Part shown: in pieces, positions 1 through 64,000 of the stretch
Layout: every line of letters starts with the position of its first letter
Position numbering within the stretch: the stretch's first letter is position 1
NCBI GenBank assembly: GCA_902800025.1
Contig: CADCDA010000002.1
Location: forward strand, 62,001-126,000
DNA length: 64,000 nt
Direction: 5' to 3'
Origin: an uncultured Erysipelotrichaceae bacterium
GTDB taxonomy: Bacteria; Bacillota_I; Bacilli_A; RFN20; CAG-826
Notes under the pieces: model-generated
What the model saw: the letters and a program-made list of their open reading frames with translations, nothing else
Databases searched by the model: none
Told to the model about the DNA's origin: nothing
Made by a program: the position numbers and the translations under genes

Positions 1-110
1 GATATGTTTGTAAAGTGTGTGGTTATGTTTATGAAGGAGACGAATTACCAGATGATATCGTCTGTCCACTTTGTAAGCATGGCGCAGCAGACTTTGAACC
101 AATTCAATAA
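1..110 (+). CDS. Rubredoxin-type domain, C-terminal end of a rubrerythrin-like protein (partial)
   Basis: The window opens inside a gene whose last 35 residues are readable from base 3. They contain two CxxC knuckles, KVCGY and CPLCK, around an acidic turn, which is the iron-binding rubredoxin fold. A motif of this type at the extreme C-terminus, ending in DFEPIQ, is typical of rubrerythrins and related ferritin-like peroxide-scavenging enzymes of anaerobes, but other rubredoxin-tailed proteins are possible. A free rubredoxin gene follows after 15 bases with its own AAAGGAG site, so the two are probably co-transcribed in an oxidative-stress operon. The N-terminal part lies outside the window. 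Confidence 0.7.
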
Positions 111-125
111 AGAAAGGAGCCTCAT

Positions 126-284
126 ATGAAATACGTTTGTACTGCATGCGGATTCGTCTATGACGAAGAAGTCGGAGATCCAGATAACGGAATTGCTCCT
201 GGCACAAAATTTGAAGTCCTTCCAGACACCTATATGTGTCCATGGTGTGGACAAGGTAAAGAAGTCTTTGAAAAACAAGAATAA
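126..284 (+). CDS. Rubredoxin
   Basis: This 52-residue protein starts [10 protein letters not shown] and has the full rubredoxin signature. CxxCG lies near the start, the [10 protein letters not shown] segment in the middle, and CPWCG near the end, giving four cysteines for one Fe(Cys)4 centre. Length and spacing match classical rubredoxins, small cytosolic electron carriers. It follows a rubrerythrin-like gene with a Shine-Dalgarno AAAGGAG about seven bases before the ATG. The likely job is passing electrons to the upstream peroxide- or oxygen-reducing protein. A strong terminator follows directly, so it ends its operon. Confidence 0.92.
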
Positions 285-295
285 CAACATAGAAC

Positions 296-320
296 GACCC
301 TCTTAATTGAGGGTCTTTTC
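296..320 (+). terminator. Rho-independent terminator after rubredoxin
   Basis: GACCCTC (296-302) pairs perfectly with GAGGGTC (309-315) around a six-base loop and is followed by TTTTCTT. Confidence 0.9.
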
Positions 321-330
321 TTAAAACTAT

Positions 331-358
331 TTGCATTATAAAACGAATAATGTATAGT
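331..358 (+). promoter_or_regulatory. Promoter of the alaS T-box operon
   Basis: TTGCAT (331-336), a 16-base spacer and TATAGT (353-358, directly preceded by TG) form a sigma-A-type promoter. The predicted start, near 365, coincides with the beginning of the T-box leader. Confidence 0.6.
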
Positions 359-364
359 AATTAA

Positions 365-577
365 TGAAATTGAGGGAAAGAAATTTATTTCTTCTACTAA
401 TAGAGAAACGTTACAAGGCTGGAATAACGTAGTAGAGATTAAATGGGCCACTCCCTGACAAGTGGGTAATGCCACCGTTAAGTTAACGAGATAACTATTA
501 AATAAGAGTCTATCCCAATAAGGATAGGAAATAGGATGGTATCGCGGAGTAATTCGTTCCTATATAGGAACGTTTTT
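365..577 (+). ncRNA. T-box riboswitch leader of alaS (tRNA-Ala sensing)
   Basis: The leader shows the conserved T-box AGGATGGTATCGCGG (533-547). It is followed by a palindromic terminator hairpin (555-572, CGTTCC/GGAACG) and a T-run. A long 5' stem I is visible: AGGGA near 372 pairs with TCCCT near 452, and an inner stem pairs CTACT with AGTAG and ACGTTA with TAACGT. GCC at 447-449, followed by A, is the best candidate specifier codon and would match tRNA-Ala. The TGGT bulge would pair with the ACCA end, consistent with discriminator A73. Uncharged tRNA-Ala should favour the antiterminator and turn on alaS. Confidence 0.9.
555..577 (+). terminator. T-box attenuator terminator
   Basis: Positions 555-572 form a perfect inverted repeat (arms CGTTCC/GGAACG, TATATA loop) followed by five T. 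It is the conditional terminator of the alaS T-box leader. Confidence 0.85.
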
Positions 578-597
578 ATATGTTTGGAGGGTAATAT

Positions 598-3198
598 ATG
601 AAAAAGATGTCTTCAAGTGAAATTAGACAAATGTGGTTAGACTTCTTTAAAAGCAAAGGTCACCATGTTGAACCAGGTAGTTCTTTGATTCCAAAAAATG
701 ATCCAACTTTACTTTGGATTAACGCCGGGGTTGCGGCATTAAAAAAATATTTTGATGGAAGTGAAGTTCCACCAAGTAGAAGAATCACAAACGCTCAAAA
801 GAGTATTAGAACTAACGATATTGAAAATGTTGGTGACGCCACTCACTTAACATTCTTTGAAATGTTAGGAAACTTTTCTATCGGTGATTATTTTAGAAAA
901 GAAGTCATACCATGGGCGTGGGAACTTTTAACAAGCGAAGAATGGTTTAACTTTCCAAAGGAAAGATTATATGTTACCTATCATCCAGATGATTTAGAAA
1001 CTAAAAAATGCTGGATTGAAGCAGGGGTTGATGAAACTCATTTAATTAAGAAAGAAGATAACTTTTGGGAAATTGGTGAAGGACCATGTGGACCAGACAC
1101 TGAAGTTCATTTTGATCGTGGCGAAAAATTTGATCCTGAACATGTCGGAGTTAAATTACTCGTTGATGATTTACCAAACTCTCGATATGTTGAAATTTGG
1201 AATATCGTTTTCTCTCAATTCAATAGTGAAGTTGGAAAGAAAAGAAGCGAATATAAAGAACTTCCAAGCAAAAACATCGATACTGGCGCTGGATTAGAAA
1301 GATTTGCGTGTGTCATTCAAGAAACCGACACTGCCTATGAAACAGATTTATTCTGGCCAATTATTCAAAAGACCGAATTAATTTCTAAAAAAGAATATGC
1401 CTCTAATCGACGTGCATTTAGAGTTATCGCTGACCATATTAGAACCATCACATTCGCTTTAGCGGATGGTGAAATGTTCTCTAACGAAGGTAGAGGATAT
1501 GTTTTAAGAAGATTACTTAGACGCGCAGAAAGATATGGACACGTTTTAGGCATTAATCATTCTTTCTTATATGAACTTGTAGAAGTCGTCGCTGAAATCA
1601 TGAAATCATATTATCCTTATCTTTTAGATAAGAAAGAATATATTAGTAAGATGATTCAGGCTGAAGAAGAAAAATTCTTAAAGACTTTACAAAATGGTGA
1701 AAACTTACTTCTTTCTCTTATCAAAGATAGTAAATCATTATCTGGCAAAGATATGTTTAAGTTATATGACACCTTTGGATTCCCAAAAGAATTGACATTA
1801 GAGATTTGTGAAGAACATGGTGTCACTGTTGATATTGATGAATTCAACGAAGAGATGAATAAGCAAAAAGAAAGAGCGAGAGCCGCTCGTGGTGATTTGC
1901 AATCCATGAATAAGCAATCAATCGATTTAATGAACTTCACTCAAGAAAGCAAATTCGATTATGAAGCGACAGAACTTGAAAGCGAAGTTATCGGTTTATT
2001 TGTCGATGGAGAAAAAGTTGATTCCCTTTCTGGAGAAGGTGACTTAATTGTTAAAGAGACTCCTTTCTATGCGGAAAGCGGTGGACAAGTTGCTGATACA
2101 GGAACTATTTCAAATAAAAACATGGAAGCTCGAGTTTCTAATGTAAATAAGGCTCCAAATAAGCAACACTTACATCATGTTTCTGTTTTATATGGTGAAA
2201 TCAAAGTTGGCGATAAAGTCAAATTATCGATTGATACTTTAAATCGTAAACTCATTATGAGAAACCATAGCTCCGTTCACCTTTTGCAAGCAGCGTTAAT
2301 GGAAGTCCTTGGCGATCATGTTAATCAAAAAGGTAGCTATGTTTCTAGTGAATACATTCACTTTGACTTCTCTCATTTTGAAAAGATGAAAGAAGAACAA
2401 ATTGCTGAAACGGAAAGAAAGGTTAATCGTTGGATTAGCGAAGCCATCGAAGAAGACACTAAAGTGCTCTCGATTGATGAAGCTAAAAAGATCGGTGCCA
2501 AAGCCTTATTTGACGATAAATATGGTGATGTCGTTAGAGTTGTTTGCTTTGGTGAAGTCTCTAAAGAATTCTGCGGTGGAACTCACGTTAAAAACACTCA
2601 AGATATTGGTATCTTTGTCATTGAAAGTGAAGAGAGCGTCGCTAGTGGCATCCGTCGTATTGTTGCTCGTACTTCTTTAGGAGCTTATGAACTTCTTAAG
2701 AAGAGAGAAAATATGTTGAATCAAGCAAGAAAAACTTTAGGTGCTGGTTCTTATAGCGAGGTCTCAATTAGACTTAACGCTCTTCAAAACGAAAAGGCTG
2801 AACTTAAAAAGACTGTCGAATCACTTAATAGCAAACTCGCTAATAGTGAAGCTAACGCCATTAATAATGAATTTATTAAAGGAAATGGCTATGAAGTTTT
2901 AATCAAATATCTAAAGGATAGTAATAGAAACGCTGTTACTTCTTTGGTTGATAAACTTAAAGTATCTCACCCAGATTCTGTTATTGTCTTTATCGGAAAT
3001 GATAATGGATCATTGCCAGTTATCTGTAGTGTAAATGGAGAAGCTTTAAAAGCTTATAAAGCTGGAGATTTAGTGAGACTTGTTGCTGGCGAATTAGGTG
3101 GATCTGGAGGAGGAAGACCAGACTTCGCTAGTGGCGCTGGTAAAGATGCTTCTAAAGTTGATGAAGCATTAGCTAAAGCTAAGGAATTAGTGAAATAA
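598..3198 (+). CDS. alaS: Alanine--tRNA ligase
   Basis: The enzyme charges tRNA-Ala with alanine and clears mischarged serine or glycine. At 866 residues it has the full family length. The class II catalytic core comes first (residues 1 to about 240, with the TFFEMLGNFS segment). The tRNA-recognition helices follow, then the editing domain with HSSVH near 560 and CGGTH near 660, which hold the zinc/editing histidines and cysteine. A C-terminal coiled coil and glycine-rich C-Ala domain end in GGSGGGRPDFASG. The ATG has a GGAGGG site seven bases upstream. The gene is controlled by the T-box leader and leads the alaS-ruvX-yrzB cluster common in Bacillota. Confidence 0.98.
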   Translation: MKKMSSSEIRQMWLDFFKSKGHHVEPGSSLIPKNDPTLLWINAGVAALKKYFDGSEVPPSRRITNAQKSIRTNDIENVGDATHLTFFEMLGNFSIGDYFRKEVIPWAWELLTSEEWFNFPKERLYVTYHPDDLETKKCWIEAGVDETHLIKKEDNFWEIGEGPCGPDTEVHFDRGEKFDPEHVGVKLLVDDLPNSRYVEIWNIVFSQFNSEVGKKRSEYKELPSKNIDTGAGLERFACVIQETDTAYETDLFWPIIQKTELISKKEYASNRRAFRVIADHIRTITFALADGEMFSNEGRGYVLRRLLRRAERYGHVLGINHSFLYELVEVVAEIMKSYYPYLLDKKEYISKMIQAEEEKFLKTLQNGENLLLSLIKDSKSLSGKDMFKLYDTFGFPKELTLEICEEHGVTVDIDEFNEEMNKQKERARAARGDLQSMNKQSIDLMNFTQESKFDYEATELESEVIGLFVDGEKVDSLSGEGDLIVKETPFYAESGGQVADTGTISNKNMEARVSNVNKAPNKQHLHHVSVLYGEIKVGDKVKLSIDTLNRKLIMRNHSSVHLLQAALMEVLGDHVNQKGSYVSSEYIHFDFSHFEKMKEEQIAETERKVNRWISEAIEEDTKVLSIDEAKKIGAKALFDDKYGDVVRVVCFGEVSKEFCGGTHVKNTQDIGIFVIESEESVASGIRRIVARTSLGAYELLKKRENMLNQARKTLGAGSYSEVSIRLNALQNEKAELKKTVESLNSKLANSEANAINNEFIKGNGYEVLIKYLKDSNRNAVTSLVDKLKVSHPDSVIVFIGNDNGSLPVICSVNGEALKAYKAGDLVRLVAGELGGSGGGRPDFASGAGKDASKVDEALAKAKELVK

Positions 3199-3624
3199 AT
3201 GGAAAAATATATCGGATTAGATTTAGGAACAGTTACTTTAGGAATCGCGACAAGCGATAGCCTTGGTTTTGTCCATGGGTTAGAGACTTTTAGATTTCCT
3301 AAAGAAGCCTATTCACAAGCCCGTAAGCGCGTTCATGATTTAGTGGAATCAACCGGAATTAAAAACATCGTTATTGGTTTGCCAATAAATATGAATGGTT
3401 CCCAAGGATGGAGGGCTGAATCTTCAATTAGATTCAAAGATGATTTACTTAAAGAAGACCCATCTTTGAAGATTGAACTTCAAGATGAAAGAATGACGAG
3501 TATCTCCGCTCATAAGACGCTTTATGAAATGAATATTTCTTCTAAAAAACATAAAGAAACAGTGGACCGTATTGCGGCGTGCGAAATCTTAGATTTCTAT
3601 ATTCGAATGAAAGGAAATAAATAA
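3199..3624 (+). CDS. ruvX: YqgF/RuvX family putative pre-16S rRNA nuclease (Holliday junction resolvase-like)
   Basis: This is an RNase H-fold protein of 141 residues, the usual family length. It begins with YIGLDLGTVTLGIATSD, which holds the first catalytic aspartate, has the conserved DERMTS segment in the middle and DRIAACEILDFY at the end with the last acidic residues. Family members process the 5' end of 16S rRNA precursor in E. coli and were first proposed to be Holliday-junction resolvases. The start codon abuts the alaS stop, so the two are translationally coupled. Gene order alaS-ruvX-DUF1292 matches the Bacillus alaS-yrzL-yrrK-yrzB cluster. Confidence 0.93.
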   Translation: MEKYIGLDLGTVTLGIATSDSLGFVHGLETFRFPKEAYSQARKRVHDLVESTGIKNIVIGLPINMNGSQGWRAESSIRFKDDLLKEDPSLKIELQDERMTSISAHKTLYEMNISSKKHKETVDRIAACEILDFYIRMKGNK

Positions 3625-3626
3625 GT

Positions 3627-3899
3627 ATGGATTTAATGGATGAAAAACAAATCACCATCATGGATGAAGATGGTAATCAACATGTAATGGAAATTCTTTT
3701 CACTTACGAACACGAAGAAAGAGGCAAGAAATACGTTTTCTTGTATGAAAAAGATAAACCAGAAGATATTATCGCAATGGAATATAACGATAATGGGGAA
3801 CTTTTTGAAATCGAAAGCGAAGAAGAATATGAAGAAGTTGAAGAGGTCTTCAACGCCTTTAATGAAGATAACTTTGAGGAAGCCGAAGAAGAAAACTAA
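3627..3899 (+). CDS. DUF1292 family protein (YrzB-like)
   Basis: This small, very acidic protein of 90 residues begins ITIMDEDGNQHVMEILFTY and has the YVFLYEKDKPEDIIAM segment diagnostic of the DUF1292/YrzB family. Function is unknown in the family. It is the third gene of the alaS-ruvX cluster, two bases after the ruvX stop, in the position it holds across Bacillota. A second in-frame ATG lies three codons in, so the start could be 3636. The glutamate-rich tail (about the last 25 residues) is probably disordered. Confidence 0.85.
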   Translation: MDLMDEKQITIMDEDGNQHVMEILFTYEHEERGKKYVFLYEKDKPEDIIAMEYNDNGELFEIESEEEYEEVEEVFNAFNEDNFEEAEEEN

Positions 3900-3948
3900 T
3901 TTTCATTTAATTAATAATGAAAAACTTGTAGCGTTCCCAATATGTTAT

Positions 3949-3957
3949 TGATATAAT
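3949..3957 (+). promoter_or_regulatory. Extended -10 promoter of greA
   Basis: TGATATAAT is a perfect extended -10 (TGn plus TATAAT) located 29 bases before the greA ATG. No good -35 is seen at 17 bases, which is common with extended -10 promoters. Confidence 0.65.
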
Positions 3958-3986
3958 AACACTTGCTAAAAAGAGGATTACATATT

Positions 3987-4466
3987 ATGCCAGATAAAAT
4001 TAAATTAACTAAAGCCGGAAAAGAAGAACTTGAAAAAGAACTGAGAAATTTGATTGATGTCGTTCGTGAAGACGTCAAAAGACAACTCGCAGAAGCACGT
4101 GCGCAAGGCGACTTAAGTGAAAACGCTGACTACGACGCTGCGAGAAATAGACAAGCCGAAGTTGAAGGAAGAATCAAACAAATCGAAGATATCCTTTCTA
4201 ACTTTGAACTCATCGATGATGAAAAACGTTCAAAGAAAAAAGAAGGCAAAGTCGCTTTGGGTTCAACTGTCACAATTAGATTCTTAGAAAATGGCAAAGA
4301 AGCCAAATACATGATCGTTGGTACCGTTGAAAGCGATCCATTCAATAGTAAGATTTCTAATGCCTGCCCATTAGGAGAAGCTCTTATTGGCAAAGGCGTT
4401 GGCGATGTTGTTGAAGTCAAAGCCAAGAGAAACTACAAAGTCGAAGTAGTCAAAATTGGCGCATAA
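3987..4466 (+). CDS. greA: Transcription elongation factor GreA
   Basis: GreA enters the RNA polymerase secondary channel and stimulates cleavage of backtracked transcripts. The protein is 159 residues, as usual. An N-terminal antiparallel coiled coil carries the DLSENADYDAARN tip with its catalytic acidic pair, and the C-terminal FKBP-like domain contains PLGEALIGKGVGD. I place the start at 3987 (MPDKIKLTK) because AGAGGA lies just upstream; a longer reading from TTG at 3963 adds eight unconserved residues. It stands alone, with an extended -10 promoter before it and a terminator after it. Confidence 0.96.
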   Translation: MPDKIKLTKAGKEELEKELRNLIDVVREDVKRQLAEARAQGDLSENADYDAARNRQAEVEGRIKQIEDILSNFELIDDEKRSKKKEGKVALGSTVTIRFLENGKEAKYMIVGTVESDPFNSKISNACPLGEALIGKGVGDVVEVKAKRNYKVEVVKIGA

Positions 4467-4484
4467 TAATAAAAAATATAAAAT

Positions 4485-4507
4485 GGACCTATGGTCCTTT
4501 TTATTTT
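4485..4507 (+). terminator. Terminator after greA
   Basis: GGACC (4485-4489) pairs with GGTCC (4493-4497) around a TAT loop and is followed by TTTTTATTTT. Confidence 0.85.
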
Positions 4508-4518
4508 GCTCTCTAGAT

Positions 4519-4581
4519 AAAAAAGTTGAAAAATTTTATTAAAAAAATCGAATTTTTTTCCTCCTTTAATAAATGAGGAGG
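4519..4581 (+). promoter_or_regulatory. Competence-type promoter/leader element upstream of comEA (copy A)
   Basis: The region contains AAAAAAGTT, then TTTTATTAAA, then a 28-base block (4551-4578) with a T-tract, CCTCC, TTTAATAAAT and GAGG. The same layout, ungapped and with the 28-base block identical, occurs at 29724-29783 before the C39 peptidase gene. Copy A also holds CCTCCT (4560-4565), complementary to the comEA ribosome-binding site AGGAGG (4576-4581). It may be an alternative-sigma or activator-dependent promoter, a leader that hides the Shine-Dalgarno, or both. Confidence 0.6.
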
Positions 4582-4588
4582 TTTTTAT

Positions 4589-5119
4589 ATGATCAAGATC
4601 TTAATCGGGGTCGTACTAGTGACAATCGCGGTGATTGCAACTTTCTTAGTACTTGATCCAAACATCGGTATTCAGTCCGCCGGAAATGTGACTGAAGTCG
4701 CTAATACTTTTTCTGTCGTCGTTGAAGGAGAGGTATATAAAACAGGGACATATACGCTTAATGAAGGAGCGTTGATGTCTGATTTAATTGAAGCGGCAGG
4801 AGGAACCACTAATAACGCAGATGAGCGTGCATATTATGAAAGTGCAGTTCTCACTAGTGGAATGACTTACTATATTGCTTCTAAATATGATGCGACAGAC
4901 TTATGTAACGCGAGTGAGATTGATAAAGCTAATGTTAATAGTGATGATGCGACTACATTAGCTAAAATCAATGGCATTACTTCAACGATCGCTAATTCGA
5001 TTATTACTTATCGATCAGAAAACGGCTTATTCTCAACTTTGGAAGATCTTCTTCAGGTTTATGGAATAGGGAACGCTACATATCGAAAAATCCGTAACTA
5101 TGTGATTTTACACGCGTGA
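4589..5119 (+). CDS. comEA: Competence protein ComEA (DNA receptor with helix-hairpin-helix)
   Basis: ComEA is the membrane-anchored protein that binds incoming double-stranded DNA outside the membrane and hands it to ComEC. An N-terminal transmembrane anchor (residues 3 to 22) precedes an SLBB-like domain (about 45 to 100, VVVEGEVYKTGTYTLNEG). A C-terminal tandem helix-hairpin-helix follows (about 112 to 176), with INGITSTIANSIITYR and VYGIGNATYRKIRNYV. Length 176 is normal. The gene overlaps comEC by four bases (GTGA). The upstream element is shared with the C39 peptidase gene at 29809. Confidence 0.95.
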   Translation: MIKILIGVVLVTIAVIATFLVLDPNIGIQSAGNVTEVANTFSVVVEGEVYKTGTYTLNEGALMSDLIEAAGGTTNNADERAYYESAVLTSGMTYYIASKYDATDLCNASEIDKANVNSDDATTLAKINGITSTIANSIITYRSENGLFSTLEDLLQVYGIGNATYRKIRNYVILHA

Positions 5120-7116
5120 TAACTATAATTCTCTTCTTGGCTTTGTTCATTGGAATAAACATAAGAGAAAATATTATCGTTAGCCTTATAGGATTAGTTC
5201 TTTTATTAACGTTTGCTTTCTTTAAACGCGGTAAGAAACTAACTTTCTTATCTATTGTTATCTCTTTGATGGGTGTAGGCCTATCGTTTATCAGGCATAC
5301 ATTCATTAAGGAGAGTTATCAAGGAGTCATTATTGAAGTAAAAGACAATTATTATATCTTCTCATCAACTTTTGAGAAGATGTATGTCTATGAACCTAAT
5401 CATGATCGAGAGATTGGAGATGTTCTTTTAATAAATGGAGATAAAGAGCCTTTAGATTTTAAGATGTTAGAGTCTGAATTTGATTTTAAAGAATATCTCA
5501 ATCATAAGGGTGTTTATAATCAGCTATTTGTTAAAGATATTGAGGTTAAATTTTCTAATCCTATTCATCTTCATCAATTTAAGAAGAGTTTTTTGAATAA
5601 TTTTGATGAAAACTCAAAAGGAATAGTGGGCTCTCTTCTTTTCGCTAATAGCAAAGAAAGCGAACTCAGTTCAATTAGCAGGGAGCTTCATTTAGCAAGG
5701 CTTATATCAAGTAGTGGAATCTATCTTTATTTTATATATTCTTTACTACGGAAACTGCTTTTGAGATTTATTAAAAAAGATAAAATAGTGGATCTAATCT
5801 CTATTATTCTATTTAGTCCATATCTAGTTTTCACATTCCCAAAATTCATTGTCTTGAAATTTGTGACAGTTAGGATACTTGTGTATATAAACACGCATAG
5901 AATGAATAAGAGGTTTAGCTATCTAGATATACTTTCTATAAGCGGATTATTCTTTTTGATTCTTGATTATCATCTCGCATATCAAGACGGATTCATCCTT
6001 TCTTATTTTATTCCGATTATATCAATCTTTATTAATGGTTCGTTTAGATTTAAAAACGATTTCATCAAGAAGATGTTTTTAACTTTGCTTATCGCAGTTA
6101 GTTTCACTCCTTTTACAGTTAAATACTATTCAGAAATTTCTATATTGTCTTTGCCACTTCAACTAGTGGTTACACCTATCTATATATTTATCTTCATTCT
6201 ATCTATTCTTTGTTTATTTGGGATTCCTATATTTAACGTAGTTGGAGGAGTAATAAATATAATTACAAACGCTTTGAAGTTTATTTCTCCAATAATGATA
6301 AAAATATACGCTTCTAGTTATAGTCCAATATCTTTTCTTTTATATGAGATCATTTTCATTATTTTCTTATATTATTCGTCAATTAGATTAAGGCCGTTAA
6401 AGAATTTGTCTTTGATTGGTTTATTATTTTCTTTAACGATTCATATCATCCCACTTAGATATATGCTTCGTGATTATGTCTCTTTTATAAATGTAGGTCA
6501 AGGAGATTCAACCTTAATTAAGTATAAAAACACAACTATATTGATTGACACTGGTGGTAATAAATACGAAGATATCGCTACTGAAGTACTCATTCCATAT
6601 TTTAAAAAGAACCAAATATATCGTATTGATTTATTAATCACCACTCATGATGATTTCGACCATTCAGGAGCAGTTCCTTCTTTAGTGGAAAATTTTACAG
6701 TTAGAGAATATGTTAAAGACTATAAACTTTTTCCGATCAATAAAAATGGATTAGTCCTTACTAATTACAATGTTTATCCAGAATTATGGAAAGAAGAAAA
6801 TGATGAATCTTTAGTGATTGGGTTTAACGTAAATAGTTGTAACTATTTAATAATGGGTGACGCTCCGACAAAGATTGAAAGAGCGATGATGAATGATAAC
6901 AAATATATCCCTTGTGATATTTTAAAAGTCGGACATCATGGATCTAAAACATCAACTAGTGATGAATTCGTTAAATATTTAAAGCCAACTGTGGGAGTTG
7001 TTTCTTGTGGAAAAGATAATTATTATGGTCACCCTCATAATGTTGTGATTGCAATTTTAAAGAAATATGGTGTGTCTATTAGAAGAACTGACTTAGAAGG
7101 GACAATAACTTTTTGA
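5116..7116 (+). CDS. comEC: DNA internalization competence protein ComEC/Rec2
   Basis: This is the polytopic channel that carries single-stranded DNA into the cell during transformation. The 666-residue protein has N-terminal membrane helices and a short soluble OB-like domain (about 65 to 140). The competence membrane domain with many helices follows (about 170 to 455). The C-terminal metallo-beta-lactamase fold (about 460 to 666) has VGQGDSTLI, TTHDDFDHSGA, MGDA and KVGHHGSKTSTS. The start is GTG at 5116, overlapping the comEA stop. It is somewhat shorter than the Bacillus homologue. The reading frame is intact, which argues that DNA uptake is still under selection. Confidence 0.95.
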   Translation: MITIILFLALFIGINIRENIIVSLIGLVLLLTFAFFKRGKKLTFLSIVISLMGVGLSFIRHTFIKESYQGVIIEVKDNYYIFSSTFEKMYVYEPNHDREIGDVLLINGDKEPLDFKMLESEFDFKEYLNHKGVYNQLFVKDIEVKFSNPIHLHQFKKSFLNNFDENSKGIVGSLLFANSKESELSSISRELHLARLISSSGIYLYFIYSLLRKLLLRFIKKDKIVDLISIILFSPYLVFTFPKFIVLKFVTVRILVYINTHRMNKRFSYLDILSISGLFFLILDYHLAYQDGFILSYFIPIISIFINGSFRFKNDFIKKMFLTLLIAVSFTPFTVKYYSEISILSLPLQLVVTPIYIFIFILSILCLFGIPIFNVVGGVINIITNALKFISPIMIKIYASSYSPISFLLYEIIFIIFLYYSSIRLRPLKNLSLIGLLFSLTIHIIPLRYMLRDYVSFINVGQGDSTLIKYKNTTILIDTGGNKYEDIATEVLIPYFKKNQIYRIDLLITTHDDFDHSGAVPSLVENFTVREYVKDYKLFPINKNGLVLTNYNVYPELWKEENDESLVIGFNVNSCNYLIMGDAPTKIERAMMNDNKYIPCDILKVGHHGSKTSTSDEFVKYLKPTVGVVSCGKDNYYGHPHNVVIAILKKYGVSIRRTDLEGTITF

Positions 7117-7143
7117 CAGAATAACTGCCAAAAAGACTATAAT
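7113..7143 (+). promoter_or_regulatory. Promoter of holA, candidate leaderless start
   Basis: TTGACA (7113-7118) and TATAAT (7138-7143) are separated by 19 bases; the box overlaps the comEC stop. Only nine bases separate the -10 from the holA ATG and they contain no Shine-Dalgarno. Confidence 0.6.
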
Positions 7144-7152
7144 AATATTGTT

Positions 7153-8130
7153 ATGATTTGTTTAATCTACGGTAATCAAGGTCCAACAGTGAAATCTCAG
7201 ATTAAGAAAAATGGTGAGTCTTTTCTTAATGGGGAAAAGCCTGATGACCTTAATTTTATTAAATTAGATGGAAATAATTTCTTGGTTCAAGATGTCGTTG
7301 ATGAATGTCAATATGTCGCTTTAGGATATGAAAAGAAAGTCGTATCTTTAGAGAATTGTTATTTCCTTTTAAAACCAAAACCAAGAAATAAAATTGACGC
7401 TGATCAAGATTATGATGAATTATTAAGATTTATTCAAAGTGGTGGCGTTGAAGAAACATTACTGATTTTATCAGTAACTTCATCATCAATTGATGAGAAG
7501 AGTGAAATCTTTAAAGCCTTAAAAGAAAAAGCAAAGATTGTTGAAATCACGGATCCAGATGAAAAAGGCTGGAATGAATATGTTAAAGCTTTTGTCGCTA
7601 AAAAAGGAATTACTATTGATAGAGATGCTTTAATTGAACTCGCTAGTCGTACGGACGGAGATGTTGGTTTATTCATCAACAGTGTCCAAGTTTTAACTTT
7701 ATATACGAACCATATTAGATATAAAGATGTGTGCCTGCTTGTTAGTAGGCCACTCGAAGATAATACTTTCTTAATCTTTAATTTACTTTTAGATGGAAAT
7801 AACGCTGAAGCGGCAAGAATGCTAAAAGATTTAAAGATCAATGGTGTGGAACCAGTAACTTTAATCTCCCAATTAGCGAATCAATTTAGATTATTGAATC
7901 AAGTCTCTTATTTATATAGAAAGAAATATACGCAAGAAGAGATTGCTAAAGAGTTAAAGATTAAACCAGGTAGAGCCTATGTTCTCTCTAAATATGTTTA
8001 TAAGATATCAGAAAAGACAATTCACCAAGTCTTAGATGATTTATATCAATTAGACCTCGACATAAAAAGCGGTCAAGTTGACCGCTATTATGCTTTTGAG
8101 ATGTTTCTCTTAAAATTCAAAACGCAATAA
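7153..8130 (+). CDS. holA: DNA polymerase III, delta subunit
   Basis: The delta subunit opens the beta sliding clamp as part of the clamp loader. The 325-residue sequence has the family layout: an N-terminal degenerate AAA+ domain starting MICLIYGNQGPTVKSQI, with the P-loop eroded as expected, and a C-terminal helical collar with LASRTDGDVGLFINSVQ and VTLISQLANQFRLLNQV. It lies after comEC and faces rpsT, the same order as in Bacillus subtilis. It has its own promoter inside the comEC end and probably a very short or absent leader. Confidence 0.93.
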   Translation: MICLIYGNQGPTVKSQIKKNGESFLNGEKPDDLNFIKLDGNNFLVQDVVDECQYVALGYEKKVVSLENCYFLLKPKPRNKIDADQDYDELLRFIQSGGVEETLLILSVTSSSIDEKSEIFKALKEKAKIVEITDPDEKGWNEYVKAFVAKKGITIDRDALIELASRTDGDVGLFINSVQVLTLYTNHIRYKDVCLLVSRPLEDNTFLIFNLLLDGNNAEAARMLKDLKINGVEPVTLISQLANQFRLLNQVSYLYRKKYTQEEIAKELKIKPGRAYVLSKYVYKISEKTIHQVLDDLYQLDLDIKSGQVDRYYAFEMFLLKFKTQ

Positions 8131-8138
8131 AATATTTA

Positions 8139-8402
8139 TTATTTTAAGGAGTTGACTAATCTTTGCAATTCGCCCTTTTGTCTACTGGCGGTGTTTTTGT
8201 GTTGGACACCATCAGAAACGGATTTGTCGATTAATCTGAATGCTTCGACTAAATTCTTTTCAGCCGCTGCTAAGTCTTTAGCTTCAACAGCTAATCTAAC
8301 TTTCTTACTAGCAGTGCGGAGAGCACTTTTAGCAGCTTTATTTCTTTCTCTTGCGAGTTCGTTAGTGCGATTACGTTTGATTTGTGATTTGATGTTTGCC
8401 AT
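8139..8402 (-). CDS. rpsT: 30S ribosomal protein S20
   Basis: This 87-residue basic protein begins MANIKSQIKRNRTNE and contains the conserved SALRTASKKVR segment. It binds 16S rRNA early in 30S assembly. Length is normal. An AGAAGGG ribosome-binding site lies ahead of the ATG. It is transcribed toward holA, with only eight bases between the two stop codons and no obvious terminator hairpin there. Its own promoter lies upstream at 8441-8469. Confidence 0.97.
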   Translation of the reverse strand: MANIKSQIKRNRTNELARERNKAAKSALRTASKKVRLAVEAKDLAAAEKNLVEAFRLIDKSVSDGVQHKNTASRQKGELQRLVNSLK

Positions 8403-8440
8403 ATATTAAATCCCTTCTAATATTTTTTGCGTCAGCGATA

Positions 8441-8469
8441 ATGATACTAAATGACGTTAAATAATGCAA
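8441..8469 (-). promoter_or_regulatory. Promoter of rpsT
   Basis: On the minus strand TTGCAT (8469-8464), a 17-base spacer and TATCAT (8446-8441) form a sigma-A promoter about 40 bases before the rpsT start. Confidence 0.6.
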
Positions 8470-8482
8470 ATATAATTTGTAA

Positions 8483-10483
8483 TTATTTTTTCTCTTTTTT
8501 GAGTTTCACAACTTCTTCGGTGAAATCGTTGACGGTTGCGAGTTGTCCATAGAGTTCTTCAGGAATGGTAACTCCGAATGTATCTTGAACACTAGTGATG
8601 AGTTCAACATAGCTCATGGAATCTCCACCTAAATCGTCAACCCAGTGACCATCGTCATCAATCTTGAATTTTGGTAAGATGAGGATCTTAGAGAAGATGG
8701 TTCTAATTGGTTCTAAAACTGTTTCAACAGTTTGTTTATCAAAAACCTTGCTGGATTTTGATTCGGCTTTGAAATCAAATGAGATATAATCGTTGCTCTT
8801 AGATTCGATGCCTTTTTTGACCATGAATCTCTTAACTTTCATGTTGTTAGCAACTGGAAGTTTCTTTCTGCAGAAATAGAATTCGGTAATCTTTGTTCCT
8901 TTTGGAAGTTTTTGACCGATTTCTTTCATTTCTTTCTTGAGGTCTTCAATTTCTGTTTCTGCAGCAGCGTTATCAACTTCAACAGCACAGACGACTTTTT
9001 GATTCTTGGTTCCTTTTTGATCAACGCCTAATACACAGACGTTTTGAACGTGTTTGAGACCTTTAAAGAAGATTTCGAGTTCATCTGGGAAGATATTTTC
9101 TCCATCAGCGTTAATGATGACGTCTTTAATACGACCTTTCAAATAAAATCTATTTGTAGCGTCGACTTCAGCGATATCACCAGTGGCAAAGAATCCGTTT
9201 TCATCAAGAGTGGTTTCTTTTTCTTCTCCACCGATAATCTCTCTAATATGGGTGATCTTTGATTTGACAAATAATTCACCAGTATTTGGATTTTTAGCAG
9301 TTCCTTTGATTTTGTATTCGATTCCATGGAATGGGATACCGATACTACCTTTAAGTCTTAATTCAACGATTGGTGATAATTCAACAGATGTAATACCGAT
9401 TTCTGTCATACCATATCCATTATATAATGGATAACCAACACCATTAATCACGGTTTGAGTCTTGCTATCAAGATATCCACCTCCAGAAATACAGAAGCGA
9501 ATATGATTGCCTAATAAGTTCTTTTGAATAGTGTTTTGAACGACTTTATATGGTCCAGCTTCTTCTTTAGAAATCTTACCAGTGTTATAACCGATTAAGT
9601 TATCGATTAATTGCTGTCTAGCTGGAGTTTCTAAAGCGCGTTTTCTTTCTAAACCTTGAGCGATAGAATCCCAGAATAGTGGGACTGAGAAAACGTGAGT
9701 GACTTTAAATTTTTGGGCCACGGATTGAACTTCGGATGGGGCCAAGCTTCTAACGAAGACGAAATTGGCACCGAAATAGAAGTACCATAAGAATGTGGCG
9801 ATAAAGCCGAAGATATGGTGGAATGGAATCATCGCTAAGACGCGAAGTGGTCCCATTGATTTTGGATAAAGTAAATCTTTACTTGTTTCTTGGAAATCTA
9901 AAGCGGCAGCGATTTGGTTACAGAGGTTTTCTCCGTTATAAACCATAAGTTTAACGTTACCAGTAGTGCCACTAGAACAGAAGATGACTTCGTTTTCCCA
10001 GTTAGGAGCAAAGTCGTAACTATGAGTTTCTTCTAAGATATCTTTTAAAGAGAATTTAGGGATATCGTAGTTATAGTTATCATCTGTGATGATGGCAATT
10101 GCTTTACCTTGAGCGATTAAATTATCGGTTCCTTCTTTAGAAGTACGTGCGTCAATTAATAGTGGTTTATATCCACACATTAAAATAGCCCAGAAAATTT
10201 CACCCCAGTGTGGTCCGTTAGCGGCCTTTAAGATGATTGGGACATTTTTTGGCTTTTGGATCATGAAGTTCGCTAAAATGGAAGCGATTTCAAAAGCGTG
10301 CTTTCTAAATAAAGAATATTTATAGTGCTTATTTTTTCCTTTTTGATTGATATAAGTAACGGCGACTCTCTTTTCGTTTCTCTTGGTTGAGAGAACAAAG
10401 ATGTCTTCCATGGTTCTTGATGTATTAAATAGTAGATTTGCTTCAGCGCATTTGGCTTTAACTTTGTTGTATTCAGGATACAT
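8483..10483 (-). CDS. AMP-forming acyl-CoA/acyl-ACP ligase fused to an acyl carrier protein domain
   Basis: This 666-residue adenylate-forming enzyme contains the P-loop SSGTTGNVK (about 170), YNGYGMTEIG (about 350), TGDIAEVD and KGRIKDVI (about 440 to 460), and a late lysine segment NNMKVKR. A carrier domain occupies the last 80 residues, with GGDSMSYVEL. Serine 622 is the expected 4'-phosphopantetheine attachment site. The protein should activate a carboxylic acid, probably a fatty acid, with ATP and may load it on its own carrier arm. The substrate cannot be read from sequence. Nearby genes (rpsT, a phosphoesterase) give no pathway context. A GAAGG site precedes the ATG. Confidence 0.85.
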   Translation of the reverse strand: MYPEYNKVKAKCAEANLLFNTSRTMEDIFVLSTKRNEKRVAVTYINQKGKNKHYKYSLFRKHAFEIASILANFMIQKPKNVPIILKAANGPHWGEIFWAILMCGYKPLLIDARTSKEGTDNLIAQGKAIAIITDDNYNYDIPKFSLKDILEETHSYDFAPNWENEVIFCSSGTTGNVKLMVYNGENLCNQIAAALDFQETSKDLLYPKSMGPLRVLAMIPFHHIFGFIATFLWYFYFGANFVFVRSLAPSEVQSVAQKFKVTHVFSVPLFWDSIAQGLERKRALETPARQQLIDNLIGYNTGKISKEEAGPYKVVQNTIQKNLLGNHIRFCISGGGYLDSKTQTVINGVGYPLYNGYGMTEIGITSVELSPIVELRLKGSIGIPFHGIEYKIKGTAKNPNTGELFVKSKITHIREIIGGEEKETTLDENGFFATGDIAEVDATNRFYLKGRIKDVIINADGENIFPDELEIFFKGLKHVQNVCVLGVDQKGTKNQKVVCAVEVDNAAAETEIEDLKKEMKEIGQKLPKGTKITEFYFCRKKLPVANNMKVKRFMVKKGIESKSNDYISFDFKAESKSSKVFDKQTVETVLEPIRTIFSKILILPKFKIDDDGHWVDDLGGDSMSYVELITSVQDTFGVTIPEELYGQLATVNDFTEEVVKLKKEKK

Positions 10484-10521
10484 ATAATGTAGACCTTCTT
10501 TCTTTCCAATTGTTTATATTA

Positions 10522-10983
10522 CTATAATTTCATTTTCTTGAGAATGTTTTTTGTCTCGGCTTCAATAATCTGAATCTCGATATGTTCAGAATCAATCGAT
10601 ATAATCGCATATGTTCCTATCGTTCCATCACGTGGCAATGTAATTGAACCAGGACATAAAGTGATAAGCCCGTCTTTATCGACACTTAATGAGTTTCTAT
10701 GGGTGTGACCGTGTATAAAAATAGACACTCCTTCTTTTTCTTTATCAGAAATACCAGGAAAGTGTTTCATGAAAATATACCCCTTTGGGGTAGATATTCT
10801 GCGACACCTATCAAAGTCATAGTAGTCACAGTTTCCTAATACAGAATCAAAAGGATAGATTACCATTGAAGAACTTTGGCTATCTCCAGCGTGTAAATAA
10901 TAGTCCATAGTTGGATATTGAGAATACAAGTCTTGAAGAATCTCATCATTCCCATGACTATCGGCGACCACTAAAATTTTCAT
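10522..10983 (-). CDS. YfcE/MJ0936-type metallophosphoesterase
   Basis: This 153-residue calcineurin-like phosphoesterase carries the metal-binding motifs VVADSHGN near the start, HAGDS, LGNCD and IFIHGHTHRN. The length is that of the small YfcE/MJ0936 family, which hydrolyses phosphodiesters in vitro; the physiological substrate is unknown. It may be co-transcribed with the downstream acyl ligase (38 bases apart). On the minus strand an extended -10 TGTGATAAT lies nine bases before the ATG with no Shine-Dalgarno, so the mRNA is probably leaderless. Confidence 0.9.
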   Translation of the reverse strand: MKILVVADSHGNDEILQDLYSQYPTMDYYLHAGDSQSSSMVIYPFDSVLGNCDYYDFDRCRRISTPKGYIFMKHFPGISDKEKEGVSIFIHGHTHRNSLSVDKDGLITLCPGSITLPRDGTIGTYAIISIDSEHIEIQIIEAETKNILKKMKL

Positions 10984-10992
10984 GATATGAAT

Positions 10993-11001
10993 ATTATCAC
11001 A
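10993..11001 (-). promoter_or_regulatory. Extended -10 of the phosphoesterase gene, candidate leaderless start
   Basis: Minus-strand TGTGATAAT (TGn plus GATAAT) ends nine bases before the ATG at 10983. Confidence 0.45.
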
Positions 11002-11076
11002 TTCTGCTTCTAAAAACTATTTTCTATTTATTGGTCTTATTGTAGAATATTTTTGTTAACAAAAGGAGAAAATAAT

Positions 11077-14000
11077 ATGCCTGAATCAACACAAATCCTT
11101 TCTTATAACAGTGAGTACACTTTAAGTAGTAGTATTTTTTCTAGCGTTGATTCAAACAAGATAATTAAATCTGCAAAACTCTACATAAAATTAACAGATT
11201 CAACCGGATCCATTGGCCCTTTAGCAGCAGGAAGAATGAGACTTTTTTATGTTATTTCTTCTAATACCCCAGTGCTAGTGGATGCCTCAAACTGTGAGAT
11301 AATAAACAATGAGCCTTGGTTAGTGTTTGATGTAACTCATTCATTATTTGACTATGAGCATTTAGTGACTAATAGTAGTTATTATCTAAAAAACCTAAAT
11401 AACGCAAATATAGAAATCTATACAGGCAGTAGCCTTCATCTTGATGTCGAGTACTTTAATGAATATGATTCAGATTCTAGAAACATTATAAATGTTGAAA
11501 TTCCCGAGTTTTCTTTAGCCTTCAACCATCAAACTCAACACATATTATTAAAAAGAAACTTTTATAATGGCTTGCTCCCTTATGATGTCTCTTTAGTGTT
11601 CTCTTCAAAACTAAAGAACAAAGTCGTCTTTTCTAACCCTTTTCCTAGAGGGTGGAAGCTCAATCTACTAGATTATTTAAACATTACCTCTATTGGTGGC
11701 GTCGTTACTTCTATTGTCTTTGTAGACAAGAACAATGTTGAGCATCCTTTAACTCGACTATCTAATAAGACTGATACATGGTATACAACCGATGGAAGTG
11801 CTTTAATCTTGGAAGTTAAAACATCTGGCTCAACCATAACATATGAACTGCTTAATGAGTTATCTAATGCTAGAAAAGTATTTAATAGCAGTGGACAAAT
11901 CATTTCCTACACGAACGAAGACGAGAAAACCATTTCTTTTTCATACTCTTTTATGAGTACAACTATTACAGATTATAACAATAACGTCATATTGATTAGT
12001 TCTGATAAAGCCGGTAATCTATCAATAACTCTTAATAACGGTCTTTCTTATCAACTTGGAGAATTATTAGGAACACTCACATCAATCACATATGATAATA
12101 ATGCTTACACCGAATCATTCGCTTATGACAGCGATTGGAACTTAATAAGTGTTACTTCTTTTGACTCCCACATCATCAATGTTTCTTATTCAAATCGTAG
12201 AGTAAATTCAATTAACAAGTACTTCACAACCCTCAAAGAGGAAGAATACTCATTTTCTTATAAGTTTTTAAGAACTGTTATCACTAGTATTAGTGGTGTT
12301 AAGACATATTTTTCATATAATACAGAATTTGACATTAGTTCAACTGGTGAAGTGGATGACAACGACGAACAAGAAGCATCTATTATTTCATCAAAAGAAT
12401 TATTAAAAGGCGAATGGATTATTCCTCTTACTAATAGGCAAAATGGAAGAACATATTGGCAGCATCTTACTGAAAGTCTCAGCTTTGTAATGAACACAAA
12501 TTCGACCTTTGCTAATTATTTGGAGACCAAACTGATTAGCGAATCATTTCCGTATGATCAAAGTAATTTTTTCTCGCTAGTTCAAGGCAAATCATATCTT
12601 CTACTTGTAACTTTGATAAAGCAAAACAATGTTTCTTTTGGTGGCAGTAGATTAGCTAATGTTTCTGTTTGCTATTATCCAGGAGCGGATGAAGTAACTA
12701 TCGCAACAATCAATTTTGATGAGAATTTAGAAAAGCAAACGAAGGGTATTGTTTTTAAATCACCGACAACAGAAAACGGTGCTTATGTCAGTATCAGGCT
12801 TAACGCCCAGGGTTTTTACGATTTTAATGGAATAACTTTTACGGATATTCAAATTATTGATATATCAGGAGCAAGAACAAACTACTATTCTACTAATTCA
12901 TATACTTCTGCTATTTTGCCTCCTCCATTTCCATTTCCATCTATACCTATAATAATTGACAGTAAATCATGGTATATGTTTACTAATAAAAACGGAAATA
13001 ACACCTTGCCACATTATTCATATAAAGATTTAATAAGAAACTATTTAAATGTTGAAAAAGGGAATCAATTCTTTTGGGATAATGACTTGCATCACCTCAC
13101 ATATAACCCTTACCCAAATAACAATTCCACGAATGGTGGTTATATCAACTATTGGCATCGTAACATTCAAGGCTCAAATTCAATTTACTCGAAAAGGACA
13201 GTTTTAAAACAATACATAGATAGCAACAATAACCTCAAAGAAGTCGCTTCTTTTGAATATTTAGAGAGTTTTATAGACAATAATAAACTCTTCTTCAGGC
13301 TAATCTCAATCAAACAAATTGGCGATGATTCTTATAAGGATATCTCCATTTATAATGAAAACTTTAAACTAGTAAGAGAAGAAAAATCAACTGGTGAATA
13401 TATATATTATGATTATGACCAAACCACGAACAATCTTAACAAAGTTGAAAGTGGCAACATCGATGCATCTTGGTTAAACAAAATCTATCGAACAAGCTAT
13501 GCTTATGATTCAATTGATAGATTAACTCAAGAAAACTCTTTATCTAGCAACAACATAGAAACTAAATCCACATCTTATGTCGATGCAAAATTAAACCTCA
13601 TTAGTGGTTTTACTGATGAAGCAAATAATCAAGAATCCTACACTTATGACAACTATTATCGATATATGACAAAGATCGAAAAAGGAAACTCTGAAATCAA
13701 CAAACTATATGTTAGCAACACGATTCAAGATATTTCAAACGACTCAATTTTTAGAATAGAAAGAGTCACTGTTGATTCTACACGTGGAGGATATCTTTAT
13801 AAAATTAAAACCGGAACAAATAGCTATGCGATTTTTAATTCCTTTGTTAAAAATAATCATTATGATAATCCAAGCCAATATCCTAATAGTCTTTTAGAGG
13901 TTCAACGATATAAATTTAAGTATTATTACGATAAATATAATCACGTTAAGAGATTTACTAAACTGTCAGGCACTTTGAATAACGAAACTCAAGTAGCAAA

Positions 14001-16131
14001 ATTCTATTATTTCGATAAACGCCCAGATGATATTGAAGACACTTCGATAACGACTTTTAGTGAGAAATCGACTTCTAAAGCCAAACTCTATCGTATTGAC
14101 GATAATAGTGGTTACTCTTTCTATAATTACAACGGAGAAGATCGACTTATTCAAACCAAAGTTCAATATTCTTCTTCCATTGCTTATCAAATAGATTGTG
14201 AATATGACTTTTTGAATAGACTAAATTATTACGAAACTTCTTTTAATGGTTCTTCTTTCTTAGAAACTTATATTGAATATGAAAATAACAACAGTGATCG
14301 CTTAATAAATATTAGCCATTCTTTTAATAATGGCAGCACTGTTTCAGAAGAATACTCCTATGATAAACTTTCCAGAAAATCTTCTACAGTTGATGAAATT
14401 ATTATTTCTAATTCTAAAAAAGTGTATAAAAAAGAATTTGAGTATTATTCAAAAGACATTGTTGAAGATAATAAAACCATTCATTTACAAAGCCCATTAC
14501 TAAAACGAGTGGATTATTATGACTCTCTTTCATCCTTGCCAACCACCCCTCCGACTTATATTTATAATCGTTCTACTCATATCTCTTATGATTCAAAAGG
14601 TAATATCACCTCTATTAAAGATGGAACCCAAACAACCCCAACCTCTTCTAGTGGTGTGAACTATGAATATGACGATAATAATCGTTTAACTAGAGAAGAT
14701 AACTATGAATTAAACGAAACCATAAGATATAACTACGATGATAACGGCAATATTACATCTGTTACTCATTCAGATCTTAATAGCAGCGTCGTTAATTCAA
14801 CAGATACATATTCTTATAACAACAAGTACAAAGACAAACTTGTATCATTCAATAGCCAATCAATCGCTTATAGCGATTATTTAAATCCAACATCTTTTGG
14901 CACGAAATCATTCTCTTGGGTTGGCGAAAGATGGTTATCATCAATTACTGATTCATCAAATAGTTTAGATGTTAGATATACCTATAACAGTAATGGCATT
15001 AGAACAAAGAAACAGTTCTATATAACTCTTGCCGGAAACACCATGCTTAAAAGGACTGTTAATCTATATCTAGATGGTAATCGTGTTATTAGAGAAAGTT
15101 CCTCCGATTTAGCGTATGGAGGCCAAACATATACCTTAACATTCCTATATTCTCAAGAAGGAGTAGTTGGTTTTATAAAAGATGGTGATTTCTATCGATA
15201 TGAGAAAAATATCTTAGGAGATATAGTTGCTATTTATCAAGGGATTAGTCTAATAGCGAGATATGTCTATGATGCATATGGTAATCACAAAGTATATAAC
15301 GGTAGTAATCAAGAAATAACATATGCTTCTAACCCTACTCATATTGGTATCATAAATCCATTTAGATATCGTGGATATTATTTCGATAGTGAAAGCAATC
15401 TATATTATTGCAATTCAAGATATTATTCTCCTGAATTAAGAAGATGGCTCAATATTGATGACATTAGTTATCTTAGTCCTGAAAACATTGATGGTATTAA
15501 TCTATTTGCGTATTGCTTAAATAATCCAGTGATGAATGTTGATCCGGATGGGAATAGCGTTATTGCCACAATAGTTGCTTTGGTTTTCGGCGCTCTTGTT
15601 GGCGCTCTTGTTGGTGCAATTGGGGGAACTTTTGTTTCGTTGGTCCAAGATTTGCGCGATAACGGATTAATTGATTTGAGCATAGGAGAAAAACAATATT
15701 TAGCCAATGTGATAAGTGGTGCAATCACAGGCGCTGCATTAGGCTTGTCTGGTGCCGCTGGAGGTGAATTCTTAATGCCTTTATTCAACGGAACAGGTTC
15801 GATTATAGCTTCTTTATTTGGCGGCGCAATCAGTTCTGGTGTATCTTTTGCTGGTGGATATTTTGGATATTGTGCAGAACAATCAATATTAGGAAATCCA
15901 ATAGATAAAAGGAAGGGCTTTATACGAGGGGGCCTTACTATTATAGAAGGCATATTTGCTTATGGAGCTGGTGGGATTTCTGCGTTAATTAAATTTGATG
16001 ATGGGATATTTGTTCGAATTTGTGGACGCGTTATCAATATTACGGAAAAAATTTTACAATATTTTGTAGCTGATATTTTTGGAAATCCAATTGGTTGGGC
16101 TTTGGATATGTATATGGATAAATGTTTATGA
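11077..16131 (+). CDS. RHS/YD-repeat protein with hydrophobic C-terminal tip (putative polymorphic toxin)
   Basis: This very long protein (1,684 residues) starts MPESTQILSY after AAAGGAG; a TTG eight codons upstream is less likely. Residues 1 to about 130 resemble a DNRLRE-like beta domain. About 150 to 1400 hold tyrosine-aspartate (YD) repeats, for example YEYDDNNRLTRED and YNYDDNGNITSV, which form the hollow RHS shell. The conserved core runs from NPFRYRGYYFD (1427) through RRWLNIDD (about 1456) to DPDGN (1489). The 190-residue tip is glycine-rich and strongly hydrophobic (GALVGALVGAIGG), suggesting a membrane-active toxin rather than a nuclease. There is no N-terminal signal peptide, WXG/LXG or PAAR-like domain, so the export route is unknown. 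An overlapping membrane protein gene follows as candidate immunity. Confidence 0.88.
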   Translation: MPESTQILSYNSEYTLSSSIFSSVDSNKIIKSAKLYIKLTDSTGSIGPLAAGRMRLFYVISSNTPVLVDASNCEIINNEPWLVFDVTHSLFDYEHLVTNSSYYLKNLNNANIEIYTGSSLHLDVEYFNEYDSDSRNIINVEIPEFSLAFNHQTQHILLKRNFYNGLLPYDVSLVFSSKLKNKVVFSNPFPRGWKLNLLDYLNITSIGGVVTSIVFVDKNNVEHPLTRLSNKTDTWYTTDGSALILEVKTSGSTITYELLNELSNARKVFNSSGQIISYTNEDEKTISFSYSFMSTTITDYNNNVILISSDKAGNLSITLNNGLSYQLGELLGTLTSITYDNNAYTESFAYDSDWNLISVTSFDSHIINVSYSNRRVNSINKYFTTLKEEEYSFSYKFLRTVITSISGVKTYFSYNTEFDISSTGEVDDNDEQEASIISSKELLKGEWIIPLTNRQNGRTYWQHLTESLSFVMNTNSTFANYLETKLISESFPYDQSNFFSLVQGKSYLLLVTLIKQNNVSFGGSRLANVSVCYYPGADEVTIATINFDENLEKQTKGIVFKSPTTENGAYVSIRLNAQGFYDFNGITFTDIQIIDISGARTNYYSTNSYTSAILPPPFPFPSIPIIIDSKSWYMFTNKNGNNTLPHYSYKDLIRNYLNVEKGNQFFWDNDLHHLTYNPYPNNNSTNGGYINYWHRNIQGSNSIYSKRTVLKQYIDSNNNLKEVASFEYLESFIDNNKLFFRLISIKQIGDDSYKDISIYNENFKLVREEKSTGEYIYYDYDQTTNNLNKVESGNIDASWLNKIYRTSYAYDSIDRLTQENSLSSNNIETKSTSYVDAKLNLISGFTDEANNQESYTYDNYYRYMTKIEKGNSEINKLYVSNTIQDISNDSIFRIERVTVDSTRGGYLYKIKTGTNSYAIFNSFVKNNHYDNPSQYPNSLLEVQRYKFKYYYDKYNHVKRFTKLSGTLNNETQVAKFYYFDKRPDDIEDTSITTFSEKSTSKAKLYRIDDNSGYSFYNYNGEDRLIQTKVQYSSSIAYQIDCEYDFLNRLNYYETSFNGSSFLETYIEYENNNSDRLINISHSFNNGSTVSEEYSYDKLSRKSSTVDEIIISNSKKVYKKEFEYYSKDIVEDNKTIHLQSPLLKRVDYYDSLSSLPTTPPTYIYNRSTHISYDSKGNITSIKDGTQTTPTSSSGVNYEYDDNNRLTREDNYELNETIRYNYDDNGNITSVTHSDLNSSVVNSTDTYSYNNKYKDKLVSFNSQSIAYSDYLNPTSFGTKSFSWVGERWLSSITDSSNSLDVRYTYNSNGIRTKKQFYITLAGNTMLKRTVNLYLDGNRVIRESSSDLAYGGQTYTLTFLYSQEGVVGFIKDGDFYRYEKNILGDIVAIYQGISLIARYVYDAYGNHKVYNGSNQEITYASNPTHIGIINPFRYRGYYFDSESNLYYCNSRYYSPELRRWLNIDDISYLSPENIDGINLFAYCLNNPVMNVDPDGNSVIATIVALVFGALVGALVGAIGGTFVSLVQDLRDNGLIDLSIGEKQYLANVISGAITGAALGLSGAAGGEFLMPLFNGTGSIIASLFGGAISSGVSFAGGYFGYCAEQSILGNPIDKRKGFIRGGLTIIEGIFAYGAGGISALIKFDDGIFVRICGRVINITEKILQYFVADIFGNPIGWALDMYMDKCL

Positions 16132-16616
16132 AAAAAATAAAAAAATACTATTTTTATCCGCTAGGATTAATATTTAATTGTATAAATATTGGATTGCTTT
16201 CTATTGGCTTGACCATTTTTTTGTCAGTTGGTTTAACTATAGGTATAAATAATTTGAATAAGAACGAAGTTATTTATTTCGGGCTTGGGATTTTTGGGTT
16301 GTTGATTTGTTTGGAACTCGCCTTATTGCTTTTCTTTAGATTAAACTATTGGACCTACAACGATAAAGGAATCACTAATGGAGGTGCTTTTTGGCGTCGA
16401 ACCTTATATTTTAGCGAAATTACAGATGTTAAAACTAAGTCCATTGCAGTGCCTTCTATTAAATCGTTATCGCACGAAAACTATGTTTGTTTTTATAAAA
16501 AGAAATCTATGGTTTCGATTCCGTGCAATTTGATTCCCGAGTTAAAAAAAGAACTTTGTGTTTTAATTGAAAAATCTGGTTTTTTGCCTGATGAAGTTTT
16601 GAAAAACAATAATTAA
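16128..16616 (+). CDS. Candidate immunity protein, two-helix membrane protein
   Basis: I do not recognise the family. The start is taken as the ATG that overlaps the RHS stop (ATGA at 16128); an ATG six bases earlier is also in frame. The 162-residue product has two transmembrane helices (about residues 12 to 36 and 47 to 68). A soluble C-terminal half follows with WTYNDKGITNGG and LYFSEITDVKTKS, reminiscent of bacterial PH-like domains. Strict coupling to an RHS gene with a hydrophobic tip, and a membrane location, fit a specific immunity protein against a membrane-targeting toxin. This is inferred from position only. Confidence 0.6.
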   Translation: MKKIKKYYFYPLGLIFNCINIGLLSIGLTIFLSVGLTIGINNLNKNEVIYFGLGIFGLLICLELALLLFFRLNYWTYNDKGITNGGAFWRRTLYFSEITDVKTKSIAVPSIKSLSHENYVCFYKKKSMVSIPCNLIPELKKELCVLIEKSGFLPDEVLKNNN

Positions 16617-16766
16617 AGCTGCAAAAGACCGATAGATTCGTTTGAGTCGTTTTATGGAAGATTTCCACAGTTTTATAATTCCCACCCATATGTCATTATC
16701 GAAATAACAATTGATGGGAACGAAATACTTTCTTTTAAAGATGGCAAAACAGCGTTGCTTCAATAG
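16617..16766 (+). pseudogene. In-frame remnant after the immunity gene
   Basis: Directly after the TAA of the immunity gene the same frame stays open for 49 codons to TAG at 16764-16766, reading SCKRPIDSFESFYGRF and later YVIIEITIDGNEI and FKDGKTALLQ. It has no start codon or ribosome-binding site. It looks like the tail of a lost protein, perhaps an old tip or immunity gene displaced by recombination, as happens at RHS loci. It could also be a chance open stretch, or an extension cut off by a recent stop. Confidence 0.4.
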
Positions 16767-16848
16767 GCATCAACATACTATTGAAATCAGCAACTCTATT
16801 TTTTATTTTTTAATGCATTGCAAAATATATAACGATGTATTTTTCTCT

Positions 16849-16876
16849 TTGAGAAAGTCTATATATTCAGTATAAT
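16849..16876 (+). promoter_or_regulatory. Promoter of fmt, candidate leaderless start
   Basis: TTGAGA (16849-16854), a 16-base spacer and TATAAT (16871-16876). The fmt ATG follows after nine bases; GAGG is present but only one base from the ATG, too close to act as a normal Shine-Dalgarno. The rest of 16767-16848 is AT-rich with nothing recognisable. Confidence 0.65.
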
Positions 16877-16885
16877 GATTGAGGT

Positions 16886-17824
16886 ATGAATAAGAAAAAC
16901 GCTAGAATTATCTTTATGGGAACCCCAGAAATCTCTTCTAAAGTTTTAGAAGGACTTATTTTGGATGACTATAATATCGTCGCAGTTATCGCTCAACCTG
17001 ACAGGCCAACCGGTAGAAAAAAGATATTAACTCCAGTTCCTACTAAAGTAGTTGCTACAAAATATAATATTCCAGTTTATCAACCAGAAAAGATTAGAAA
17101 AGAATATGAGTTCGTAAACGAACTCCATCCTGATTTAATCCTTACTCTTGCTTATGGACAAATCGTTCCTCAAGGTCTTTTAGATATTCCTTCTTTAGGA
17201 TGTATTAATCTACATGGAAGTTTACTTCCAAAATATCGAGGCGCTGCGCCTATACAGTACGCTTTATTAAATAATGAAAAGAAAACTGGCATGACTCTTA
17301 TGAAGATGGTTAAAGAGATGGACGCTGGTGAGATGTATGCCACTGAAGAAGTTGAAATTAGTGAAGATGATAACTCTACCTCTTTATTTAATAAAATGGG
17401 TGACGCTGCTCTTAGCTTATCTTTAAGAGTTCTTCCCTTATATTTAGAAGGAAAACTACCAGGAACCCCTCAAGATGAATCTTTAGTGACTTTTGCTCCT
17501 TCAATTAAACCAGAAGAAGAAAAGATTGACTTAAGTAAAACCAAAGAAGAAATCTTTGGCCAAGTTAGAGCGTTATCTGACCAGCCAGGCGCATATTTAT
17601 ATCTCAATGAGTTAAAACTAAAAATCTATAAAGCGAAGATTATCTCTGATGAAATGGTTGGAGAAGTTGGAACAATTGTTAAGGCCGATAAAGGCGGATT
17701 ATATTTACAAACCAAAAATGGATTACTAGCCCTTCTTGATTTACAAAAAGAAGGAAAGAATAGAATGGACTATAAGTCCTTTATTAACGGCAATCAGAAT
17801 ATATTAGGTCAAAAGCTCAAATAA
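16886..17824 (+). CDS. fmt: Methionyl-tRNA formyltransferase
   Basis: The enzyme formylates initiator Met-tRNA using 10-formyl-tetrahydrofolate. The 312-residue protein begins ARIIFMGTPEIS and has AQPDRPTGR, the active-site NLHGSLLPKYRGAAPIQYAL (Asn, His) and the later GMTLMKMVKEMDAGE with its catalytic Asp. The C-terminal OB-like tRNA-binding domain starts near 205. Length is normal. The neighbour two bases downstream is a helicase, not def or rsmB as in many genomes. Its own promoter sits immediately ahead. Confidence 0.97.
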   Translation: MNKKNARIIFMGTPEISSKVLEGLILDDYNIVAVIAQPDRPTGRKKILTPVPTKVVATKYNIPVYQPEKIRKEYEFVNELHPDLILTLAYGQIVPQGLLDIPSLGCINLHGSLLPKYRGAAPIQYALLNNEKKTGMTLMKMVKEMDAGEMYATEEVEISEDDNSTSLFNKMGDAALSLSLRVLPLYLEGKLPGTPQDESLVTFAPSIKPEEEKIDLSKTKEEIFGQVRALSDQPGAYLYLNELKLKIYKAKIISDEMVGEVGTIVKADKGGLYLQTKNGLLALLDLQKEGKNRMDYKSFINGNQNILGQKLK

Positions 17825-17825
17825 C

Positions 17826-20165
17826 ATGAACCAAAAGATTGAACTCTCCGTCCATCAATTGGTGGATTTTCTTTTAAGAACAGGTGACATTGATAACCGT
17901 GTTTTTAATCGTTCAAGTCAAACTGAAGGCAGTAGACTTCATTCTGTCTATCAAGCTAAACAAGGCACTAACTATATTTCTGAATATCCTTTAAAACAAT
18001 CTTTTATCGTTGAAGAAGTTGAATTTGTTCTTCAAGGTCGAGCGGATGGTATCATCAAAAAGAGTGATAAAGAATACATCATTGATGAAATCAAAACCAC
18101 AGTGATTGATTTAAAAGAATTTAGAGAAAATAATCTCGCTTGGCATTTAGGGCAGGCTAAATGCTACGCCTATATGTTCGCTCACGCTTTAGGCTTAGAA
18201 ACAATTTCGGTAAGACTCACTTATATTCGACAAGGAAAAGAAAGCGAAAAATTAATTGACGATTATTTCTATGTCACTAAAGAATTAGAAAATGATATCT
18301 ATGATTTATTAGAACAATATCTTGAATTTGAAAAAGTAATCTTTAGATTAAATGAGAGAAGAGATGAGACGATTAAGACTCTTGATTTCCCGTTTACAAA
18401 TTATCGTAAAGGTCAAAAAGAACTTACTAAATATATTTATGGGGCAATAAAGAACAAAGGTAAACTCTTTATTGAAGCTCCAACTGGTATTGGTAAAACG
18501 ATGTCAGCGATCTATCCATCTATAAAATATCTAACCGAAGATGATAAAAGCAAGATCTTTTATCTAACCGCGAAAGCGACAGGAAAAGAAAACGCTCATC
18601 AGGCTCTTAATATCTTAAAAGAAAAAGGCTTATCAATAAGCGATATCATCATTACTTCTAAAGAAAAGATTTGTTTCTGCAAAGATAAGTCATGTAATCC
18701 AGATGAATGTCCTTTTGCAAAAGGCTACTATAACAAGATCCAAGGTATCATTAAAGAATCAATTTTAAGATATGATGATTTTGATTATGAAACGATTTGT
18801 AGCATCGCTAACAAGCATTCAGTGTGTCCTTTTGAATTAGAATTAGACTTAAGTCTATTCTCAGATGTCATCATCTGTGATTATAACTATTTCTTTGATC
18901 CAACCGCATATATGAAAAGATATTTTGATGAAGATTCATCACATTATCTTGTTTTAGTGGATGAAGCCCATAACTTAGTGGACCGTTCTAAAGATATGTA
19001 TTCTGCAGAGCTTAAAAGAAGCGACCTCTTAAAGGTTAAAGAAGCTCAAAAACATATTCCAAATCGAAAGATCAAAACTCAATTAGCTAAGCTAAATCAA
19101 ATATTTGAAAGATTCTATTTATCTTTTGAATTTGGGCAAACAAAGATTGTTGATATCTCTGAAGAAGATTTTAGAATCCTTAATCGTTTTGTTACTGTTT
19201 ATCAAGAAGTGTCAAAAGAGCACAACAAAGATATTTCTAAAGATCTCACGAATTTATATATTGATATCAATAAATTCTTAAAAATCTATGAACTCTTATC
19301 AGAGAGATTTCTCTTCTATATTGATAAAAGTGAATCGGATATAGTTATAAAACTATATTGTTTAGATGCTTCCCGATATTTAGCAGGTTCGATGAATCAA
19401 GTGAATTCCACAGTGATGTTTTCCGCAACTTTATCTCCAATATCGTATTACAAAGATGTTTTAGGAGGAGATAAAGAAAACGGACCTTCTTTAGTGTTAG
19501 ATTCTCCTTTCCCTAAGGAAAACTTAAAATTATTAATCGCTCCTAAGATTTCTACTAGATATAAAAATAGAGACAAAACATATCAAGATGTCGCTAATTA
19601 TATTCTTTCTTTTATCAATGTGAAAAAAGGAAACTACTTCATCTATCTACCAAGCTATGAATATCTTGATAGGCTTATGGAAGTTATTGAATTTCCTAAA
19701 GATGTTAAAGTGTACGCTCAAAATAGAGATATGAGTGAAAAAGACCGAAATGAATTCATTTCTCATTTCAAAAAGAAAAGTAAAAAGACGATTGTTGGTT
19801 TAGCGATTATTGGAGGAGCCTTCGGAGAAGGCATTGATTTAGTCGGAGACTCTTTAATCGGTGTTGCAATTGTTGGAATTGGTCTACCAAAGATTAATTA
19901 TGAAAGTAACCAAATAGTTGAATATTATAAAGAAAATGAAATTGATGGCTTTAATTATGCCTATACATATCCAGGAATGAATAAAGTCATGCAGGCGGTA
20001 GGAAGGCTTATTAGAAGCGAAACCGATAAAGGGGCCGCGTTACTTATCGATGAAAGATATCGTTGGAACGATTATCGTATTCTTTTTAAAAAAGAATGGG
20101 ATGATTATGAAATCGTCCTTTCCGAGGATGAAATCACAGAATCTTTACAAAAGTTTTTCAAATAA
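17826..20165 (+). CDS. PD-(D/E)XK nuclease fused to DinG/XPD-like iron-sulfur helicase
   Basis: This 779-residue protein has two parts. Residues 1 to about 170 form a Cas4/RecB-like nuclease fold with GRADG (Asp74), IDEIK (Glu88, Lys90) and HLGQAKCYAY (Gln110). The rest is a superfamily 2 helicase with Walker A APTGIGKT (218 to 225), an iron-sulfur cysteine set near 285, 290, 295 and 334 (FCKDKSCNPDECPF and CPFE), DEAH (379 to 382) and the C-terminal QAVGRLIRS motif VI. It probably unwinds 5'-tailed or repair-intermediate DNA and trims it. It is two bases after fmt, so co-transcription is likely. No gene name is safe. Confidence 0.88.
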   Translation: MNQKIELSVHQLVDFLLRTGDIDNRVFNRSSQTEGSRLHSVYQAKQGTNYISEYPLKQSFIVEEVEFVLQGRADGIIKKSDKEYIIDEIKTTVIDLKEFRENNLAWHLGQAKCYAYMFAHALGLETISVRLTYIRQGKESEKLIDDYFYVTKELENDIYDLLEQYLEFEKVIFRLNERRDETIKTLDFPFTNYRKGQKELTKYIYGAIKNKGKLFIEAPTGIGKTMSAIYPSIKYLTEDDKSKIFYLTAKATGKENAHQALNILKEKGLSISDIIITSKEKICFCKDKSCNPDECPFAKGYYNKIQGIIKESILRYDDFDYETICSIANKHSVCPFELELDLSLFSDVIICDYNYFFDPTAYMKRYFDEDSSHYLVLVDEAHNLVDRSKDMYSAELKRSDLLKVKEAQKHIPNRKIKTQLAKLNQIFERFYLSFEFGQTKIVDISEEDFRILNRFVTVYQEVSKEHNKDISKDLTNLYIDINKFLKIYELLSERFLFYIDKSESDIVIKLYCLDASRYLAGSMNQVNSTVMFSATLSPISYYKDVLGGDKENGPSLVLDSPFPKENLKLLIAPKISTRYKNRDKTYQDVANYILSFINVKKGNYFIYLPSYEYLDRLMEVIEFPKDVKVYAQNRDMSEKDRNEFISHFKKKSKKTIVGLAIIGGAFGEGIDLVGDSLIGVAIVGIGLPKINYESNQIVEYYKENEIDGFNYAYTYPGMNKVMQAVGRLIRSETDKGAALLIDERYRWNDYRILFKKEWDDYEIVLSEDEITESLQKFFK

Positions 20166-20174
20166 TAACAATAA

Positions 20175-20183
20175 TGTTATAAT
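20175..20183 (+). promoter_or_regulatory. Extended -10 promoter of lepA, candidate short or absent leader
   Basis: TGTTATAAT (TGn plus TATAAT) ends 11 bases before the lepA ATG; the intervening bases contain no Shine-Dalgarno. Confidence 0.55.
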
Positions 20184-20194
20184 TCTCACGTTTT

Positions 20195-22009
20195 ATGGAA
20201 TTTGATCAAAAATTAACTAGAAACTTCTCAATTATCGCTCATATCGATCACGGCAAGAGCACTCTTGCGGATCGTATTTTAGAAATGACTGGAGCGATTT
20301 CTGAAAGAGAAATGAAAGATCAAATCCTCGACTCAATGGACCTTGAAAGAGAAAGAGGAATCACCATTAAACTCAACGCTGTAACATTATCCTACAAGAG
20401 TGACGATGGTAACACATATGTTTTCAATTTAATTGACACTCCGGGTCATGTCGACTTCACATATGAAGTTTCGCGTTCGCTCGCAGCATGCGAAGGAGCG
20501 GTTTTAGTAGTGGATGCCACTCAAGGAGTTGAAGCTCAAACCCTCGCAAACGTTTATCTTGCGATTGACAATAACTTAGAAATTTTACCAGTTATCAACA
20601 AAGTTGATTTACCAAGCGCGATGCCTGAATGGGCGAAAGAAGAAATTGAAAAGCGAATTGGTATTCCTTGTGATGAGGCGGTTGAAGTATCTGCAAAGAC
20701 TGGTTTACATGTCCACGAACTTTTAGAAGCAATTGTAAAAAATATCCCAGCTCCTACCGGAGATGAGAACGGACCATTACAAGCCCTTATCTTTGATAGT
20801 TTCTATGATTCATACCGTGGTGTAGTCATTATGGTGAGAATCAAAGAAGGCTCTGTCAAAGTCGGAGATCATATTAAACTCATGCAATCTAATAAAGATT
20901 ACATGGTTACTGAACTTGGTATTAGAACTCCTAATGAGATTAAACTCAAAGAGTTAAAGTGCGGACAAGTCGGATATATATGCGCTCAAATAAAAGACAT
21001 CAAAGATGTAAGACCTGGTGATACAGTGACTTCGTTTGATCGTCCCGCAATTAAAGCGTTACCCGGATATCGTGATATCAACCCAATGGTGTTCTGCGGT
21101 TTATATCCAGTTGATAGTGATGATTATCAAGATTTAAAAGATGCTTTAGAGAAATTATCTCTAAATGATGCTTCACTACAATTTGTTCCAGAAACATCAC
21201 AAGCCTTAGGCTTTGGTTTTAGATGTGGTTTTTTAGGTTTACTCCATATGGATGTTATCCAAGAGAGGCTTGAAAGAGAATATAATATTGATCTTATTTT
21301 AACAGCACCTTCGGTGATTTATCATGTTTATCTCACTGATGGAACGATGATTCCAATTGATAACCCATCCGCGTTACCAGATGCTTCTAAAATCAAAAAG
21401 ATTGAAGAACCATATGTAAAGGCTAATATCATGACTCCAAAGGAGTATGTTGGTCCAATTATGGAACTATGCCAAGAGAAAAGAGGAATCTACACTGACC
21501 TTCAATATTTTGATGATACAAGAATGATTTTAGTGTATGAATTACCTCTATCTGAAATTGTTTACAATTTCTTTGACAAACTTAAAAGTTGTACAAAAGG
21601 GTATGCATCATTTGACTATGAACCATCTTCATATAAACCGAGCGATTTGATTAAACTCGATGTTTTATTGAACGGACAAGTCGTTGACGCTCTTAGTAGT
21701 ATTGTCTTTAGACAAAGTTCTTATAATAGAGGCTTAGGAATTATTCGTCGTATTAAGACGGTTATCCCTAGACAACAATTTGAGATTCCAATTCAAGCTG
21801 CGATCGGTGGTAAAGTTATCGCTAGAGTTGATGTTAAAGCTGTCAGAAAAGACGTTTTAGCTAAATGCTATGGTGGAGACATCTCCCGTAAGAAAAAGCT
21901 TCTAGAGAAGCAAAAAGAAGGCAAGAAGCGTATGAAGAAAGTTGGATCTGTCGAAGTACCTCAAGAAGCCTTTATGTCCATCCTCTCAATTGATGAAGAA
22001 GATGAATAG
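20195..22009 (+). CDS. lepA: Elongation factor 4 (LepA), back-translocating GTPase
   Basis: LepA binds the ribosome and can reverse or remodel translocation. The 604-residue sequence has the G1 motif [14 protein letters not shown]2 RGITI, G3 DTPGHVDF and G4 NKVD. EF-G-like domains II, III and V and the LepA-specific C-terminal domain follow, containing [18 protein letters not shown], which is diagnostic. Length is normal. The first residues, [12 protein letters not shown], are close to other LepA starts. In many genomes hemW lies just downstream; here two other genes intervene. Confidence 0.98.
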
Positions 22010-22039
22010 TATAAAATTAGTAGATTTTTAGTTTAATTC

Positions 22040-22068
22040 TTGTTTTACAAGCATGATTCAAATATAAT
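22040..22068 (+). promoter_or_regulatory. Promoter of the degenerate Fic gene
   Basis: TTGTTT (22040-22045), a 17-base spacer and TATAAT (22063-22068), followed by an AGAGGTGAT ribosome-binding site and the ATG at 22090. Confidence 0.65.
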
Positions 22069-22089
22069 GAAGCCAAGAGGTGATATCTA

Positions 22090-23574
22090 ATGGCAAACAA
22101 TGATCTTGGTGTGCGTTTCACAGAAAACACATACGCGACCAAAAACGAAGTCAGTAAAGAACTAAGAATATCAGTGATCGATGGAGTCTGGGATAAGATT
22201 TTATCTTATCGTTCAGTCTTTAATCGTTATCTTCCAATTAAAGGTGTTGATAAAAATCAACTTCGTGTTTGCTTATGTCCAACAATCTCTAATAAGAGTT
22301 ATAACGTTGGCTCTAAGTTAATGCGGCTCATTAATGAATACAATAAATTGGACCGCATTAATGGCGATTCAAAATATTTCCAACAAACAAATTTAATTAA
22401 GGCTCTTCAAAATATCGCTGTTAAAAGAAACATGGTCAGCGATGAAGAAATGATTCGTGGAATTGTTCAAGGTAGTAAATCTGATAGAATTCTTGCGAAC
22501 TATTTAGACGCTCTTAAGTTTGTCGAAGAGAAGCATAAAAACACAATTGATATCGATTATTTAGCCGAACTTTATAGCGTTCTTACCGGAAATTATGAAT
22601 TAACCTCTTTTTATCGTAAAATAGACCTTGAAGATAATAACACAAGTGCGGTGATTTCTCGTCGATATAAGAGCGCTCCAGCAGCGGTCATTGAATCGAT
22701 GATGGATGGCTTATTCAACTTTATTGATAAGCAAGTTGTAAGTTCATTAGATAAAGGCTTATTAACTTATTACTATGTTGAGTTCGTTAAACCATTTAAA
22801 GACTATAATGATGAAATCGCTATTTTGTTAGCGAAGTCCGTTTTAGCGCATGATATTTTAGGAGAATTTGCTCCTTATCTTCCTCTTGAATCATTTTTAA
22901 ATGATAATGCTGTGGAAGTTAATAGAATCTTTGGAGAAGTTCAAGCGACATCTGATACGACATATTTCTTAACATATGCTCTTGATTCGGTTGATCGTAT
23001 TATTGATCGCTTACTCGATAACATCGCTGAGTTCTCGTCTCAAATGATTCGCGATGATTTCTTCCAATTAGATGAAGAAGAAAAAGAACCAGAACCAGTT
23101 GTTGAAAAAGCTAAACCAGTAGAAGAACAACCAAAGGTTGAAGAGCCAAAACCAGCGGAGCCAGTTATCGTTAAAGAAGTGGTTAGAGAAATTATTAGAG
23201 AGGTTCCAGTTCCTACTCCTGTAGTGAAGGAAGAAGTAAAACCAGCTCCTGAAGTAAAGAAGGAAGAAAAGATTGAAAATAAACCACAAGGTTTAGCCTT
23301 CTCTTATATTCCTCCAGAAATCGATGAAAAAACTGCTTCAAGATTAGAAAGACATCTTCTTGAATTAGATGTAAGATTAAAGAAGGGCCAAGCGTATTTC
23401 TACGCTAGACACTGTACGTTAGGTATGTATTACACGATTGACCAATATAAAAAAGCGGTCAAATGCGTCTACGAAACTGCTAGAACATCTATGGATCAAC
23501 TCGCAGAGTTCGGATATTATGAAAAGAAATTAGTGGGTAAGAAGTTCGTTTATACCCCAAAAGAAAGAAAGTAG
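22090..23574 (+). CDS. Degenerate Fic-domain protein with Pro/Glu/Lys linker and C-terminal helical domain
   Basis: Residues about 30 to 310 read as a Fic-like helical domain. YRKIDLEDNNTSAVISRRYKSAP leads to an alpha-helix and then VKPFKDYNDEIA (233 to 244), which occupies the place of the Fic motif HPFxDGNGR. The catalytic histidine is replaced by lysine (234), both glycines by Tyr and Asp, and the arginine by Glu, so AMP transfer is unlikely. Residues about 325 to 400 are a low-complexity Pro/Glu/Lys/Val linker. The last 90 residues form a compact helical, possibly winged-helix, domain. A structural or DNA/protein-binding role is possible. A small membrane protein follows 10 bases later. 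Confidence 0.6.
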   Translation: MANNDLGVRFTENTYATKNEVSKELRISVIDGVWDKILSYRSVFNRYLPIKGVDKNQLRVCLCPTISNKSYNVGSKLMRLINEYNKLDRINGDSKYFQQTNLIKALQNIAVKRNMVSDEEMIRGIVQGSKSDRILANYLDALKFVEEKHKNTIDIDYLAELYSVLTGNYELTSFYRKIDLEDNNTSAVISRRYKSAPAAVIESMMDGLFNFIDKQVVSSLDKGLLTYYYVEFVKPFKDYNDEIAILLAKSVLAHDILGEFAPYLPLESFLNDNAVEVNRIFGEVQATSDTTYFLTYALDSVDRIIDRLLDNIAEFSSQMIRDDFFQLDEEEKEPEPVVEKAKPVEEQPKVEEPKPAEPVIVKEVVREIIREVPVPTPVVKEEVKPAPEVKKEEKIENKPQGLAFSYIPPEIDEKTASRLERHLLELDVRLKKGQAYFYARHCTLGMYYTIDQYKKAVKCVYETARTSMDQLAEFGYYEKKLVGKKFVYTPKERK

Positions 23575-23584
23575 GAATAAAAAT

Positions 23585-23818
23585 ATGATATTTGCTGTTT
23601 CACCAGATTTAATTATCTTCTTAGTCGTTTTAGGAAGCGCGGCGGTCATCGGTATTGTTGCTTTCTTAATTTATCTTTACTTAAAACCACGTTTAAAACA
23701 CGATGATAAGCCAACTGAAGAACAAATCCTTCACGAAGAGATGGATCGTGTCTTAAAACCAATTGAAGACGAAGATACCGCTAAAGCGGTTGAACAATAT
23801 AAGGATGAAGAAGAATAA
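23585..23818 (+). CDS. Small single-pass membrane protein with acidic tail
   Basis: This 77-residue protein of unknown family has one N-terminal transmembrane helix (about residues 8 to 31, IIFLVVLGSAAVIGIVAFLI) and a highly acidic cytoplasmic tail ending KDEEE. AGGAA about nine bases upstream can serve as ribosome-binding site. It sits between the degenerate Fic gene and hemW, and its 3' end overlaps hemW by 14 bases, so all three are probably one transcript. It could anchor the upstream protein at the membrane, but nothing in the sequence proves this. Confidence 0.6.
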   Translation: MIFAVSPDLIIFLVVLGSAAVIGIVAFLIYLYLKPRLKHDDKPTEEQILHEEMDRVLKPIEDEDTAKAVEQYKDEEE

Positions 23819-24908
23819 GGTCAATTCCTTATATATTCACATTCCTTTTTGTGAATCAATATGCGATTACTGTGACTTTACAAAGTTGCAGTATTTTCGT
23901 ATCTTTGCTATTCCATATTTAAAAAGATTAAAAGAAGAACTTGAAGTAGTGGCTTCTAATAAAGAAGTGAAGACCATCTATGTTGGAGGAGGAACACCTA
24001 CATCTTTAGATGATGATTTGTTTTTAGAATTACTACAGATGATTAAACCTTATACAACAAAAGTTCAGGAATACACCTTTGAATGCAATCCAGAATCTTT
24101 ATCTCTTAACAAAGTTAAAATGATGAAAAGTAATGGAGTTAATCGCATCTCAATCGGAGTGGAATCCACAGATGATAAGATCTTAAAATCAATCAATCGT
24201 CATCATACATTTAATGACGTTAAAAACGCAGTTACTTTATTAAAAGAAAACGGAATCGATAATATTAACTTAGATTTGATATTGGGTTTACCTAATGTCA
24301 GTGAAAAAATGTTAGAAAAAGATATTAAAAATATCTTATCGTTAAATCCAAATCATATTTCCTGCTACTCATTAACCGTTCATGAACATACAGTGTTTTT
24401 CTTAAATGAGATTCTTCCTCCAACTGAAGAATTCGCTTATGAAGCATATAAAAAAGTTGATGAAATCCTAAAAAAGAATGGCTATCTCCATTATGAAGTA
24501 TCAAATTGGGCTAAACCAGGCTATCAAAGCGAACATAATCTCACATATTGGAGAAATGAAGAATATTATGGAGTTGGTCTAGGAGCTTCTGGATATATCG
24601 ATGACACTAGATATAAGAATACGACAAATCTAAACGAGTACCTAAAAGGTAATAACGAAAAAGAAACCGAAATAGTGGGCTTAAAAGATTTAGAAGAGTA
24701 TCAAATCATGTTAAATCTTAGAACGATAGAAGGATTAGACCTCACTCTCTTTAAAAATTTATTTAATAAGGATTTATATAAGAATAAAAAAGAAGCGATT
24801 GATTCCTATGTTAGAAGTGGTCATCTTCTTTTAGAAAATAATAAAATCATTCCAACATTTGAAGGAATGATGATCTTAGATAAAATTGTTCTAGATTTTA
24901 TTGATTAA
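23805..24908 (+). CDS. hemW: Radical SAM protein HemW (heme chaperone / coproporphyrinogen III oxidase-like)
   Basis: HemW is a radical SAM protein that binds heme and inserts it into target enzymes; it is often mislabelled as HemN. The sequence has YIHIPFCESICDYCDF, holding the CxxxCxxC cluster ligands, followed by the GGGTPT and ECNPESL segments of the family. The start at 23805 (MKKNKVNSLYIHIP) is chosen because the conserved region begins only eight residues later; an ATG at 23763 would add 14 residues inside the previous gene. No other heme gene is visible here. Length (367) is normal for HemW. Confidence 0.93.
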   Translation: MKKNKVNSLYIHIPFCESICDYCDFTKLQYFRIFAIPYLKRLKEELEVVASNKEVKTIYVGGGTPTSLDDDLFLELLQMIKPYTTKVQEYTFECNPESLSLNKVKMMKSNGVNRISIGVESTDDKILKSINRHHTFNDVKNAVTLLKENGIDNINLDLILGLPNVSEKMLEKDIKNILSLNPNHISCYSLTVHEHTVFFLNEILPPTEEFAYEAYKKVDEILKKNGYLHYEVSNWAKPGYQSEHNLTYWRNEEYYGVGLGASGYIDDTRYKNTTNLNEYLKGNNEKETEIVGLKDLEEYQIMLNLRTIEGLDLTLFKNLFNKDLYKNKKEAIDSYVRSGHLLLENNKIIPTFEGMMILDKIVLDFID

Positions 24909-24930
24909 ATAGACATAAATAGTGGAATTT

Positions 24931-24958
24931 GGGTGGTTAAAACCACTCATTTTTTCAT
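24931..24958 (+). terminator. Terminator after hemW
   Basis: GGGTGGTT (24931-24938) pairs with AACCACTC (24941-24948) with one G-U pair, followed by ATTTTTTCATTTTT. Confidence 0.85.
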
Positions 24959-24980
24959 TTTTACATAGTAATTCAAAAAA

Positions 24981-25007
24981 TTAGCACTTATGTGTTGACA
25001 GTGCTAA
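24981..25007 (+). promoter_or_regulatory. CIRCE operator 1 (HrcA site)
   Basis: TTAGCACTT-N9-CAGTGCTAA, the 9-9-9 layout of CIRCE. The -35 box of the heat-shock promoter (TTGACA, 24995-25000) lies inside it, so HrcA binding should block RNA polymerase. Confidence 0.95.
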
Positions 25008-25022
25008 CACAAAGGGTATAAT
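24995..25022 (+). promoter_or_regulatory. Heat-shock operon promoter
   Basis: TTGACA (24995-25000), a 16-base spacer and TATAAT (25017-25022). Strong sigma-A consensus, flanked and overlapped by two CIRCE operators. Confidence 0.92.
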
Positions 25023-25026
25023 AGAA

Positions 25027-25053
25027 TTAGCACTTGAAGGTGAATAGTGCTAA
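25027..25053 (+). promoter_or_regulatory. CIRCE operator 2 (HrcA site)
   Basis: TTAGCACTT-N9-TAGTGCTAA begins five bases after the -10 and covers the transcription start. Two CIRCE copies suggest tight repression of hrcA-grpE-dnaK-dnaJ at normal temperature. Confidence 0.95.
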
Positions 25054-25068
25054 AAAGGAGGCAAGGAT

Positions 25069-26106
25069 ATGTCATTAACTCGTAGTGAAACGATTCTCAA
25101 GATGATTGTTGAATATTTCATCAAGACCGCTGAACCTGTTGGAAGTCAAACCTTGATTGAAGAGTACAATCTTCCATATAGTAGTGCGACGATCAGAAAT
25201 GAAATGTCCGCTCTTGAAAAGATGGGCTACATTGAAAAGCCACATACGAGTGCGGGACGTGTTCCTTCTTCTAAAGGTTATGAATATTATTGCAAGCACT
25301 TAAGAGATAAGGAATTAAATGAAAACATTCGTCATTCCTTACAGTCTGTCCTTGATAGCAAGGTTCAATCTGTTGAAGAAGTGCTTAAAAGAAGCTGTGA
25401 GATTATATCTCATATGACTAACCTTGTCACTGTCGTTATGGGACCAGAAGAAAAAGCAGAGCATTTAGCAAGCGTTCAACTAGTGCCAATTAACGAAAAC
25501 ACAATTACTGCTGTATTTGTCACTGATAAAGGTTATGTTGAAAATAAAACCTTCATTCTCGAAGAGAATATTAAGACTGACGAAGTCATTAAATGCGTTA
25601 ATCTCCTTAACGAAAGATTAAAAGGAACACCGATTACCGGCTTAGTGGAGAAGATGGAATCTCTTAGACCAGTTCTCTCAGATTATATCGTCTCTCATGA
25701 TGTCGTTTATCAAGCGATCCTTGAATCCTTAGTGAGATTTGCTGGTGATCGATTATCACTCTATGGAAAAGAAGAACTCTTCAATCATCCAGAATTCAAA
25801 AATGATACAGAAGCACTTATGAGAGTAATGAAATTACTCGATGATGCCTCTTTATTGAGGAAAGCGGATTATCGGATTGAAGATGATTATGAAACCGCAG
25901 TCAGTATTGGTGATATCGAAGGTAACCCAGATGTCGCAATCGTGACTACTAAAGTAAAAATTGGTCGAGATGGAGAAAATACAATTACTCTTGTCGGACC
26001 AAAGAGAATGGATTATGACAAAGCGTTATCCGCGCTTGAATATCTCTCTCAAGAATTAGATAAATACTTTAACGACAAAGGAGGACATTCGAGTAATGGA
26101 CAATAA
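25069..26106 (+). CDS. hrcA: Heat-inducible transcription repressor HrcA
   Basis: HrcA represses heat-shock genes by binding CIRCE and is kept active by chaperonin. The 345-residue protein has an N-terminal winged helix (LTRSETILKMIVEYFIKTAEPVGS and SSATIRNEMSALEKMGYIEKPH) and the HTSAGRVPSSKGYEYY motif. A GAF-like and dimerization region follows, ending with LVGPKRMDYDKALSALEYL. The operator it reads lies directly ahead of its own gene in duplicate, so it is autoregulated. An AAAGGAGG site precedes the ATG. First gene of the four-gene heat-shock operon. Confidence 0.98.
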   Translation: MSLTRSETILKMIVEYFIKTAEPVGSQTLIEEYNLPYSSATIRNEMSALEKMGYIEKPHTSAGRVPSSKGYEYYCKHLRDKELNENIRHSLQSVLDSKVQSVEEVLKRSCEIISHMTNLVTVVMGPEEKAEHLASVQLVPINENTITAVFVTDKGYVENKTFILEENIKTDEVIKCVNLLNERLKGTPITGLVEKMESLRPVLSDYIVSHDVVYQAILESLVRFAGDRLSLYGKEELFNHPEFKNDTEALMRVMKLLDDASLLRKADYRIEDDYETAVSIGDIEGNPDVAIVTTKVKIGRDGENTITLVGPKRMDYDKALSALEYLSQELDKYFNDKGGHSSNGQ

Positions 26107-26659
26107 AGAAGAATTAAATGAAGAACTTCCTAAAAAGGAAAAGAAAAAAGTCGAAAAACTTCAGGAAGAAGTTGAAAAGTTAAAAGCTGATATCGACCAT
26201 TGGAAGAATGAATATTATCGAGCTTACGCTGATACGAAAAACTTAAGAAATAATCTTGAAAAAGATTATAAAGAAGCGCTTAAGTATCGTGGAGAAGGAT
26301 TTATCGAAGATTTACTTCCAGTACTTGATAGCTTCCATATGGCGTTAGCTAATGAACCAACTGATCCTGCTTTAAAGAATTACTTAGTGGGATTCCAGTT
26401 CATCTATCGAAACCTTGTCTCAATCTTAGAAAACAATGGTGTAACAGAGATTTGTCCTCAAGTCGGTGACATATTCGATCCTAGAACCATGAACGCTGTT
26501 GATACAGTGGAACAAGAAGATGAGAACAAAGTTCTTAAAATCTATGGAAATGGATACAAACTTCATGATCGCATCATTAGAACCGCAATGGTTCAAGTGA
26601 GTGTTCATCCAGTTGAAAATAAAGAAAACAAAGAAGCATCACAAGATGTTGATGCATAG
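26096..26659 (+). CDS. grpE: Nucleotide exchange factor GrpE
   Basis: GrpE releases ADP from DnaK. The 187-residue protein has a charged N-terminal region, a long coiled coil (about residues 15 to 75, EKLQEEVEKLKADIDHWKNE) and a C-terminal beta domain with NNGVTEICPQVGDIFDPRTMNAV and VLKIYGNGYKLHDRIIRTAMVQVS, the family signature. The ATG overlaps the end of hrcA by 11 bases and has AAAGGAGG ten bases upstream. It belongs to the CIRCE-controlled operon. Confidence 0.97.
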   Translation: MDNKEELNEELPKKEKKKVEKLQEEVEKLKADIDHWKNEYYRAYADTKNLRNNLEKDYKEALKYRGEGFIEDLLPVLDSFHMALANEPTDPALKNYLVGFQFIYRNLVSILENNGVTEICPQVGDIFDPRTMNAVDTVEQEDENKVLKIYGNGYKLHDRIIRTAMVQVSVHPVENKENKEASQDVDA

Positions 26660-26673
26660 GAGGAAAATAAATT

Positions 26674-28494
26674 ATGGCAAAAGAAATTATCTTAGGTATT
26701 GACCTTGGTACAACTAACTCAGTTGTTTCCTATTTACAAGCTGATGGGACAGTTAAGGTTATCCCTTCTCCAGAAGGAACAATGACAACTCCATCCGTCG
26801 TTGCCTTTAAGGCAAGTGGTGAAGAAATCGTCGGTAACGCTGCTAAAAGACAAGCGATTACTAACCCAGACACAGTCAGTTCTATTAAAAGAAAAATGGG
26901 TAGTGCAGAAAAAGTTCACATCAACTGTGTGAACAAAGACTTCACTCCACAAGAAATTTCTGCGAAAATCCTCGCATACATGAAGAAATACGCAGAAGCG
27001 AATATCGGACACAAAATTGAAAAAGCAGTCATTACTGTTCCTGCTTACTTCAACGACGCCCAAAGACAAGCGACAAAAGACGCTGGTCAAATCGCTGGAC
27101 TTGATGTCGTCCGTATTATCAACGAACCAACCGCTGCCGCATTAGCGTATGGTCTTGAAAACGAAAAATCTGAAAAGATTTTAGTCTTCGACTTAGGTGG
27201 TGGTACATTCGATGTCTCAATCCTTGATATCGGAGATGGTACATTCGAAGTCGTTTCTACCGCAGGAGATAACCGCTTAGGTGGTGATGACTGGGATCAA
27301 GTCGTCGCTGATTGGATCAAAGCCCAAATCAAGATTGAAAATGGTGTTGATATCACCGACAAAGGTAGTTTACAAAGAATTAGAGAAGCTGCAGAAAAGG
27401 CCAAGATTGAATTATCTTCATCCTTAGAAACAGTTGTTTCTCTTCCATTCATCTCTATGACCGCGAGTGGACCAGTGAACTTTGAAACCACATTAACACG
27501 TGCAAAGTTCCAAGACTTAACTAGACACCTCTTAAAGAGATGCGAAGAACCGGTTAAACGCGCTCTTAGCGATGCTCATATGAACGCTAGCGAACTCGAT
27601 CAAGTCTTATTGATTGGTGGTTCCATCCGTATGCCAGCAGTTCAAGAATTAGTTGCTTCTTTAACTGGCAAGAAACCAAACTTATCTGTCAACCCAGATG
27701 AAGCTGTTTCTATCGGTGCAGCTTATCAAGGTGGTGTCGTCAGTGGTGATGTTAAGGACGTTGTCCTTCTCGACGTTACTCCTCTTACATTAGGTATTGA
27801 AACATTAGGTGGAGTCCTCACTCCTCTTATTAAGAGAAATACGACAATTCCAACCACTCAAAGCCAAGTCTTCTCAACCGCTGCTGATAATCAACCAGCC
27901 GTTGATATTATGGTCTATCAAGGTGAAAGACCAATGGCTCACGACAATAAACTCTTAGGTCACTTCCAATTAACTGGTATTAAACCAGCAAGACGTGGTG
28001 AACCAAGGATTGAAGTTACATTCTCTATCGACGTTAACGGTATCGTTAAAGTCTCCGCGAAAGACTTAGATACTCAAAAAGAACAACAAATTACTATCAC
28101 TGGTAGTAACGGACTTTCTAAAGAAGATATCGATAGAATGGTTAGAGAAGCCGAAGAAAACGCTGAAGCAGATGCAAAACGTAAGGAAGAAACTGAAGTC
28201 AAAAATAAGGCTGAAACCTTAATCAATGACATTGACCTTGCTATGCAAGAAAAAGGCGATTCCATCGACCCAACTCAAAAAGAACAAACTCAAAAATTAA
28301 GAGATGAACTCAAGACTGCATTAGATAATAATGATATCGAAACACTTAAGAAACGTATCTCTGAATTAGAACAAGCTGCTGCTTACATGCAAAACGCTCA
28401 AGCAGGTGGAGCAAATCCAAATAGTGGTGCCACTCCAGGAACTAATCCAGACGATGTAGTGGACGCTGACTACTCTGATAAAAACAAAGCGTAA
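26674..28494 (+). CDS. dnaK: Chaperone protein DnaK (Hsp70)
   Basis: Hsp70 binds exposed hydrophobic peptides in an ATP-dependent cycle with DnaJ and GrpE. The 606-residue protein begins [16 protein letters not shown] and has [29 protein letters not shown] and [14 protein letters not shown] in the ATPase half. The substrate-binding half starts near 365 with [14 protein letters not shown], and a C-terminal lid ends in a Gly/Asn-rich tail. It lacks the 24-residue N-terminal insertion found in proteobacterial DnaK, as is normal for Bacillota. GGAGG precedes the ATG. Confidence 0.99.
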
Positions 28495-28519
28495 TTAAAT
28501 TAACAACAATTTCCACAAG

Positions 28520-28547
28520 GAGGGCATTTGCCCTCTTTAGTGGCAAA
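28520..28547 (+). promoter_or_regulatory. Overlapping alternative hairpins between dnaK and dnaJ
   Basis: GAGGGC (28520-28525) can pair with GCCCTC (28530-28535). Alternatively TTTGCC (28528-28533) can pair with GGCAAA (28542-28547). The two folds exclude each other. There is no long T-run, so this is more likely an mRNA stability or processing site than a terminator. Confidence 0.4.
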
Positions 28548-28561
28548 TAGAAAGGATCAAT

Positions 28562-29692
28562 ATGGCAAGTAAAAGAGATTATTATGAAATCTTAGGAGTC
28601 AGCAAAACTGCCTCTAAAGATGATATTAAATCAAGCTATCGTAAACTCGCCAAAAAATATCACCCAGATAACAAAGAGACGGGTGACGAAGCGAAGTTTA
28701 AAGAAGTTCAAGAAGCATATGACATCCTTTACGATGACCAAAAAAGAAGCGCTTATGACCAATTTGGTCATGCAGCGTTTGAACAAACTGGTGGAGGCCC
28801 TGCAGGTGGTAACCCATTTAGTGGCTTTAGTGGTTTTAGTGGTGAAGATATCAATTTAGGCGATATCTTTGGCTCTTTCTTTGGAGGCGGTGGCCGTCCA
28901 AGAAAACAAACCGGACCAATTAGAGGTGATGATGTCCTTATGCGTTTACGCGTCGACTTTATGGATGCAGTGAACGGTAAAGACGAAGAAGTATCATTCG
29001 ATTTCGATGATGATTGTCCACATTGCCATGGTTCTGGAGCGGAAACACCAAATGATATTAAAACATGTACTACATGTGGTGGTAGAGGTTCAGTTACTCG
29101 CCAACAAAGAAGCCTCTTTGGCATGGTGAATACTGAAACCGTCTGTCCTGATTGTGGTGGTAGAGGCAAAATCATTTCTAAGAAATGTTCTGTATGTGGT
29201 GGCTCAGGCCATAAGCGTGTCAAGAAAACCCAAAAGATTCATATTCCTGTTGGAATTAATAACGGCCAACAAATCCGTTTACAAGGTATGGGTGGCGCTG
29301 GCACTAATGGTGGGGAGCACGGTGACCTCTATATTGAAATCAATATCAAAGAACATCCATATTTCAAACGTGAAAGAAATGATATCCACTTAACCGTTCC
29401 ACTCGACTTTGTCGATGCGATTCTTGGAGCGAAGATTGAAGTTCCAACAGTTAACGGCGATATGCTAGTGACGATTCCAGAAGGAACTCAACCTGGACAG
29501 ATCCTGAGAATGAAAGGACAAGGTATTAAAGATTTAAGAACTGGAAAGCCTGGAGATCAATATATTCACCTTGATATCAAAGGTCCTTCAAGCCTCAACA
29601 AAAAGCAAAAAGAAGCCCTTGAAGCTTATCGAGCGGCAAGTAAGGCTGATGATTCCTTGTTCTCGAAGTTCAAAAAAATGTTCAAAAAATAA
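28562..29692 (+). CDS. dnaJ: Chaperone protein DnaJ (Hsp40)
   Basis: DnaJ delivers clients to DnaK and stimulates its ATPase. The 376-residue protein has the J domain (residues 3 to 68 with YHPDN as the HPD motif), a Gly/Phe-rich region (about 75 to 115) and four CxxCxGxG-type zinc repeats (CPHCHGSG, CTTCGGRG, CPDCGGRG, CSVCGGSG). Two C-terminal beta domains follow. It is type I DnaJ with all parts intact. It closes the CIRCE operon; a terminator overlaps its stop codon. Confidence 0.98.
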   Translation: MASKRDYYEILGVSKTASKDDIKSSYRKLAKKYHPDNKETGDEAKFKEVQEAYDILYDDQKRSAYDQFGHAAFEQTGGGPAGGNPFSGFSGFSGEDINLGDIFGSFFGGGGRPRKQTGPIRGDDVLMRLRVDFMDAVNGKDEEVSFDFDDDCPHCHGSGAETPNDIKTCTTCGGRGSVTRQQRSLFGMVNTETVCPDCGGRGKIISKKCSVCGGSGHKRVKKTQKIHIPVGINNGQQIRLQGMGGAGTNGGEHGDLYIEINIKEHPYFKRERNDIHLTVPLDFVDAILGAKIEVPTVNGDMLVTIPEGTQPGQILRMKGQGIKDLRTGKPGDQYIHLDIKGPSSLNKKQKEALEAYRAASKADDSLFSKFKKMFKK

Positions 29693-29715
29693 GACCTCAT
29701 TGAGGTCTTTTCATT
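29691..29715 (+). terminator. Terminator after dnaJ
   Basis: AAGACCTC (29691-29698) pairs perfectly with GAGGTCTT (29702-29709), three-base loop, then TTCATTT. Confidence 0.88.
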
Positions 29716-29723
29716 TACTTAGA

Positions 29724-29803
29724 AAAAAAGTTAAAGTTTTTTATTAAATTTTTTCAATTTTTTTCCTCCTTTAATAAATGAGGGAACTTTTCCCGGAAGG
29801 AGG
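29724..29803 (+). promoter_or_regulatory. Competence-type promoter/leader element (copy B) before the C39 gene
   Basis: Bases 29756-29783 are identical to 4551-4578 upstream of comEA. Further upstream AAAAAAGTT and TTTTATTAAA align without a gap. Copy B additionally has a small hairpin GGGAA/TTCCC (29782-29794). CCTCCTT (29765-29771) can pair with the ribosome-binding site AAGGAGG (29797-29803), with the small hairpin enclosed between them. Confidence 0.6.
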
Positions 29804-29808
29804 TAAAA

Positions 29809-31020
29809 ATGTATTTTATATCCCAACTCGGCGAACAAGACTGTGCGTTCGCTTGTCTTAAGATGATGCTCGCTAATTATCAGAAAGACAAAAACTATCT
29901 CTATTTACCTAACCCGAGTAATGAAGAGAAAAACTACAACTTCCAAGAACTGATAACGATTGCCAAAAAGTATCAAACCACATTTAAAGGAATCAAAGTT
30001 CAAACTCCACAGGAACTCTTTAAATGTGAAAAATTCCCGATTGTCGTTACTTTGGCTAAAAGAAGTGATCTTCGTCATAGTGTACTCGTATTAAATGCGA
30101 ATACGCGTTATGTGACGATATTTGACCCGAAAATTGGAAAAAGGAAAATGAATGCCGAGCTATTCTTTAAAGAATGGACCCAAAGAGCGTTGATCTTCGA
30201 GGACATGACCCCCATGAAGTGTCCGGAGGTCTATGGAGATTTTATTGATAAGAAAGACAAAATAATACTCCCAGTTTTGCAACTATTAAGCGGAATCTCA
30301 TTATTACTAGGTACTTACTTTGTAAGTGAATATTCGATATTTTATCTTCCAATCATCTTTTTGGCTTTATTCATCATCTTTGAAGTGTTTTATCGCTTTA
30401 GACTAGTCGGGGCGATGAAACGGTTAGATGAAAATATTTTCTCCCACAAGTTTAGAGTCAAAGAAAAGGAAGGATATATCGGAATATACAAAAGTATTGA
30501 GAGATATCGTCAAATCTCTTTAACCATTACTCCGAGCTTTATCTATTCCTGTTTGATTTCTTTATTCATCGTCATTATTCTTTTGATGAATGACTTGGTT
30601 AATATTACATATGTAATTCTCCCTATCGCATTAGCGGTTATCCAAGTCTTCCTCTATGATCCATATTACAAGAATCAAGAGCTACTAGTGATGGATAAAG
30701 AAAATGAAATCTTTGATTCAGAAACTGATTATCAATTTAAGATGAAATGTAACGACGCTCATAGTGTGGCTTACCAAGTCGGGATGGGAAGAAACATCTA
30801 TATTTATATCGAACTAGCGATTTTGCTTTTATCAATCATTCTCACAATGGTGATTTCGGGTACGATCAATATTACATATGTCATCTTCTACTTATGCATT
30901 ACAGTCTTTTTAAAGACTAATGTCTCTAAAATGCTTGAGTTCTCTTCTCAAAGCGAAGAATATGACTTTGTAAAAGCTAAATTAGTGAATTCTTTTGCAC
31001 AAACAGATAATAATTCATAG
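29809..31020 (+). CDS. C39-type peptidase fused to six-helix exporter-like membrane domain, no ATPase
   Basis: Residues 1 to about 130 are a C39 cysteine peptidase domain: QLGEQDCAFACLKM supplies the oxyanion Gln6 and nucleophile Cys12, with His90 (RHSVLVL) and Asp106 (FDPKIG) completing the triad. C39 domains cleave double-glycine leaders and normally sit at the N-terminus of bacteriocin or competence-peptide ABC exporters. Six predicted transmembrane helices follow (about 152-172, 176-196, 240-259, 264-284, 331-351, 354-370), arranged like an ABC exporter membrane domain. The protein ends at residue 403 with no nucleotide-binding domain. AAGGAGG precedes the ATG. The upstream element is shared with comEA, so a competence role is suspected. 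Confidence 0.7.
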   Translation: MYFISQLGEQDCAFACLKMMLANYQKDKNYLYLPNPSNEEKNYNFQELITIAKKYQTTFKGIKVQTPQELFKCEKFPIVVTLAKRSDLRHSVLVLNANTRYVTIFDPKIGKRKMNAELFFKEWTQRALIFEDMTPMKCPEVYGDFIDKKDKIILPVLQLLSGISLLLGTYFVSEYSIFYLPIIFLALFIIFEVFYRFRLVGAMKRLDENIFSHKFRVKEKEGYIGIYKSIERYRQISLTITPSFIYSCLISLFIVIILLMNDLVNITYVILPIALAVIQVFLYDPYYKNQELLVMDKENEIFDSETDYQFKMKCNDAHSVAYQVGMGRNIYIYIELAILLLSIILTMVISGTINITYVIFYLCITVFLKTNVSKMLEFSSQSEEYDFVKAKLVNSFAQTDNNS

Positions 31021-31054
31021 TAAATGAAGTCTTATCTATGATAAACTATTAAAG

Positions 31055-31510
31055 ATGGAACTTGATTTTAATTCAAAATTCAAAGAATACGAATCATACG
31101 AAGAAGAATATCTATCTTTGATGGACATTACTTTAAAAACACTCGGGATTAAATGCGACCCAATTGTTTCAGTGTCTCTCGTCGATAATAAGTACATTCA
31201 TCGCATCAATAAGAAATATCGACATATCGATCGGCCAACAGACGTTATTAGTTTCGCTTTTCTTGATGATGGTCATCAATATGATAAGGTCTTATATAAA
31301 GAAGGAATGGTCGCTCTTGGAGATATTTATATCTCAGTGGAGAAAGCAAACGAACAAGCTAACGAATATGGCCATTCTATCAAAAGAGAATTATGCTTCT
31401 TATTCGTTCATGGTTTACTCCATTTACTTGGCTATGACCATATGACAAAAGAAGATGAAGAAAAGATGTTCTCTTTACAAGATGAGATATTGAAACAAAA
31501 AGGAGTGTAA
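31055..31510 (+). CDS. ybeY: Endoribonuclease YbeY, rRNA maturation factor
   Basis: YbeY is a zinc-dependent RNase involved in 16S rRNA 3'-end maturation and ribosome quality control. The 151-residue protein has RHIDRPTDVISFAF and the metal-binding FVHGLLHLLGYDHM (HxxxHxxxxxH). It starts the ybeY-cdd-era-recO cluster. In Bacillus phoH precedes and dgkA follows ybeY; neither is present here. No clear Shine-Dalgarno precedes the ATG; a TATGAT box lies 12 bases ahead. Confidence 0.96.
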   Translation: MELDFNSKFKEYESYEEEYLSLMDITLKTLGIKCDPIVSVSLVDNKYIHRINKKYRHIDRPTDVISFAFLDDGHQYDKVLYKEGMVALGDIYISVEKANEQANEYGHSIKRELCFLFVHGLLHLLGYDHMTKEDEEKMFSLQDEILKQKGV

Positions 31511-31513
31511 CTC

Positions 31514-31915
31514 ATGGATAAGAAAGAATTAGTTCAAAAAGCAAAAGAGGCAAGAAGCCTCTCATATTCACCATATAGCCATTTCGCAGTTGGCGCAGCA
31601 GTCTTAACAAAAGACGGACAAGTATTCCTTGGAGCAAATATTGAAAACTCGGCTTATCCACTTTGCATGTGCGCCGAAAGAAATGCGTTATATAACGCTT
31701 ATATGCATGGCTATAAGAAAAACGATTTGGTGGCATTAGCCTTAAGCGCCGACACTGATGGACCATGTTCCCCTTGTGGAGCGTGCCGTCAAGTTATTAG
31801 CGAGTTATTCCCAAAAGACGGAGTCATTATTATGACTAGTGTCAAAGGAGCTTATCAAGAAACAAATATCGAAGAGCTCTTACCATACGCATTTAGTGAG
31901 GATGATTTGAAATAA
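31514..31915 (+). CDS. cdd: Cytidine deaminase
   Basis: The enzyme deaminates cytidine and deoxycytidine in pyrimidine salvage. The 133-residue homotetramer-type protein has YSPYSHFAVGAAV and the zinc site in CAERNALYNA (with catalytic Glu) plus PCSPCGACRQVISE. AAAGGAG lies upstream of the ATG. It overlaps era by one base and occupies its usual place between ybeY and era. Confidence 0.97.
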   Translation: MDKKELVQKAKEARSLSYSPYSHFAVGAAVLTKDGQVFLGANIENSAYPLCMCAERNALYNAYMHGYKKNDLVALALSADTDGPCSPCGACRQVISELFPKDGVIIMTSVKGAYQETNIEELLPYAFSEDDLK

Positions 31916-32802
31916 TGAAATCGGGTTTTGTCGCAATACTTGGTCATCCTAACGTTGGTAAATCAACAATCCTTAATGGAATTATTAATAGAAAGATTTC
32001 TATTGTCACTGATAAGAGTCAAACAACGCGTAACATTATACGCGGTATATATCGAGGAGAAGACTCACAGATTGTTTTTATCGACACTCCTGGTATCCAT
32101 AAGCCTCACTATAAGTTAGGTATGGAAATGAATTCAATGGCTTATAGTAGCGCTCACGATGCGGATGTAAATATCTTAGTGGTGGATGCTTCTAAACCTT
32201 ATAGTGAGTCCGATGAATTCCTTTTAGAGCATCTCGATATTAAAAATGCTCCTTTAATCATCGTTTTTAATAAGATTGACCAAGCGAGAATTACGGAAGT
32301 TGAAAAATTAAAGGCGACCTATAAAGAAAAATTACCAGAAAGCCACTTTATTGACACGGTAGCGAGTGAAAGATTCAATTTAGAGGAATTAATCGCCCTT
32401 GTCACAAAACTCCTCCCAGAAGGACCAGAATACTATCCTGGAGAAGAAGTGACCGATAAAGATGAGATTTTCCAAATCAAAGAAATCATTAGAGAGAAAG
32501 TTTTAAAGACCTTAAGACAAGAAGTGCCTCATTCTATTGCGATTTATGTCGATCATATCGCATGGGAAGAGGACCCAATTAACATCCACGCTTCGATAAT
32601 TGTGGAGAAAGATTCCCAAAAGGGAATTGTTATCGGAGCGGGAGGTCGCCAAATCAAAGAGATTGGGCTCAAAGCTCGTCGTAGTATCGAGAAGTTATTA
32701 AATAAGCACGTCTATCTTGAACTATTCGTCAAAGTTCAAAACGATTGGCGGGATAATGATGATCTTCTCGAGTTATACGGATATAAAAACAAAAAACAGT
32801 AA
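31915..32802 (+). CDS. era: GTPase Era
   Basis: Era couples GTP hydrolysis to 30S subunit assembly by binding near the 3' end of 16S rRNA. The 295-residue protein has G1 GHPNVGKSTILNG, G3 DTPGIHKP and G4 NKID, and a C-terminal KH domain with GIVIGAGGRQIKEIG. Length and layout are standard. It overlaps the cdd stop (TAATG) and is followed one base later by recO. Confidence 0.98.
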   Translation: MKSGFVAILGHPNVGKSTILNGIINRKISIVTDKSQTTRNIIRGIYRGEDSQIVFIDTPGIHKPHYKLGMEMNSMAYSSAHDADVNILVVDASKPYSESDEFLLEHLDIKNAPLIIVFNKIDQARITEVEKLKATYKEKLPESHFIDTVASERFNLEELIALVTKLLPEGPEYYPGEEVTDKDEIFQIKEIIREKVLKTLRQEVPHSIAIYVDHIAWEEDPINIHASIIVEKDSQKGIVIGAGGRQIKEIGLKARRSIEKLLNKHVYLELFVKVQNDWRDNDDLLELYGYKNKKQ

Positions 32803-32803
32803 C

Positions 32804-33517
32804 ATGAAGATAATTGTATTATCTAACACAAAATACAAAGAAAACGATGTCATCTATGATGCGATTAGTGAAACAGAATCTGTTTCTTTTAAAGCGTATC
32901 GTGGACAAGACAACAAATCAGAATATGTCTGGCTCAATAACATCATGACCATCGCTGATGTGGAGTTCGCTGATAGGAGATATAAGTATCCAACTTTAAA
33001 AGAAGCAAAGCTTATCTCTTCTTCAATCGGTGGAGGAGATCCGTTAGAGTATCTATATACTTTAAGCGCTTTATCTGAAGTGACCACAAAGATGTTTCAA
33101 CCAGAAGAGAGGCATATTGTCTTTAATGAACTTGAAGCAGTATTAACCGCTCTTAAAAGCAAAAAGGATTATTTGCTTTTGAACTTGCTATACATAGCAA
33201 AAGCCATCAAATTATCAGGAGCTGAACTCGAAGTTAATAAATGTGTCTTTTGCGGTTCAACTCATGATATCGTTTCTTTTTCATTCTCTGATGGCGGATT
33301 CGTTTGTCGCAATTGTATCGGCAATAGTGAACCGACAAATCTATCAACTAGCCAGATGAGACTTATTCGTTATATTTTTAAATCACCAGACTATTCTTGC
33401 GTAGCAAGTGAGAAGTACACAAAAGAAGATAAGATCGAAGTGATGAAGGCTTTAGTGGAATTCATTTCTGATTATTTAGGCGTTGTTATTACTTCTGTTA
33501 GCAACTTATACATATAA
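32804..33517 (+). CDS. recO: DNA repair protein RecO
   Basis: RecO helps load RecA on SSB-coated DNA together with RecR. The 237-residue protein starts MKIIVLSNTKYKEND at 32804, one base after the era stop; a longer frame reaching into era is not credible. It has the N-terminal OB fold and a C-terminal zinc site built from CVFCG and CRNC. Position after era matches most Bacillota. Similarity among RecO proteins is low, so the assignment rests on the cysteine site plus gene order. Confidence 0.9.
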   Translation: MKIIVLSNTKYKENDVIYDAISETESVSFKAYRGQDNKSEYVWLNNIMTIADVEFADRRYKYPTLKEAKLISSSIGGGDPLEYLYTLSALSEVTTKMFQPEERHIVFNELEAVLTALKSKKDYLLLNLLYIAKAIKLSGAELEVNKCVFCGSTHDIVSFSFSDGGFVCRNCIGNSEPTNLSTSQMRLIRYIFKSPDYSCVASEKYTKEDKIEVMKALVEFISDYLGVVITSVSNLYI

Positions 33518-33544
33518 AATTGTAAAAAATACACTCATAGTGGG

Positions 33545-33573
33545 TTGACAAGATACATTCCTTATTTTATTCT
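33545..33573 (+). promoter_or_regulatory. Promoter of glyS
   Basis: TTGACA (33545-33550), a 17-base spacer and TATTCT (33568-33573), with TGGAGG ahead of the ATG at 33606. Confidence 0.7.
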
Positions 33574-33605
33574 TTTCATCGTGCATTATTTGGAGGTATT
33601 TCACA

Positions 33606-34979
33606 ATGAGTGAATACAGTTTTGATAAATTATGTAGCCATTTCATTTCTTCTGGATACTATTTTCAAGGTAGTGAAATTTATGGTGGCTTATCTAACAC
33701 TTGGGACTATGGTCCTTTAGGAAGCGAAATCAAAAACAACATCAGAAAGATGTGGTGGAAGAAATTCGTTCAAGAAAGTCCTACAAATGTAGGAATTGAC
33801 GCTGCAATCCTTATGAACCCAAAAGTTTGGGAAGCAACAGGGCACGTTTCAACATTCAACGATCCATTAATCGATTGTAAGAAATGTAAACAACGTTTTA
33901 GAGCTGATCAATTAATTGAACAAGCTAGACCAGACGCTCCAGTTACAACAATGACTAACGAGCAAATGATGGAATATATTCGCGGAAATCATATCGCTTG
34001 TCCAAATTGTGGAGCGGAAAATTTCACCGATATTCGTCAATTCAATATGATGTTTAAAACACATATTGGTGTTACTGAAGATAGCAAGTCAACTGTCTAT
34101 CTTAGACCAGAGACCGCCCAAGGTGTCTTTGTGAACTTTAAAAACGTTTTAAGAACAACGAGAAGAAAATTACCTATTGGTATTTGTAATACTGGTAAGG
34201 CCTTTAGAAATGAAATCACTCCTGGCCAAATGACTTTCCGTATGCGTGAATTCGATCAAATGGAAATGGAATTCTTCTGTAAACCAGGAACCGACCTAGA
34301 GTGGTTTGAACATTGGAAAAAGACCTGCTTATCATTTATAAATGATTTAGGCATTAAAAACGAGAACTTAAGATATCGTGATCACGATCCAGAAGAACTC
34401 GCGTTCTACTCAAAAGCGACCACTGATATCGAATTCTTATTCCCATTTGGTTGGGGTGAAGTTTGGGGCATCGCTGATAGAACAGATTACGACCTCAAAC
34501 GTCATATGACTTATAGTGGTGAATCTTTAGAGTATTTAGACCCAGAAACTAACGAGAAATATGTTCCATATTGTATCGAACCATCTGTCGGTTTAGATAG
34601 ACTTGTCCTCATGTGCTTATGCAACGCTTATGATGAAGAACAAGTCGGTGAAAACGATACTCGTATCGTTATGCATTTATCTCCGTTTGTGGCGCCAATT
34701 AAAGCCGCTATCTTCCCATTAAGCAAAAAGCTTGAAGAGAAGGCTCGTGAGATTCAAACAATGCTCTCAAAATACTTCCCAGTTCTTTATGATGATACTG
34801 GAAGTATCGGTAAGAGATATCGCCGTCAAGATGCAATTGGCACTCCATTTTGCATCACCGTGGACTTTGATACACTCGAAGATAACCAAGTCACAATTAG
34901 AGATCGTGATACGATGAATCAAGTTCGTATGCCGATTTCCGAATTATCAAAATACTTATCCATCAAAATATTCTATTAG
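33606..34979 (+). CDS. glyS: Glycine--tRNA ligase (single-chain type)
   Basis: This class II synthetase is of the dimeric, eukaryote-like type, not the alpha2beta2 glyQ/glyS type. The 457-residue protein has [13 protein letters not shown], motif 2 [17 protein letters not shown] and motif 3 EPSVGLDRL. The inserted region has [10 protein letters not shown] and CPNCGAENF, a likely zinc knuckle. The C-terminal anticodon-binding domain starts near 350. It sits between recO and dnaG as in many Bacillota. No T-box is seen ahead of it, only a standard promoter. Confidence 0.97.
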
Positions 34980-35016
34980 TATAAAATTAGTTAAAAATTA
35001 GTATATTCATATTTAT

Positions 35017-36813
35017 ATGGCATTCACAGGATTAATTGCGGAAGATATATTAAAACACTCGGATATCGTTAAAGTTATCGGTTCTTATTTGAACTTGGTA
35101 AAGCAAGGAAAGAACTACAAATGCGTATGTCCTTTCCATGACGACACAAATCCGTCTTTAACTATCTCACCAGAAAAGCAAATGTTTAAATGTTTTGTTT
35201 GCGGCACTGGTGGTAACGCTTTTACCTTTGTTCAAAAATATGAGCATGTCTCCTTTGGAGAAGCACTTAAAAAAGTCGCTGATATCTCTGACTATCATCC
35301 TGAAGGATTAGAAACGATTTCTAAACCCAAGAAGGTTGATGCAAAGAAAGAAGCGTTACTTAAATGTTTATATGATTTGAACCTCTATTATCAATTCGCA
35401 CTTAATACGCCCGAAGGAAAAGAAGGGCTTGATTACTTCGAATCTAGGAAATTAGATGCTGCGCTTAGAAACAAATATAAGCTTGGCTATGCTCCTAAAG
35501 ATGGTAAAGCAACTATAGACTTCTTATTAAAGAAGGGCCACTCGATAGTGACGATTGAAGAAACTGGTGTAATGCGCATGCTTTCTAACTCATCCTATAA
35601 GGATATGAACGAAGGAAGAGTGACATTCCCAATTTGCGATATCGATGGTAATGTCATCGGCTTCAGTGCGAGACGACTTATTAATGATGACACTGCCAAA
35701 TATATGAATACACCTGAAACATATTTGTTTCACAAAACTAACAATTTATATAACATTCATATCGCTAAGGACGCCGCCAAAATCAAAGGATACATTTATG
35801 TATGTGAAGGGTTTATGGATGTTTACGCCCTTGGAAAAATTGGAATCGATGCTGCAGTAGCAATCATGGGGACTGCATTAACAATGGAACATATCCAAAT
35901 CTTAAGGAGTTTGAATGTTGAAATAAGGCTTTGCCTTGATGGTGATCTTCCTGGTCAAAGTGCGATGATGAAGATTGCTAAAGTCCTTTCTAAAGAAGGA
36001 ATCAACTTCCGAGTTGTCGATAACCAAGGGAGCGATCGAGATCCTGACGAAATCTTGAACGAAGATGGGCAAGCCGCCTTAGAAGAGTATCTTAATAAAC
36101 TCACAAGTCAAACTGACTTCGCCTTAAATTATTATTTAAGAAGTAACCCTCTTAAGACTAATGAAGAAAAGAAGACCTTAATAAAAGAGTTCTTACCAGT
36201 ACTCCTTAGGATTAATAGTCAACTTGAGTTAGATAATTATCTAAGGAAATTAGAAAAGATTACTGGGTTTGACGCAGAGTCGATTAGAGACTTATTAAGA
36301 AGATCTCGCCAAAGCGTGAATTCTGGAAATGGTATCAATCGAGAAGTATTTCAAAACTTCCATCCTGAAAGAGAAGCCCTCCAGAAGCTCATAACTGCCG
36401 AGCGTGAGCTTTTATACCAAATGAGTCAAAACAAGTCTGCAGTGGACTTTTATGAGCAAAAAATCGGTGGTTTCTATGATGATATCTACCGTCAGATTGC
36501 AATGTTCATGGTTGAGTACGCAGAAACACACCCAGAAATGGATGTTAATGGAGTGATAATCTTGGTTGAGAATAGCGACCTTGATAACAAAGATGAAATT
36601 CTTAACGACTTAACATCCTTAATGGTGGAAACACATCCTAATAAATGTTCGGATGAACTGCTAGATAATCTATTAGAGACGATTAATGACGAAAAGAGTC
36701 GAATAACAGACGAAGATATATTAGCAGATTCCTTAAAAGGAAAAACTGAGCTCGAACAAGCTCGAATCATCGCTGAATTCCGTAAAAGGAAGATGGCGAA
36801 AAACAAAAAATAG
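35017..36813 (+). CDS. dnaG: DNA primase
   Basis: Primase makes RNA primers for DNA replication. The 598-residue protein has the N-terminal CHC2 zinc finger (CPFHDDTNPSL and FKCFVCGTGG), the TOPRIM core with YVCEGFMDVYAL and LCLDGDLPGQ, and a C-terminal helicase-binding region. It precedes rpoD in the macromolecular synthesis arrangement. No Shine-Dalgarno is visible; a TATATT box (35002-35007) lies nine bases before the ATG. Confidence 0.97.
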   Translation: MAFTGLIAEDILKHSDIVKVIGSYLNLVKQGKNYKCVCPFHDDTNPSLTISPEKQMFKCFVCGTGGNAFTFVQKYEHVSFGEALKKVADISDYHPEGLETISKPKKVDAKKEALLKCLYDLNLYYQFALNTPEGKEGLDYFESRKLDAALRNKYKLGYAPKDGKATIDFLLKKGHSIVTIEETGVMRMLSNSSYKDMNEGRVTFPICDIDGNVIGFSARRLINDDTAKYMNTPETYLFHKTNNLYNIHIAKDAAKIKGYIYVCEGFMDVYALGKIGIDAAVAIMGTALTMEHIQILRSLNVEIRLCLDGDLPGQSAMMKIAKVLSKEGINFRVVDNQGSDRDPDEILNEDGQAALEEYLNKLTSQTDFALNYYLRSNPLKTNEEKKTLIKEFLPVLLRINSQLELDNYLRKLEKITGFDAESIRDLLRRSRQSVNSGNGINREVFQNFHPEREALQKLITAERELLYQMSQNKSAVDFYEQKIGGFYDDIYRQIAMFMVEYAETHPEMDVNGVIILVENSDLDNKDEILNDLTSLMVETHPNKCSDELLDNLLETINDEKSRITDEDILADSLKGKTELEQARIIAEFRKRKMAKNKK

Positions 36814-36847
36814 AAACTGAAAATTGTTGAATAGGGAGAATGAGACA

Positions 36848-38119
36848 ATGGGAAGACCAAAGAAAAGCGAAACAGCCGCAAAAGCTGCAACTAAAGAAAA
36901 AGCACCTGCAAAGAAAGCTACAAAGAAAAGAGACACCGAAACTCTTGCAACTTTAGCAGAGATTGAAGCTAAACTTTTAAAGAAAGCCAAAAACAATGGT
37001 GATCAATTAGAACAAGGCGACATTTATGAAGCCTTAAATAATTATGAACTCGAAGATGATGTCATCGATGACTTAATTGAATACTTTGCAAAGCAAAAGA
37101 TTGAAGTCATTTCTGAAGACGCTGAAGAAGAGGAAGAAGAAATCAATGATGAAGATTTCGATGAATCCAAAATGGCGGAACTCGAAGATGATGATGATTT
37201 CTTTGCTGAAGATCGAGATGACGAGGCCGAAGAACTTGATTTCGATATTGATCATTTGGACGTCACAATCGGTAGCGATGTCAAAGTTAATGACTCGGTT
37301 AAGATTTATCTTAAAGAAATTGGAAAATACGAACTTCTTAAACCAGAAGAAGAACCAATTCTCGCTGCTAAAATCTTAGAAGGCGATGAAGAAGCCAAAC
37401 AAAGACTTATCAACGCGAACTTAAGATTAGTTGTTAATATCGCTAAACACTATGTTGGTAGAGGTATGCTTTTCTTAGACTTAATCCAAGAAGGTAACTT
37501 AGGCTTAATGAAGGCTGTTGATAAATTCGATTACACAAAAGGATTTAAGTTTTCAACTTATGCGACATGGTGGATCCGTCAAGCCATCACTAGAGCGATT
37601 GCCGATCAAGCTAGAACCATTCGTATTCCAGTTCATATGGTCGAAACCATCAACAAGATGACCCGTGTTCAACGTCAATTAGTCCAAGATTTGGATAGAG
37701 ACCCAACCGCTGAAGAGATTTCAGAAGCAATGGGTGGAGAATTCTCACCAAAAAGAATTCGTGAAATCCAAAGAGTGGCTCTTGAACCAGTTTCATTTGA
37801 AACCCCAATCGGTGAAGAAGATGATTCACATTTAATTGACTTTATCGAAGATAAAGATAATGAATCACCTGTCGATTACACAACTAAAAAGTTGCTTAAG
37901 GAAGAACTCGATTCCATCCTTAAGGATTTAACTGATAGAGAAGAAAGAGTCTTAAGACTCCGTTATGGCTTAGACGATAACCGTCCAAGAACACTCGAAG
38001 AAGTCGGCAAAGAATTCGGTGTTACTCGTGAACGTATTCGTCAAATTGAAGCCAAGGCAATTAAAAAGCTCAAACACCCAACAAGACGTAAAAAATTAGG
38101 AGATTATCGTAACTCATAA
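36848..38119 (+). CDS. rpoD: RNA polymerase primary sigma factor (SigA/RpoD)
   Basis: This is the housekeeping sigma factor. The start is placed at 36848 ([12 protein letters not shown]) behind AGGGAGA; an upstream TTG would swallow that site. The 423-residue protein has a Lys/Ala-rich leader and a very acidic stretch (about 85 to 130). Region 2 contains [20 protein letters not shown] and [15 protein letters not shown], followed by region 3. Region 4 contains [19 protein letters not shown] and [17 protein letters not shown]. The promoter boxes proposed in this window match its expected TTGACA/TATAAT preference. Confidence 0.98.
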
Positions 38120-38778
38120 TGAAATTATCCAAAAGACTTCAGGCCATTTATGATATGGTTCCTTGCGGCGTCGCTGCTGACGTTGGAAGTGACCACGGGA
38201 AATTAATTATTTCCCTCTTTGAAAATGGCCAGATTTCTAAAGGATACGCAATTGAAAATAAAGTCGGACCTTTTAATAGACTTAAAAAAGCCATTGAAGA
38301 AAATAATGTCTCAGAAGGAATTATCCCAATGCTTTCCGATGGCATTAGTGAACTCCCAAGCGATGTTGATATCGTTATTATCGCTGGCATGGGTGGCTTT
38401 AATGTTATTGATATTCTTAAAAAGAATCCAGGCAAACTCAAGAATGTCAGAACAATCATTGTCGACGCGCATAATGCGATTCCTGAACTTAGAAAGCAAG
38501 TTTGCAAGATGGGCTATGTCATCGCTGATGAAGATATCGTTTATGAAAGCGGTGTCTATTATGAAATAATTAAGTTCATTTCTGGAGAAGCAATGTATCT
38601 TGATGATCCAGATATTGAATTTGGACCGATTCTTAGAAATGAGAAGTCTTGTACTTTTAAAGAGAAATATCAATCACGTATTAAAGAGATTGATAAACTT
38701 CTTATGAATAAGAACATTCCTGAAACCAAGGTCAAAAAACTCAACCTTGAAAAAGAAAGGATTAGAGCGGTTTTATGA
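38119..38778 (+). CDS. trmK: tRNA (adenine(22)-N(1))-methyltransferase
   Basis: TrmK methylates adenine 22 of tRNA using S-adenosylmethionine. The 219-residue protein begins LSKRLQAIYDMVP and has the SAM-binding AADVGSDHGKL motif and IVIIAGMGGFNVIDIL. A C-terminal coiled coil completes it. It overlaps the rpoD stop by one base and the next gene by four, the usual rpoD-trmK-nif3 order of Bacillota. Confidence 0.94.
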   Translation: MKLSKRLQAIYDMVPCGVAADVGSDHGKLIISLFENGQISKGYAIENKVGPFNRLKKAIEENNVSEGIIPMLSDGISELPSDVDIVIIAGMGGFNVIDILKKNPGKLKNVRTIIVDAHNAIPELRKQVCKMGYVIADEDIVYESGVYYEIIKFISGEAMYLDDPDIEFGPILRNEKSCTFKEKYQSRIKEIDKLLMNKNIPETKVKKLNLEKERIRAVL

Positions 38779-39548
38779 ACACGAAGAGTTTATTAAATAA
38801 GCTTGGCAAAAGATTCCCAAAAAGAATCGCTAAAGAAAATCATGACTTTGTCGGTTTAATGACTGGCAAGCTTCCAGAAGAAGTTCGTAAGATTGTTCTT
38901 TGCTTAGATATGGATTGGGAAATCTTTGACAGAGTCAAAGAAGAGAAACCAGATCTCGTTTTGAGCCATCATCCTTTAGTGTATGGACTTCGTTCTCGTG
39001 TCTTTAAAAGAGACCCGAGCAAGAAAGAACTTTGTGATGCGCTTGACGCTCTTAATATTCCTGTTTATAGTATGCACACAAATTTCGATACCGGTTTAGG
39101 CGGAATGAATGACGCCCTTGCAGAAGCCTTACATCTAAAAGATGTCAAAGTCATTGAAAATAATCCAATGATGCGTGGCGGAAGACTAGAAAAACCGATG
39201 AAGGCAAAAGAGTTTGCTAAGTACGCAAATAATTGTTTAAATGTCGATTATTCTCGTTTAATCAATAATGGCAAGGAAGTTGTTGAGACTGTTGCGATTA
39301 TTGGAGGAGCTGGAAGCGGATATTGGCCAGTCGCCAAAGAAGCTGGATATGACATCTTTATTTCTGGAGATGCTCCCCATCACGTAAGAAGAGAAATTGT
39401 GAACGCTAAATATAACTATTTAGATATGCCACATGAAATCGAAAAAATCTTCGTTCCAACTATGAAAAAACTCATCCATGAATTAGATGAGTCTATTGAA
39501 ATCGTCATGATTGATCACGAAAAAGAACCAGAAGTTATTTTGAAATAA
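38775..39548 (+). CDS. Nif3-like dinuclear metal center protein
   Basis: This 257-residue protein of the NIF3/YqfO family has SHHPLVYG and MHTNFDTGLGGMNDALAEAL, with a late ISGDAPHH segment that supplies metal ligands. Members form toroidal hexamers with two metals per subunit; the biochemical role is unsettled. It is the short form without the inserted domain seen in Bacillus YqfO. The start overlaps the trmK stop (ATGA), and its 3' end overlaps ispH on the other strand by 14 bases. Confidence 0.92.
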   Translation: MNTKSLLNKLGKRFPKRIAKENHDFVGLMTGKLPEEVRKIVLCLDMDWEIFDRVKEEKPDLVLSHHPLVYGLRSRVFKRDPSKKELCDALDALNIPVYSMHTNFDTGLGGMNDALAEALHLKDVKVIENNPMMRGGRLEKPMKAKEFAKYANNCLNVDYSRLINNGKEVVETVAIIGGAGSGYWPVAKEAGYDIFISGDAPHHVRREIVNAKYNYLDMPHEIEKIFVPTMKKLIHELDESIEIVMIDHEKEPEVILK

Positions 39549-40395
39549 GATAATTATATATTTCGTCCACAATGTATTGTGGTGTTGAAGCCCCTGATCC
39601 AACAGCGGCTTTTCTTTTACAGTCTAAAGGAATCTTTTTAAGTTCGCTAAGGTCAGAGACCATAACCACAAGAGCGTTTGGATAGTTTGCTAAAGCAATA
39701 TCGTAAAGTTTATTTGAGTTACTAGATTTAGGATGACCGACAATTACAATCAAATCAGTGTCTTTCTCAATCTTGAGGATGGCTTCTTGTCTAAGCCTAG
39801 TGGCGTTACATATTTCATTTTCGATTCTAGCACCTGGATAGTGCTTTAAAATATCCTCATGATACTTTCTCAGCTCATAAAAATTGAGTGTTGTTTGGTT
39901 TAAAACAAACGGGGATTTATCAGTAATTAATTGGTAGTTAATTAGTAGTTTAGTATCATATAATGATACTTTATCAGAAACTGTCAATGCAGCATTAGCT
40001 TCTTTATGACCGGATTGACCGATATAAATGACTTGATGTCCGTTAGCGATTTCTCTTTTAATCTTGTTGAGGTTATCTTGCACCTTGAAACAAGTTGCAT
40101 CATATGTGATAAGACCTTTTTCTTTAGCGATTTTATCTAGTTTCTCATCATGCCCGTGCGCAGTGAAGACGAGAACATCACCTTTTTGAAGCTTATTGAT
40201 TTCTTCATATTCGCTACCATCTAAAGTAACGAATCCTTCATTAGTAAGGCTATCAATCAAAGATTGATTGTGCGCAAGCATACCTAAAATATAGACGGTT
40301 TTGTCTTTATGATCTTCTTTCGCTTGATGCGCTAATTGGACTGCTCTTGTAACACCTGAACAAAATCCTTGAGGTTTGACTAATGCAACTTCCAT
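39535..40395 (-). CDS. ispH: 4-hydroxy-3-methylbut-2-enyl diphosphate reductase
   Basis: IspH makes the final step of the MEP isoprenoid pathway, yielding IPP and DMAPP with a [4Fe-4S] enzyme. The 286-residue protein has the three cluster cysteines in QGFCSGVTRAV, DATCFKVQ and ICNATRLRQ, and TAHGHDEK and GQSGHKEA with substrate-binding histidines. It ends convergently with the Nif3 gene. It starts back to back with nfo at a shared palindromic -10. On the minus strand TAACAT lies six bases before the ATG, predicting transcription start at the ATG itself. Confidence 0.97.
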   Translation of the reverse strand: MEVALVKPQGFCSGVTRAVQLAHQAKEDHKDKTVYILGMLAHNQSLIDSLTNEGFVTLDGSEYEEINKLQKGDVLVFTAHGHDEKLDKIAKEKGLITYDATCFKVQDNLNKIKREIANGHQVIYIGQSGHKEANAALTVSDKVSLYDTKLLINYQLITDKSPFVLNQTTLNFYELRKYHEDILKHYPGARIENEICNATRLRQEAILKIEKDTDLIVIVGHPKSSNSNKLYDIALANYPNALVVMVSDLSELKKIPLDCKRKAAVGSGASTPQYIVDEIYNYLISK

Positions 40396-40399
40396 AAAA

Positions 40400-40413
40400 A
40401 TATGTTAACATAT
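40400..40413. promoter_or_regulatory. Palindromic bidirectional -10 element between ispH and nfo
   Basis: ATATGTTAACATAT is a perfect 14-base palindrome. Each strand reads TGTTAACAT, an extended -10 (TGn plus TAACAT). Leftward it would start ispH at its ATG; rightward it would start nfo with a short leader carrying GAAGG. Confidence 0.5.
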
Positions 40414-40429
40414 TTGAAGGTAATTAAAT

Positions 40430-41314
40430 ATGGAAAACAAAGATATTTATATAGGAAGCCATGTTGGCATGGGTGCTCCAGAGTTCTATTTAGGAAGCGT
40501 CAAAGAGGCGCTTTCATATGGATCGAATACTTTTATGTTTTATACTGGCGCTCCGCAAAACTCATTCAGAAAACCTTTATCTGAATTAAAAATTCAGGAA
40601 GGAAGAAAACTAATTAAAGAAGCCGGAATCGATGAAAGCAAGCTCATCGTTCACGCGCCTTATATTATTAACGCTGCTAATTTTTCTAGAGAAGATTTAT
40701 ACGAGATGTCGATAAATACAATCGTTAGTGAACTTAGAAGAACTGCTGGTTTTGGCGTTGGCATTATGGTCCTTCACCCAGGAAGCCACGTTGGCATGGG
40801 TGCTGAAAGTGGCATTTTGGCTTTAGCCAAAGCACTTGACACAGCGTTTGCTTGTGATGGCACGAACGTTAAGATTGCTATTGAAACCATGGCAGGAAAA
40901 GGTCATGAGATTGGAATTACATTTGAACAAGTTCGTTCAATTATTGATCAGTGCAAATATCCAGAACGCCTAGGCGTGTGCTTAGATACGTGCCATATAT
41001 CTGACGCCGGATATGACATCATTAATGATTTAGATGGCGTTATCGAAAAATTCGATAAAGTTATTGGACTAGACAAATTATTAGTGGTTCATGTTAATGA
41101 TAGTAAGAATCCAACTGGTGCTCATAAAGATAGACACGAGAACATTGGATATGGATATTTAGGATTTGATCTTCTTTATAGAGTAGTTCATCATCCAAAA
41201 CTCATTGGTATCCCAATGATTCTTGAGACTCCTTATTACAATGAAAAAGCTCCTTATAAGCAAGAAATTGAAATGCTAAGGAGCGGTAAGTATGTTGATA
41301 ATTGGAGAAATTAG
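40430..41314 (+). CDS. nfo: Deoxyribonuclease IV (AP endonuclease)
   Basis: Endonuclease IV nicks DNA at abasic sites during base excision repair. The 294-residue TIM-barrel protein has IGSHVGMG, HAPYIINAANFS, ETMAGKG, CLDTCH, and VHVNDSKNPTGAHKDRHENIG, which together supply the trinuclear zinc ligands. GAAGG precedes the ATG. It is divergent from ispH and its end overlaps ispG by four bases on the opposite strand. Confidence 0.97.
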   Translation: MENKDIYIGSHVGMGAPEFYLGSVKEALSYGSNTFMFYTGAPQNSFRKPLSELKIQEGRKLIKEAGIDESKLIVHAPYIINAANFSREDLYEMSINTIVSELRRTAGFGVGIMVLHPGSHVGMGAESGILALAKALDTAFACDGTNVKIAIETMAGKGHEIGITFEQVRSIIDQCKYPERLGVCLDTCHISDAGYDIINDLDGVIEKFDKVIGLDKLLVVHVNDSKNPTGAHKDRHENIGYGYLGFDLLYRVVHHPKLIGIPMILETPYYNEKAPYKQEIEMLRSGKYVDNWRN

Positions 41315-42360
41315 AACTTATTAATCTCTTCTACTAAGGTTTCAAAGGCTTCGGCTTCTGGAACCTTTTTAATTACTTTATCTTTTTTAAAGATAACGAA
41401 TTCATGATGACCACCGGCAATGCCGATGTCAGCATTTTTGGCTTCTCCTGGTCCATTGACGACACAGCCCATAACAGCGACATGAATTGGCTTATTGACT
41501 GTTTCAAGATAGTCCATGACTTTTCTAGCAAGTGATTCGACATCAACTTGAGTTCTGCCACAAGTTGGACAGGCCACTAAAGTTGGATAGTTTGGATATA
41601 ATCCACAATCATGAAGCAATCTCTTACAAGTAATAATCTCGTCTTTAACACTTCCAGAGATTGAGATACGGATTGTATCTCCGATACCATCTAATAGAAG
41701 AGGAGCTAGTCCAGCAGAACTTCTAATAACAGCAATATCTTTAAATCCAGCTTCGGTAATTCCTAAATGAAGTGGATATGGGAACGTTTCACTTGCGAGT
41801 TTATACGCGGCGATAGTTTCTAACACATTGCTTCCTTTTAAAGATATGACTATGTCATAAAATCCTAAACTTTCTAAGATTTCAACGTGTTTTTTGGCGG
41901 ACGCAACTAACTTTTCGGCGGTATAGCTACTTGAATAATCGTGAATTGTTTTATCTAATGATCCGGAGTTAACACCGATACGAATTGGAACGTGCTTTTC
42001 TTTCGCCATGTTAACAACTTTTTTGACATTTTTAATATCGCCGATATTGCCTGGATTGATTCTAATCTTATCAACACCAGATTCCATTGCCATTAAGGCA
42101 AGGCGATAATCAAAATGAATGTCGGCTACTAAAGGGATTGAAATTCTCTTTTTGATTTCTTTAATCGCAAGAGCGTCTTTTTCATCCATAACGGATACAC
42201 GCATAATTTCTGCGCCCAATTTTGCGCATTCATTGATTTGCTCGCTGACTTCGAGATATTTCTCGGTCTTGATGTTACACATCGATTGGATAACAACTTT
42301 ATTTTGTCCACCGACTAAAACATTTCCGATTTTGACTTGTCTAGTTTCGTTTCTTTTCAT
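41311..42360 (-). CDS. ispG: 4-hydroxy-3-methylbut-2-en-1-yl diphosphate synthase
   Basis: IspG converts MEcPP to HMBPP, the step before IspH. The 349-residue protein has the TIM-barrel half (VGGQNKVVIQSMCN, ADIHFDYRLAL, IRINPGN) and the iron-sulfur half with CPTCGRTQVD and CVVNGPGEAKNADIGIAGG. Length is that of the bacterial two-domain form. On the minus strand TAAAAT ends nine bases before the ATG with no Shine-Dalgarno. Together with dxs at 58958 and ispH at 39535 it shows an active MEP pathway. Confidence 0.97.
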   Translation of the reverse strand: MKRNETRQVKIGNVLVGGQNKVVIQSMCNIKTEKYLEVSEQINECAKLGAEIMRVSVMDEKDALAIKEIKKRISIPLVADIHFDYRLALMAMESGVDKIRINPGNIGDIKNVKKVVNMAKEKHVPIRIGVNSGSLDKTIHDYSSSYTAEKLVASAKKHVEILESLGFYDIVISLKGSNVLETIAAYKLASETFPYPLHLGITEAGFKDIAVIRSSAGLAPLLLDGIGDTIRISISGSVKDEIITCKRLLHDCGLYPNYPTLVACPTCGRTQVDVESLARKVMDYLETVNKPIHVAVMGCVVNGPGEAKNADIGIAGGHHEFVIFKKDKVIKKVPEAEAFETLVEEINKF

Positions 42361-42420
42361 ACCACAATTATTTTACGCTTATTATCTAATAAAAATATAC
42401 TTTTATTATTTGTTTTGTTG

Positions 42421-42429
42421 TGTTAACAT
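42421..42429 (+). promoter_or_regulatory. Extended -10 promoter of rpmG
   Basis: TGTTAACAT (TGn plus TAACAT), the same box as at the ispH/nfo junction, lies 27 bases before the ATG of rpmG, which has an AAGGAG site. Confidence 0.5.
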
Positions 42430-42456
42430 TACATAGCGATTAAGGAGAAACTATCT

Positions 42457-42624
42457 ATGGCCAAGAAAGAAGAAAGAATCTCAATCACATTGAAGTGCAC
42501 AGAATGCGGCGAGGAAAATTATCTCACCTCTAAAAATAAAAAGAGCAATCCAGATCGTTTAGAGAAATTGAAATATTGCCCACGTTGTCAAAAGAAAACA
42601 CTCCATCGTGAGAAAAAGAAATAG
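42457..42624 (+). CDS. rpmG: 50S ribosomal protein L33
   Basis: This 55-residue basic protein ([18 protein letters not shown]) has CTECGEENY and CPRCQKKT, the zinc-ribbon form of L33 with four cysteines. The ATG follows AAGGAG by about nine bases. It is not followed by secE and nusG as in many genomes, and a terminator overlaps its stop codon, so it is monocistronic. Confidence 0.93.
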
Positions 42625-42645
42625 GTTTTACCTATTTTTTTCTTA
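42621..42645 (+). terminator. Terminator after rpmG
   Basis: ATAGGT (42621-42626) pairs with ACCTAT (42630-42635), then TTTTTTTCTT. It overlaps the rpmG stop codon. Confidence 0.8.
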
Positions 42646-42653
42646 TCTAAAAT

Positions 42654-43289
42654 ATGAAAATAGAAAAGTTTGATTATAACGATATTGAAGAACTATTAGC
42701 TAATACTTATGTCATTAGTGATAAGGATAAGAATGCGATAGTCATTGATCCTTCAAAAGATAATGATGGTGTTATTAATTATTTAGAAAAACACGATCTT
42801 ATTTTAAAGGCAATTTTACTCACCCATGGTCATTTTGATCATATGAGAGGAGTAAATAGATTAGCGAATAAATATCACGTTCCTTTATATATTCACTACG
42901 AAGATGAAGAAAATCTAAAAGATTCGTATCTGAATTGTTCAGACATGGGTGATGAAGAAATTATCGTGGAGCAGACTCCTATCTTAATAAAAGATGGTGA
43001 CGAACTTAATATATTAAGTGAAGGACTTATTAGAGTTATACACACTCCATTTCATACGAAAGGAAGTGTCTGCTATTATCTAAAAGATAATAATTGGTTA
43101 TTTACTGGAGATACGCTCTTTAAAATGTCAATTGGAAGAGATGATTTACCGGGCTCAATTCCTTCTAAACGAAGAGAGTCTTTAAATAAAATAATGATTC
43201 TTCCAAAGGAAACTAAAATATTCCCAGGACACGGCCCAAACTCTGTTTTAGAGATGGAGTTGATGCTAAATCGCTTTTTAATAAAATAA
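42654..43289 (+). CDS. Metallo-beta-lactamase fold hydrolase (glyoxalase II-like)
   Basis: This 211-residue hydrolase has the dinuclear metal site: THGHFDHMRG (HxHxDH), HTPFHTKGS, GDTLF and FPGHGP. The small size and layout resemble the YqgX/glyoxalase II-like MBL proteins common in Bacillota, whose substrates are often thioesters; the real substrate is not known. No ribosome-binding site is visible ahead of the ATG, which lies 18 bases after the rpmG terminator stem. Confidence 0.85.
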   Translation: MKIEKFDYNDIEELLANTYVISDKDKNAIVIDPSKDNDGVINYLEKHDLILKAILLTHGHFDHMRGVNRLANKYHVPLYIHYEDEENLKDSYLNCSDMGDEEIIVEQTPILIKDGDELNILSEGLIRVIHTPFHTKGSVCYYLKDNNWLFTGDTLFKMSIGRDDLPGSIPSKRRESLNKIMILPKETKIFPGHGPNSVLEMELMLNRFLIK

Positions 43290-43292
43290 TTA

Positions 43293-43309
43293 TTTGGTAT
43301 AATACCAAA
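43293..43309 (+). promoter_or_regulatory. Palindrome spanning the efp -10 box
   Basis: TTTGGTAT and ATACCAAA surround a single central base, and TATAAT (43298-43303) lies inside. It may be an operator of an unknown repressor or simply a symmetric promoter. No -35 consensus is clear. Confidence 0.45.
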
Positions 43310-43336
43310 GGAATTTAATAAAGAAAGGAAAAATAT

Positions 43337-43894
43337 ATGGTTAATGTTACTGAATTAAGACCAGGCAATTACTTCATTGAAGAAGGTAATATCTATCAAG
43401 TTTTAGACATCTTACTTAATAAGACTGCAATGAGAAAAATGGTTGCCAAAGTCAAGGCTAAGAACTTACGTTCTGGTGCAATTACAGAAATGGCACGTAA
43501 TAGTGGATACGCTATTGAAACTATTAGATTAGAAAAACGCCAAATGCAATATTTATATGATACTGGCGACGCCCTTTGCTTTATGGATCAAGAAACATAT
43601 GAACAACTCGAGATTTCTAAAGAAAGACTCGCATGGGAAGTTCAATTCTTAAAAGGTGAAGAAATCGTTGAAATCACAAGTTATGAAGGCGAAGTCCTCG
43701 GTATCAACTTACCAGCTAAAGTTGCTTTAAAGATTACACACTGTGAACCAGCTATTAGAGGCGATACAGTCAACAAAGCAATGAAAGACGCTGAATTAGA
43801 GACCGGTTTAAAGGTTCGTGTCCCATTATTTATTGAAGAAGGCGAAGAGATTTTAGTCAGAACTGACAACGGCGCCTACGACGGAAGAGCATAG
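43337..43894 (+). CDS. efp: Elongation factor P
   Basis: EF-P rescues ribosomes stalled at polyproline. The 185-residue protein has the KOW-like domain I and two OB domains, with HCEPAIRGDTVNKAMKDAELETG in the C-terminal signature and VPLFIEEGEEILV. Counting from the start, domain I tip reads NKTAMRKM, where Bacillus has KPGKGAAF; the position of the modifiable Lys32 is Met. AAAGAAAGGA precedes the ATG. It is followed by yneF 11 bases after the stop. Confidence 0.96.
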   Translation: MVNVTELRPGNYFIEEGNIYQVLDILLNKTAMRKMVAKVKAKNLRSGAITEMARNSGYAIETIRLEKRQMQYLYDTGDALCFMDQETYEQLEISKERLAWEVQFLKGEEIVEITSYEGEVLGINLPAKVALKITHCEPAIRGDTVNKAMKDAELETGLKVRVPLFIEEGEEILVRTDNGAYDGRA

Positions 43895-43905
43895 GAGGCA
43901 ATAAA

Positions 43906-44136
43906 ATGATTATTTTACTTGCTGATGCAGCTTGGGGAGGCATTCTCGCCGCTGCAGTTATCGCTGCTTTAATCGGTGGATTCTTCGCAGCAAGATTCTT
44001 CTTCAAGAGACAACTCGAAAAGAATCCTCCAATCAACGAAGGCATGATTAGAGCCTTATATCAAAGCGTTGGTAGAAAGCCTTCTGAAGCTGACATTCAA
44101 CGTACAATGAACGCTGTCAAAAGACAACAAAAATAA
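43906..44136 (+). CDS. UPF0154 membrane protein (YneF-like)
   Basis: This 76-residue protein has one N-terminal transmembrane helix rich in Ala and Gly (residues about 8 to 30), then FFFKRQLEKNPPINEGMIRALYQSVGRKPSEADIQRTM, the UPF0154/YneF signature in which only the first part is quoted here as evidence. Family function is unknown; the tail is cytoplasmic. GGAGG lies before the ATG. It is co-transcribed with efp. Confidence 0.88.
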   Translation: MIILLADAAWGGILAAAVIAALIGGFFAARFFFKRQLEKNPPINEGMIRALYQSVGRKPSEADIQRTMNAVKRQQK

Positions 44137-44161
44137 GTTAACAAAAAGGTTAATTGATAAT

Positions 44162-44196
44162 AACGCCAATCATCGAATTTGGCGTTTTTATTTTGC
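44162..44196 (+). terminator. Terminator after yneF
   Basis: AACGCCAA (44162-44169) pairs with TTGGCGTT (44179-44186), nine-base loop, then TTTATTTTG. The remainder to 44376 is very AT-rich non-coding DNA with a DnaA-box-like sequence (TATGTGGAAAA, 44314-44330 region) and the repeated motif at 44345-44364. Confidence 0.88.
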
Positions 44197-44344
44197 CTTT
44201 AGCGTAAATAGTGGAAGTGATGAAAAACAAGCATCTAATGGCTTATAAACCACAATTAAAGTCAATTAAAAAGATTTGATTAAATCAGTAAAAAATAAAA
44301 GTTTCCCAACTATGTGGAAAACTCTATTCACATTGTACAAAATA

Positions 44345-44364
44345 TACTAATTATCTACTAATTT
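44345..44364 (-). repeat. 20-base post-stop motif, copy downstream of plsY
   Basis: On the minus strand this reads AAATTAGTAGATAATTAGTA, 12 bases after the plsY stop. An identical 20-base copy follows the Crp-family gene at 53205-53224, and partial forms follow lepA, glyS and parC. Confidence 0.6.
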
Positions 44365-44376
44365 ATTACTATTAGA

Positions 44377-45144
44377 TTATTTCATCCATTTGATTTTGCT
44401 TTCGGTACCAGCTTTAATCCTTTCAAAGTTAGCTTTGTGTTTGATGGTTAAAATTGTTGCACCGAATGTTGCGATAATTGCGAACACATAATTGCACTCT
44501 AAAGCTGGTCCATAAGATCCAAGCCAAACCATTGATCCGGTGAGAACTCCTGTTTCAATTAGAATAGCCCAAATCCATGAAATAATGACTGATAACCATG
44601 AGCAAGAGACACTAGCAAGCGAAACCCACTTCTTGATTTTGAGCACTAAAAAGAAAAATAAGCCTGGAACGATTCCAAATAACCACCCAGCTGCGGTTTG
44701 AACTCCATAAAAAACGGCTACGTTTTTTCCGCCATTGAACTTGCAATAGAAAGGAAAGCAATGCCCTAGACTTGCGCCAACGATTGACAACCAATAAACT
44801 GGCCATTGAATCATATAACCACTGATGTCTCCACCAGAATACTTTGTGACAATATCTGGCATTAAAGGCAAGTTATTATATAAAGGCACTTTAATGAGAA
44901 ATAACCAGATCATGTATAAAGGAATAATTGCTTTGGCGGCATCGAGTAAAATTACGATTAAACCAACTTTCTTTCCAAAGACTCTTCCAACGTTAGTGCC
45001 ACCGGAGTTTCCACTTCCATATTCACGAGGATCTTTATGAAAAAATACCTTCCCAATCCAAATACCATTTGGGATTGATCCAAAGATATATCCGATAAAA
45101 ATCACTAAAATTGAAACTAAAATATTATATAATATAATATCCAT
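44377..45144 (-). CDS. plsY: Glycerol-3-phosphate acyltransferase PlsY
   Basis: PlsY transfers acyl from acyl-phosphate to glycerol-3-phosphate, the first step of phospholipid synthesis. The 255-residue membrane protein has FGSIPNGIWIG, GSGNSGGTNVGRVFG and the FNGGKNVAVFYG segment, the three conserved cytoplasmic motifs, among several transmembrane helices. It is slightly longer than usual, with an extra loop near residues 85 to 110. It is divergent from parE, exactly as in Bacillus subtilis, which supports the parE/parC naming. Confidence 0.94.
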   Translation of the reverse strand: MDIILYNILVSILVIFIGYIFGSIPNGIWIGKVFFHKDPREYGSGNSGGTNVGRVFGKKVGLIVILLDAAKAIIPLYMIWLFLIKVPLYNNLPLMPDIVTKYSGGDISGYMIQWPVYWLSIVGASLGHCFPFYCKFNGGKNVAVFYGVQTAAGWLFGIVPGLFFFLVLKIKKWVSLASVSCSWLSVIISWIWAILIETGVLTGSMVWLGSYGPALECNYVFAIIATFGATILTIKHKANFERIKAGTESKIKWMK

Positions 45145-45228
45145 TTTTGCCCCTTATCTATTCTACTGATTTGCTTTATATTTTCAATATTTTTCGTTTA
45201 TAATGAACGGCGAAAAGGTAGGTATAGT

Positions 45229-47163
45229 ATGGCGGAGAGACAATATACTGCGAACGATATCCATATTTTACAAGGTCTTGAAGGTGTTAGAAAAAGACCA
45301 GCTATGTATATCGGTAGCACAAATTCAAGTGGTCTCCATCATCTTGTCTGGGAAGTAGTCGACAATGCAGTCGATGAAGCATTAAGTGGATTTGGAAAAA
45401 ATATCACCGTAACTTTACATAAAGATGGAAGTTGCTCAGTATTAGATGAAGGACGTGGAATTCCAGTTGGAATCAATAGAGAAACAGGTCGACCAGGTGT
45501 CGAGATTGTTTTTACTGAACTCCACGCTGGCGGCAAATTTAATTCACAAGTTTATAAAAGTGCTGGTGGATTGCATGGTGTTGGTGCATCAGTCACAAAC
45601 GCCCTCAGCGAATGGGTTGATGTAACGGTTTATCAAGATGGTATTTACCATCTTCGTTTTGAAAATGGTGGTCATTTAGTTACCCCTCTTGAGCGAATTG
45701 GAGATAGTAAAAAACATGGTACACTTGTGAGATTTAAACCTGATGCATCTATATTTTCTACAGTTGATTTCAAATACGACACAATTGCCTCCCACTTACA
45801 AGAAAGTGCCTTTTTGATGAAAGGTGTCCGTTTCATCATTTATGATGAAAGAAGCGGAGATAAGCAAGAATTTTTCTATCAAAATGGACTCGTTGAATAC
45901 ATCACAAATCTCAATGAAGAAAAGAAACCAATTATCGAAGTTGTGAACTTTTCTGAAGTTGATCCAATCACAAATATTGAGACAGAAATTGCCCTACAAT
46001 ATTGCTATGAAGATTATAACGAAACTATCTATTCTTACGTTAACAACGTAAAAACTTCAGATGGTGGTACTCATGAATCTGGTTTTAGAACTGGTATTAC
46101 TAGAGCAGTCAACGACTTTGCTGAAATGGTTGGAATGCTCAAAGGAAAGAAACTTGAAGGCAGTGATATCCGTGAAGGATTAACCGCAATTATTTCCTTA
46201 AAAGTGCCTGAAGAACTTCTTGAATTTGAAGGACAAACAAAAGGTAAACTTGGCACTCCAGCAGCAGCGTCAGTCGTTTCAAATCTCATCTATAATAAGT
46301 TTACTTATTATCTAACTGAGAATAAAGAAAACGCGATGAGGATCATCAAGAAATGTGTCGATTCTCAACAAGCTCGTATTGCCGCTAGAAAAGCAAAAGA
46401 TGAGGCAAGAAGTAGTAAAAAAGCTAATAAGCAAGAAGTCATTCTTTCTGATAAGCTCACTCCAGCGCAGTCTAAAGATTATCTTAAAAACGAACTCTTT
46501 ATCGTTGAGGGTGATTCCGCTGGTGGAACCGCCAAAAAAGGAAGAGATAGAATTCATCAAGCAATATTACCACTTCGTGGTAAACCTCTTAATACAGATT
46601 CTATTTCTTTAGACAAACTTTTACATAACGAAGAAATTGCGACAATTATCAATACAGTTGGAGCAGGATTTGGACAAAGTTTTGATATTGAAGATATTCA
46701 TTATGGCAAGATCATCATTATGACCGATGCTGATACCGATGGTGCTCATATTCAAACGCTTTTGCTCACCTTCTTCTATCACTATATGAGACAGCTTATA
46801 ACAAGCGGTCATATATATATTGCAGTCCCACCTTTATACCGTGTTTATAAAGAAGACGGAAAAAAACTTTCTCAAGAATATGCTTGGGATGATGAAGGAT
46901 TAGAAAAAGCCAAGAAAAAAGTAGGTGGTGGCTATAAAATTAATCGTTACAAAGGTCTTGGTGAAATGGACGCTATCCAATTAAAAGAAACAACAATGGA
47001 CCCAAAAACGAGATTTCTCGTTCAGGTCGACATTAACGATCCATTCTTAGTTGAAAAAAGAGTGAAGATTTTAATGGGTAACGACGCTAGTATTAGAAGA
47101 AAATGGGTTGAAGAGAACGTTGACTTTAACCGTGTCGATACATTTATGAAGGAGGTCAAGTAA
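45229..47163 (+). CDS. parE: DNA topoisomerase IV subunit B
   Basis: This is the ATPase subunit of topoisomerase IV, which decatenates chromosomes. The 644-residue protein has the GHKL ATPase (YIGSTNSSGLHHLVWEVVDNA, DEGRGIP, SAGGLHGVGASVTNAL) and TOPRIM with EGDSAGGTAKKGRDR and MTDADTDGAHIQ. It is called ParE rather than GyrB because plsY is divergent next to it and the partner is ParC-like. TATAAT (45199-45204) and AAGGTAGG precede the ATG. Confidence 0.93.
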   Translation: MAERQYTANDIHILQGLEGVRKRPAMYIGSTNSSGLHHLVWEVVDNAVDEALSGFGKNITVTLHKDGSCSVLDEGRGIPVGINRETGRPGVEIVFTELHAGGKFNSQVYKSAGGLHGVGASVTNALSEWVDVTVYQDGIYHLRFENGGHLVTPLERIGDSKKHGTLVRFKPDASIFSTVDFKYDTIASHLQESAFLMKGVRFIIYDERSGDKQEFFYQNGLVEYITNLNEEKKPIIEVVNFSEVDPITNIETEIALQYCYEDYNETIYSYVNNVKTSDGGTHESGFRTGITRAVNDFAEMVGMLKGKKLEGSDIREGLTAIISLKVPEELLEFEGQTKGKLGTPAAASVVSNLIYNKFTYYLTENKENAMRIIKKCVDSQQARIAARKAKDEARSSKKANKQEVILSDKLTPAQSKDYLKNELFIVEGDSAGGTAKKGRDRIHQAILPLRGKPLNTDSISLDKLLHNEEIATIINTVGAGFGQSFDIEDIHYGKIIIMTDADTDGAHIQTLLLTFFYHYMRQLITSGHIYIAVPPLYRVYKEDGKKLSQEYAWDDEGLEKAKKKVGGGYKINRYKGLGEMDAIQLKETTMDPKTRFLVQVDINDPFLVEKRVKILMGNDASIRRKWVEENVDFNRVDTFMKEVK

Positions 47164-47164
47164 T

Positions 47165-49777
47165 ATGGCGAAGAAAAAAGAAGAAATCGTCGAAGAAATA
47201 TTTGATGAAAATATTTCCGTTGAACCTCTTGAAGATGTAATGAGTGATAGATACGCAACTTATGCGAAATATGTCATTCAAGATCGTGCAATTCCAGATG
47301 TTAGAGATGGATTAAAACCAGTTCAAAGAAGAATTATTTTTTCGATGTATAAAAGTGGTAACACTTTTAATAAACCAACAAAGAAGTGTGCACATACCGT
47401 TGGAGCGGTTATGGGAACTTATCACCCACATGGTGACACATCAATCTATGAAGCTCTTGCGAGAATGAGCCAAGATTGGAAAGTTAGATACCCATTAATT
47501 GACTTCCAAGGAAATAATGGTTCTATCGATGGTGATTCTCCAGCCGCGTATCGTTATACAGAAAGTAGACTTTCTGAATTATCAAACGAATTAGTAGCGG
47601 ATATTGAAAAACAAACCGTTGATATGCAGCTTAACTTTGATGATACAGAGTTAGAACCAATCGTTTTACCTTCGAGATTCCCTAATTTATTTGTGAACGG
47701 CACTGAAGGTATTGCAGTTGCTTTAGCAACTGAAATTCCACCTCATAACTTAAAAGAAGTAGTTGATGCGATTATTTATCGTATTGGTCATAAGACCGCA
47801 ACAGTTGAAGATTTAATGCAATTTGTTCAAGGACCAGACTTCCCAGGAGGCGGATATATTTATAAATCCGCCGGACTTGAAGCGATCTATCAAACTGGTC
47901 GAGGAAGAATTGAAGTTGCTGGTAAAGCTGAAATTGTTGAAAAAAAGGATATCAATCAGATTATCATCACAGAAATTCCTTATAAAGTGGTGAAAATTCA
48001 GCTTGTCTATGAAATAGACAAAATTAGACATTCTAAAGCGATTGATGGCATTATCGAAGTTAGAGATGAATCGGATTATAAAGGAATTCGTATTGTTGTT
48101 GATGTCAAAAAGAACGCAAAAGCTGATCTCATTCTTCAATATTTAATGAAGAAAACTAACCTTGTCACTGGTTATACCGCAAATATGGTGGCAATCGTTA
48201 ATGGAAGACCAAAAACTCTCAATTTACTCGATTATGTTGATGCTTATATCGAACATCAAGTTGAAGTTATTACCCGTAAGAGCAAATTTGATCTTAAGAA
48301 ATATGGAGATAGACTCCATATCGTCGATGGTCTCATTTTAGCGGCTCTTAACATCAATGAAATCGTTGAAATCATTAGAAAAAGTAAAGATAAGGCCGAT
48401 AGTAAGGTCAATTTAATCAAGAGATACGCTCTTTCTAATGAACAAGCAGAGGCAATTGTTACAATGCCTCTATACAAATTAAGTCACACTGATGAGCTTA
48501 TTTTAGAAAAAGAAAGAACTCAACTTCAAAACGATATCGAAACCTTAAAAGGAATCATTGAAGATCCAGAAAAACTCAATCGTGTTTTAGTTCGTGAACT
48601 AAAAGCCATCGTAAACAAATATGGTGACGAAAGAAGAACACATATCATTGAAAAAGGTGAAACACGTGAAATTGATAAGCGTGAATTAATCGCTAAAGAA
48701 GAAGTCATGGTGGCAGTTAGCTATGATGGCTATATGAAGCGCAGTTCGATGAGAAGTTTTGGTAGTTCTAATGGTTCTAATCCAGGTTTAAAAGACGGCG
48801 ATATGCTAGTTGGAGTTGGCAAGGCATTTACCACCGATTACCTGATTTGCTTTACAAATCAAGGTAACTATACTTGCATTGGTGTTCATAAACTCACCGA
48901 TAACAAGTGGAAAGATGAAGGAACTCATATTAATGAGTTTACGACTTTAGCTAGTGGAGAAAAGATTATCAAAGTCATGGCTATTAGCGAAATGAGAGAT
49001 GACTTGTATTTAGGCATTTTAACGAAGTTTGGTCAAATCAAACGTATGGCGTTATCTTCTCTTGAATTAGTCAAGAGAAATAGACCTGCTAAATACATGA
49101 AGCTTTTAACAAATGACAGCATCGCTGATATCAAATTATTAACTGGAGACAGTGATTTATTAGTTATAACTAATAATGGCAATTGTTCTTTATTTAACGA
49201 AAACGAATTAACAATCTTAGGCAATAAAGCAGGAGGTGTTAAATCTATCTCCTCTTTAGGAAGCAATCAAGCGGTTGGATTACTTGAATTTGAACGCGAC
49301 GAAAGAAATAAGATTATATTAATTACTAATAAAGGACATATGCGCATCACGGATACGAGTAAGTTCTTCAGAACAAACCGTTTAGGTAAAGTTCAAACAA
49401 TCCTTCAATCATTTAAAGGTGACCCACATAGCATTATATATGCTATGATAGGTGATAAGAGAGAAGAGAAACTAAATCTAGACCTTTATCTAAACGATCG
49501 CACAATCTTCAATCTTGAAATCAATGATTTCAGAAACACTGAAGCACAATATGCGAAAAAGAACATTGATGGAATCACATTAAAGCAACATATCAGTTTC
49601 GTCTTCGATACGAGCTTAATAGTGGTTAATAAAGACAATGTTTCTCATCCAATAATCGTCAAAGAAACTCCAAAAGCTGAAGCTGAAGAACCGGTTGAAG
49701 CCGAAGAAGAAAATGAAGAACCTGAAAAGGAAAATTCAGGATTCGAACAGATCTCAATCTTTGATGATTTGGACTAA
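47165..49777 (+). CDS. parC: DNA topoisomerase IV subunit A
   Basis: This is the DNA-cleaving subunit. The 870-residue protein has the winged-helix and tower region with TVGAVMGTYHPHGDTSIYEA and catalytic tyrosine in AAYRYTESRLS, then a C-terminal beta-pinwheel. QDWKVRYPLIDFQGNNGSIDGD resembles ParC (QDWKVR, GNNGS) rather than GyrA (GNFGS). The ribosome-binding site GAAGGAGG lies in the end of parE. The last 45 residues are a Glu/Pro-rich acidic tail ending in SIFDDLD. A terminator follows at 49820. Confidence 0.93.
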   Translation: MAKKKEEIVEEIFDENISVEPLEDVMSDRYATYAKYVIQDRAIPDVRDGLKPVQRRIIFSMYKSGNTFNKPTKKCAHTVGAVMGTYHPHGDTSIYEALARMSQDWKVRYPLIDFQGNNGSIDGDSPAAYRYTESRLSELSNELVADIEKQTVDMQLNFDDTELEPIVLPSRFPNLFVNGTEGIAVALATEIPPHNLKEVVDAIIYRIGHKTATVEDLMQFVQGPDFPGGGYIYKSAGLEAIYQTGRGRIEVAGKAEIVEKKDINQIIITEIPYKVVKIQLVYEIDKIRHSKAIDGIIEVRDESDYKGIRIVVDVKKNAKADLILQYLMKKTNLVTGYTANMVAIVNGRPKTLNLLDYVDAYIEHQVEVITRKSKFDLKKYGDRLHIVDGLILAALNINEIVEIIRKSKDKADSKVNLIKRYALSNEQAEAIVTMPLYKLSHTDELILEKERTQLQNDIETLKGIIEDPEKLNRVLVRELKAIVNKYGDERRTHIIEKGETREIDKRELIAKEEVMVAVSYDGYMKRSSMRSFGSSNGSNPGLKDGDMLVGVGKAFTTDYLICFTNQGNYTCIGVHKLTDNKWKDEGTHINEFTTLASGEKIIKVMAISEMRDDLYLGILTKFGQIKRMALSSLELVKRNRPAKYMKLLTNDSIADIKLLTGDSDLLVITNNGNCSLFNENELTILGNKAGGVKSISSLGSNQAVGLLEFERDERNKIILITNKGHMRITDTSKFFRTNRLGKVQTILQSFKGDPHSIIYAMIGDKREEKLNLDLYLNDRTIFNLEINDFRNTEAQYAKKNIDGITLKQHISFVFDTSLIVVNKDNVSHPIIVKETPKAEAEEPVEAEEENEEPEKENSGFEQISIFDDLD

Positions 49778-49819
49778 ATATAACATAGTTATATAATATA
49801 AATAATTAGTAGTAAAATA

Positions 49820-49860
49820 GTAGTTGTTTAGTATATATTAGACAGCTACTTTTTTCTTTT
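49820..49860 (+). terminator. Terminator after parC
   Basis: GTAGTTGTTTA (49820-49830) pairs with TAGACAGCTAC (49839-49849) using two G-U pairs, then a long T-run with one C. Confidence 0.8.
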
Positions 49861-49939
49861 AAAGAAAATAAAAATGAGGGTCCATCTAATAAAAGTCTAT
49901 TAAATAAAGACTTTTTCAGTTAAAATAATTTCAGTCGGT

Positions 49940-50461
49940 ATGTTTAAAAGATTTATTCCGTTTGCGCATAGTCAATCAATTTATGAAATTGAACCAGAGT
50001 TCTACAAAAGAAATAATGTTAAGGTTCTATTCATGGATTTGGACAACACTCTTGATAGTTATAAAGCTCGGGTTCCTCAAGAAAGAACTCTTGAATTAGT
50101 TAAAAGAATCAAAGAAGCAGGAATAAACCCAGTTATTATAAGTAATAACAAAGCTAAACGAGTTAGTGGATATGCTAATCTATTAGGAGTTGAGTTCCTG
50201 AGTAGCGCTCATAAGCCCTTTTCTAGAAGAATCAAAAAAGAAATCGCTAGACGAGGTCTCACTAACGAGGACGTGATGCTCGTAGGCGATCAGATGATGA
50301 CGGATGTGCTAGCAGCGCATGGCGCGAAAATAAAAGTCGTCTTAACCGAAAAAGTCGTCAAAGAAGATCAATGGACAACGCATATCAATCGAATATTCGA
50401 TCGTCCGATAAGAAAATATCATAGAAAAAGAAACAATCTAGTTGATTGGAGGAATAAGTAA
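49940..50461 (+). CDS. YqeG family HAD-type phosphatase
   Basis: This 173-residue HAD IIIA protein has FMDLDNTLDSYKA (nucleophile Asp and acid Asp), VIISNNKAKR (motif II Ser) and VGDQMMTDVLAAH (motif IV). The YqeG family is phosphatidylglycerophosphatase-like, but the substrate here is not shown by sequence. It opens the yqeG-yqeH-yhbY-nadD/yqeK cluster. TAAAAT at 49921-49926 lies 13 bases before the ATG with no Shine-Dalgarno. Confidence 0.9.
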   Translation: MFKRFIPFAHSQSIYEIEPEFYKRNNVKVLFMDLDNTLDSYKARVPQERTLELVKRIKEAGINPVIISNNKAKRVSGYANLLGVEFLSSAHKPFSRRIKKEIARRGLTNEDVMLVGDQMMTDVLAAHGAKIKVVLTEKVVKEDQWTTHINRIFDRPIRKYHRKRNNLVDWRNK

Positions 50462-50462
50462 T

Positions 50463-51599
50463 ATGGCAACAGCAAAAAGAGTTATCAGATGTCACAATTG
50501 TGGCGCAATCTTACAAAGCGATAGCAAAAAAGAACCAGGCTTTATTTCTAGAGCGATTATTGAAAATGGAGTTCCAAAAATTCCATATTGTAATAACTGC
50601 TATGAAAAAATGCTTACTTTGAACTCCAGTAACTTAGAGCACGAAACCGATAAAGATATTATTAAAATCCTTAACGACGCGATTGCTACTGATTCTTTGA
50701 TCGTTTGGATGGTGGATTTATTTAGCTTTAATGGAACATTAAATCCAGATGTTGTTAAGAAAGTTAAGAAGTTAAATGTCGTTGTTGTTGGTTCTAAAAG
50801 AGATTTATTCCCATCTTCAGTTACCGACAGCATGCTCATTAGATATCTTGATGAAAGATTCTCTGAAGTTGGCATCAATCCAGTTTCCATAAACTTAATC
50901 GGTAATGAAGACAAGATTGATATCGAAGATATGATTAAAGAATTCAGAGAGAAGAGAAAATATCGTGATATTTATCTCATCGGTGAAGTCAATAGTGGCA
51001 AGTCCACTTTAGTAAATAAATTACTAAAGAATTACGTTAATAAGACCAAATGGCAAATTAAAACCGAAGTATATCCAGGAACAAATTCCGATGTTTTAGA
51101 AATACCTCTTTCTAACTCTTCATTCTTATATCAACTTCCAGATATGAGTAATTCAACATCTGTTCTATCTAAAGTTGAAAAAGATTTAGCAAAAATTATC
51201 GTTCCTAAAAAGGAAATTGTGATGACCAGAAGATTTATCGGAGAAGGAAGCGCAATTATCGTTGGTAATCTCGCGTGCCTATACATCATCAAGGGCAGAC
51301 GCGGATCTATTCGTGTATTTATGAGCGAAAAGACCGAAATTAAAGCGGTTTCTAATGAAAAAGTCGATGATATCATGAGACAAAATAAGCGCAAGAAGTT
51401 CTGCAGACCAGTCAGCGAGAGATTTAACTCCTTCAGAGATTACGATATGTTTGAATACGAATTAGAAGATGACGATTTAAGACATGATATTTCTGTTGAA
51501 GGATTATGCTGGTTCTCTACTAGAGGTAGAGGTCAAATCTTAAGAGTCCTTTTACCAAAAGGTGTTGCTGTTAAAGAGTGCTTATCTAAGGTTAGATAA
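50463..51599 (+). CDS. yqeH: Ribosome biogenesis GTPase YqeH
   Basis: YqeH is a circularly permuted GTPase needed for 30S subunit assembly. The 378-residue protein has an N-terminal zinc knuckle (CHNCGAI and CNNCY), then the permuted GTPase with G4 GSKRD ahead of G1 GEVNSGKSTLVNK, and a C-terminal beta domain. The start at 50463 (MATAKRVIRC) follows GGAGGA; an earlier TTG would include that site. Confidence 0.95.
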   Translation: MATAKRVIRCHNCGAILQSDSKKEPGFISRAIIENGVPKIPYCNNCYEKMLTLNSSNLEHETDKDIIKILNDAIATDSLIVWMVDLFSFNGTLNPDVVKKVKKLNVVVVGSKRDLFPSSVTDSMLIRYLDERFSEVGINPVSINLIGNEDKIDIEDMIKEFREKRKYRDIYLIGEVNSGKSTLVNKLLKNYVNKTKWQIKTEVYPGTNSDVLEIPLSNSSFLYQLPDMSNSTSVLSKVEKDLAKIIVPKKEIVMTRRFIGEGSAIIVGNLACLYIIKGRRGSIRVFMSEKTEIKAVSNEKVDDIMRQNKRKKFCRPVSERFNSFRDYDMFEYELEDDDLRHDISVEGLCWFSTRGRGQILRVLLPKGVAVKECLSKVR

Positions 51600-51890
51600 A
51601 TGTTAACAAAAGAACAAAAGAAAATATTAAAGTCTCTTATCGTTCAAGATAAGACTAAATACCAAATCGGTAAAAGCGAAATTACCGATTCTTTAATTAC
51701 GATGCTAGATAAGGCATTAGACGCTAGAGAGTTAATAAGAGTGGAAGTTTTAAAAAACGCAACCACTCCAGTAATGGAACTCACTCTAGACTTATCTAGT
51801 AAACTCCACGCGGATGTTGTGTCAGTAGTGGGAAGAGTGATAGTGTTATTCCGTAGGAATAAAGAAAACCCAAAGATCAAATTAAAATGA
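51600..51890 (+). CDS. yhbY: RNA-binding protein YhbY (CRM domain)
   Basis: This 96-residue CRM-domain protein has LTKEQKKILKSLIVQ and the LIRVEVLKNA segment; the usual GxxG loop is recognisable only loosely near the C-terminal half (SVVGRVIVLFRR). Family members associate with pre-50S ribosomes. The ATG directly follows the yqeH stop codon and its end overlaps the next ATG (ATGA). Order yqeH-yhbY-nadD matches Bacillus, without aroE between. Confidence 0.88.
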   Translation: MLTKEQKKILKSLIVQDKTKYQIGKSEITDSLITMLDKALDARELIRVEVLKNATTPVMELTLDLSSKLHADVVSVVGRVIVLFRRNKENPKIKLK

Positions 51891-52990
51891 GTAATATAAT
51901 TCTTTTTGGTGGTGCATTCGATCCAGTTCATTTTGGACATATTAATATGGCCGAACGCGCTAGCGAGTTTTTAGATGCGGATGTTATTTTTATTCCAGCC
52001 GCTATTTCGGTATGGAAAAAAGAATCGGCAATTCCAGAGCACAAAATCAACATGCTTGAGCTTGCCATTAAAGAGAGCCCATTAAAAGCGAGATTCAGTG
52101 TTTCTGGTTATGAAGCGAGAAAAAAAGACAAAGATTATACTTACACAGTAGACACAATTCGATATTTCAAAGAAAAATACCCAAAAGATAAGCTTTATCT
52201 ATTAATTGGTCAAGACCAAGTGAATAAGTTCCATCTTTGGAAAGAGCCTGATGAAATTGTTAAAATGTCGCAAATCGTCTTTTTCGGTCGTCTAAACGAA
52301 GAAAAAGAAAGTGAAAACATTAAAAAATATAAGATGATTCCTATTTCAGGTGAAATTAATGATATTAGTTCCACAAATATTAGGGAATTAAGGGTTCTTG
52401 AAACATATGATTCAGTTCTCAAGTACATAATTGATAACGATTTGTATTTTATGAGGCAAATTAAAGAATCAATGACTCAACAACGTTATGAGCATTCAAA
52501 ACGCGTTGGTTGGTTATCATACGAGATTGCGAAGTCGAATAATTATAAAGATCCTCATAAGGTTTTGATTGCTGGATTGTTGCATGATCTAGGGAAAATC
52601 AGACCAGAATATGAAAAAGAATCTTTTAAGATCATTGAAGAAAAACATCCAGAATATTTAGATTTGCCTAAACCAATTTGGCATCAAGTTATTGGCGTGG
52701 ATAAGGCAAAAAGTATCTTTGGAATAGAAGACAAAGAGATATTAGAGGCTATTGAATATCACACAACAGGAAACGCGAATATCGGGGATATAGCTAAGAT
52801 AGTTTATGCCGCTGATAAGATAGAACCAGGGAGAAATTTTGACTCTACAGACTTAATAAATGCTATGAAATGTAGTATAACTGATGGATTTGTTACTGTC
52901 TTAAAAGCAAACGTCGAATACTTTGAAGAAAAGCATCTTGAATACAAAAATAAATTCACGCTAGCTTGTATTGATTATTATTTGAAATAG
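51887..52990 (+). CDS. nadD: Fusion of nicotinate-nucleotide adenylyltransferase (NadD) and HD hydrolase (YqeK)
   Basis: Residues 1 to about 190 are NadD: FGGAFDPVHFGHINMAE, the nucleotidyltransferase HxGH-type motif, and a late SSTNIR segment (ISSTNIREL). It forms the NAD precursor NaAD. Residues about 195 to 367 are an HD domain: RYEHSKRVGWLSYEIA, LLHDLGK and EYHTTGN, as in YqeK, a diadenosine tetraphosphate hydrolase in Bacillota. In Bacillus these are two neighbouring genes; the fusion resembles that of mycoplasmas. No rsfS follows. A terminator ends the operon. Confidence 0.93.
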   Translation: MSNIILFGGAFDPVHFGHINMAERASEFLDADVIFIPAAISVWKKESAIPEHKINMLELAIKESPLKARFSVSGYEARKKDKDYTYTVDTIRYFKEKYPKDKLYLLIGQDQVNKFHLWKEPDEIVKMSQIVFFGRLNEEKESENIKKYKMIPISGEINDISSTNIRELRVLETYDSVLKYIIDNDLYFMRQIKESMTQQRYEHSKRVGWLSYEIAKSNNYKDPHKVLIAGLLHDLGKIRPEYEKESFKIIEEKHPEYLDLPKPIWHQVIGVDKAKSIFGIEDKEILEAIEYHTTGNANIGDIAKIVYAADKIEPGRNFDSTDLINAMKCSITDGFVTVLKANVEYFEEKHLEYKNKFTLACIDYYLK

Positions 52991-53002
52991 AAAAGAAACT
53001 AT

Positions 53003-53047
53003 GAAGTAGTGAAAGAAACGCAGATTTCTGTTCACACTTCTTTTTTT
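53003..53047 (+). terminator. Terminator after nadD-yqeK
   Basis: GAAGTAGTGAA (53003-53013) pairs with TTCACACTTC (53031-53040) with one bulged base, inner AGAAA/TTTCT adds to the stem, then seven T. The rest of 53048-53231 is AT-rich non-coding DNA with DnaA-box-like TTGTCCACA (53177-53185) and TTATCCACC (53196-53204). Confidence 0.8.
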
Positions 53048-53204
53048 GTGAATAAATAACAACTTCGCTTAATAGTCATTATGTTAACTAAACGTATTTT
53101 TTAATAGATTTAATCAAATAAAAATAGACTATAAAAATACATACTAACAAAAAAATGACACATTTTAGCGTCATATTTGTCCACATTTCAGTTAGTTATC
53201 CACC

Positions 53205-53224
53205 TACTAATTATCTACTAATTT
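53205..53224 (-). repeat. 20-base post-stop motif, copy downstream of the Crp-family gene
   Basis: Identical to the copy at 44345-44364; on the minus strand it begins seven bases after the regulator's stop codon. A DnaA-box-like TTATCCACC directly adjoins it. Confidence 0.6.
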
Positions 53225-53231
53225 GTGAATT

Positions 53232-53816
53232 CTACTTCAAAGTGATCGTTTTGTTTTCGATTTTAATTTCGCCGTCCTTAGCCATTTTATACATGGTTCG
53301 GCTTAAAGATTCTCGTGTCAGATATAACTCTTTAGCGAGCTTTGTAACTGACTTGTAAGTAATCTGCTTGTTATAAAATGTAAGATAATATAAAAATCTG
53401 TCTCGAGCATTTCCGATGGTCAGTAATTTGATCTTAAAATTGAGTGTCTTAGAAAAATCTGATTGCTGTTTGAGATAGAGTTCTAGAAATTCAGGAGACG
53501 CTGATAAAGCCTTCATGAGTTCTTCTCGGCTCACGTAATAGATGACCGACTTTTCCATGGCGACGACATCTCCTCTATAAAATGGCTCACTAGAAAAAAT
53601 CAAGTTGTTCCCAAACATCTGATTTTTGGTGAGTTCGCTATAAACAACTTCTTTGCCATCTGAAAAATAAGAGATGATATTGATTTTGCCTGAAATGATA
53701 ATTCCGACTTTTTTGCATTCGTCACCTTCGAAGAAAAGAGTTTGATTTCTCTCGGCGGTTATCTCATCGTAATGAATTCCACTATTTTTGACTATAAATT
53801 TAACTAAATTGTTCAT
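53232..53816 (-). CDS. Crp/Fnr family transcription regulator
   Basis: This 194-residue regulator has an N-terminal cyclic-nucleotide-binding-like beta roll (about 15 to 110, FFEGDECKKVGIIISGKINI), a dimerization helix and a C-terminal winged helix (VTKLAKELYLTRESLSRTMYKM). There is only one cysteine (CKKVG), so an Fnr iron-sulfur cluster is not expected; the cAMP-contact residues of E. coli Crp are not recognisable, so the effector is unknown. It is divergent from a substrate-binding protein/permease operon, and a perfect palindrome GTGATTTAAATCAC lies between them. Confidence 0.88.
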   Translation of the reverse strand: MNNLVKFIVKNSGIHYDEITAERNQTLFFEGDECKKVGIIISGKINIISYFSDGKEVVYSELTKNQMFGNNLIFSSEPFYRGDVVAMEKSVIYYVSREELMKALSASPEFLELYLKQQSDFSKTLNFKIKLLTIGNARDRFLYYLTFYNKQITYKSVTKLAKELYLTRESLSRTMYKMAKDGEIKIENKTITLK

Positions 53817-53820
53817 ATCC

Positions 53821-53834
53821 GTGATTTAAATCAC
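53821..53834. promoter_or_regulatory. Crp/Fnr-type operator
   Basis: GTGATTTAAATCAC is a perfect palindrome with the GTGA-N6-TCAC half-sites of Crp. Leftward it overlaps the predicted start of the regulator gene (minus-strand TATAAT at 53844-53839). Rightward its centre is about 41.5 bases upstream of the predicted transporter start (TAGAAT, 53857-53862). Confidence 0.75.
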
Positions 53835-53838
53835 ATTT

Positions 53839-53844
53839 ATTATA
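53839..53844 (-). promoter_or_regulatory. -10 box of the Crp-family gene
   Basis: Minus-strand TATAAT, 22 bases before the ATG, with the palindrome immediately downstream, which fits autorepression. Confidence 0.55.
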
Positions 53845-53856
53845 TATTTATTCATA

Positions 53857-53862
53857 TAGAAT
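53857..53862 (+). promoter_or_regulatory. -10 box of the transporter operon
   Basis: TAGAAT with no good -35, as expected for an activator-dependent promoter; GAGG follows as ribosome-binding site for the ATG at 53881. Confidence 0.5.
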
Positions 53863-53880
53863 ATCAACGAGGTAAAAAAT

Positions 53881-54786
53881 ATGAAAAAAACTATCTTCCT
53901 ATTACCAGCGTTATTACTCGGGCTCGCTGGATGTAATAAACAACCCGAAAGCAACTACAATTTAGAATTAAAAGTTCTTGCTCCTACGGGCGCACCTGCT
54001 GTTGGATTATATCAATTTGCAACAAGTGAAAATTTCACTACCACCACCAATCCTCAAACTGGATTAATGCCAATGTTTAAGAGTAACGAATACGATGTAA
54101 TTGTTGCTCCTACTCATGGAGGTTTAAATCAAATCATTAATCAAGGTGCTAATTTTTCTTTAGCAGCCACTATTACCTTTGGTAATTTCTATATTGTTTC
54201 TATGGGAACAGATAGCAATAATACACTTGATGCTGGAGATAAAATCATTATATTTCAAGAAAATGATGTACCTGGCAAGGTTTTCAATTATTTATATGGA
54301 GATTTAGGGTTGTCTGTAACCGCCGTTGCTGCTGCGACCGATACTAAAATGATTCTAACTAATAATGGAATATTTGATGGGGTTCAATATGACTATGTTT
54401 ATACTGCCGAACCTGTTATGAGTGCTACAAGCAAGACAGCCTTTATTAATGTTCAAGAAGCCTTTAAAGAAAAAAGTGGAAACAAGATGATGACTCAAGC
54501 ATCGGTATTCATTAGAAACAGTGTAGAATCAGCTAAAGCTGATAAGTTTCTTTCTTCTCTTAAAAAAGGCATTGAAGATGGTCTTAACGACCCTGATTTA
54601 ATCAAAACTGAAATCGAGAAATTGGGATCTACCGCAGAACAACAAAACAAGTTTGGTGTTCCAGGAGCAATGGCGAAAAAAGTCAGTACTAATAACGGAT
54701 TTGGTTTAGGGTTTAAATACGCTTCTGAAATTGAAGAAGACATCAAAGCATTTGTCAAAATTGTTAATCCAAATTTGGAGCTTTAA
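53881..54786 (+). CDS. ABC transporter substrate-binding lipoprotein (SsuA/TauA/NitT-like)
   Basis: This 301-residue lipoprotein has a signal peptide with lipobox LAGC (Cys18), then a periplasmic-binding-protein fold: ELKVLAPTGAPAVGLYQF at the start, YDVIVAPTHGG and YDYVYTAEPVMSATS. The organisation fits NMT1/THI5 or NitT/TauT-type binding proteins that take sulfonates, nitrate, thiamine precursors or similar small molecules; the ligand cannot be deduced. Its stop overlaps the permease start by one base. No ATPase gene is adjacent. Confidence 0.8.
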   Translation: MKKTIFLLPALLLGLAGCNKQPESNYNLELKVLAPTGAPAVGLYQFATSENFTTTTNPQTGLMPMFKSNEYDVIVAPTHGGLNQIINQGANFSLAATITFGNFYIVSMGTDSNNTLDAGDKIIIFQENDVPGKVFNYLYGDLGLSVTAVAAATDTKMILTNNGIFDGVQYDYVYTAEPVMSATSKTAFINVQEAFKEKSGNKMMTQASVFIRNSVESAKADKFLSSLKKGIEDGLNDPDLIKTEIEKLGSTAEQQNKFGVPGAMAKKVSTNNGFGLGFKYASEIEEDIKAFVKIVNPNLEL

Positions 54787-55550
54787 TGAAAGAATTCTAT
54801 AAGAATAAGTACTTTTTAACATTTCTAGGAATTATTGTATTCTTTTTACTTTGGTTTGTGATTTATTTTATCGCTGGTCAAAGTCAGGCAATCTTTCCTT
54901 CTCCTTTAGAGACTTTCCAAGAAATGTTTATATATTTAGGTGATCCATTTACCTATAAATGCATTTGGGGTTCTTTCTCTAGAATGCTTATTGGTTTTGG
55001 TATCGCTGCGGTTATTGGAATCCTTGTTGGAGTCATTGTTGGTAACTTCACAAATCTCAAATATGTCTTTAATCCAACGATGATTGCCCTTAAAGCAATA
55101 CCTACTGCAGCGTTAACCTTCTTGTTCCTTGTTTTAGCAGGGCTAAAGAACGCGCCTATTTATATTGTTGTAATTATTGTCTTTCCAATTGTTTATGAAG
55201 CCACTGTGGCTGGCTATTCATCTATTGATGAATATGTATTAATGTCCACTAGAGTTGATGGCGCAACTAGACTTAAAAGCAATCTTAGAGTTCGCTTTCC
55301 TCTCGCATTACCTACAATTGGGCTTGGATTAATTAGCAGTTTCGCTCTTTCATTCAAGATTGAAATCATGGCGGAAGTCATCTCTGGAAGTTCGTCTTAT
55401 GGACTTGGTAGAGCCATTCAAAATGCCTATATCAATTCCACAAACGGTATGGTTCCTACATTCGCGTATTCGCTCATCGCAATTATTGTGATGCTACTAG
55501 TCACTTTAATTCTCGATATAGTTAAGAAATCACTCAAATTAAAAGCTTAG
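54786..55550 (+). CDS. ABC transporter permease (SsuC/TauC family)
   Basis: This 254-residue permease has about six transmembrane helices and the EAA-type cytoplasmic loop near residues 145 to 185 (MSTRVDGATRLKSNLRVRFPLALP), the ATPase docking site. It belongs to the BPD_transp_1 family of nitrate/sulfonate/taurine type. It pairs with the upstream lipoprotein. The operon ends right after it at a bidirectional terminator, so the nucleotide-binding subunit must come from elsewhere. Confidence 0.88.
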   Translation: MKEFYKNKYFLTFLGIIVFFLLWFVIYFIAGQSQAIFPSPLETFQEMFIYLGDPFTYKCIWGSFSRMLIGFGIAAVIGILVGVIVGNFTNLKYVFNPTMIALKAIPTAALTFLFLVLAGLKNAPIYIVVIIVFPIVYEATVAGYSSIDEYVLMSTRVDGATRLKSNLRVRFPLALPTIGLGLISSFALSFKIEIMAEVISGSSSYGLGRAIQNAYINSTNGMVPTFAYSLIAIIVMLLVTLILDIVKKSLKLKA

Positions 55551-55580
55551 GTTCATCGCCTAAGCTCTTTTATTATTTTT
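55544..55580. terminator. Bidirectional terminator between permease and deoB
   Basis: AGCTTAGG (55544-55551) pairs with CCTAAGCT (55559-55566), seven-base loop. T-rich tract on the right and A-rich tract on the left serve the two converging genes. Confidence 0.85.
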
Positions 55581-56790
55581 CTAATACTTCTTTGATTGGT
55601 TCACCAACAAGATTATTTGGCATCTTTAATTTGAAGTTTTCAAGGACTGTCGCACCGATATCGCCAAAGCTTACTCTTTCTTCAAGATAACGTCCATTTT
55701 TAATGGATGGAGAATACATGAGTAGAGGTATTTTTTCTCTTGTGTGATCAGTTCCTGGCCAAGTTGGATCGTTACCGTGATCTGCAGTGATGATTAATAA
55801 ATCATCCTCTCTCATCTTGGACATGAATTCACCGACTCTGATGTCAAATCTTTCAAGAGCCTTACCGTATCCGATTGGGTCTCTTCTATGGCCGTATTCA
55901 CTATCAAACTCAACTAGATTAACGAAGCACAAGCCTGTGAAATCTTCTTCAGTTAATTCTTTAATGGTCTTATCCATTCCGTCTTCATTAGAAACGATTT
56001 TTGTGGTTTTAGTAACTCCATAGCCATCAAAGATATCGCTAATCTTACCGACACAGTCGGTCATAAAGCCGTTTTCCATTAGAACATTCATTGCGGTTGG
56101 AATTGATGGTTTTAAGGCTAAATCATGTCTATTAGTGGTTCTTTTAAAGGTCTCTTTGGTTTTACCAACATATGGACGAGCGATAACTCTACCAACCATC
56201 CATTCTGGTTTCATACAGATCTCTCGAGCAATTTCACAGCAGCGGTATAATTCTTCTAAGCCTGTGACTTCTTCACTAGCGGCAATTTGAAGAACCGAAT
56301 CGCTAGAAGTATAGACGATAAGAGAATTATCTCTTATTTGTTCTTCACCTAAGTCTTTAATGATTTGTGTACCACTTGCCGCGCAGTTACCGATAACTTT
56401 ATGGCCGGTTCTTTTTTCTAACTCATCAATGAGTTCTTTTGGGAAACCAGTATCTGTAAAGGTCTTAAATGGGATTTTAGTGTTGATGCCCATCATTTCC
56501 CAGTGGCCTGTCATCGTATCCTTGCCATTGCTTACTTCTCTAGCTCTAGCAACGTAAGAATGTGGGTGACTCACTTTGTGAGTGCCACGGATATCTGCTA
56601 AATCGGCAATACCGATTTTGTTCATATTTGGGATATTTAATCCGTTTGGCATTTTTTCAGCGATATGGACGAAGGTGTTGCTTCCAACATCGGTATGACC
56701 AGCATTGAAAAATTTATCAGCATCTGGCTCATATCCAATACCTGCTGAATCAGCGACGATTACGAATATTCTTTTGTATGGGAATGACAT
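55573..56790 (-). CDS. deoB: Phosphopentomutase
   Basis: DeoB interconverts ribose-1-phosphate and ribose-5-phosphate in nucleoside breakdown. The protein (405 residues from MSFPYKRIFVIV) has DSAGIGYEPDADKF with the first metal Asp, HTDVGSNT, HWEMMGI, and late ITADHGNDPTWPGTDHTREK with metal ligands of the alkaline phosphatase superfamily. The start at 56790 follows AAAGGAGA; an ATG eight codons upstream would contain that site. It lies downstream of xerD, as in Bacillus where it is drm next to ripX. Confidence 0.97.
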   Translation of the reverse strand: MSFPYKRIFVIVADSAGIGYEPDADKFFNAGHTDVGSNTFVHIAEKMPNGLNIPNMNKIGIADLADIRGTHKVSHPHSYVARAREVSNGKDTMTGHWEMMGINTKIPFKTFTDTGFPKELIDELEKRTGHKVIGNCAASGTQIIKDLGEEQIRDNSLIVYTSSDSVLQIAASEEVTGLEELYRCCEIAREICMKPEWMVGRVIARPYVGKTKETFKRTTNRHDLALKPSIPTAMNVLMENGFMTDCVGKISDIFDGYGVTKTTKIVSNEDGMDKTIKELTEEDFTGLCFVNLVEFDSEYGHRRDPIGYGKALERFDIRVGEFMSKMREDDLLIITADHGNDPTWPGTDHTREKIPLLMYSPSIKNGRYLEERVSFGDIGATVLENFKLKMPNNLVGEPIKEVLEK

Positions 56791-56827
56791 ATGTATATGT
56801 CTCCTTTCAAACATTAATTAGTTTATA

Positions 56828-57709
56828 CTATTTTTTGTTCATGAACAAATCATATGCACTAATAATTCGTTTAGTGGATATATGTGTATAGATTTGTGTT
56901 GTTGCAATATTAGTGTGTCCAAGCATTTCTTGGACCGCTCTAAGTTCAGCGCCACCTTCTAACATATGGGTGGCAAAGCAGTGTCTTAAAGTATGCGGAG
57001 ATATTGGAGTAGTTATTCCAACTTCTGAAGCATATTTTCTTATCTGCTTAAAGAAGTAGATTCTTGAGATTGGTTTACCGCTTCTATTTAAAAATAGATA
57101 TTTGGAGTGTTTGCCGTTAAAAAGATCTCTTACTTCGTTTATATATTTGACAACATATTCTTCAGCGAAGTCTCCCATTGGTACTTTTCTTTCCTTTGCC
57201 CCTTTACCAAAAACTTTGATAATTCCTTTATTAAGAATGACGTTTTTCTTTTCTAAAGAAAGAAGTTCACTAACACGTAATCCAGAAGCATACATAAGTT
57301 CTAACATCGCCTTATCTCTAATCCCGCTTGGTGAGTTCATATTTGGAGCGCTTAATAGTAAATCAACTTCTTCTACAGACAAACAGTTAGGAAGAGTTTT
57401 TTCTTTCTTTGGAGGATCAACTTCTGGAATATCTCCATCATAATAACCATCTCTCTTTAAGAAAGTATAGAAGCCTCTAATAGAAGATAATCTTCTTAAA
57501 GCAGAAGAAGCGCGTCTACCAATTTTGATTTGATGCTCTAAAAAAGAAGCGAGGTCATAAGGAGATAAATCATTCGTATCTTTTTTATCTGGAAAGAACA
57601 TGAAAAATCTTTTCAAATCATCTAAATATGATTCGACTGTGTTTATCGATAAACCCTTCTCAACGAGAAGATATTGATTATATAAATCAATTGCGTCTAC
57701 TATTTCCAT
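56828..57709 (-). CDS. xerD: Tyrosine recombinase XerD-like
   Basis: This site-specific recombinase, of 293 residues, resolves chromosome dimers at dif. The N-terminal SAM-like domain (YNQYLLVEKGLSINTVESYLDDL) is followed by the catalytic domain with Arg in ASGLRVSELLSL, HTLRHCFATHML (HxxR), LGHTNIATTQIY (His and Tyr). The order dinB-xerD-deoB and housekeeping context favour XerD over a phage integrase. It overlaps dinB by 23 bases. Confidence 0.9.
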   Translation of the reverse strand: MEIVDAIDLYNQYLLVEKGLSINTVESYLDDLKRFFMFFPDKKDTNDLSPYDLASFLEHQIKIGRRASSALRRLSSIRGFYTFLKRDGYYDGDIPEVDPPKKEKTLPNCLSVEEVDLLLSAPNMNSPSGIRDKAMLELMYASGLRVSELLSLEKKNVILNKGIIKVFGKGAKERKVPMGDFAEEYVVKYINEVRDLFNGKHSKYLFLNRSGKPISRIYFFKQIRKYASEVGITTPISPHTLRHCFATHMLEGGAELRAVQEMLGHTNIATTQIYTHISTKRIISAYDLFMNKK

Positions 57710-58883
57710 TTTTCTTTATCTCACTTGCTCTTTTTAAAGGCTGACCTTTGATTTTTCTATTGAGGTCATTAATTAATAGTTTTGTCTTACTTTCTTCTTC
57801 ATGTCTTTCATAGTCAAAGAAAGTCATTTGCACTTTCATATCTTGAACACTGATGAGGTTTTGTAAAGTCACCCCAACTGCGCGGATAGTCATATCTAAG
57901 AAATTGCTTTCATATAATTTAATCGCATAGTTAAAAATATCTTTCGCGCTATTCGTGTGATTTTGGAAAGTTAAAGATTTATTATGAGCTTTATAGTCTG
58001 TATCTTTAACCATGATTTGAATTGTGTTTCCAATTCGATTATCTCTTTTTGCTCTTTCAGATACTTCGTAAGAAAGCATTTCAAAGACTGGTTTTATCTC
58101 TTCGTACTTATTGGTGTCTTCTTTTAAGGTTGTCGAGTTACCAATTGATTTAGGATCTTCCCATTCGGTGATAATTTTATCTGACCCTTTTCCGTTGAGC
58201 CAATCTTTTAATTCACTAGAAAACTTACCAACAATGTTTAAAACATTGACGTCATCATTATTGAGAGCGTTAGCGAGATCTCCGATAGTCTTAATTCCGA
58301 TATTTTTTAATCTAGGAGCGGTCTTTTTTCCAACTCCAAAAGTGTCTTCAACAGGAAGAGGATAAATAATCTTTTTAATATCTCTTCTTCTAATGATTGT
58401 TAATCCCATTGGCTTTTGATAGTCACTCCCCATCTTCGCTAAAAATTTAGTGGGTCCAACTCCAATTGAGCACTTTAATCCAGTGGTCTCAAACAAAGTT
58501 TGCTGAACCATTCTAAAATATTTTTCAACATCTTTTTCTTTCTTAATGACATCAGTAAAATCGGCGAATAGCTCGTCCACTGACGCCATTTCAATATTTG
58601 GGGTGATGGTTCTGATATAGTTTCTAAATCGATGAGATAGCATCGAATAGAAATGAAAGTCTGGATGAATAACAAGTAGATTTGGACATAACTTAAGAGC
58701 CTTATTCATCGGCATCCCACTACGAACACCATATTTCCTCGCTTCATAAGAGCAAGTTGAAACAACGCCAGCTCTTCCAATGTGTCCAATTGCGACGGCT
58801 TTATTTTCTAAAGATGGATCGCGGATTTCTTCGCATCTTACAAAGAAAGCATTTAAATCGATATGAACGATAACTCTTGCCAT
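57687..58883 (-). CDS. dinB: DNA polymerase IV (Y family)
   Basis: DinB is an error-prone lesion-bypass polymerase. The 398-residue protein has VIVHIDLNAFFVRCEE, YEARKYGVRSGMPM, and the catalytic SVDELFADFTD. HhH motifs lie in the thumb (TFGVGKKTAPRLKNIG) and a little-finger domain follows. No QL(S/D)LF beta-clamp motif is obvious, though QMTFFDYE near the C-terminus may serve. On the minus strand TTAACA, an 18-base spacer and TATAAT lie only six bases before the ATG, so the mRNA is predicted leaderless. Confidence 0.95.
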   Translation of the reverse strand: MARVIVHIDLNAFFVRCEEIRDPSLENKAVAIGHIGRAGVVSTCSYEARKYGVRSGMPMNKALKLCPNLLVIHPDFHFYSMLSHRFRNYIRTITPNIEMASVDELFADFTDVIKKEKDVEKYFRMVQQTLFETTGLKCSIGVGPTKFLAKMGSDYQKPMGLTIIRRRDIKKIIYPLPVEDTFGVGKKTAPRLKNIGIKTIGDLANALNNDDVNVLNIVGKFSSELKDWLNGKGSDKIITEWEDPKSIGNSTTLKEDTNKYEEIKPVFEMLSYEVSERAKRDNRIGNTIQIMVKDTDYKAHNKSLTFQNHTNSAKDIFNYAIKLYESNFLDMTIRAVGVTLQNLISVQDMKVQMTFFDYERHEEESKTKLLINDLNRKIKGQPLKRASEIKKNGNSRRN

Positions 58884-58889
58884 GTCATT

Positions 58890-58919
58890 ATTATATAATG
58901 GATTAAATTATTATGTTAA
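58890..58919 (-). promoter_or_regulatory. Promoter of dinB, candidate leaderless start
   Basis: Minus-strand TTAACA (58919-58914), 18-base spacer, TATAAT (58895-58890); the ATG at 58883 follows after six bases, exactly where transcription should begin. Confidence 0.6.
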
Positions 58920-58928
58920 CTAATTATA

Positions 58929-58959
58929 TAAAAAATAAAAGTAGCCTTTCGACTACTTT
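58929..58959 (-). terminator. Terminator after dxs
   Basis: On the minus strand AAAGTAG (58959-58953) pairs with CTACTTT (58944-58938), eight-base loop, then TTATTTTTT. Confidence 0.82.
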
Positions 58960-60802
58960 ATAATAGTTCAATAACATCATCTACGGTGATTTTAAATTCT
59001 TCCCTTTGTTCTTTAATTGAAGCTTGCTTCACAAAGATAGTTGGAACGCATTTGACAATGACTTCACCTTGATATTTGTTGGCGAATAATTCACTTTCTA
59101 ACGCATTAGCGAATCCTTCTTTGGTGGCATATGGGTTATAGATGATAACTCTTTTATATTTAAGCAAAGCTTGGACTTTCGCCTTATCCATTGGTCTAAG
59201 ATAAATTGCGTTATATAAAGTCACATCTTTCTTATTTTCAATAAGAGCAGCCTTTAATTTCATCGTTAATGGACCAGTAGAGACAATTGCGGTGTCTTTT
59301 CCTTCGAGTTCGACTTTCCAACTTCCATAAGGAATTTTCTTAACTTCGTCTCCTTTAGTGGAGAAGAATTCTCTTGGGTAACGAATCGCGAACACTCCAT
59401 GGTTACAAAGACTTTCTTTCACTAATGAAAGAGCTTCACTGCTTCTACTCGCCATCGTAATTGTGACGTTAGGAATTGTATATAAGAATGCTTCATCATA
59501 GATGCCTTGATGAGTTTCTCCATCATTGCCCACTAAGCCCGCTCGATCAATTAATAAAGTCGCGTTAAGATTCATTCTCGCTAAATCGTGAGATAATTCA
59601 TCATAACTTCTTTGAAGGAATGTTGAATAAATAGAAATCACTGGATGGAAGCCACTTACCGCTAAACCGCCTGCAAATGTGAAGGCGTGTTCTTCAGAGA
59701 TACCGACATCCACTACTCGATTTGGATAAATGTTAAATAATGAATCAAGGGCGCTACCATGTCCTGTAGCCGGAACAATAGTAACAATCTTTTCATTAAT
59801 TGCCATTTCGTTCTTTAAAAGAACAGCGTATTGTGAACTCCAAGAAACAGTTGCTTCTTTAGTGGCGATTTCTCCAGTTTCGATATTGAATTTAGAAACA
59901 CCGTGCCAGTCCCCTTCGGTGTCTTCTTCAGCGAATTCATAACCCTTGCCTTTAATGGTTTTAAGGTGGATAACCACTGATTTACTTTGTTTTTTTGCTC
60001 TCACTAAAGCGTGATCGATTTGTCGAATATAATGTCCATCGATTGGTCCGATAACTGAATAACCAAGGTTATCGAATATTGTCATGTTAATGACTTTTCT
60101 CTTAAACCAGTTTTTGATTCTCGTAAATTTAACGAGTAACCAACGACCAAATCTTCCCTTTAAGACGTGTCTCATCGCACCCTTAGTCTTACGGTAGATT
60201 ATAGAGGTTGAGAAGTTTCTAAATAATCTAGATAAACCTCCGACTCCCTTAGAAATTGACATATCGTTATCGTTTAATACGATAATAACTTTGTGTCCGC
60301 TTTGAGCGAGTTCGTTTAAACCTTCAAAGGCTAAACCGTTTTGAAGTGATGAATCGCCAATAAAGGCGATAATGTCATATTTTTCACCACTTAGGTCTCT
60401 TGCATACGCTAAACCGGTGGCGACACTAATTGAAGTTGAAGAGTGTCCAGCTTCAAAGTGGTCATATGGAGACTCTGACATCTTTTGGAATCCGCTGACA
60501 CCACCCTTTTGTCTAAGTGTGTCTAAGTTTCTTCCGGTTAAGATTTTATATGTATAACATTGATGGCCAACATCAAAGACAATTTTGTCTTTTGTGAAAT
60601 CGAAATTCTTACATAATGAAATAATCGCTTCAACTGTTCCTAAGTTACTAGAAAGGTGTCCACCATTTTTAGATGTAACATCAATTATGTACTTACGAAT
60701 GTCTTCGCTTAAAAGATCCAATTCCGGATAACTCATTCCTTTTAGGAATTCAGGATTTTGGATTGATTTTAAATCAATATGTTGCAATTCTTTTTTGGCC
60801 AT
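58958..60802 (-). CDS. dxs: 1-deoxy-D-xylulose-5-phosphate synthase
   Basis: Dxs joins pyruvate and glyceraldehyde-3-phosphate, the first MEP step, with thiamine diphosphate. The 614-residue protein has VGHQCYTYKILTGR, the ThDP motif GDSSLQNGLAFEGLNEL ending in ND, EDTEGDWHGVSKFN, and transketolase-like DVGISEEHAFTFAGGLA and DRAGLVGNDGETHQG. The ATG at 60802 (MAKKELQHID) is chosen over a TTG two codons upstream. It lies after xseB, as in many Bacillota, and makes three MEP genes in the window. Confidence 0.97.
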   Translation of the reverse strand: MAKKELQHIDLKSIQNPEFLKGMSYPELDLLSEDIRKYIIDVTSKNGGHLSSNLGTVEAIISLCKNFDFTKDKIVFDVGHQCYTYKILTGRNLDTLRQKGGVSGFQKMSESPYDHFEAGHSSTSISVATGLAYARDLSGEKYDIIAFIGDSSLQNGLAFEGLNELAQSGHKVIIVLNDNDMSISKGVGGLSRLFRNFSTSIIYRKTKGAMRHVLKGRFGRWLLVKFTRIKNWFKRKVINMTIFDNLGYSVIGPIDGHYIRQIDHALVRAKKQSKSVVIHLKTIKGKGYEFAEEDTEGDWHGVSKFNIETGEIATKEATVSWSSQYAVLLKNEMAINEKIVTIVPATGHGSALDSLFNIYPNRVVDVGISEEHAFTFAGGLAVSGFHPVISIYSTFLQRSYDELSHDLARMNLNATLLIDRAGLVGNDGETHQGIYDEAFLYTIPNVTITMASRSSEALSLVKESLCNHGVFAIRYPREFFSTKGDEVKKIPYGSWKVELEGKDTAIVSTGPLTMKLKAALIENKKDVTLYNAIYLRPMDKAKVQALLKYKRVIIYNPYATKEGFANALESELFANKYQGEVIVKCVPTIFVKQASIKEQREEFKITVDDVIELL

Positions 60803-60811
60803 AGACAAATA

Positions 60812-61009
60812 TTATTTACCCACTTTGATAACTTTTTCAACTTTACTTTCAGCTTTTTTGAGTTCTTCAGAGAGTAAAGAGATGATTTTTTGTCCTTCTT
60901 CATATAATGAAAGGCTCTCATCGATTGAGATTTCTTTTTGTTGAATATCGTTAACGATTTGTTTAAGACGATTGAGCTCCTCTTCGAAGTTAACTACTTT
61001 TTCTTCCAT
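60812..61009 (-). CDS. xseB: Exodeoxyribonuclease VII small subunit
   Basis: This 65-residue helical protein reads FEEELNRLKQIVNDIQQKEI and SLSLYEEGQKIISLL, the two-helix pattern of XseB. Several copies bind each XseA and are required for exonuclease activity on single-stranded DNA. It starts two bases after the xseA stop and is followed by dxs, the standard order. Confidence 0.94.
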   Translation of the reverse strand: MEEKVVNFEEELNRLKQIVNDIQQKEISIDESLSLYEEGQKIISLLSEELKKAESKVEKVIKVGK

Positions 61010-61011
61010 CT

Positions 61012-62151
61012 TTATTCTCCTTTGATTTCGGTGATGGTACTTGTTAGTTCACCATCCGATAAGATTGTTTTAATTTTTTTGTCTTTCTTTAATCCTTTAA
61101 CTGAAGTTAATGGTTTGCCGTTTTCATCTAGTGAGATTGAATATCCTCTAGATAACACCGCTTTTGGATTAAGAAGTTCGAGTTGTGTTTTTAAATGTTC
61201 GAGTTCGATTCTTTGGTCTTCCACTTTGTTATGAAGCGCTTCAAGCAAATCTTTTTTAACGGTTTCAAGTTCTTCTTTCTTATTTCCAATAAGGGAAGCA
61301 ATAGCTTGCTCCATCGTTAATGAAGCATAATCGAATTCCTTTTCAATTTCTCTTTTGTCCACTGTTGCTAGTTCAGCCGCTCCTGTTGGAGTTGAGGCTC
61401 TTTTATCAGCGACATAATCGATTAAGGTCATATCGATTTCGTGCCCTACAGCGGCGATAATTGGAATTTTACTATTTGCTACCGCTCTTACTAAGTTTTC
61501 GTCGTTAAACGCGCTTAAATCCTCACTAGCGCCCCCACCTCGACCGATAATAAGAGTGTCCAAATCATATTTTTGAGATTCTTTGAACGCTTTTAGTAGT
61601 TCTATAGGTGCTTGTTCACCTTGTACTAATGATGGAAAGACATAAATGTCTGCGATTGGATAACGTCGTTTGATATTAGTAACAATATCGCGTATAGCTG
61701 CTCCATTAGGGGCGGTGATCACTCCAATAGCCTTTGGATAGATATTGATTGGTCTTTTTCTACTTTCATCAAATAGTCCTTCGGAAGCTAGTTTCTTTTT
61801 GAGCTTTTCAAACTCTAATAGTTGCTGACCGACTCCATATTCTTCCATCTCAAAGACGTTAAGGTTATAACTTCCTCTAGGGACATAAGCGTCAACACTA
61901 GCGAGAACCACGACTTCTTGTCCATTTTCTGGGGCGAACGATATACGCTTTGCGTAAGTAGAAAACATCACTGCGTTAATTGTCGATTCGTTATCTTTGA
62001 GTGAAAAATAAAAATGTCCACTTGGATAGACTTTAAAGTTACTAATTTCACCTCTTACACGAACGAATTTTAGTTTCTCATCGCTCGTGAGGATGGCTTT
62101 AACATAGTTATTGATATCTGATACGAAGAAAATTGGACTTGTTTCGTACAT
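61012..62151 (-). CDS. xseA: Exodeoxyribonuclease VII large subunit
   Basis: XseA is the catalytic subunit that degrades single-stranded DNA to oligonucleotides. The 379-residue protein has an N-terminal OB fold (VRGEISNFKVYPSGHFYFSLKD), the catalytic core with GVITAPNGAAIRDI, GRGGGASEDL, AVGHEIDMTLIDYVADKRASTPTGAAE, and a coiled-coil C-terminus. It is a little shorter than the E. coli enzyme in the coiled coil, as usual for Bacillota. It follows nusB directly. Confidence 0.97.
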   Translation of the reverse strand: MYETSPIFFVSDINNYVKAILTSDEKLKFVRVRGEISNFKVYPSGHFYFSLKDNESTINAVMFSTYAKRISFAPENGQEVVVLASVDAYVPRGSYNLNVFEMEEYGVGQQLLEFEKLKKKLASEGLFDESRKRPINIYPKAIGVITAPNGAAIRDIVTNIKRRYPIADIYVFPSLVQGEQAPIELLKAFKESQKYDLDTLIIGRGGGASEDLSAFNDENLVRAVANSKIPIIAAVGHEIDMTLIDYVADKRASTPTGAAELATVDKREIEKEFDYASLTMEQAIASLIGNKKEELETVKKDLLEALHNKVEDQRIELEHLKTQLELLNPKAVLSRGYSISLDENGKPLTSVKGLKKDKKIKTILSDGELTSTITEIKGE

Positions 62152-62152
62152 A

Positions 62153-62572
62153 TTAGGCTAAGACTCCAGCATCCAAAATGGCGTTGATGAATTTAGCTTG
62201 TTTGTCGTCGATGTATTTTTTGGCGAGTTCGACAGCGACGTTAATAACAACACCTTTGTCGACTTTCTCGATATATTTATAATGAGTATAACTCATTAAA
62301 AGAATTGACTGTGTTAATAATGGAAGTCTTTCCCATTTCCATTTAATGAGATATGGACGATAGGCTTCTTTGATTTCTCCATAGTTTTTAAGTGACATCA
62401 TCACTGTATCTAAGATATATGGGCTTACTTCATTAGGTTCACATTCACATAAAGAAGCGATCATCTCAGTCGCATCTCTGACCAACTTTCCTTCACCAAA
62501 GGTAAAATCAGTGAGTTCGTTATATATAACGGTCATGATAATGAAGTGTTCTTGATTACGTGACATTTCCAT
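62153..62572 (-). CDS. nusB: Transcription antitermination protein NusB
   Basis: NusB, with NusE (S10), supports antitermination in rRNA operons. The 139-residue all-helical protein has IKWKWERLPLLTQSILLMSYTHYKY and NVAVELAKKYIDDKQAKFINAILD, the conserved C-terminal signature. The N-terminus is divergent. Two starts are possible (62572 or 62566). It leads the nusB-xseA-xseB-dxs operon. The promoter lies just upstream, giving a leader of only about 11 to 17 bases without a clear Shine-Dalgarno. Confidence 0.9.
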   Translation of the reverse strand: MEMSRNQEHFIIMTVIYNELTDFTFGEGKLVRDATEMIASLCECEPNEVSPYILDTVMMSLKNYGEIKEAYRPYLIKWKWERLPLLTQSILLMSYTHYKYIEKVDKGVVINVAVELAKKYIDDKQAKFINAILDAGVLA

Positions 62573-62589
62573 AATGTGTTTCCGTGGGT

Positions 62590-62618
62590 ATTATATATAA
62601 AATATATCCGAAACGCAA
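62590..62618 (-). promoter_or_regulatory. Promoter of the nusB-xseAB-dxs operon
   Basis: Minus-strand TTGCGT (62618-62613), 17-base spacer, TATAAT (62595-62590). Confidence 0.7.
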
Positions 62619-62645
62619 AATAAAAAGAAATGGACTAGCCATTCC
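62613..62645 (-). terminator. Terminator after transketolase
   Basis: Minus-strand GGAATGG (62645-62639) pairs with CCATTTC (62633-62627) including one G-U pair, then TTTTTATTTT. Confidence 0.75.
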
Positions 62646-62667
62646 TTCTTATTTATTTGCTTTGATA

Positions 62668-64000
62668 TTACTTGAGTATATCTTCACAAAGTCTGACTAA
62701 ACGATCGCTTGTAAAGTCAAATTTCTTAAAGACGTCTTTAGCAGGACCAGAAGCACCGAATTCATCGATACCCATATGGTACTTTGCCCATTTGCCCCAA
62801 CCAAAGGTTGAAAGCATTTCAACAGACACTCTTCTTTCACTTGGTAAAAGTAAGACGCTTCTACGATATTCTTTGTCTTGTTCTTGGAAGATTTCCCAAG
62901 AAGGCATAGACACAACTCTAACATCGATACGCTTTTCTAAAAGTTTCTTTTGGGCTTCAATCGCTAAGGCGACTTCGCTACCAGTAGCAATTAAAACTAA
63001 ATCCGCTCTCTTTTGTTCTTTAGAAACAACATAAGCGCCTCTAGAAACACCTTCATCACTACTATTTTCAAGTAATGGTAAGTTTTGTCTAGAAAGGATT
63101 AAGGCTGTTGGAGTTTCAGTGCTCTTAAGAGCGAGTTTCCATGCCGCATATGTTTCTCTTTCATCAGCAGGTCTAATGACTCTGACGTTTGGAATAGAAC
63201 GTAACATTGCAAGTTGTTCAATTGGTTGATGGGTAGGTCCATCTTCGCCTACGGCGATACTATCGTGAGAGAATAGATAGATGCCTGGTAAACGAGATAA
63301 GGCCGCCATTCTAATGGCTGGTTTCATATAGTCTGAAAAGACAGCAAAGCATCCAACATAACTTCTAATTCCACCGTGGAGAAGCATACCGTTTTGCATA
63401 CATCCCATAGCGAATTCTCTAATACCCCAGTTGATATTATGGCCTTCGCGATGGTCTGGAGTGAAGTTCACTCCACCGTTTAATTTGGTCATGACCGAAC
63501 CAGCAACGTCTGCAGATCCGCCCACTAGCATTGGGCAGGCAAGCATATAGTGATTGAGCGCTTTTCCGCTTGCAACACGTGTGCTTGTTTGAGAACCAGC
63601 AACGAACTCTGGGAGTTCTTCTGGAATATATTTAGAAGTATCTAAACCTTTAAGGTTTTCAAATCTTGTCGCTTCAGCTTCGTGATGCTTACGATAATCT
63701 TCAAAATTCTTTTGATATTCTTCATAGGCCTTCTTTCCACGGGCGATGAATGTTTCTTCGAAATGTTTTCTAACTTCTTCAGGAACAAAGAAATCTTCGT
63801 GATCGAATCCATAAACATCGACTTTAGCGTGTTTACCATCTTCAACTCCTAATGGGCTACCATGAACCTTGCTTGTTCCTTGATTAGCACTACCATAGCC
63901 GATGATTGTGTGAACCATAATCATGGTTGGTTTATCTTTCGATTTTTTAGCTTGTGTAATTGCTTTATCAATCGCTTCGACATCATTTCCATCAGCGACT
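62668..64000 (-). CDS. tkt: Transketolase (C-terminal two thirds; 5' end outside window)
   Basis: Transketolase moves two-carbon units between sugar phosphates with thiamine diphosphate and feeds glyceraldehyde-3-phosphate and erythrose-4-phosphate to other pathways. The frame runs open to the window edge; about 444 residues are visible. They include IIGYGSANQGTSKVHGSPLG, the pyrimidine-binding domain with GIREFAMG and HDSIAVGEDGPTHQPIEQLA, and RPADERETYAAWK, with the C-terminal domain ending at 62668. The N-terminal diphosphate-binding part lies beyond 64000. It is transcribed ahead of the nusB operon and ends at a terminator. Confidence 0.96.
   Translation of the reverse strand, partial: VADGNDVEAIDKAITQAKKSKDKPTMIMVHTIIGYGSANQGTSKVHGSPLGVEDGKHAKVDVYGFDHEDFFVPEEVRKHFEETFIARGKKAYEEYQKNFEDYRKHHEAEATRFENLKGLDTSKYIPEELPEFVAGSQTSTRVASGKALNHYMLACPMLVGGSADVAGSVMTKLNGGVNFTPDHREGHNINWGIREFAMGCMQNGMLLHGGIRSYVGCFAVFSDYMKPAIRMAALSRLPGIYLFSHDSIAVGEDGPTHQPIEQLAMLRSIPNVRVIRPADERETYAAWKLALKSTETPTALILSRQNLPLLENSSDEGVSRGAYVVSKEQKRADLVLIATGSEVALAIEAQKKLLEKRIDVRVVSMPSWEIFQEQDKEYRRSVLLLPSERRVSVEMLSTFGWGKWAKYHMGIDEFGASGPAKDVFKKFDFTSDRLVRLCEDILK

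Follow-up and report, generated by a model that had tools for sequence, protein, structure and literature searches.

The element upstream of comEA and its copies in the genome

The window (the whole stretch of DNA analysed, 64,000 nucleotides) contains comEA with an overlapping comEC, a gene for a C39-type membrane peptidase and a gene for a primary sigma factor, and one and the same element precedes both comEA and the C39 gene (Table 1). The calls of ComEA, ComEC and the C39 peptidase in the original prediction were upheld by Pfam domains, and the shared sequence that it had described was confirmed: positions 4551–4578 and 29756–29783 are identical at 28/28 bases, the identity spans exactly 28 positions, and the parts upstream align without gaps (50/60 matches between 4519–4578 and 29724–29783). 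The 22-mer TTTCCTCCTTTAATAAATGAGG was found with up to three mismatches at only two places in the window, before comEA and before the C39 gene, and had no match at that threshold in 100 dinucleotide shuffles of the window. The 28-base identity recurs nowhere else in the window, and chance falls far short of explaining it.

Table 1. Coordinates of the genes and promoter features (window positions unless stated).
Feature	Position	Strand	Evidence
Element copy 1, comEA-comEC competence promoter and short leader	4519..4588	+	R1 profile E 1.8e-15; alignment
-35-like TTAAA, copy 1	4539..4543	+	Invariant in 19/19 copies (column counts); -35 assignment inferred
CCTCC + TTTAATAAAT, inferred -10 region, copy 1	4560..4574	+	Alignment, column counts, species-coherent core
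GAGGAGG, inferred transcript start and comEA Shine-Dalgarno	4575..4581	+	Sequence; start inferred from C39 leader hairpins of relatives
comEA	4589..5119	+	Pfam HHH_3 and SLBB; NCBIfam comE family model below its cut-off
comEC, overlapping comEA	5116..7116	+	Pfam Competence and Lactamase_B
Element copy 2, competence promoter of C39 gene	29724..29783	+	R1 profile E 2.9e-16
-35-like TTAAA, copy 2	29744..29748	+	Column counts
C39 mRNA leader: GGGAA/TTCCC hairpin directly after promoter, then Shine-Dalgarno AAGGAGG	29780..29803	+	Folds in 15 species, mean z -2.8
C39 (double-glycine type) membrane peptidase	29809..31020	+	Pfam PF03412, 75 bits, E 6e-21
Primary sigma factor	36824..38119	+	Sigma70_r2; "primary" called from size and strong match
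Alternative sigma factor, 216 aa, inferred element reader	C1:237769-238416, outside window		Sigma70_r2

In the whole 1.57 Mb assembly the same 22-mer gave nine matches at up to three mismatches, and none was obtained with the reversed pattern used as control. One of the nine (L006) was judged to be a chance intragenic match, and a sequence-only profile of 64 columns (R1) was built from eight of them. With the R1 profile, 18 matches in the genome had E < 1e-4 and one more had an E of 0.028; by inspection all 19 copies lie upstream of a gene or short open frame and point toward it. The layout had been seen nowhere else in the window, which holds; across the genome, however, the number of copies rises from two to about nineteen. 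The cores are near-identical in this genome (G000), as they would be in a dispersed MITE-like repeat lying before genes by chance, but every copy faces its downstream gene, the flanks are unrelated, the genes behind the copies are linked in function, and in sister species the layout persists before orthologous genes although the letters are particular to each species. We find such a repeat hardly credible as the origin of the copies.

Besides comEA-comEC and the C39 gene, the copies precede recA, dprA (E 6e-69), two small proteins followed by comFA-comFC, a 60-aa peptide followed by radC, a small protein followed by a NERD-domain gene, a thioredoxin-like lipoprotein with a pcrA-type helicase gene behind it, and, on contig 9, an operon that holds the genome's only clear type II/IV-secretion ATPase. 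Two RhuM-type genes (G000 C7:50225 and C7:29570) also carry copies, others head a RelB/PIN-like pair, an ABC transporter and a 288-aa protein of unknown family, and five are found at loci with tiny hydrophobic peptides; the accessory loci under the element number about a dozen. In composition the downstream gene set matches a late-competence regulon. It is competence-centred and not competence-only, because some copies head non-transformation genes (RhuM, RelB/PIN, the ABC transporter and the tiny hydrophobic peptides). The competence regulon suggested in the original prediction, for which a profile scan had been set beforehand as the check, is supported by the copies before dprA, comFA-comFC, recA, radC and the pilus operon. 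ComX of the pneumococcus likewise has recA, radC, dprA and a prepilin peptidase among its targets (PMC6560143).

The tiny-peptide loci (G000 C5:85785, C24:1843, C4:174893, C16:11083 and C3:79038; L028-L030, L065, L068) encode hydrophobic peptides of about 20–28 aa, for example MELLVLLIVLLVVVGLLLKR, and in several the repeat CTTAAAGTAAGTCACATCTAGGGAAATGTCAAG comes next. These loci resemble type I toxin–antitoxin or small membrane-peptide modules under competence control, and an Rfam search of five stretches with such loci gave no match. Small basic proteins (MSRSEFRWNKKRKHY... and MSKKKIYNKHLERGRFY...) without a Pfam family were found to recur in competence operons (L026:5057-5924, L027, and behind radC in L043).

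Inferred anatomy of the proposed promoter and its transcript leader

Column counts over the 19 copies showed that TTAAA, located 18–22 bases before CTC, is invariant (19/19), as are two A's ten bases upstream of TTAAA and a TTT just before the core. The inferred anatomy, for which there are no start-site data, consists of A/T tracts, TTAAA as a -35-like box, CTC(C)-(A/T)10 as the -10 region, and a transcript start near TG/AGG. If transcription begins at the G of TG/AGG, TTAAA falls at about -35 and CTC-(A/T)10 in the -10 region. This start is supported by the leaders of the C39 gene, since in 15/15 species a hairpin begins just after the TG, within five bases of the inferred start. The arms of these hairpins differ and yet stay complementary (GUAG/CUAC, GAAG/CUUC, GGGG/CCCC and others), and the folds have a mean z of -2.8 against simple shuffles.

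For comparison, the ComX combox is TTMCGAATA with an upstream T tract (PMC6560143), and the SigH promoter is RMAGGRWWW-N11/12-RRMGAAW (PMC4754846). The ComX box CGAATA was found in 0/19 copies and the SigH consensus in 0/19, in agreement with the earlier statement that the element is not an obvious ComX or SigH box, and neither the SigA-type TTGACA-TATAAT (0/19) nor paired AAAA-N5-TTTT at ComK spacings (0/19) was present in any copy. The inferred promoter is of a new type and matches no ComX, SigH, SigA or paired ComK consensus.

The conserved CCTC...GAGG could instead form a hairpin in the RNA, masking the ribosome site or working as an attenuator, with the upstream part being an ordinary promoter. 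GAGGAGG does serve as the Shine-Dalgarno sequence in comEA, and in family members outside the genus CCTCC-N-GGAGG with T-runs abuts the start codon. However, the dyad is kept in G000 where the ribosome site lies further downstream (the C39 gene, the NERD operon and the 288-aa gene), the distance between it and the upstream boxes differs by no more than one base among the G000 copies, and in the C39 leaders the right arm pairs downstream instead. We therefore regard a hairpin of this kind as improbable. The dyad itself is not conserved in sister species, where the left arm varies (CCACTC, CCGTC, CCCT) and the right arm stays GAGGGG or becomes GTAGGG, and for want of this conservation the reading of CCTC...GAGG as an operator or RNA hairpin was demoted.

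Some hairpins of other kinds were observed in related genomes. Perfect hairpins of ~19 nt are inserted in the promoter core of the C39 gene in G014 (L113; GGAAATAC-TAT-GTATTTCC) and of the peptide in G015 (L134; GGAATTAC-TTT-GTAATTCC), and both sit between the CYC box and the A/T-rich part. The leader of the peptide-radC operon is roughly 110 nt long (L132-L149), and in most genus members its initial GAGGGG.. is able to base-pair with a ..CCCCTC immediately ahead of the Shine-Dalgarno sequence, which makes a conserved long-range stem.

Drift between sister species and the candidate reader

An exact-pattern search of relatives had made the element appear unique to one species, as it returned only matches without the A/T layout, judged to be intragenic and due to chance; this was overturned by a profile search and by the orthologous upstream regions. 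In the genome G004, diverged elements were found before the orthologous C39 gene, thioredoxin-like lipoprotein, peptide-radC, a 257-aa gene and tiny peptides. The sister-species promoters of the C39 gene, the peptide and the Tad operon keep the layout, that is an A tract, a T tract, a short -35-like box, a spacer, a C/T-rich CYCT, an A/T-rich stretch, TG and a purine block, while the letters differ. The proposed scan of related genomes was borne out in that the layout precedes the orthologous genes examined, and it had to be modified in that the motif has to be adapted to each sister species.

Core similarity was 0.87 between different genes within one species as against 0.62 for the same gene between species (permutation p 0.0005). 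In the -35 half the values were 0.77 within species and 0.61 between orthologues, and further upstream they were almost equal (0.56 within and 0.54 between). For these tests the cores were selected visually around the TG anchor, the 0.87/0.62 test did not include species that are nearly identical, and the permutation ignores phylogeny, so the p value is only indicative. That promoters of unrelated genes are much more alike within a species than orthologous ones are between species argues for one trans-acting factor reading them; the coherence is the pattern expected of a reader drifting in specificity.

Only two proteins with Sigma70_r2 were detected in the genome, the primary sigma factor and a 216-aa alternative sigma factor. 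The alternative sigma is placed between rlmB and an ecfA-type ABC gene in 19/19 genus genomes, with the rlmB-type gene directly upstream in all 19, and in G000 the gene order is cysS-rlmB-sigma. In other Bacilli, cysS-rlmB-sigH is the neighbourhood of sigH. The protein scored below the cut-offs of the NCBIfam SigH models (20.6 of 208 bits and 16.6 of 294.8 bits), and its median pairwise identity was found to be 26%, as compared to 48% for C39 and 65% for TadA. Promoter and sigma distances showed a weak correlation (r 0.27, p 0.02), which was not significant in a partial Mantel test with C39 distance controlled (partial r 0.11, p 0.23). SigH is known to drive com genes in S. aureus (PMC3486894), L. 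sakei (PMC3364868) and Listeria (PMC4754846).

These results together suggested that the element is likely to be the promoter and the first transcribed bases of a competence regulon that is read by the fast-evolving SigH-like sigma encoded beside rlmB. RNA polymerase carrying this sigma would read the bipartite element, and production of the sigma would then switch on the genes for DNA uptake (Tad pilus, ComEA/EC, ComFA) and, at the same time, those for recombination (DprA, RecA, RadC) and for pilin maturation (C39). This explanation rests on no expression or start-site data, and the targets that are not transformation genes, several in number, count against reading the element as a competence-regulon promoter. 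The alternative sigma is the best-supported reader because it is the only one detected; that it reads the element is inferred and not shown, there being no binding data, and another regulator could be missing, as the assembly is 95% complete. Of the earlier proposal, the competence regulon stands, although some of its targets are not transformation genes, and the alternative sigma factor remains an inference.

Alternatively, polymerase with the primary sigma might transcribe the same regulon under the influence of a DNA-binding protein, an activator or a repressor, that either is ComK-like or recognises the CCTC-(A/T)10-GAGG dyad. The conserved A/T tracts would suit an activator equally well and resemble ComK-type or UP-element DNA, and the 18–19 bp core is an imperfect dyad. 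The absence of paired ComK boxes and of TTGACA-TATAAT from all the copies speaks against such a protein, as does the loss of the dyad in sister species that keep the bipartite layout, and we hold it to be unlikely.

The C39 peptidase, the putative Tad-type pilus and known systems

The Pfam search of the C39 protein returned nothing besides PF03412, with no ATPase domain detected, and its sequence relatives in the PDB are ComA PEP and PCAT1. The predicted catalytic residues Cys12, His90 and Asp106 are invariant in four orthologues; the AF2 model was too poor for a fold search (pLDDT 51). All 18 sister species have the C39 gene, and overall it occurs in 37/59 genomes. The 60-aa peptide before radC was found in 54/59 genomes and in 42/42 of the high-quality ones, and of 26 parsed loci all but one have a RadC-like frame behind the peptide, in some cases known only by a RadC-like N-terminus. 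In the leader of the peptide, positions -12 and -7 are L/M, position -8 is E in nearly every case and the G at -1 never varies; these positions are those of C39-type leaders. The peptide is prepilin-like, and its mature part, (A/E)AITLTAVMAVLA...VPGGWKF(T/S)W, comprises a hydrophobic helix and a short, almost fixed tail, unlike a variable bacteriocin or pheromone. Its maturation by the C39 peptidase is inferred and not shown: most genomes without a detected C39 homologue still carry the peptide, and the 66-aa pilin-like protein encoded in the pilus operon lacks a leader of this kind.

The ATPase of the pilus operon scored 92 bits against TIGR03819, below the cut-off of 373, and its PDB relatives are VirB11, CpaF and FlaI. 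Behind it come two membrane proteins whose sizes and order match TadB/TadC, then a 113-aa protein and the 66-aa pilin-like protein, and this order is kept in the seven sister-species loci parsed. The TadB and TadC assignments rest on nothing more than size and order; for the TadB-like protein the AF2 model was too poor for a fold search (pLDDT 51). The pilus resembles a Tad-type or Tad-like one, with the ATPase match below the model cut-off, and no ComG-type ATPase was found in the genome. The A24 prepilin peptidase (PF01478) is absent from this genome and from 57/59 genomes of the relatives sample, this one included. Both A24-carrying genomes are without a TadA homologue, and in one of them the A24 gene lies in an operon with classical GFTLVE pilins; in no sampled genome with the TadA-type ATPase was an A24 prepilin peptidase detected.

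As a tentative proposal, which may well prove wrong, members of this order would have a Tad-type DNA-uptake pilus with the 60-residue peptide as its main pilin, C39 would cut the leader after SG in place of A24, and the sigma factor and its promoter would co-diverge between species. No paper on C39 processing of a competence pilin was found in a literature search of partial coverage. A DNA-uptake pilus that appears to use C39 instead of a prepilin peptidase would, if true, be a new way to build a type IV-like filament. The regulon is concrete and testable for a large, mostly uncultured lineage of Bacilli, its promoter motif allows member genes to be found, and it seems to offer a natural example of a sigma factor that drifts fast in concert with its promoters while the regulon remains intact.

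The streptococcal ComX (sigma X)/combox system likewise has one alternative sigma and a short motif before comEA/EC, comFA/FC, dprA, recA, radC, pilus and accessory genes. In contrast, the regulon described here lacks the CGAATA box, has a Tad-type pilus instead of ComG and C39 instead of the A24 prepilin peptidase, and its sigma adjoins rlmB and is very divergent. The SigH systems of Staphylococcus aureus, Lactobacillus sakei and Listeria share a non-ComX sigma activating com genes, a role inferred here for the sigma encoded near rlmB, but no AGGR-N11/12-GAA promoter was found in this case (0/19) and the sigma is far below the SigH family cut-offs. The Flp/Tad-dependent transformation of Micrococcus luteus has in common a TadA-type ATPase and a Tad-like operon with ComEA/ComEC and DprA, and it requires the A24 prepilin peptidase TadV, the Flp prepilins being cut at G/XXXXEY (PMC4322843), whereas no A24 was detected here and the candidate pilin reads SG/(A/E)AITLTAV. 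The C39 peptidases of PCAT/ComA bacteriocin and pheromone exporters share the catalytic domain, with ComA PEP and PCAT1 as sequence relatives; unlike them, the protein studied here has no detected nucleotide-binding domain, and the peptide found with it in the competence regulon is nearly universal and highly conserved, not a variable bacteriocin.
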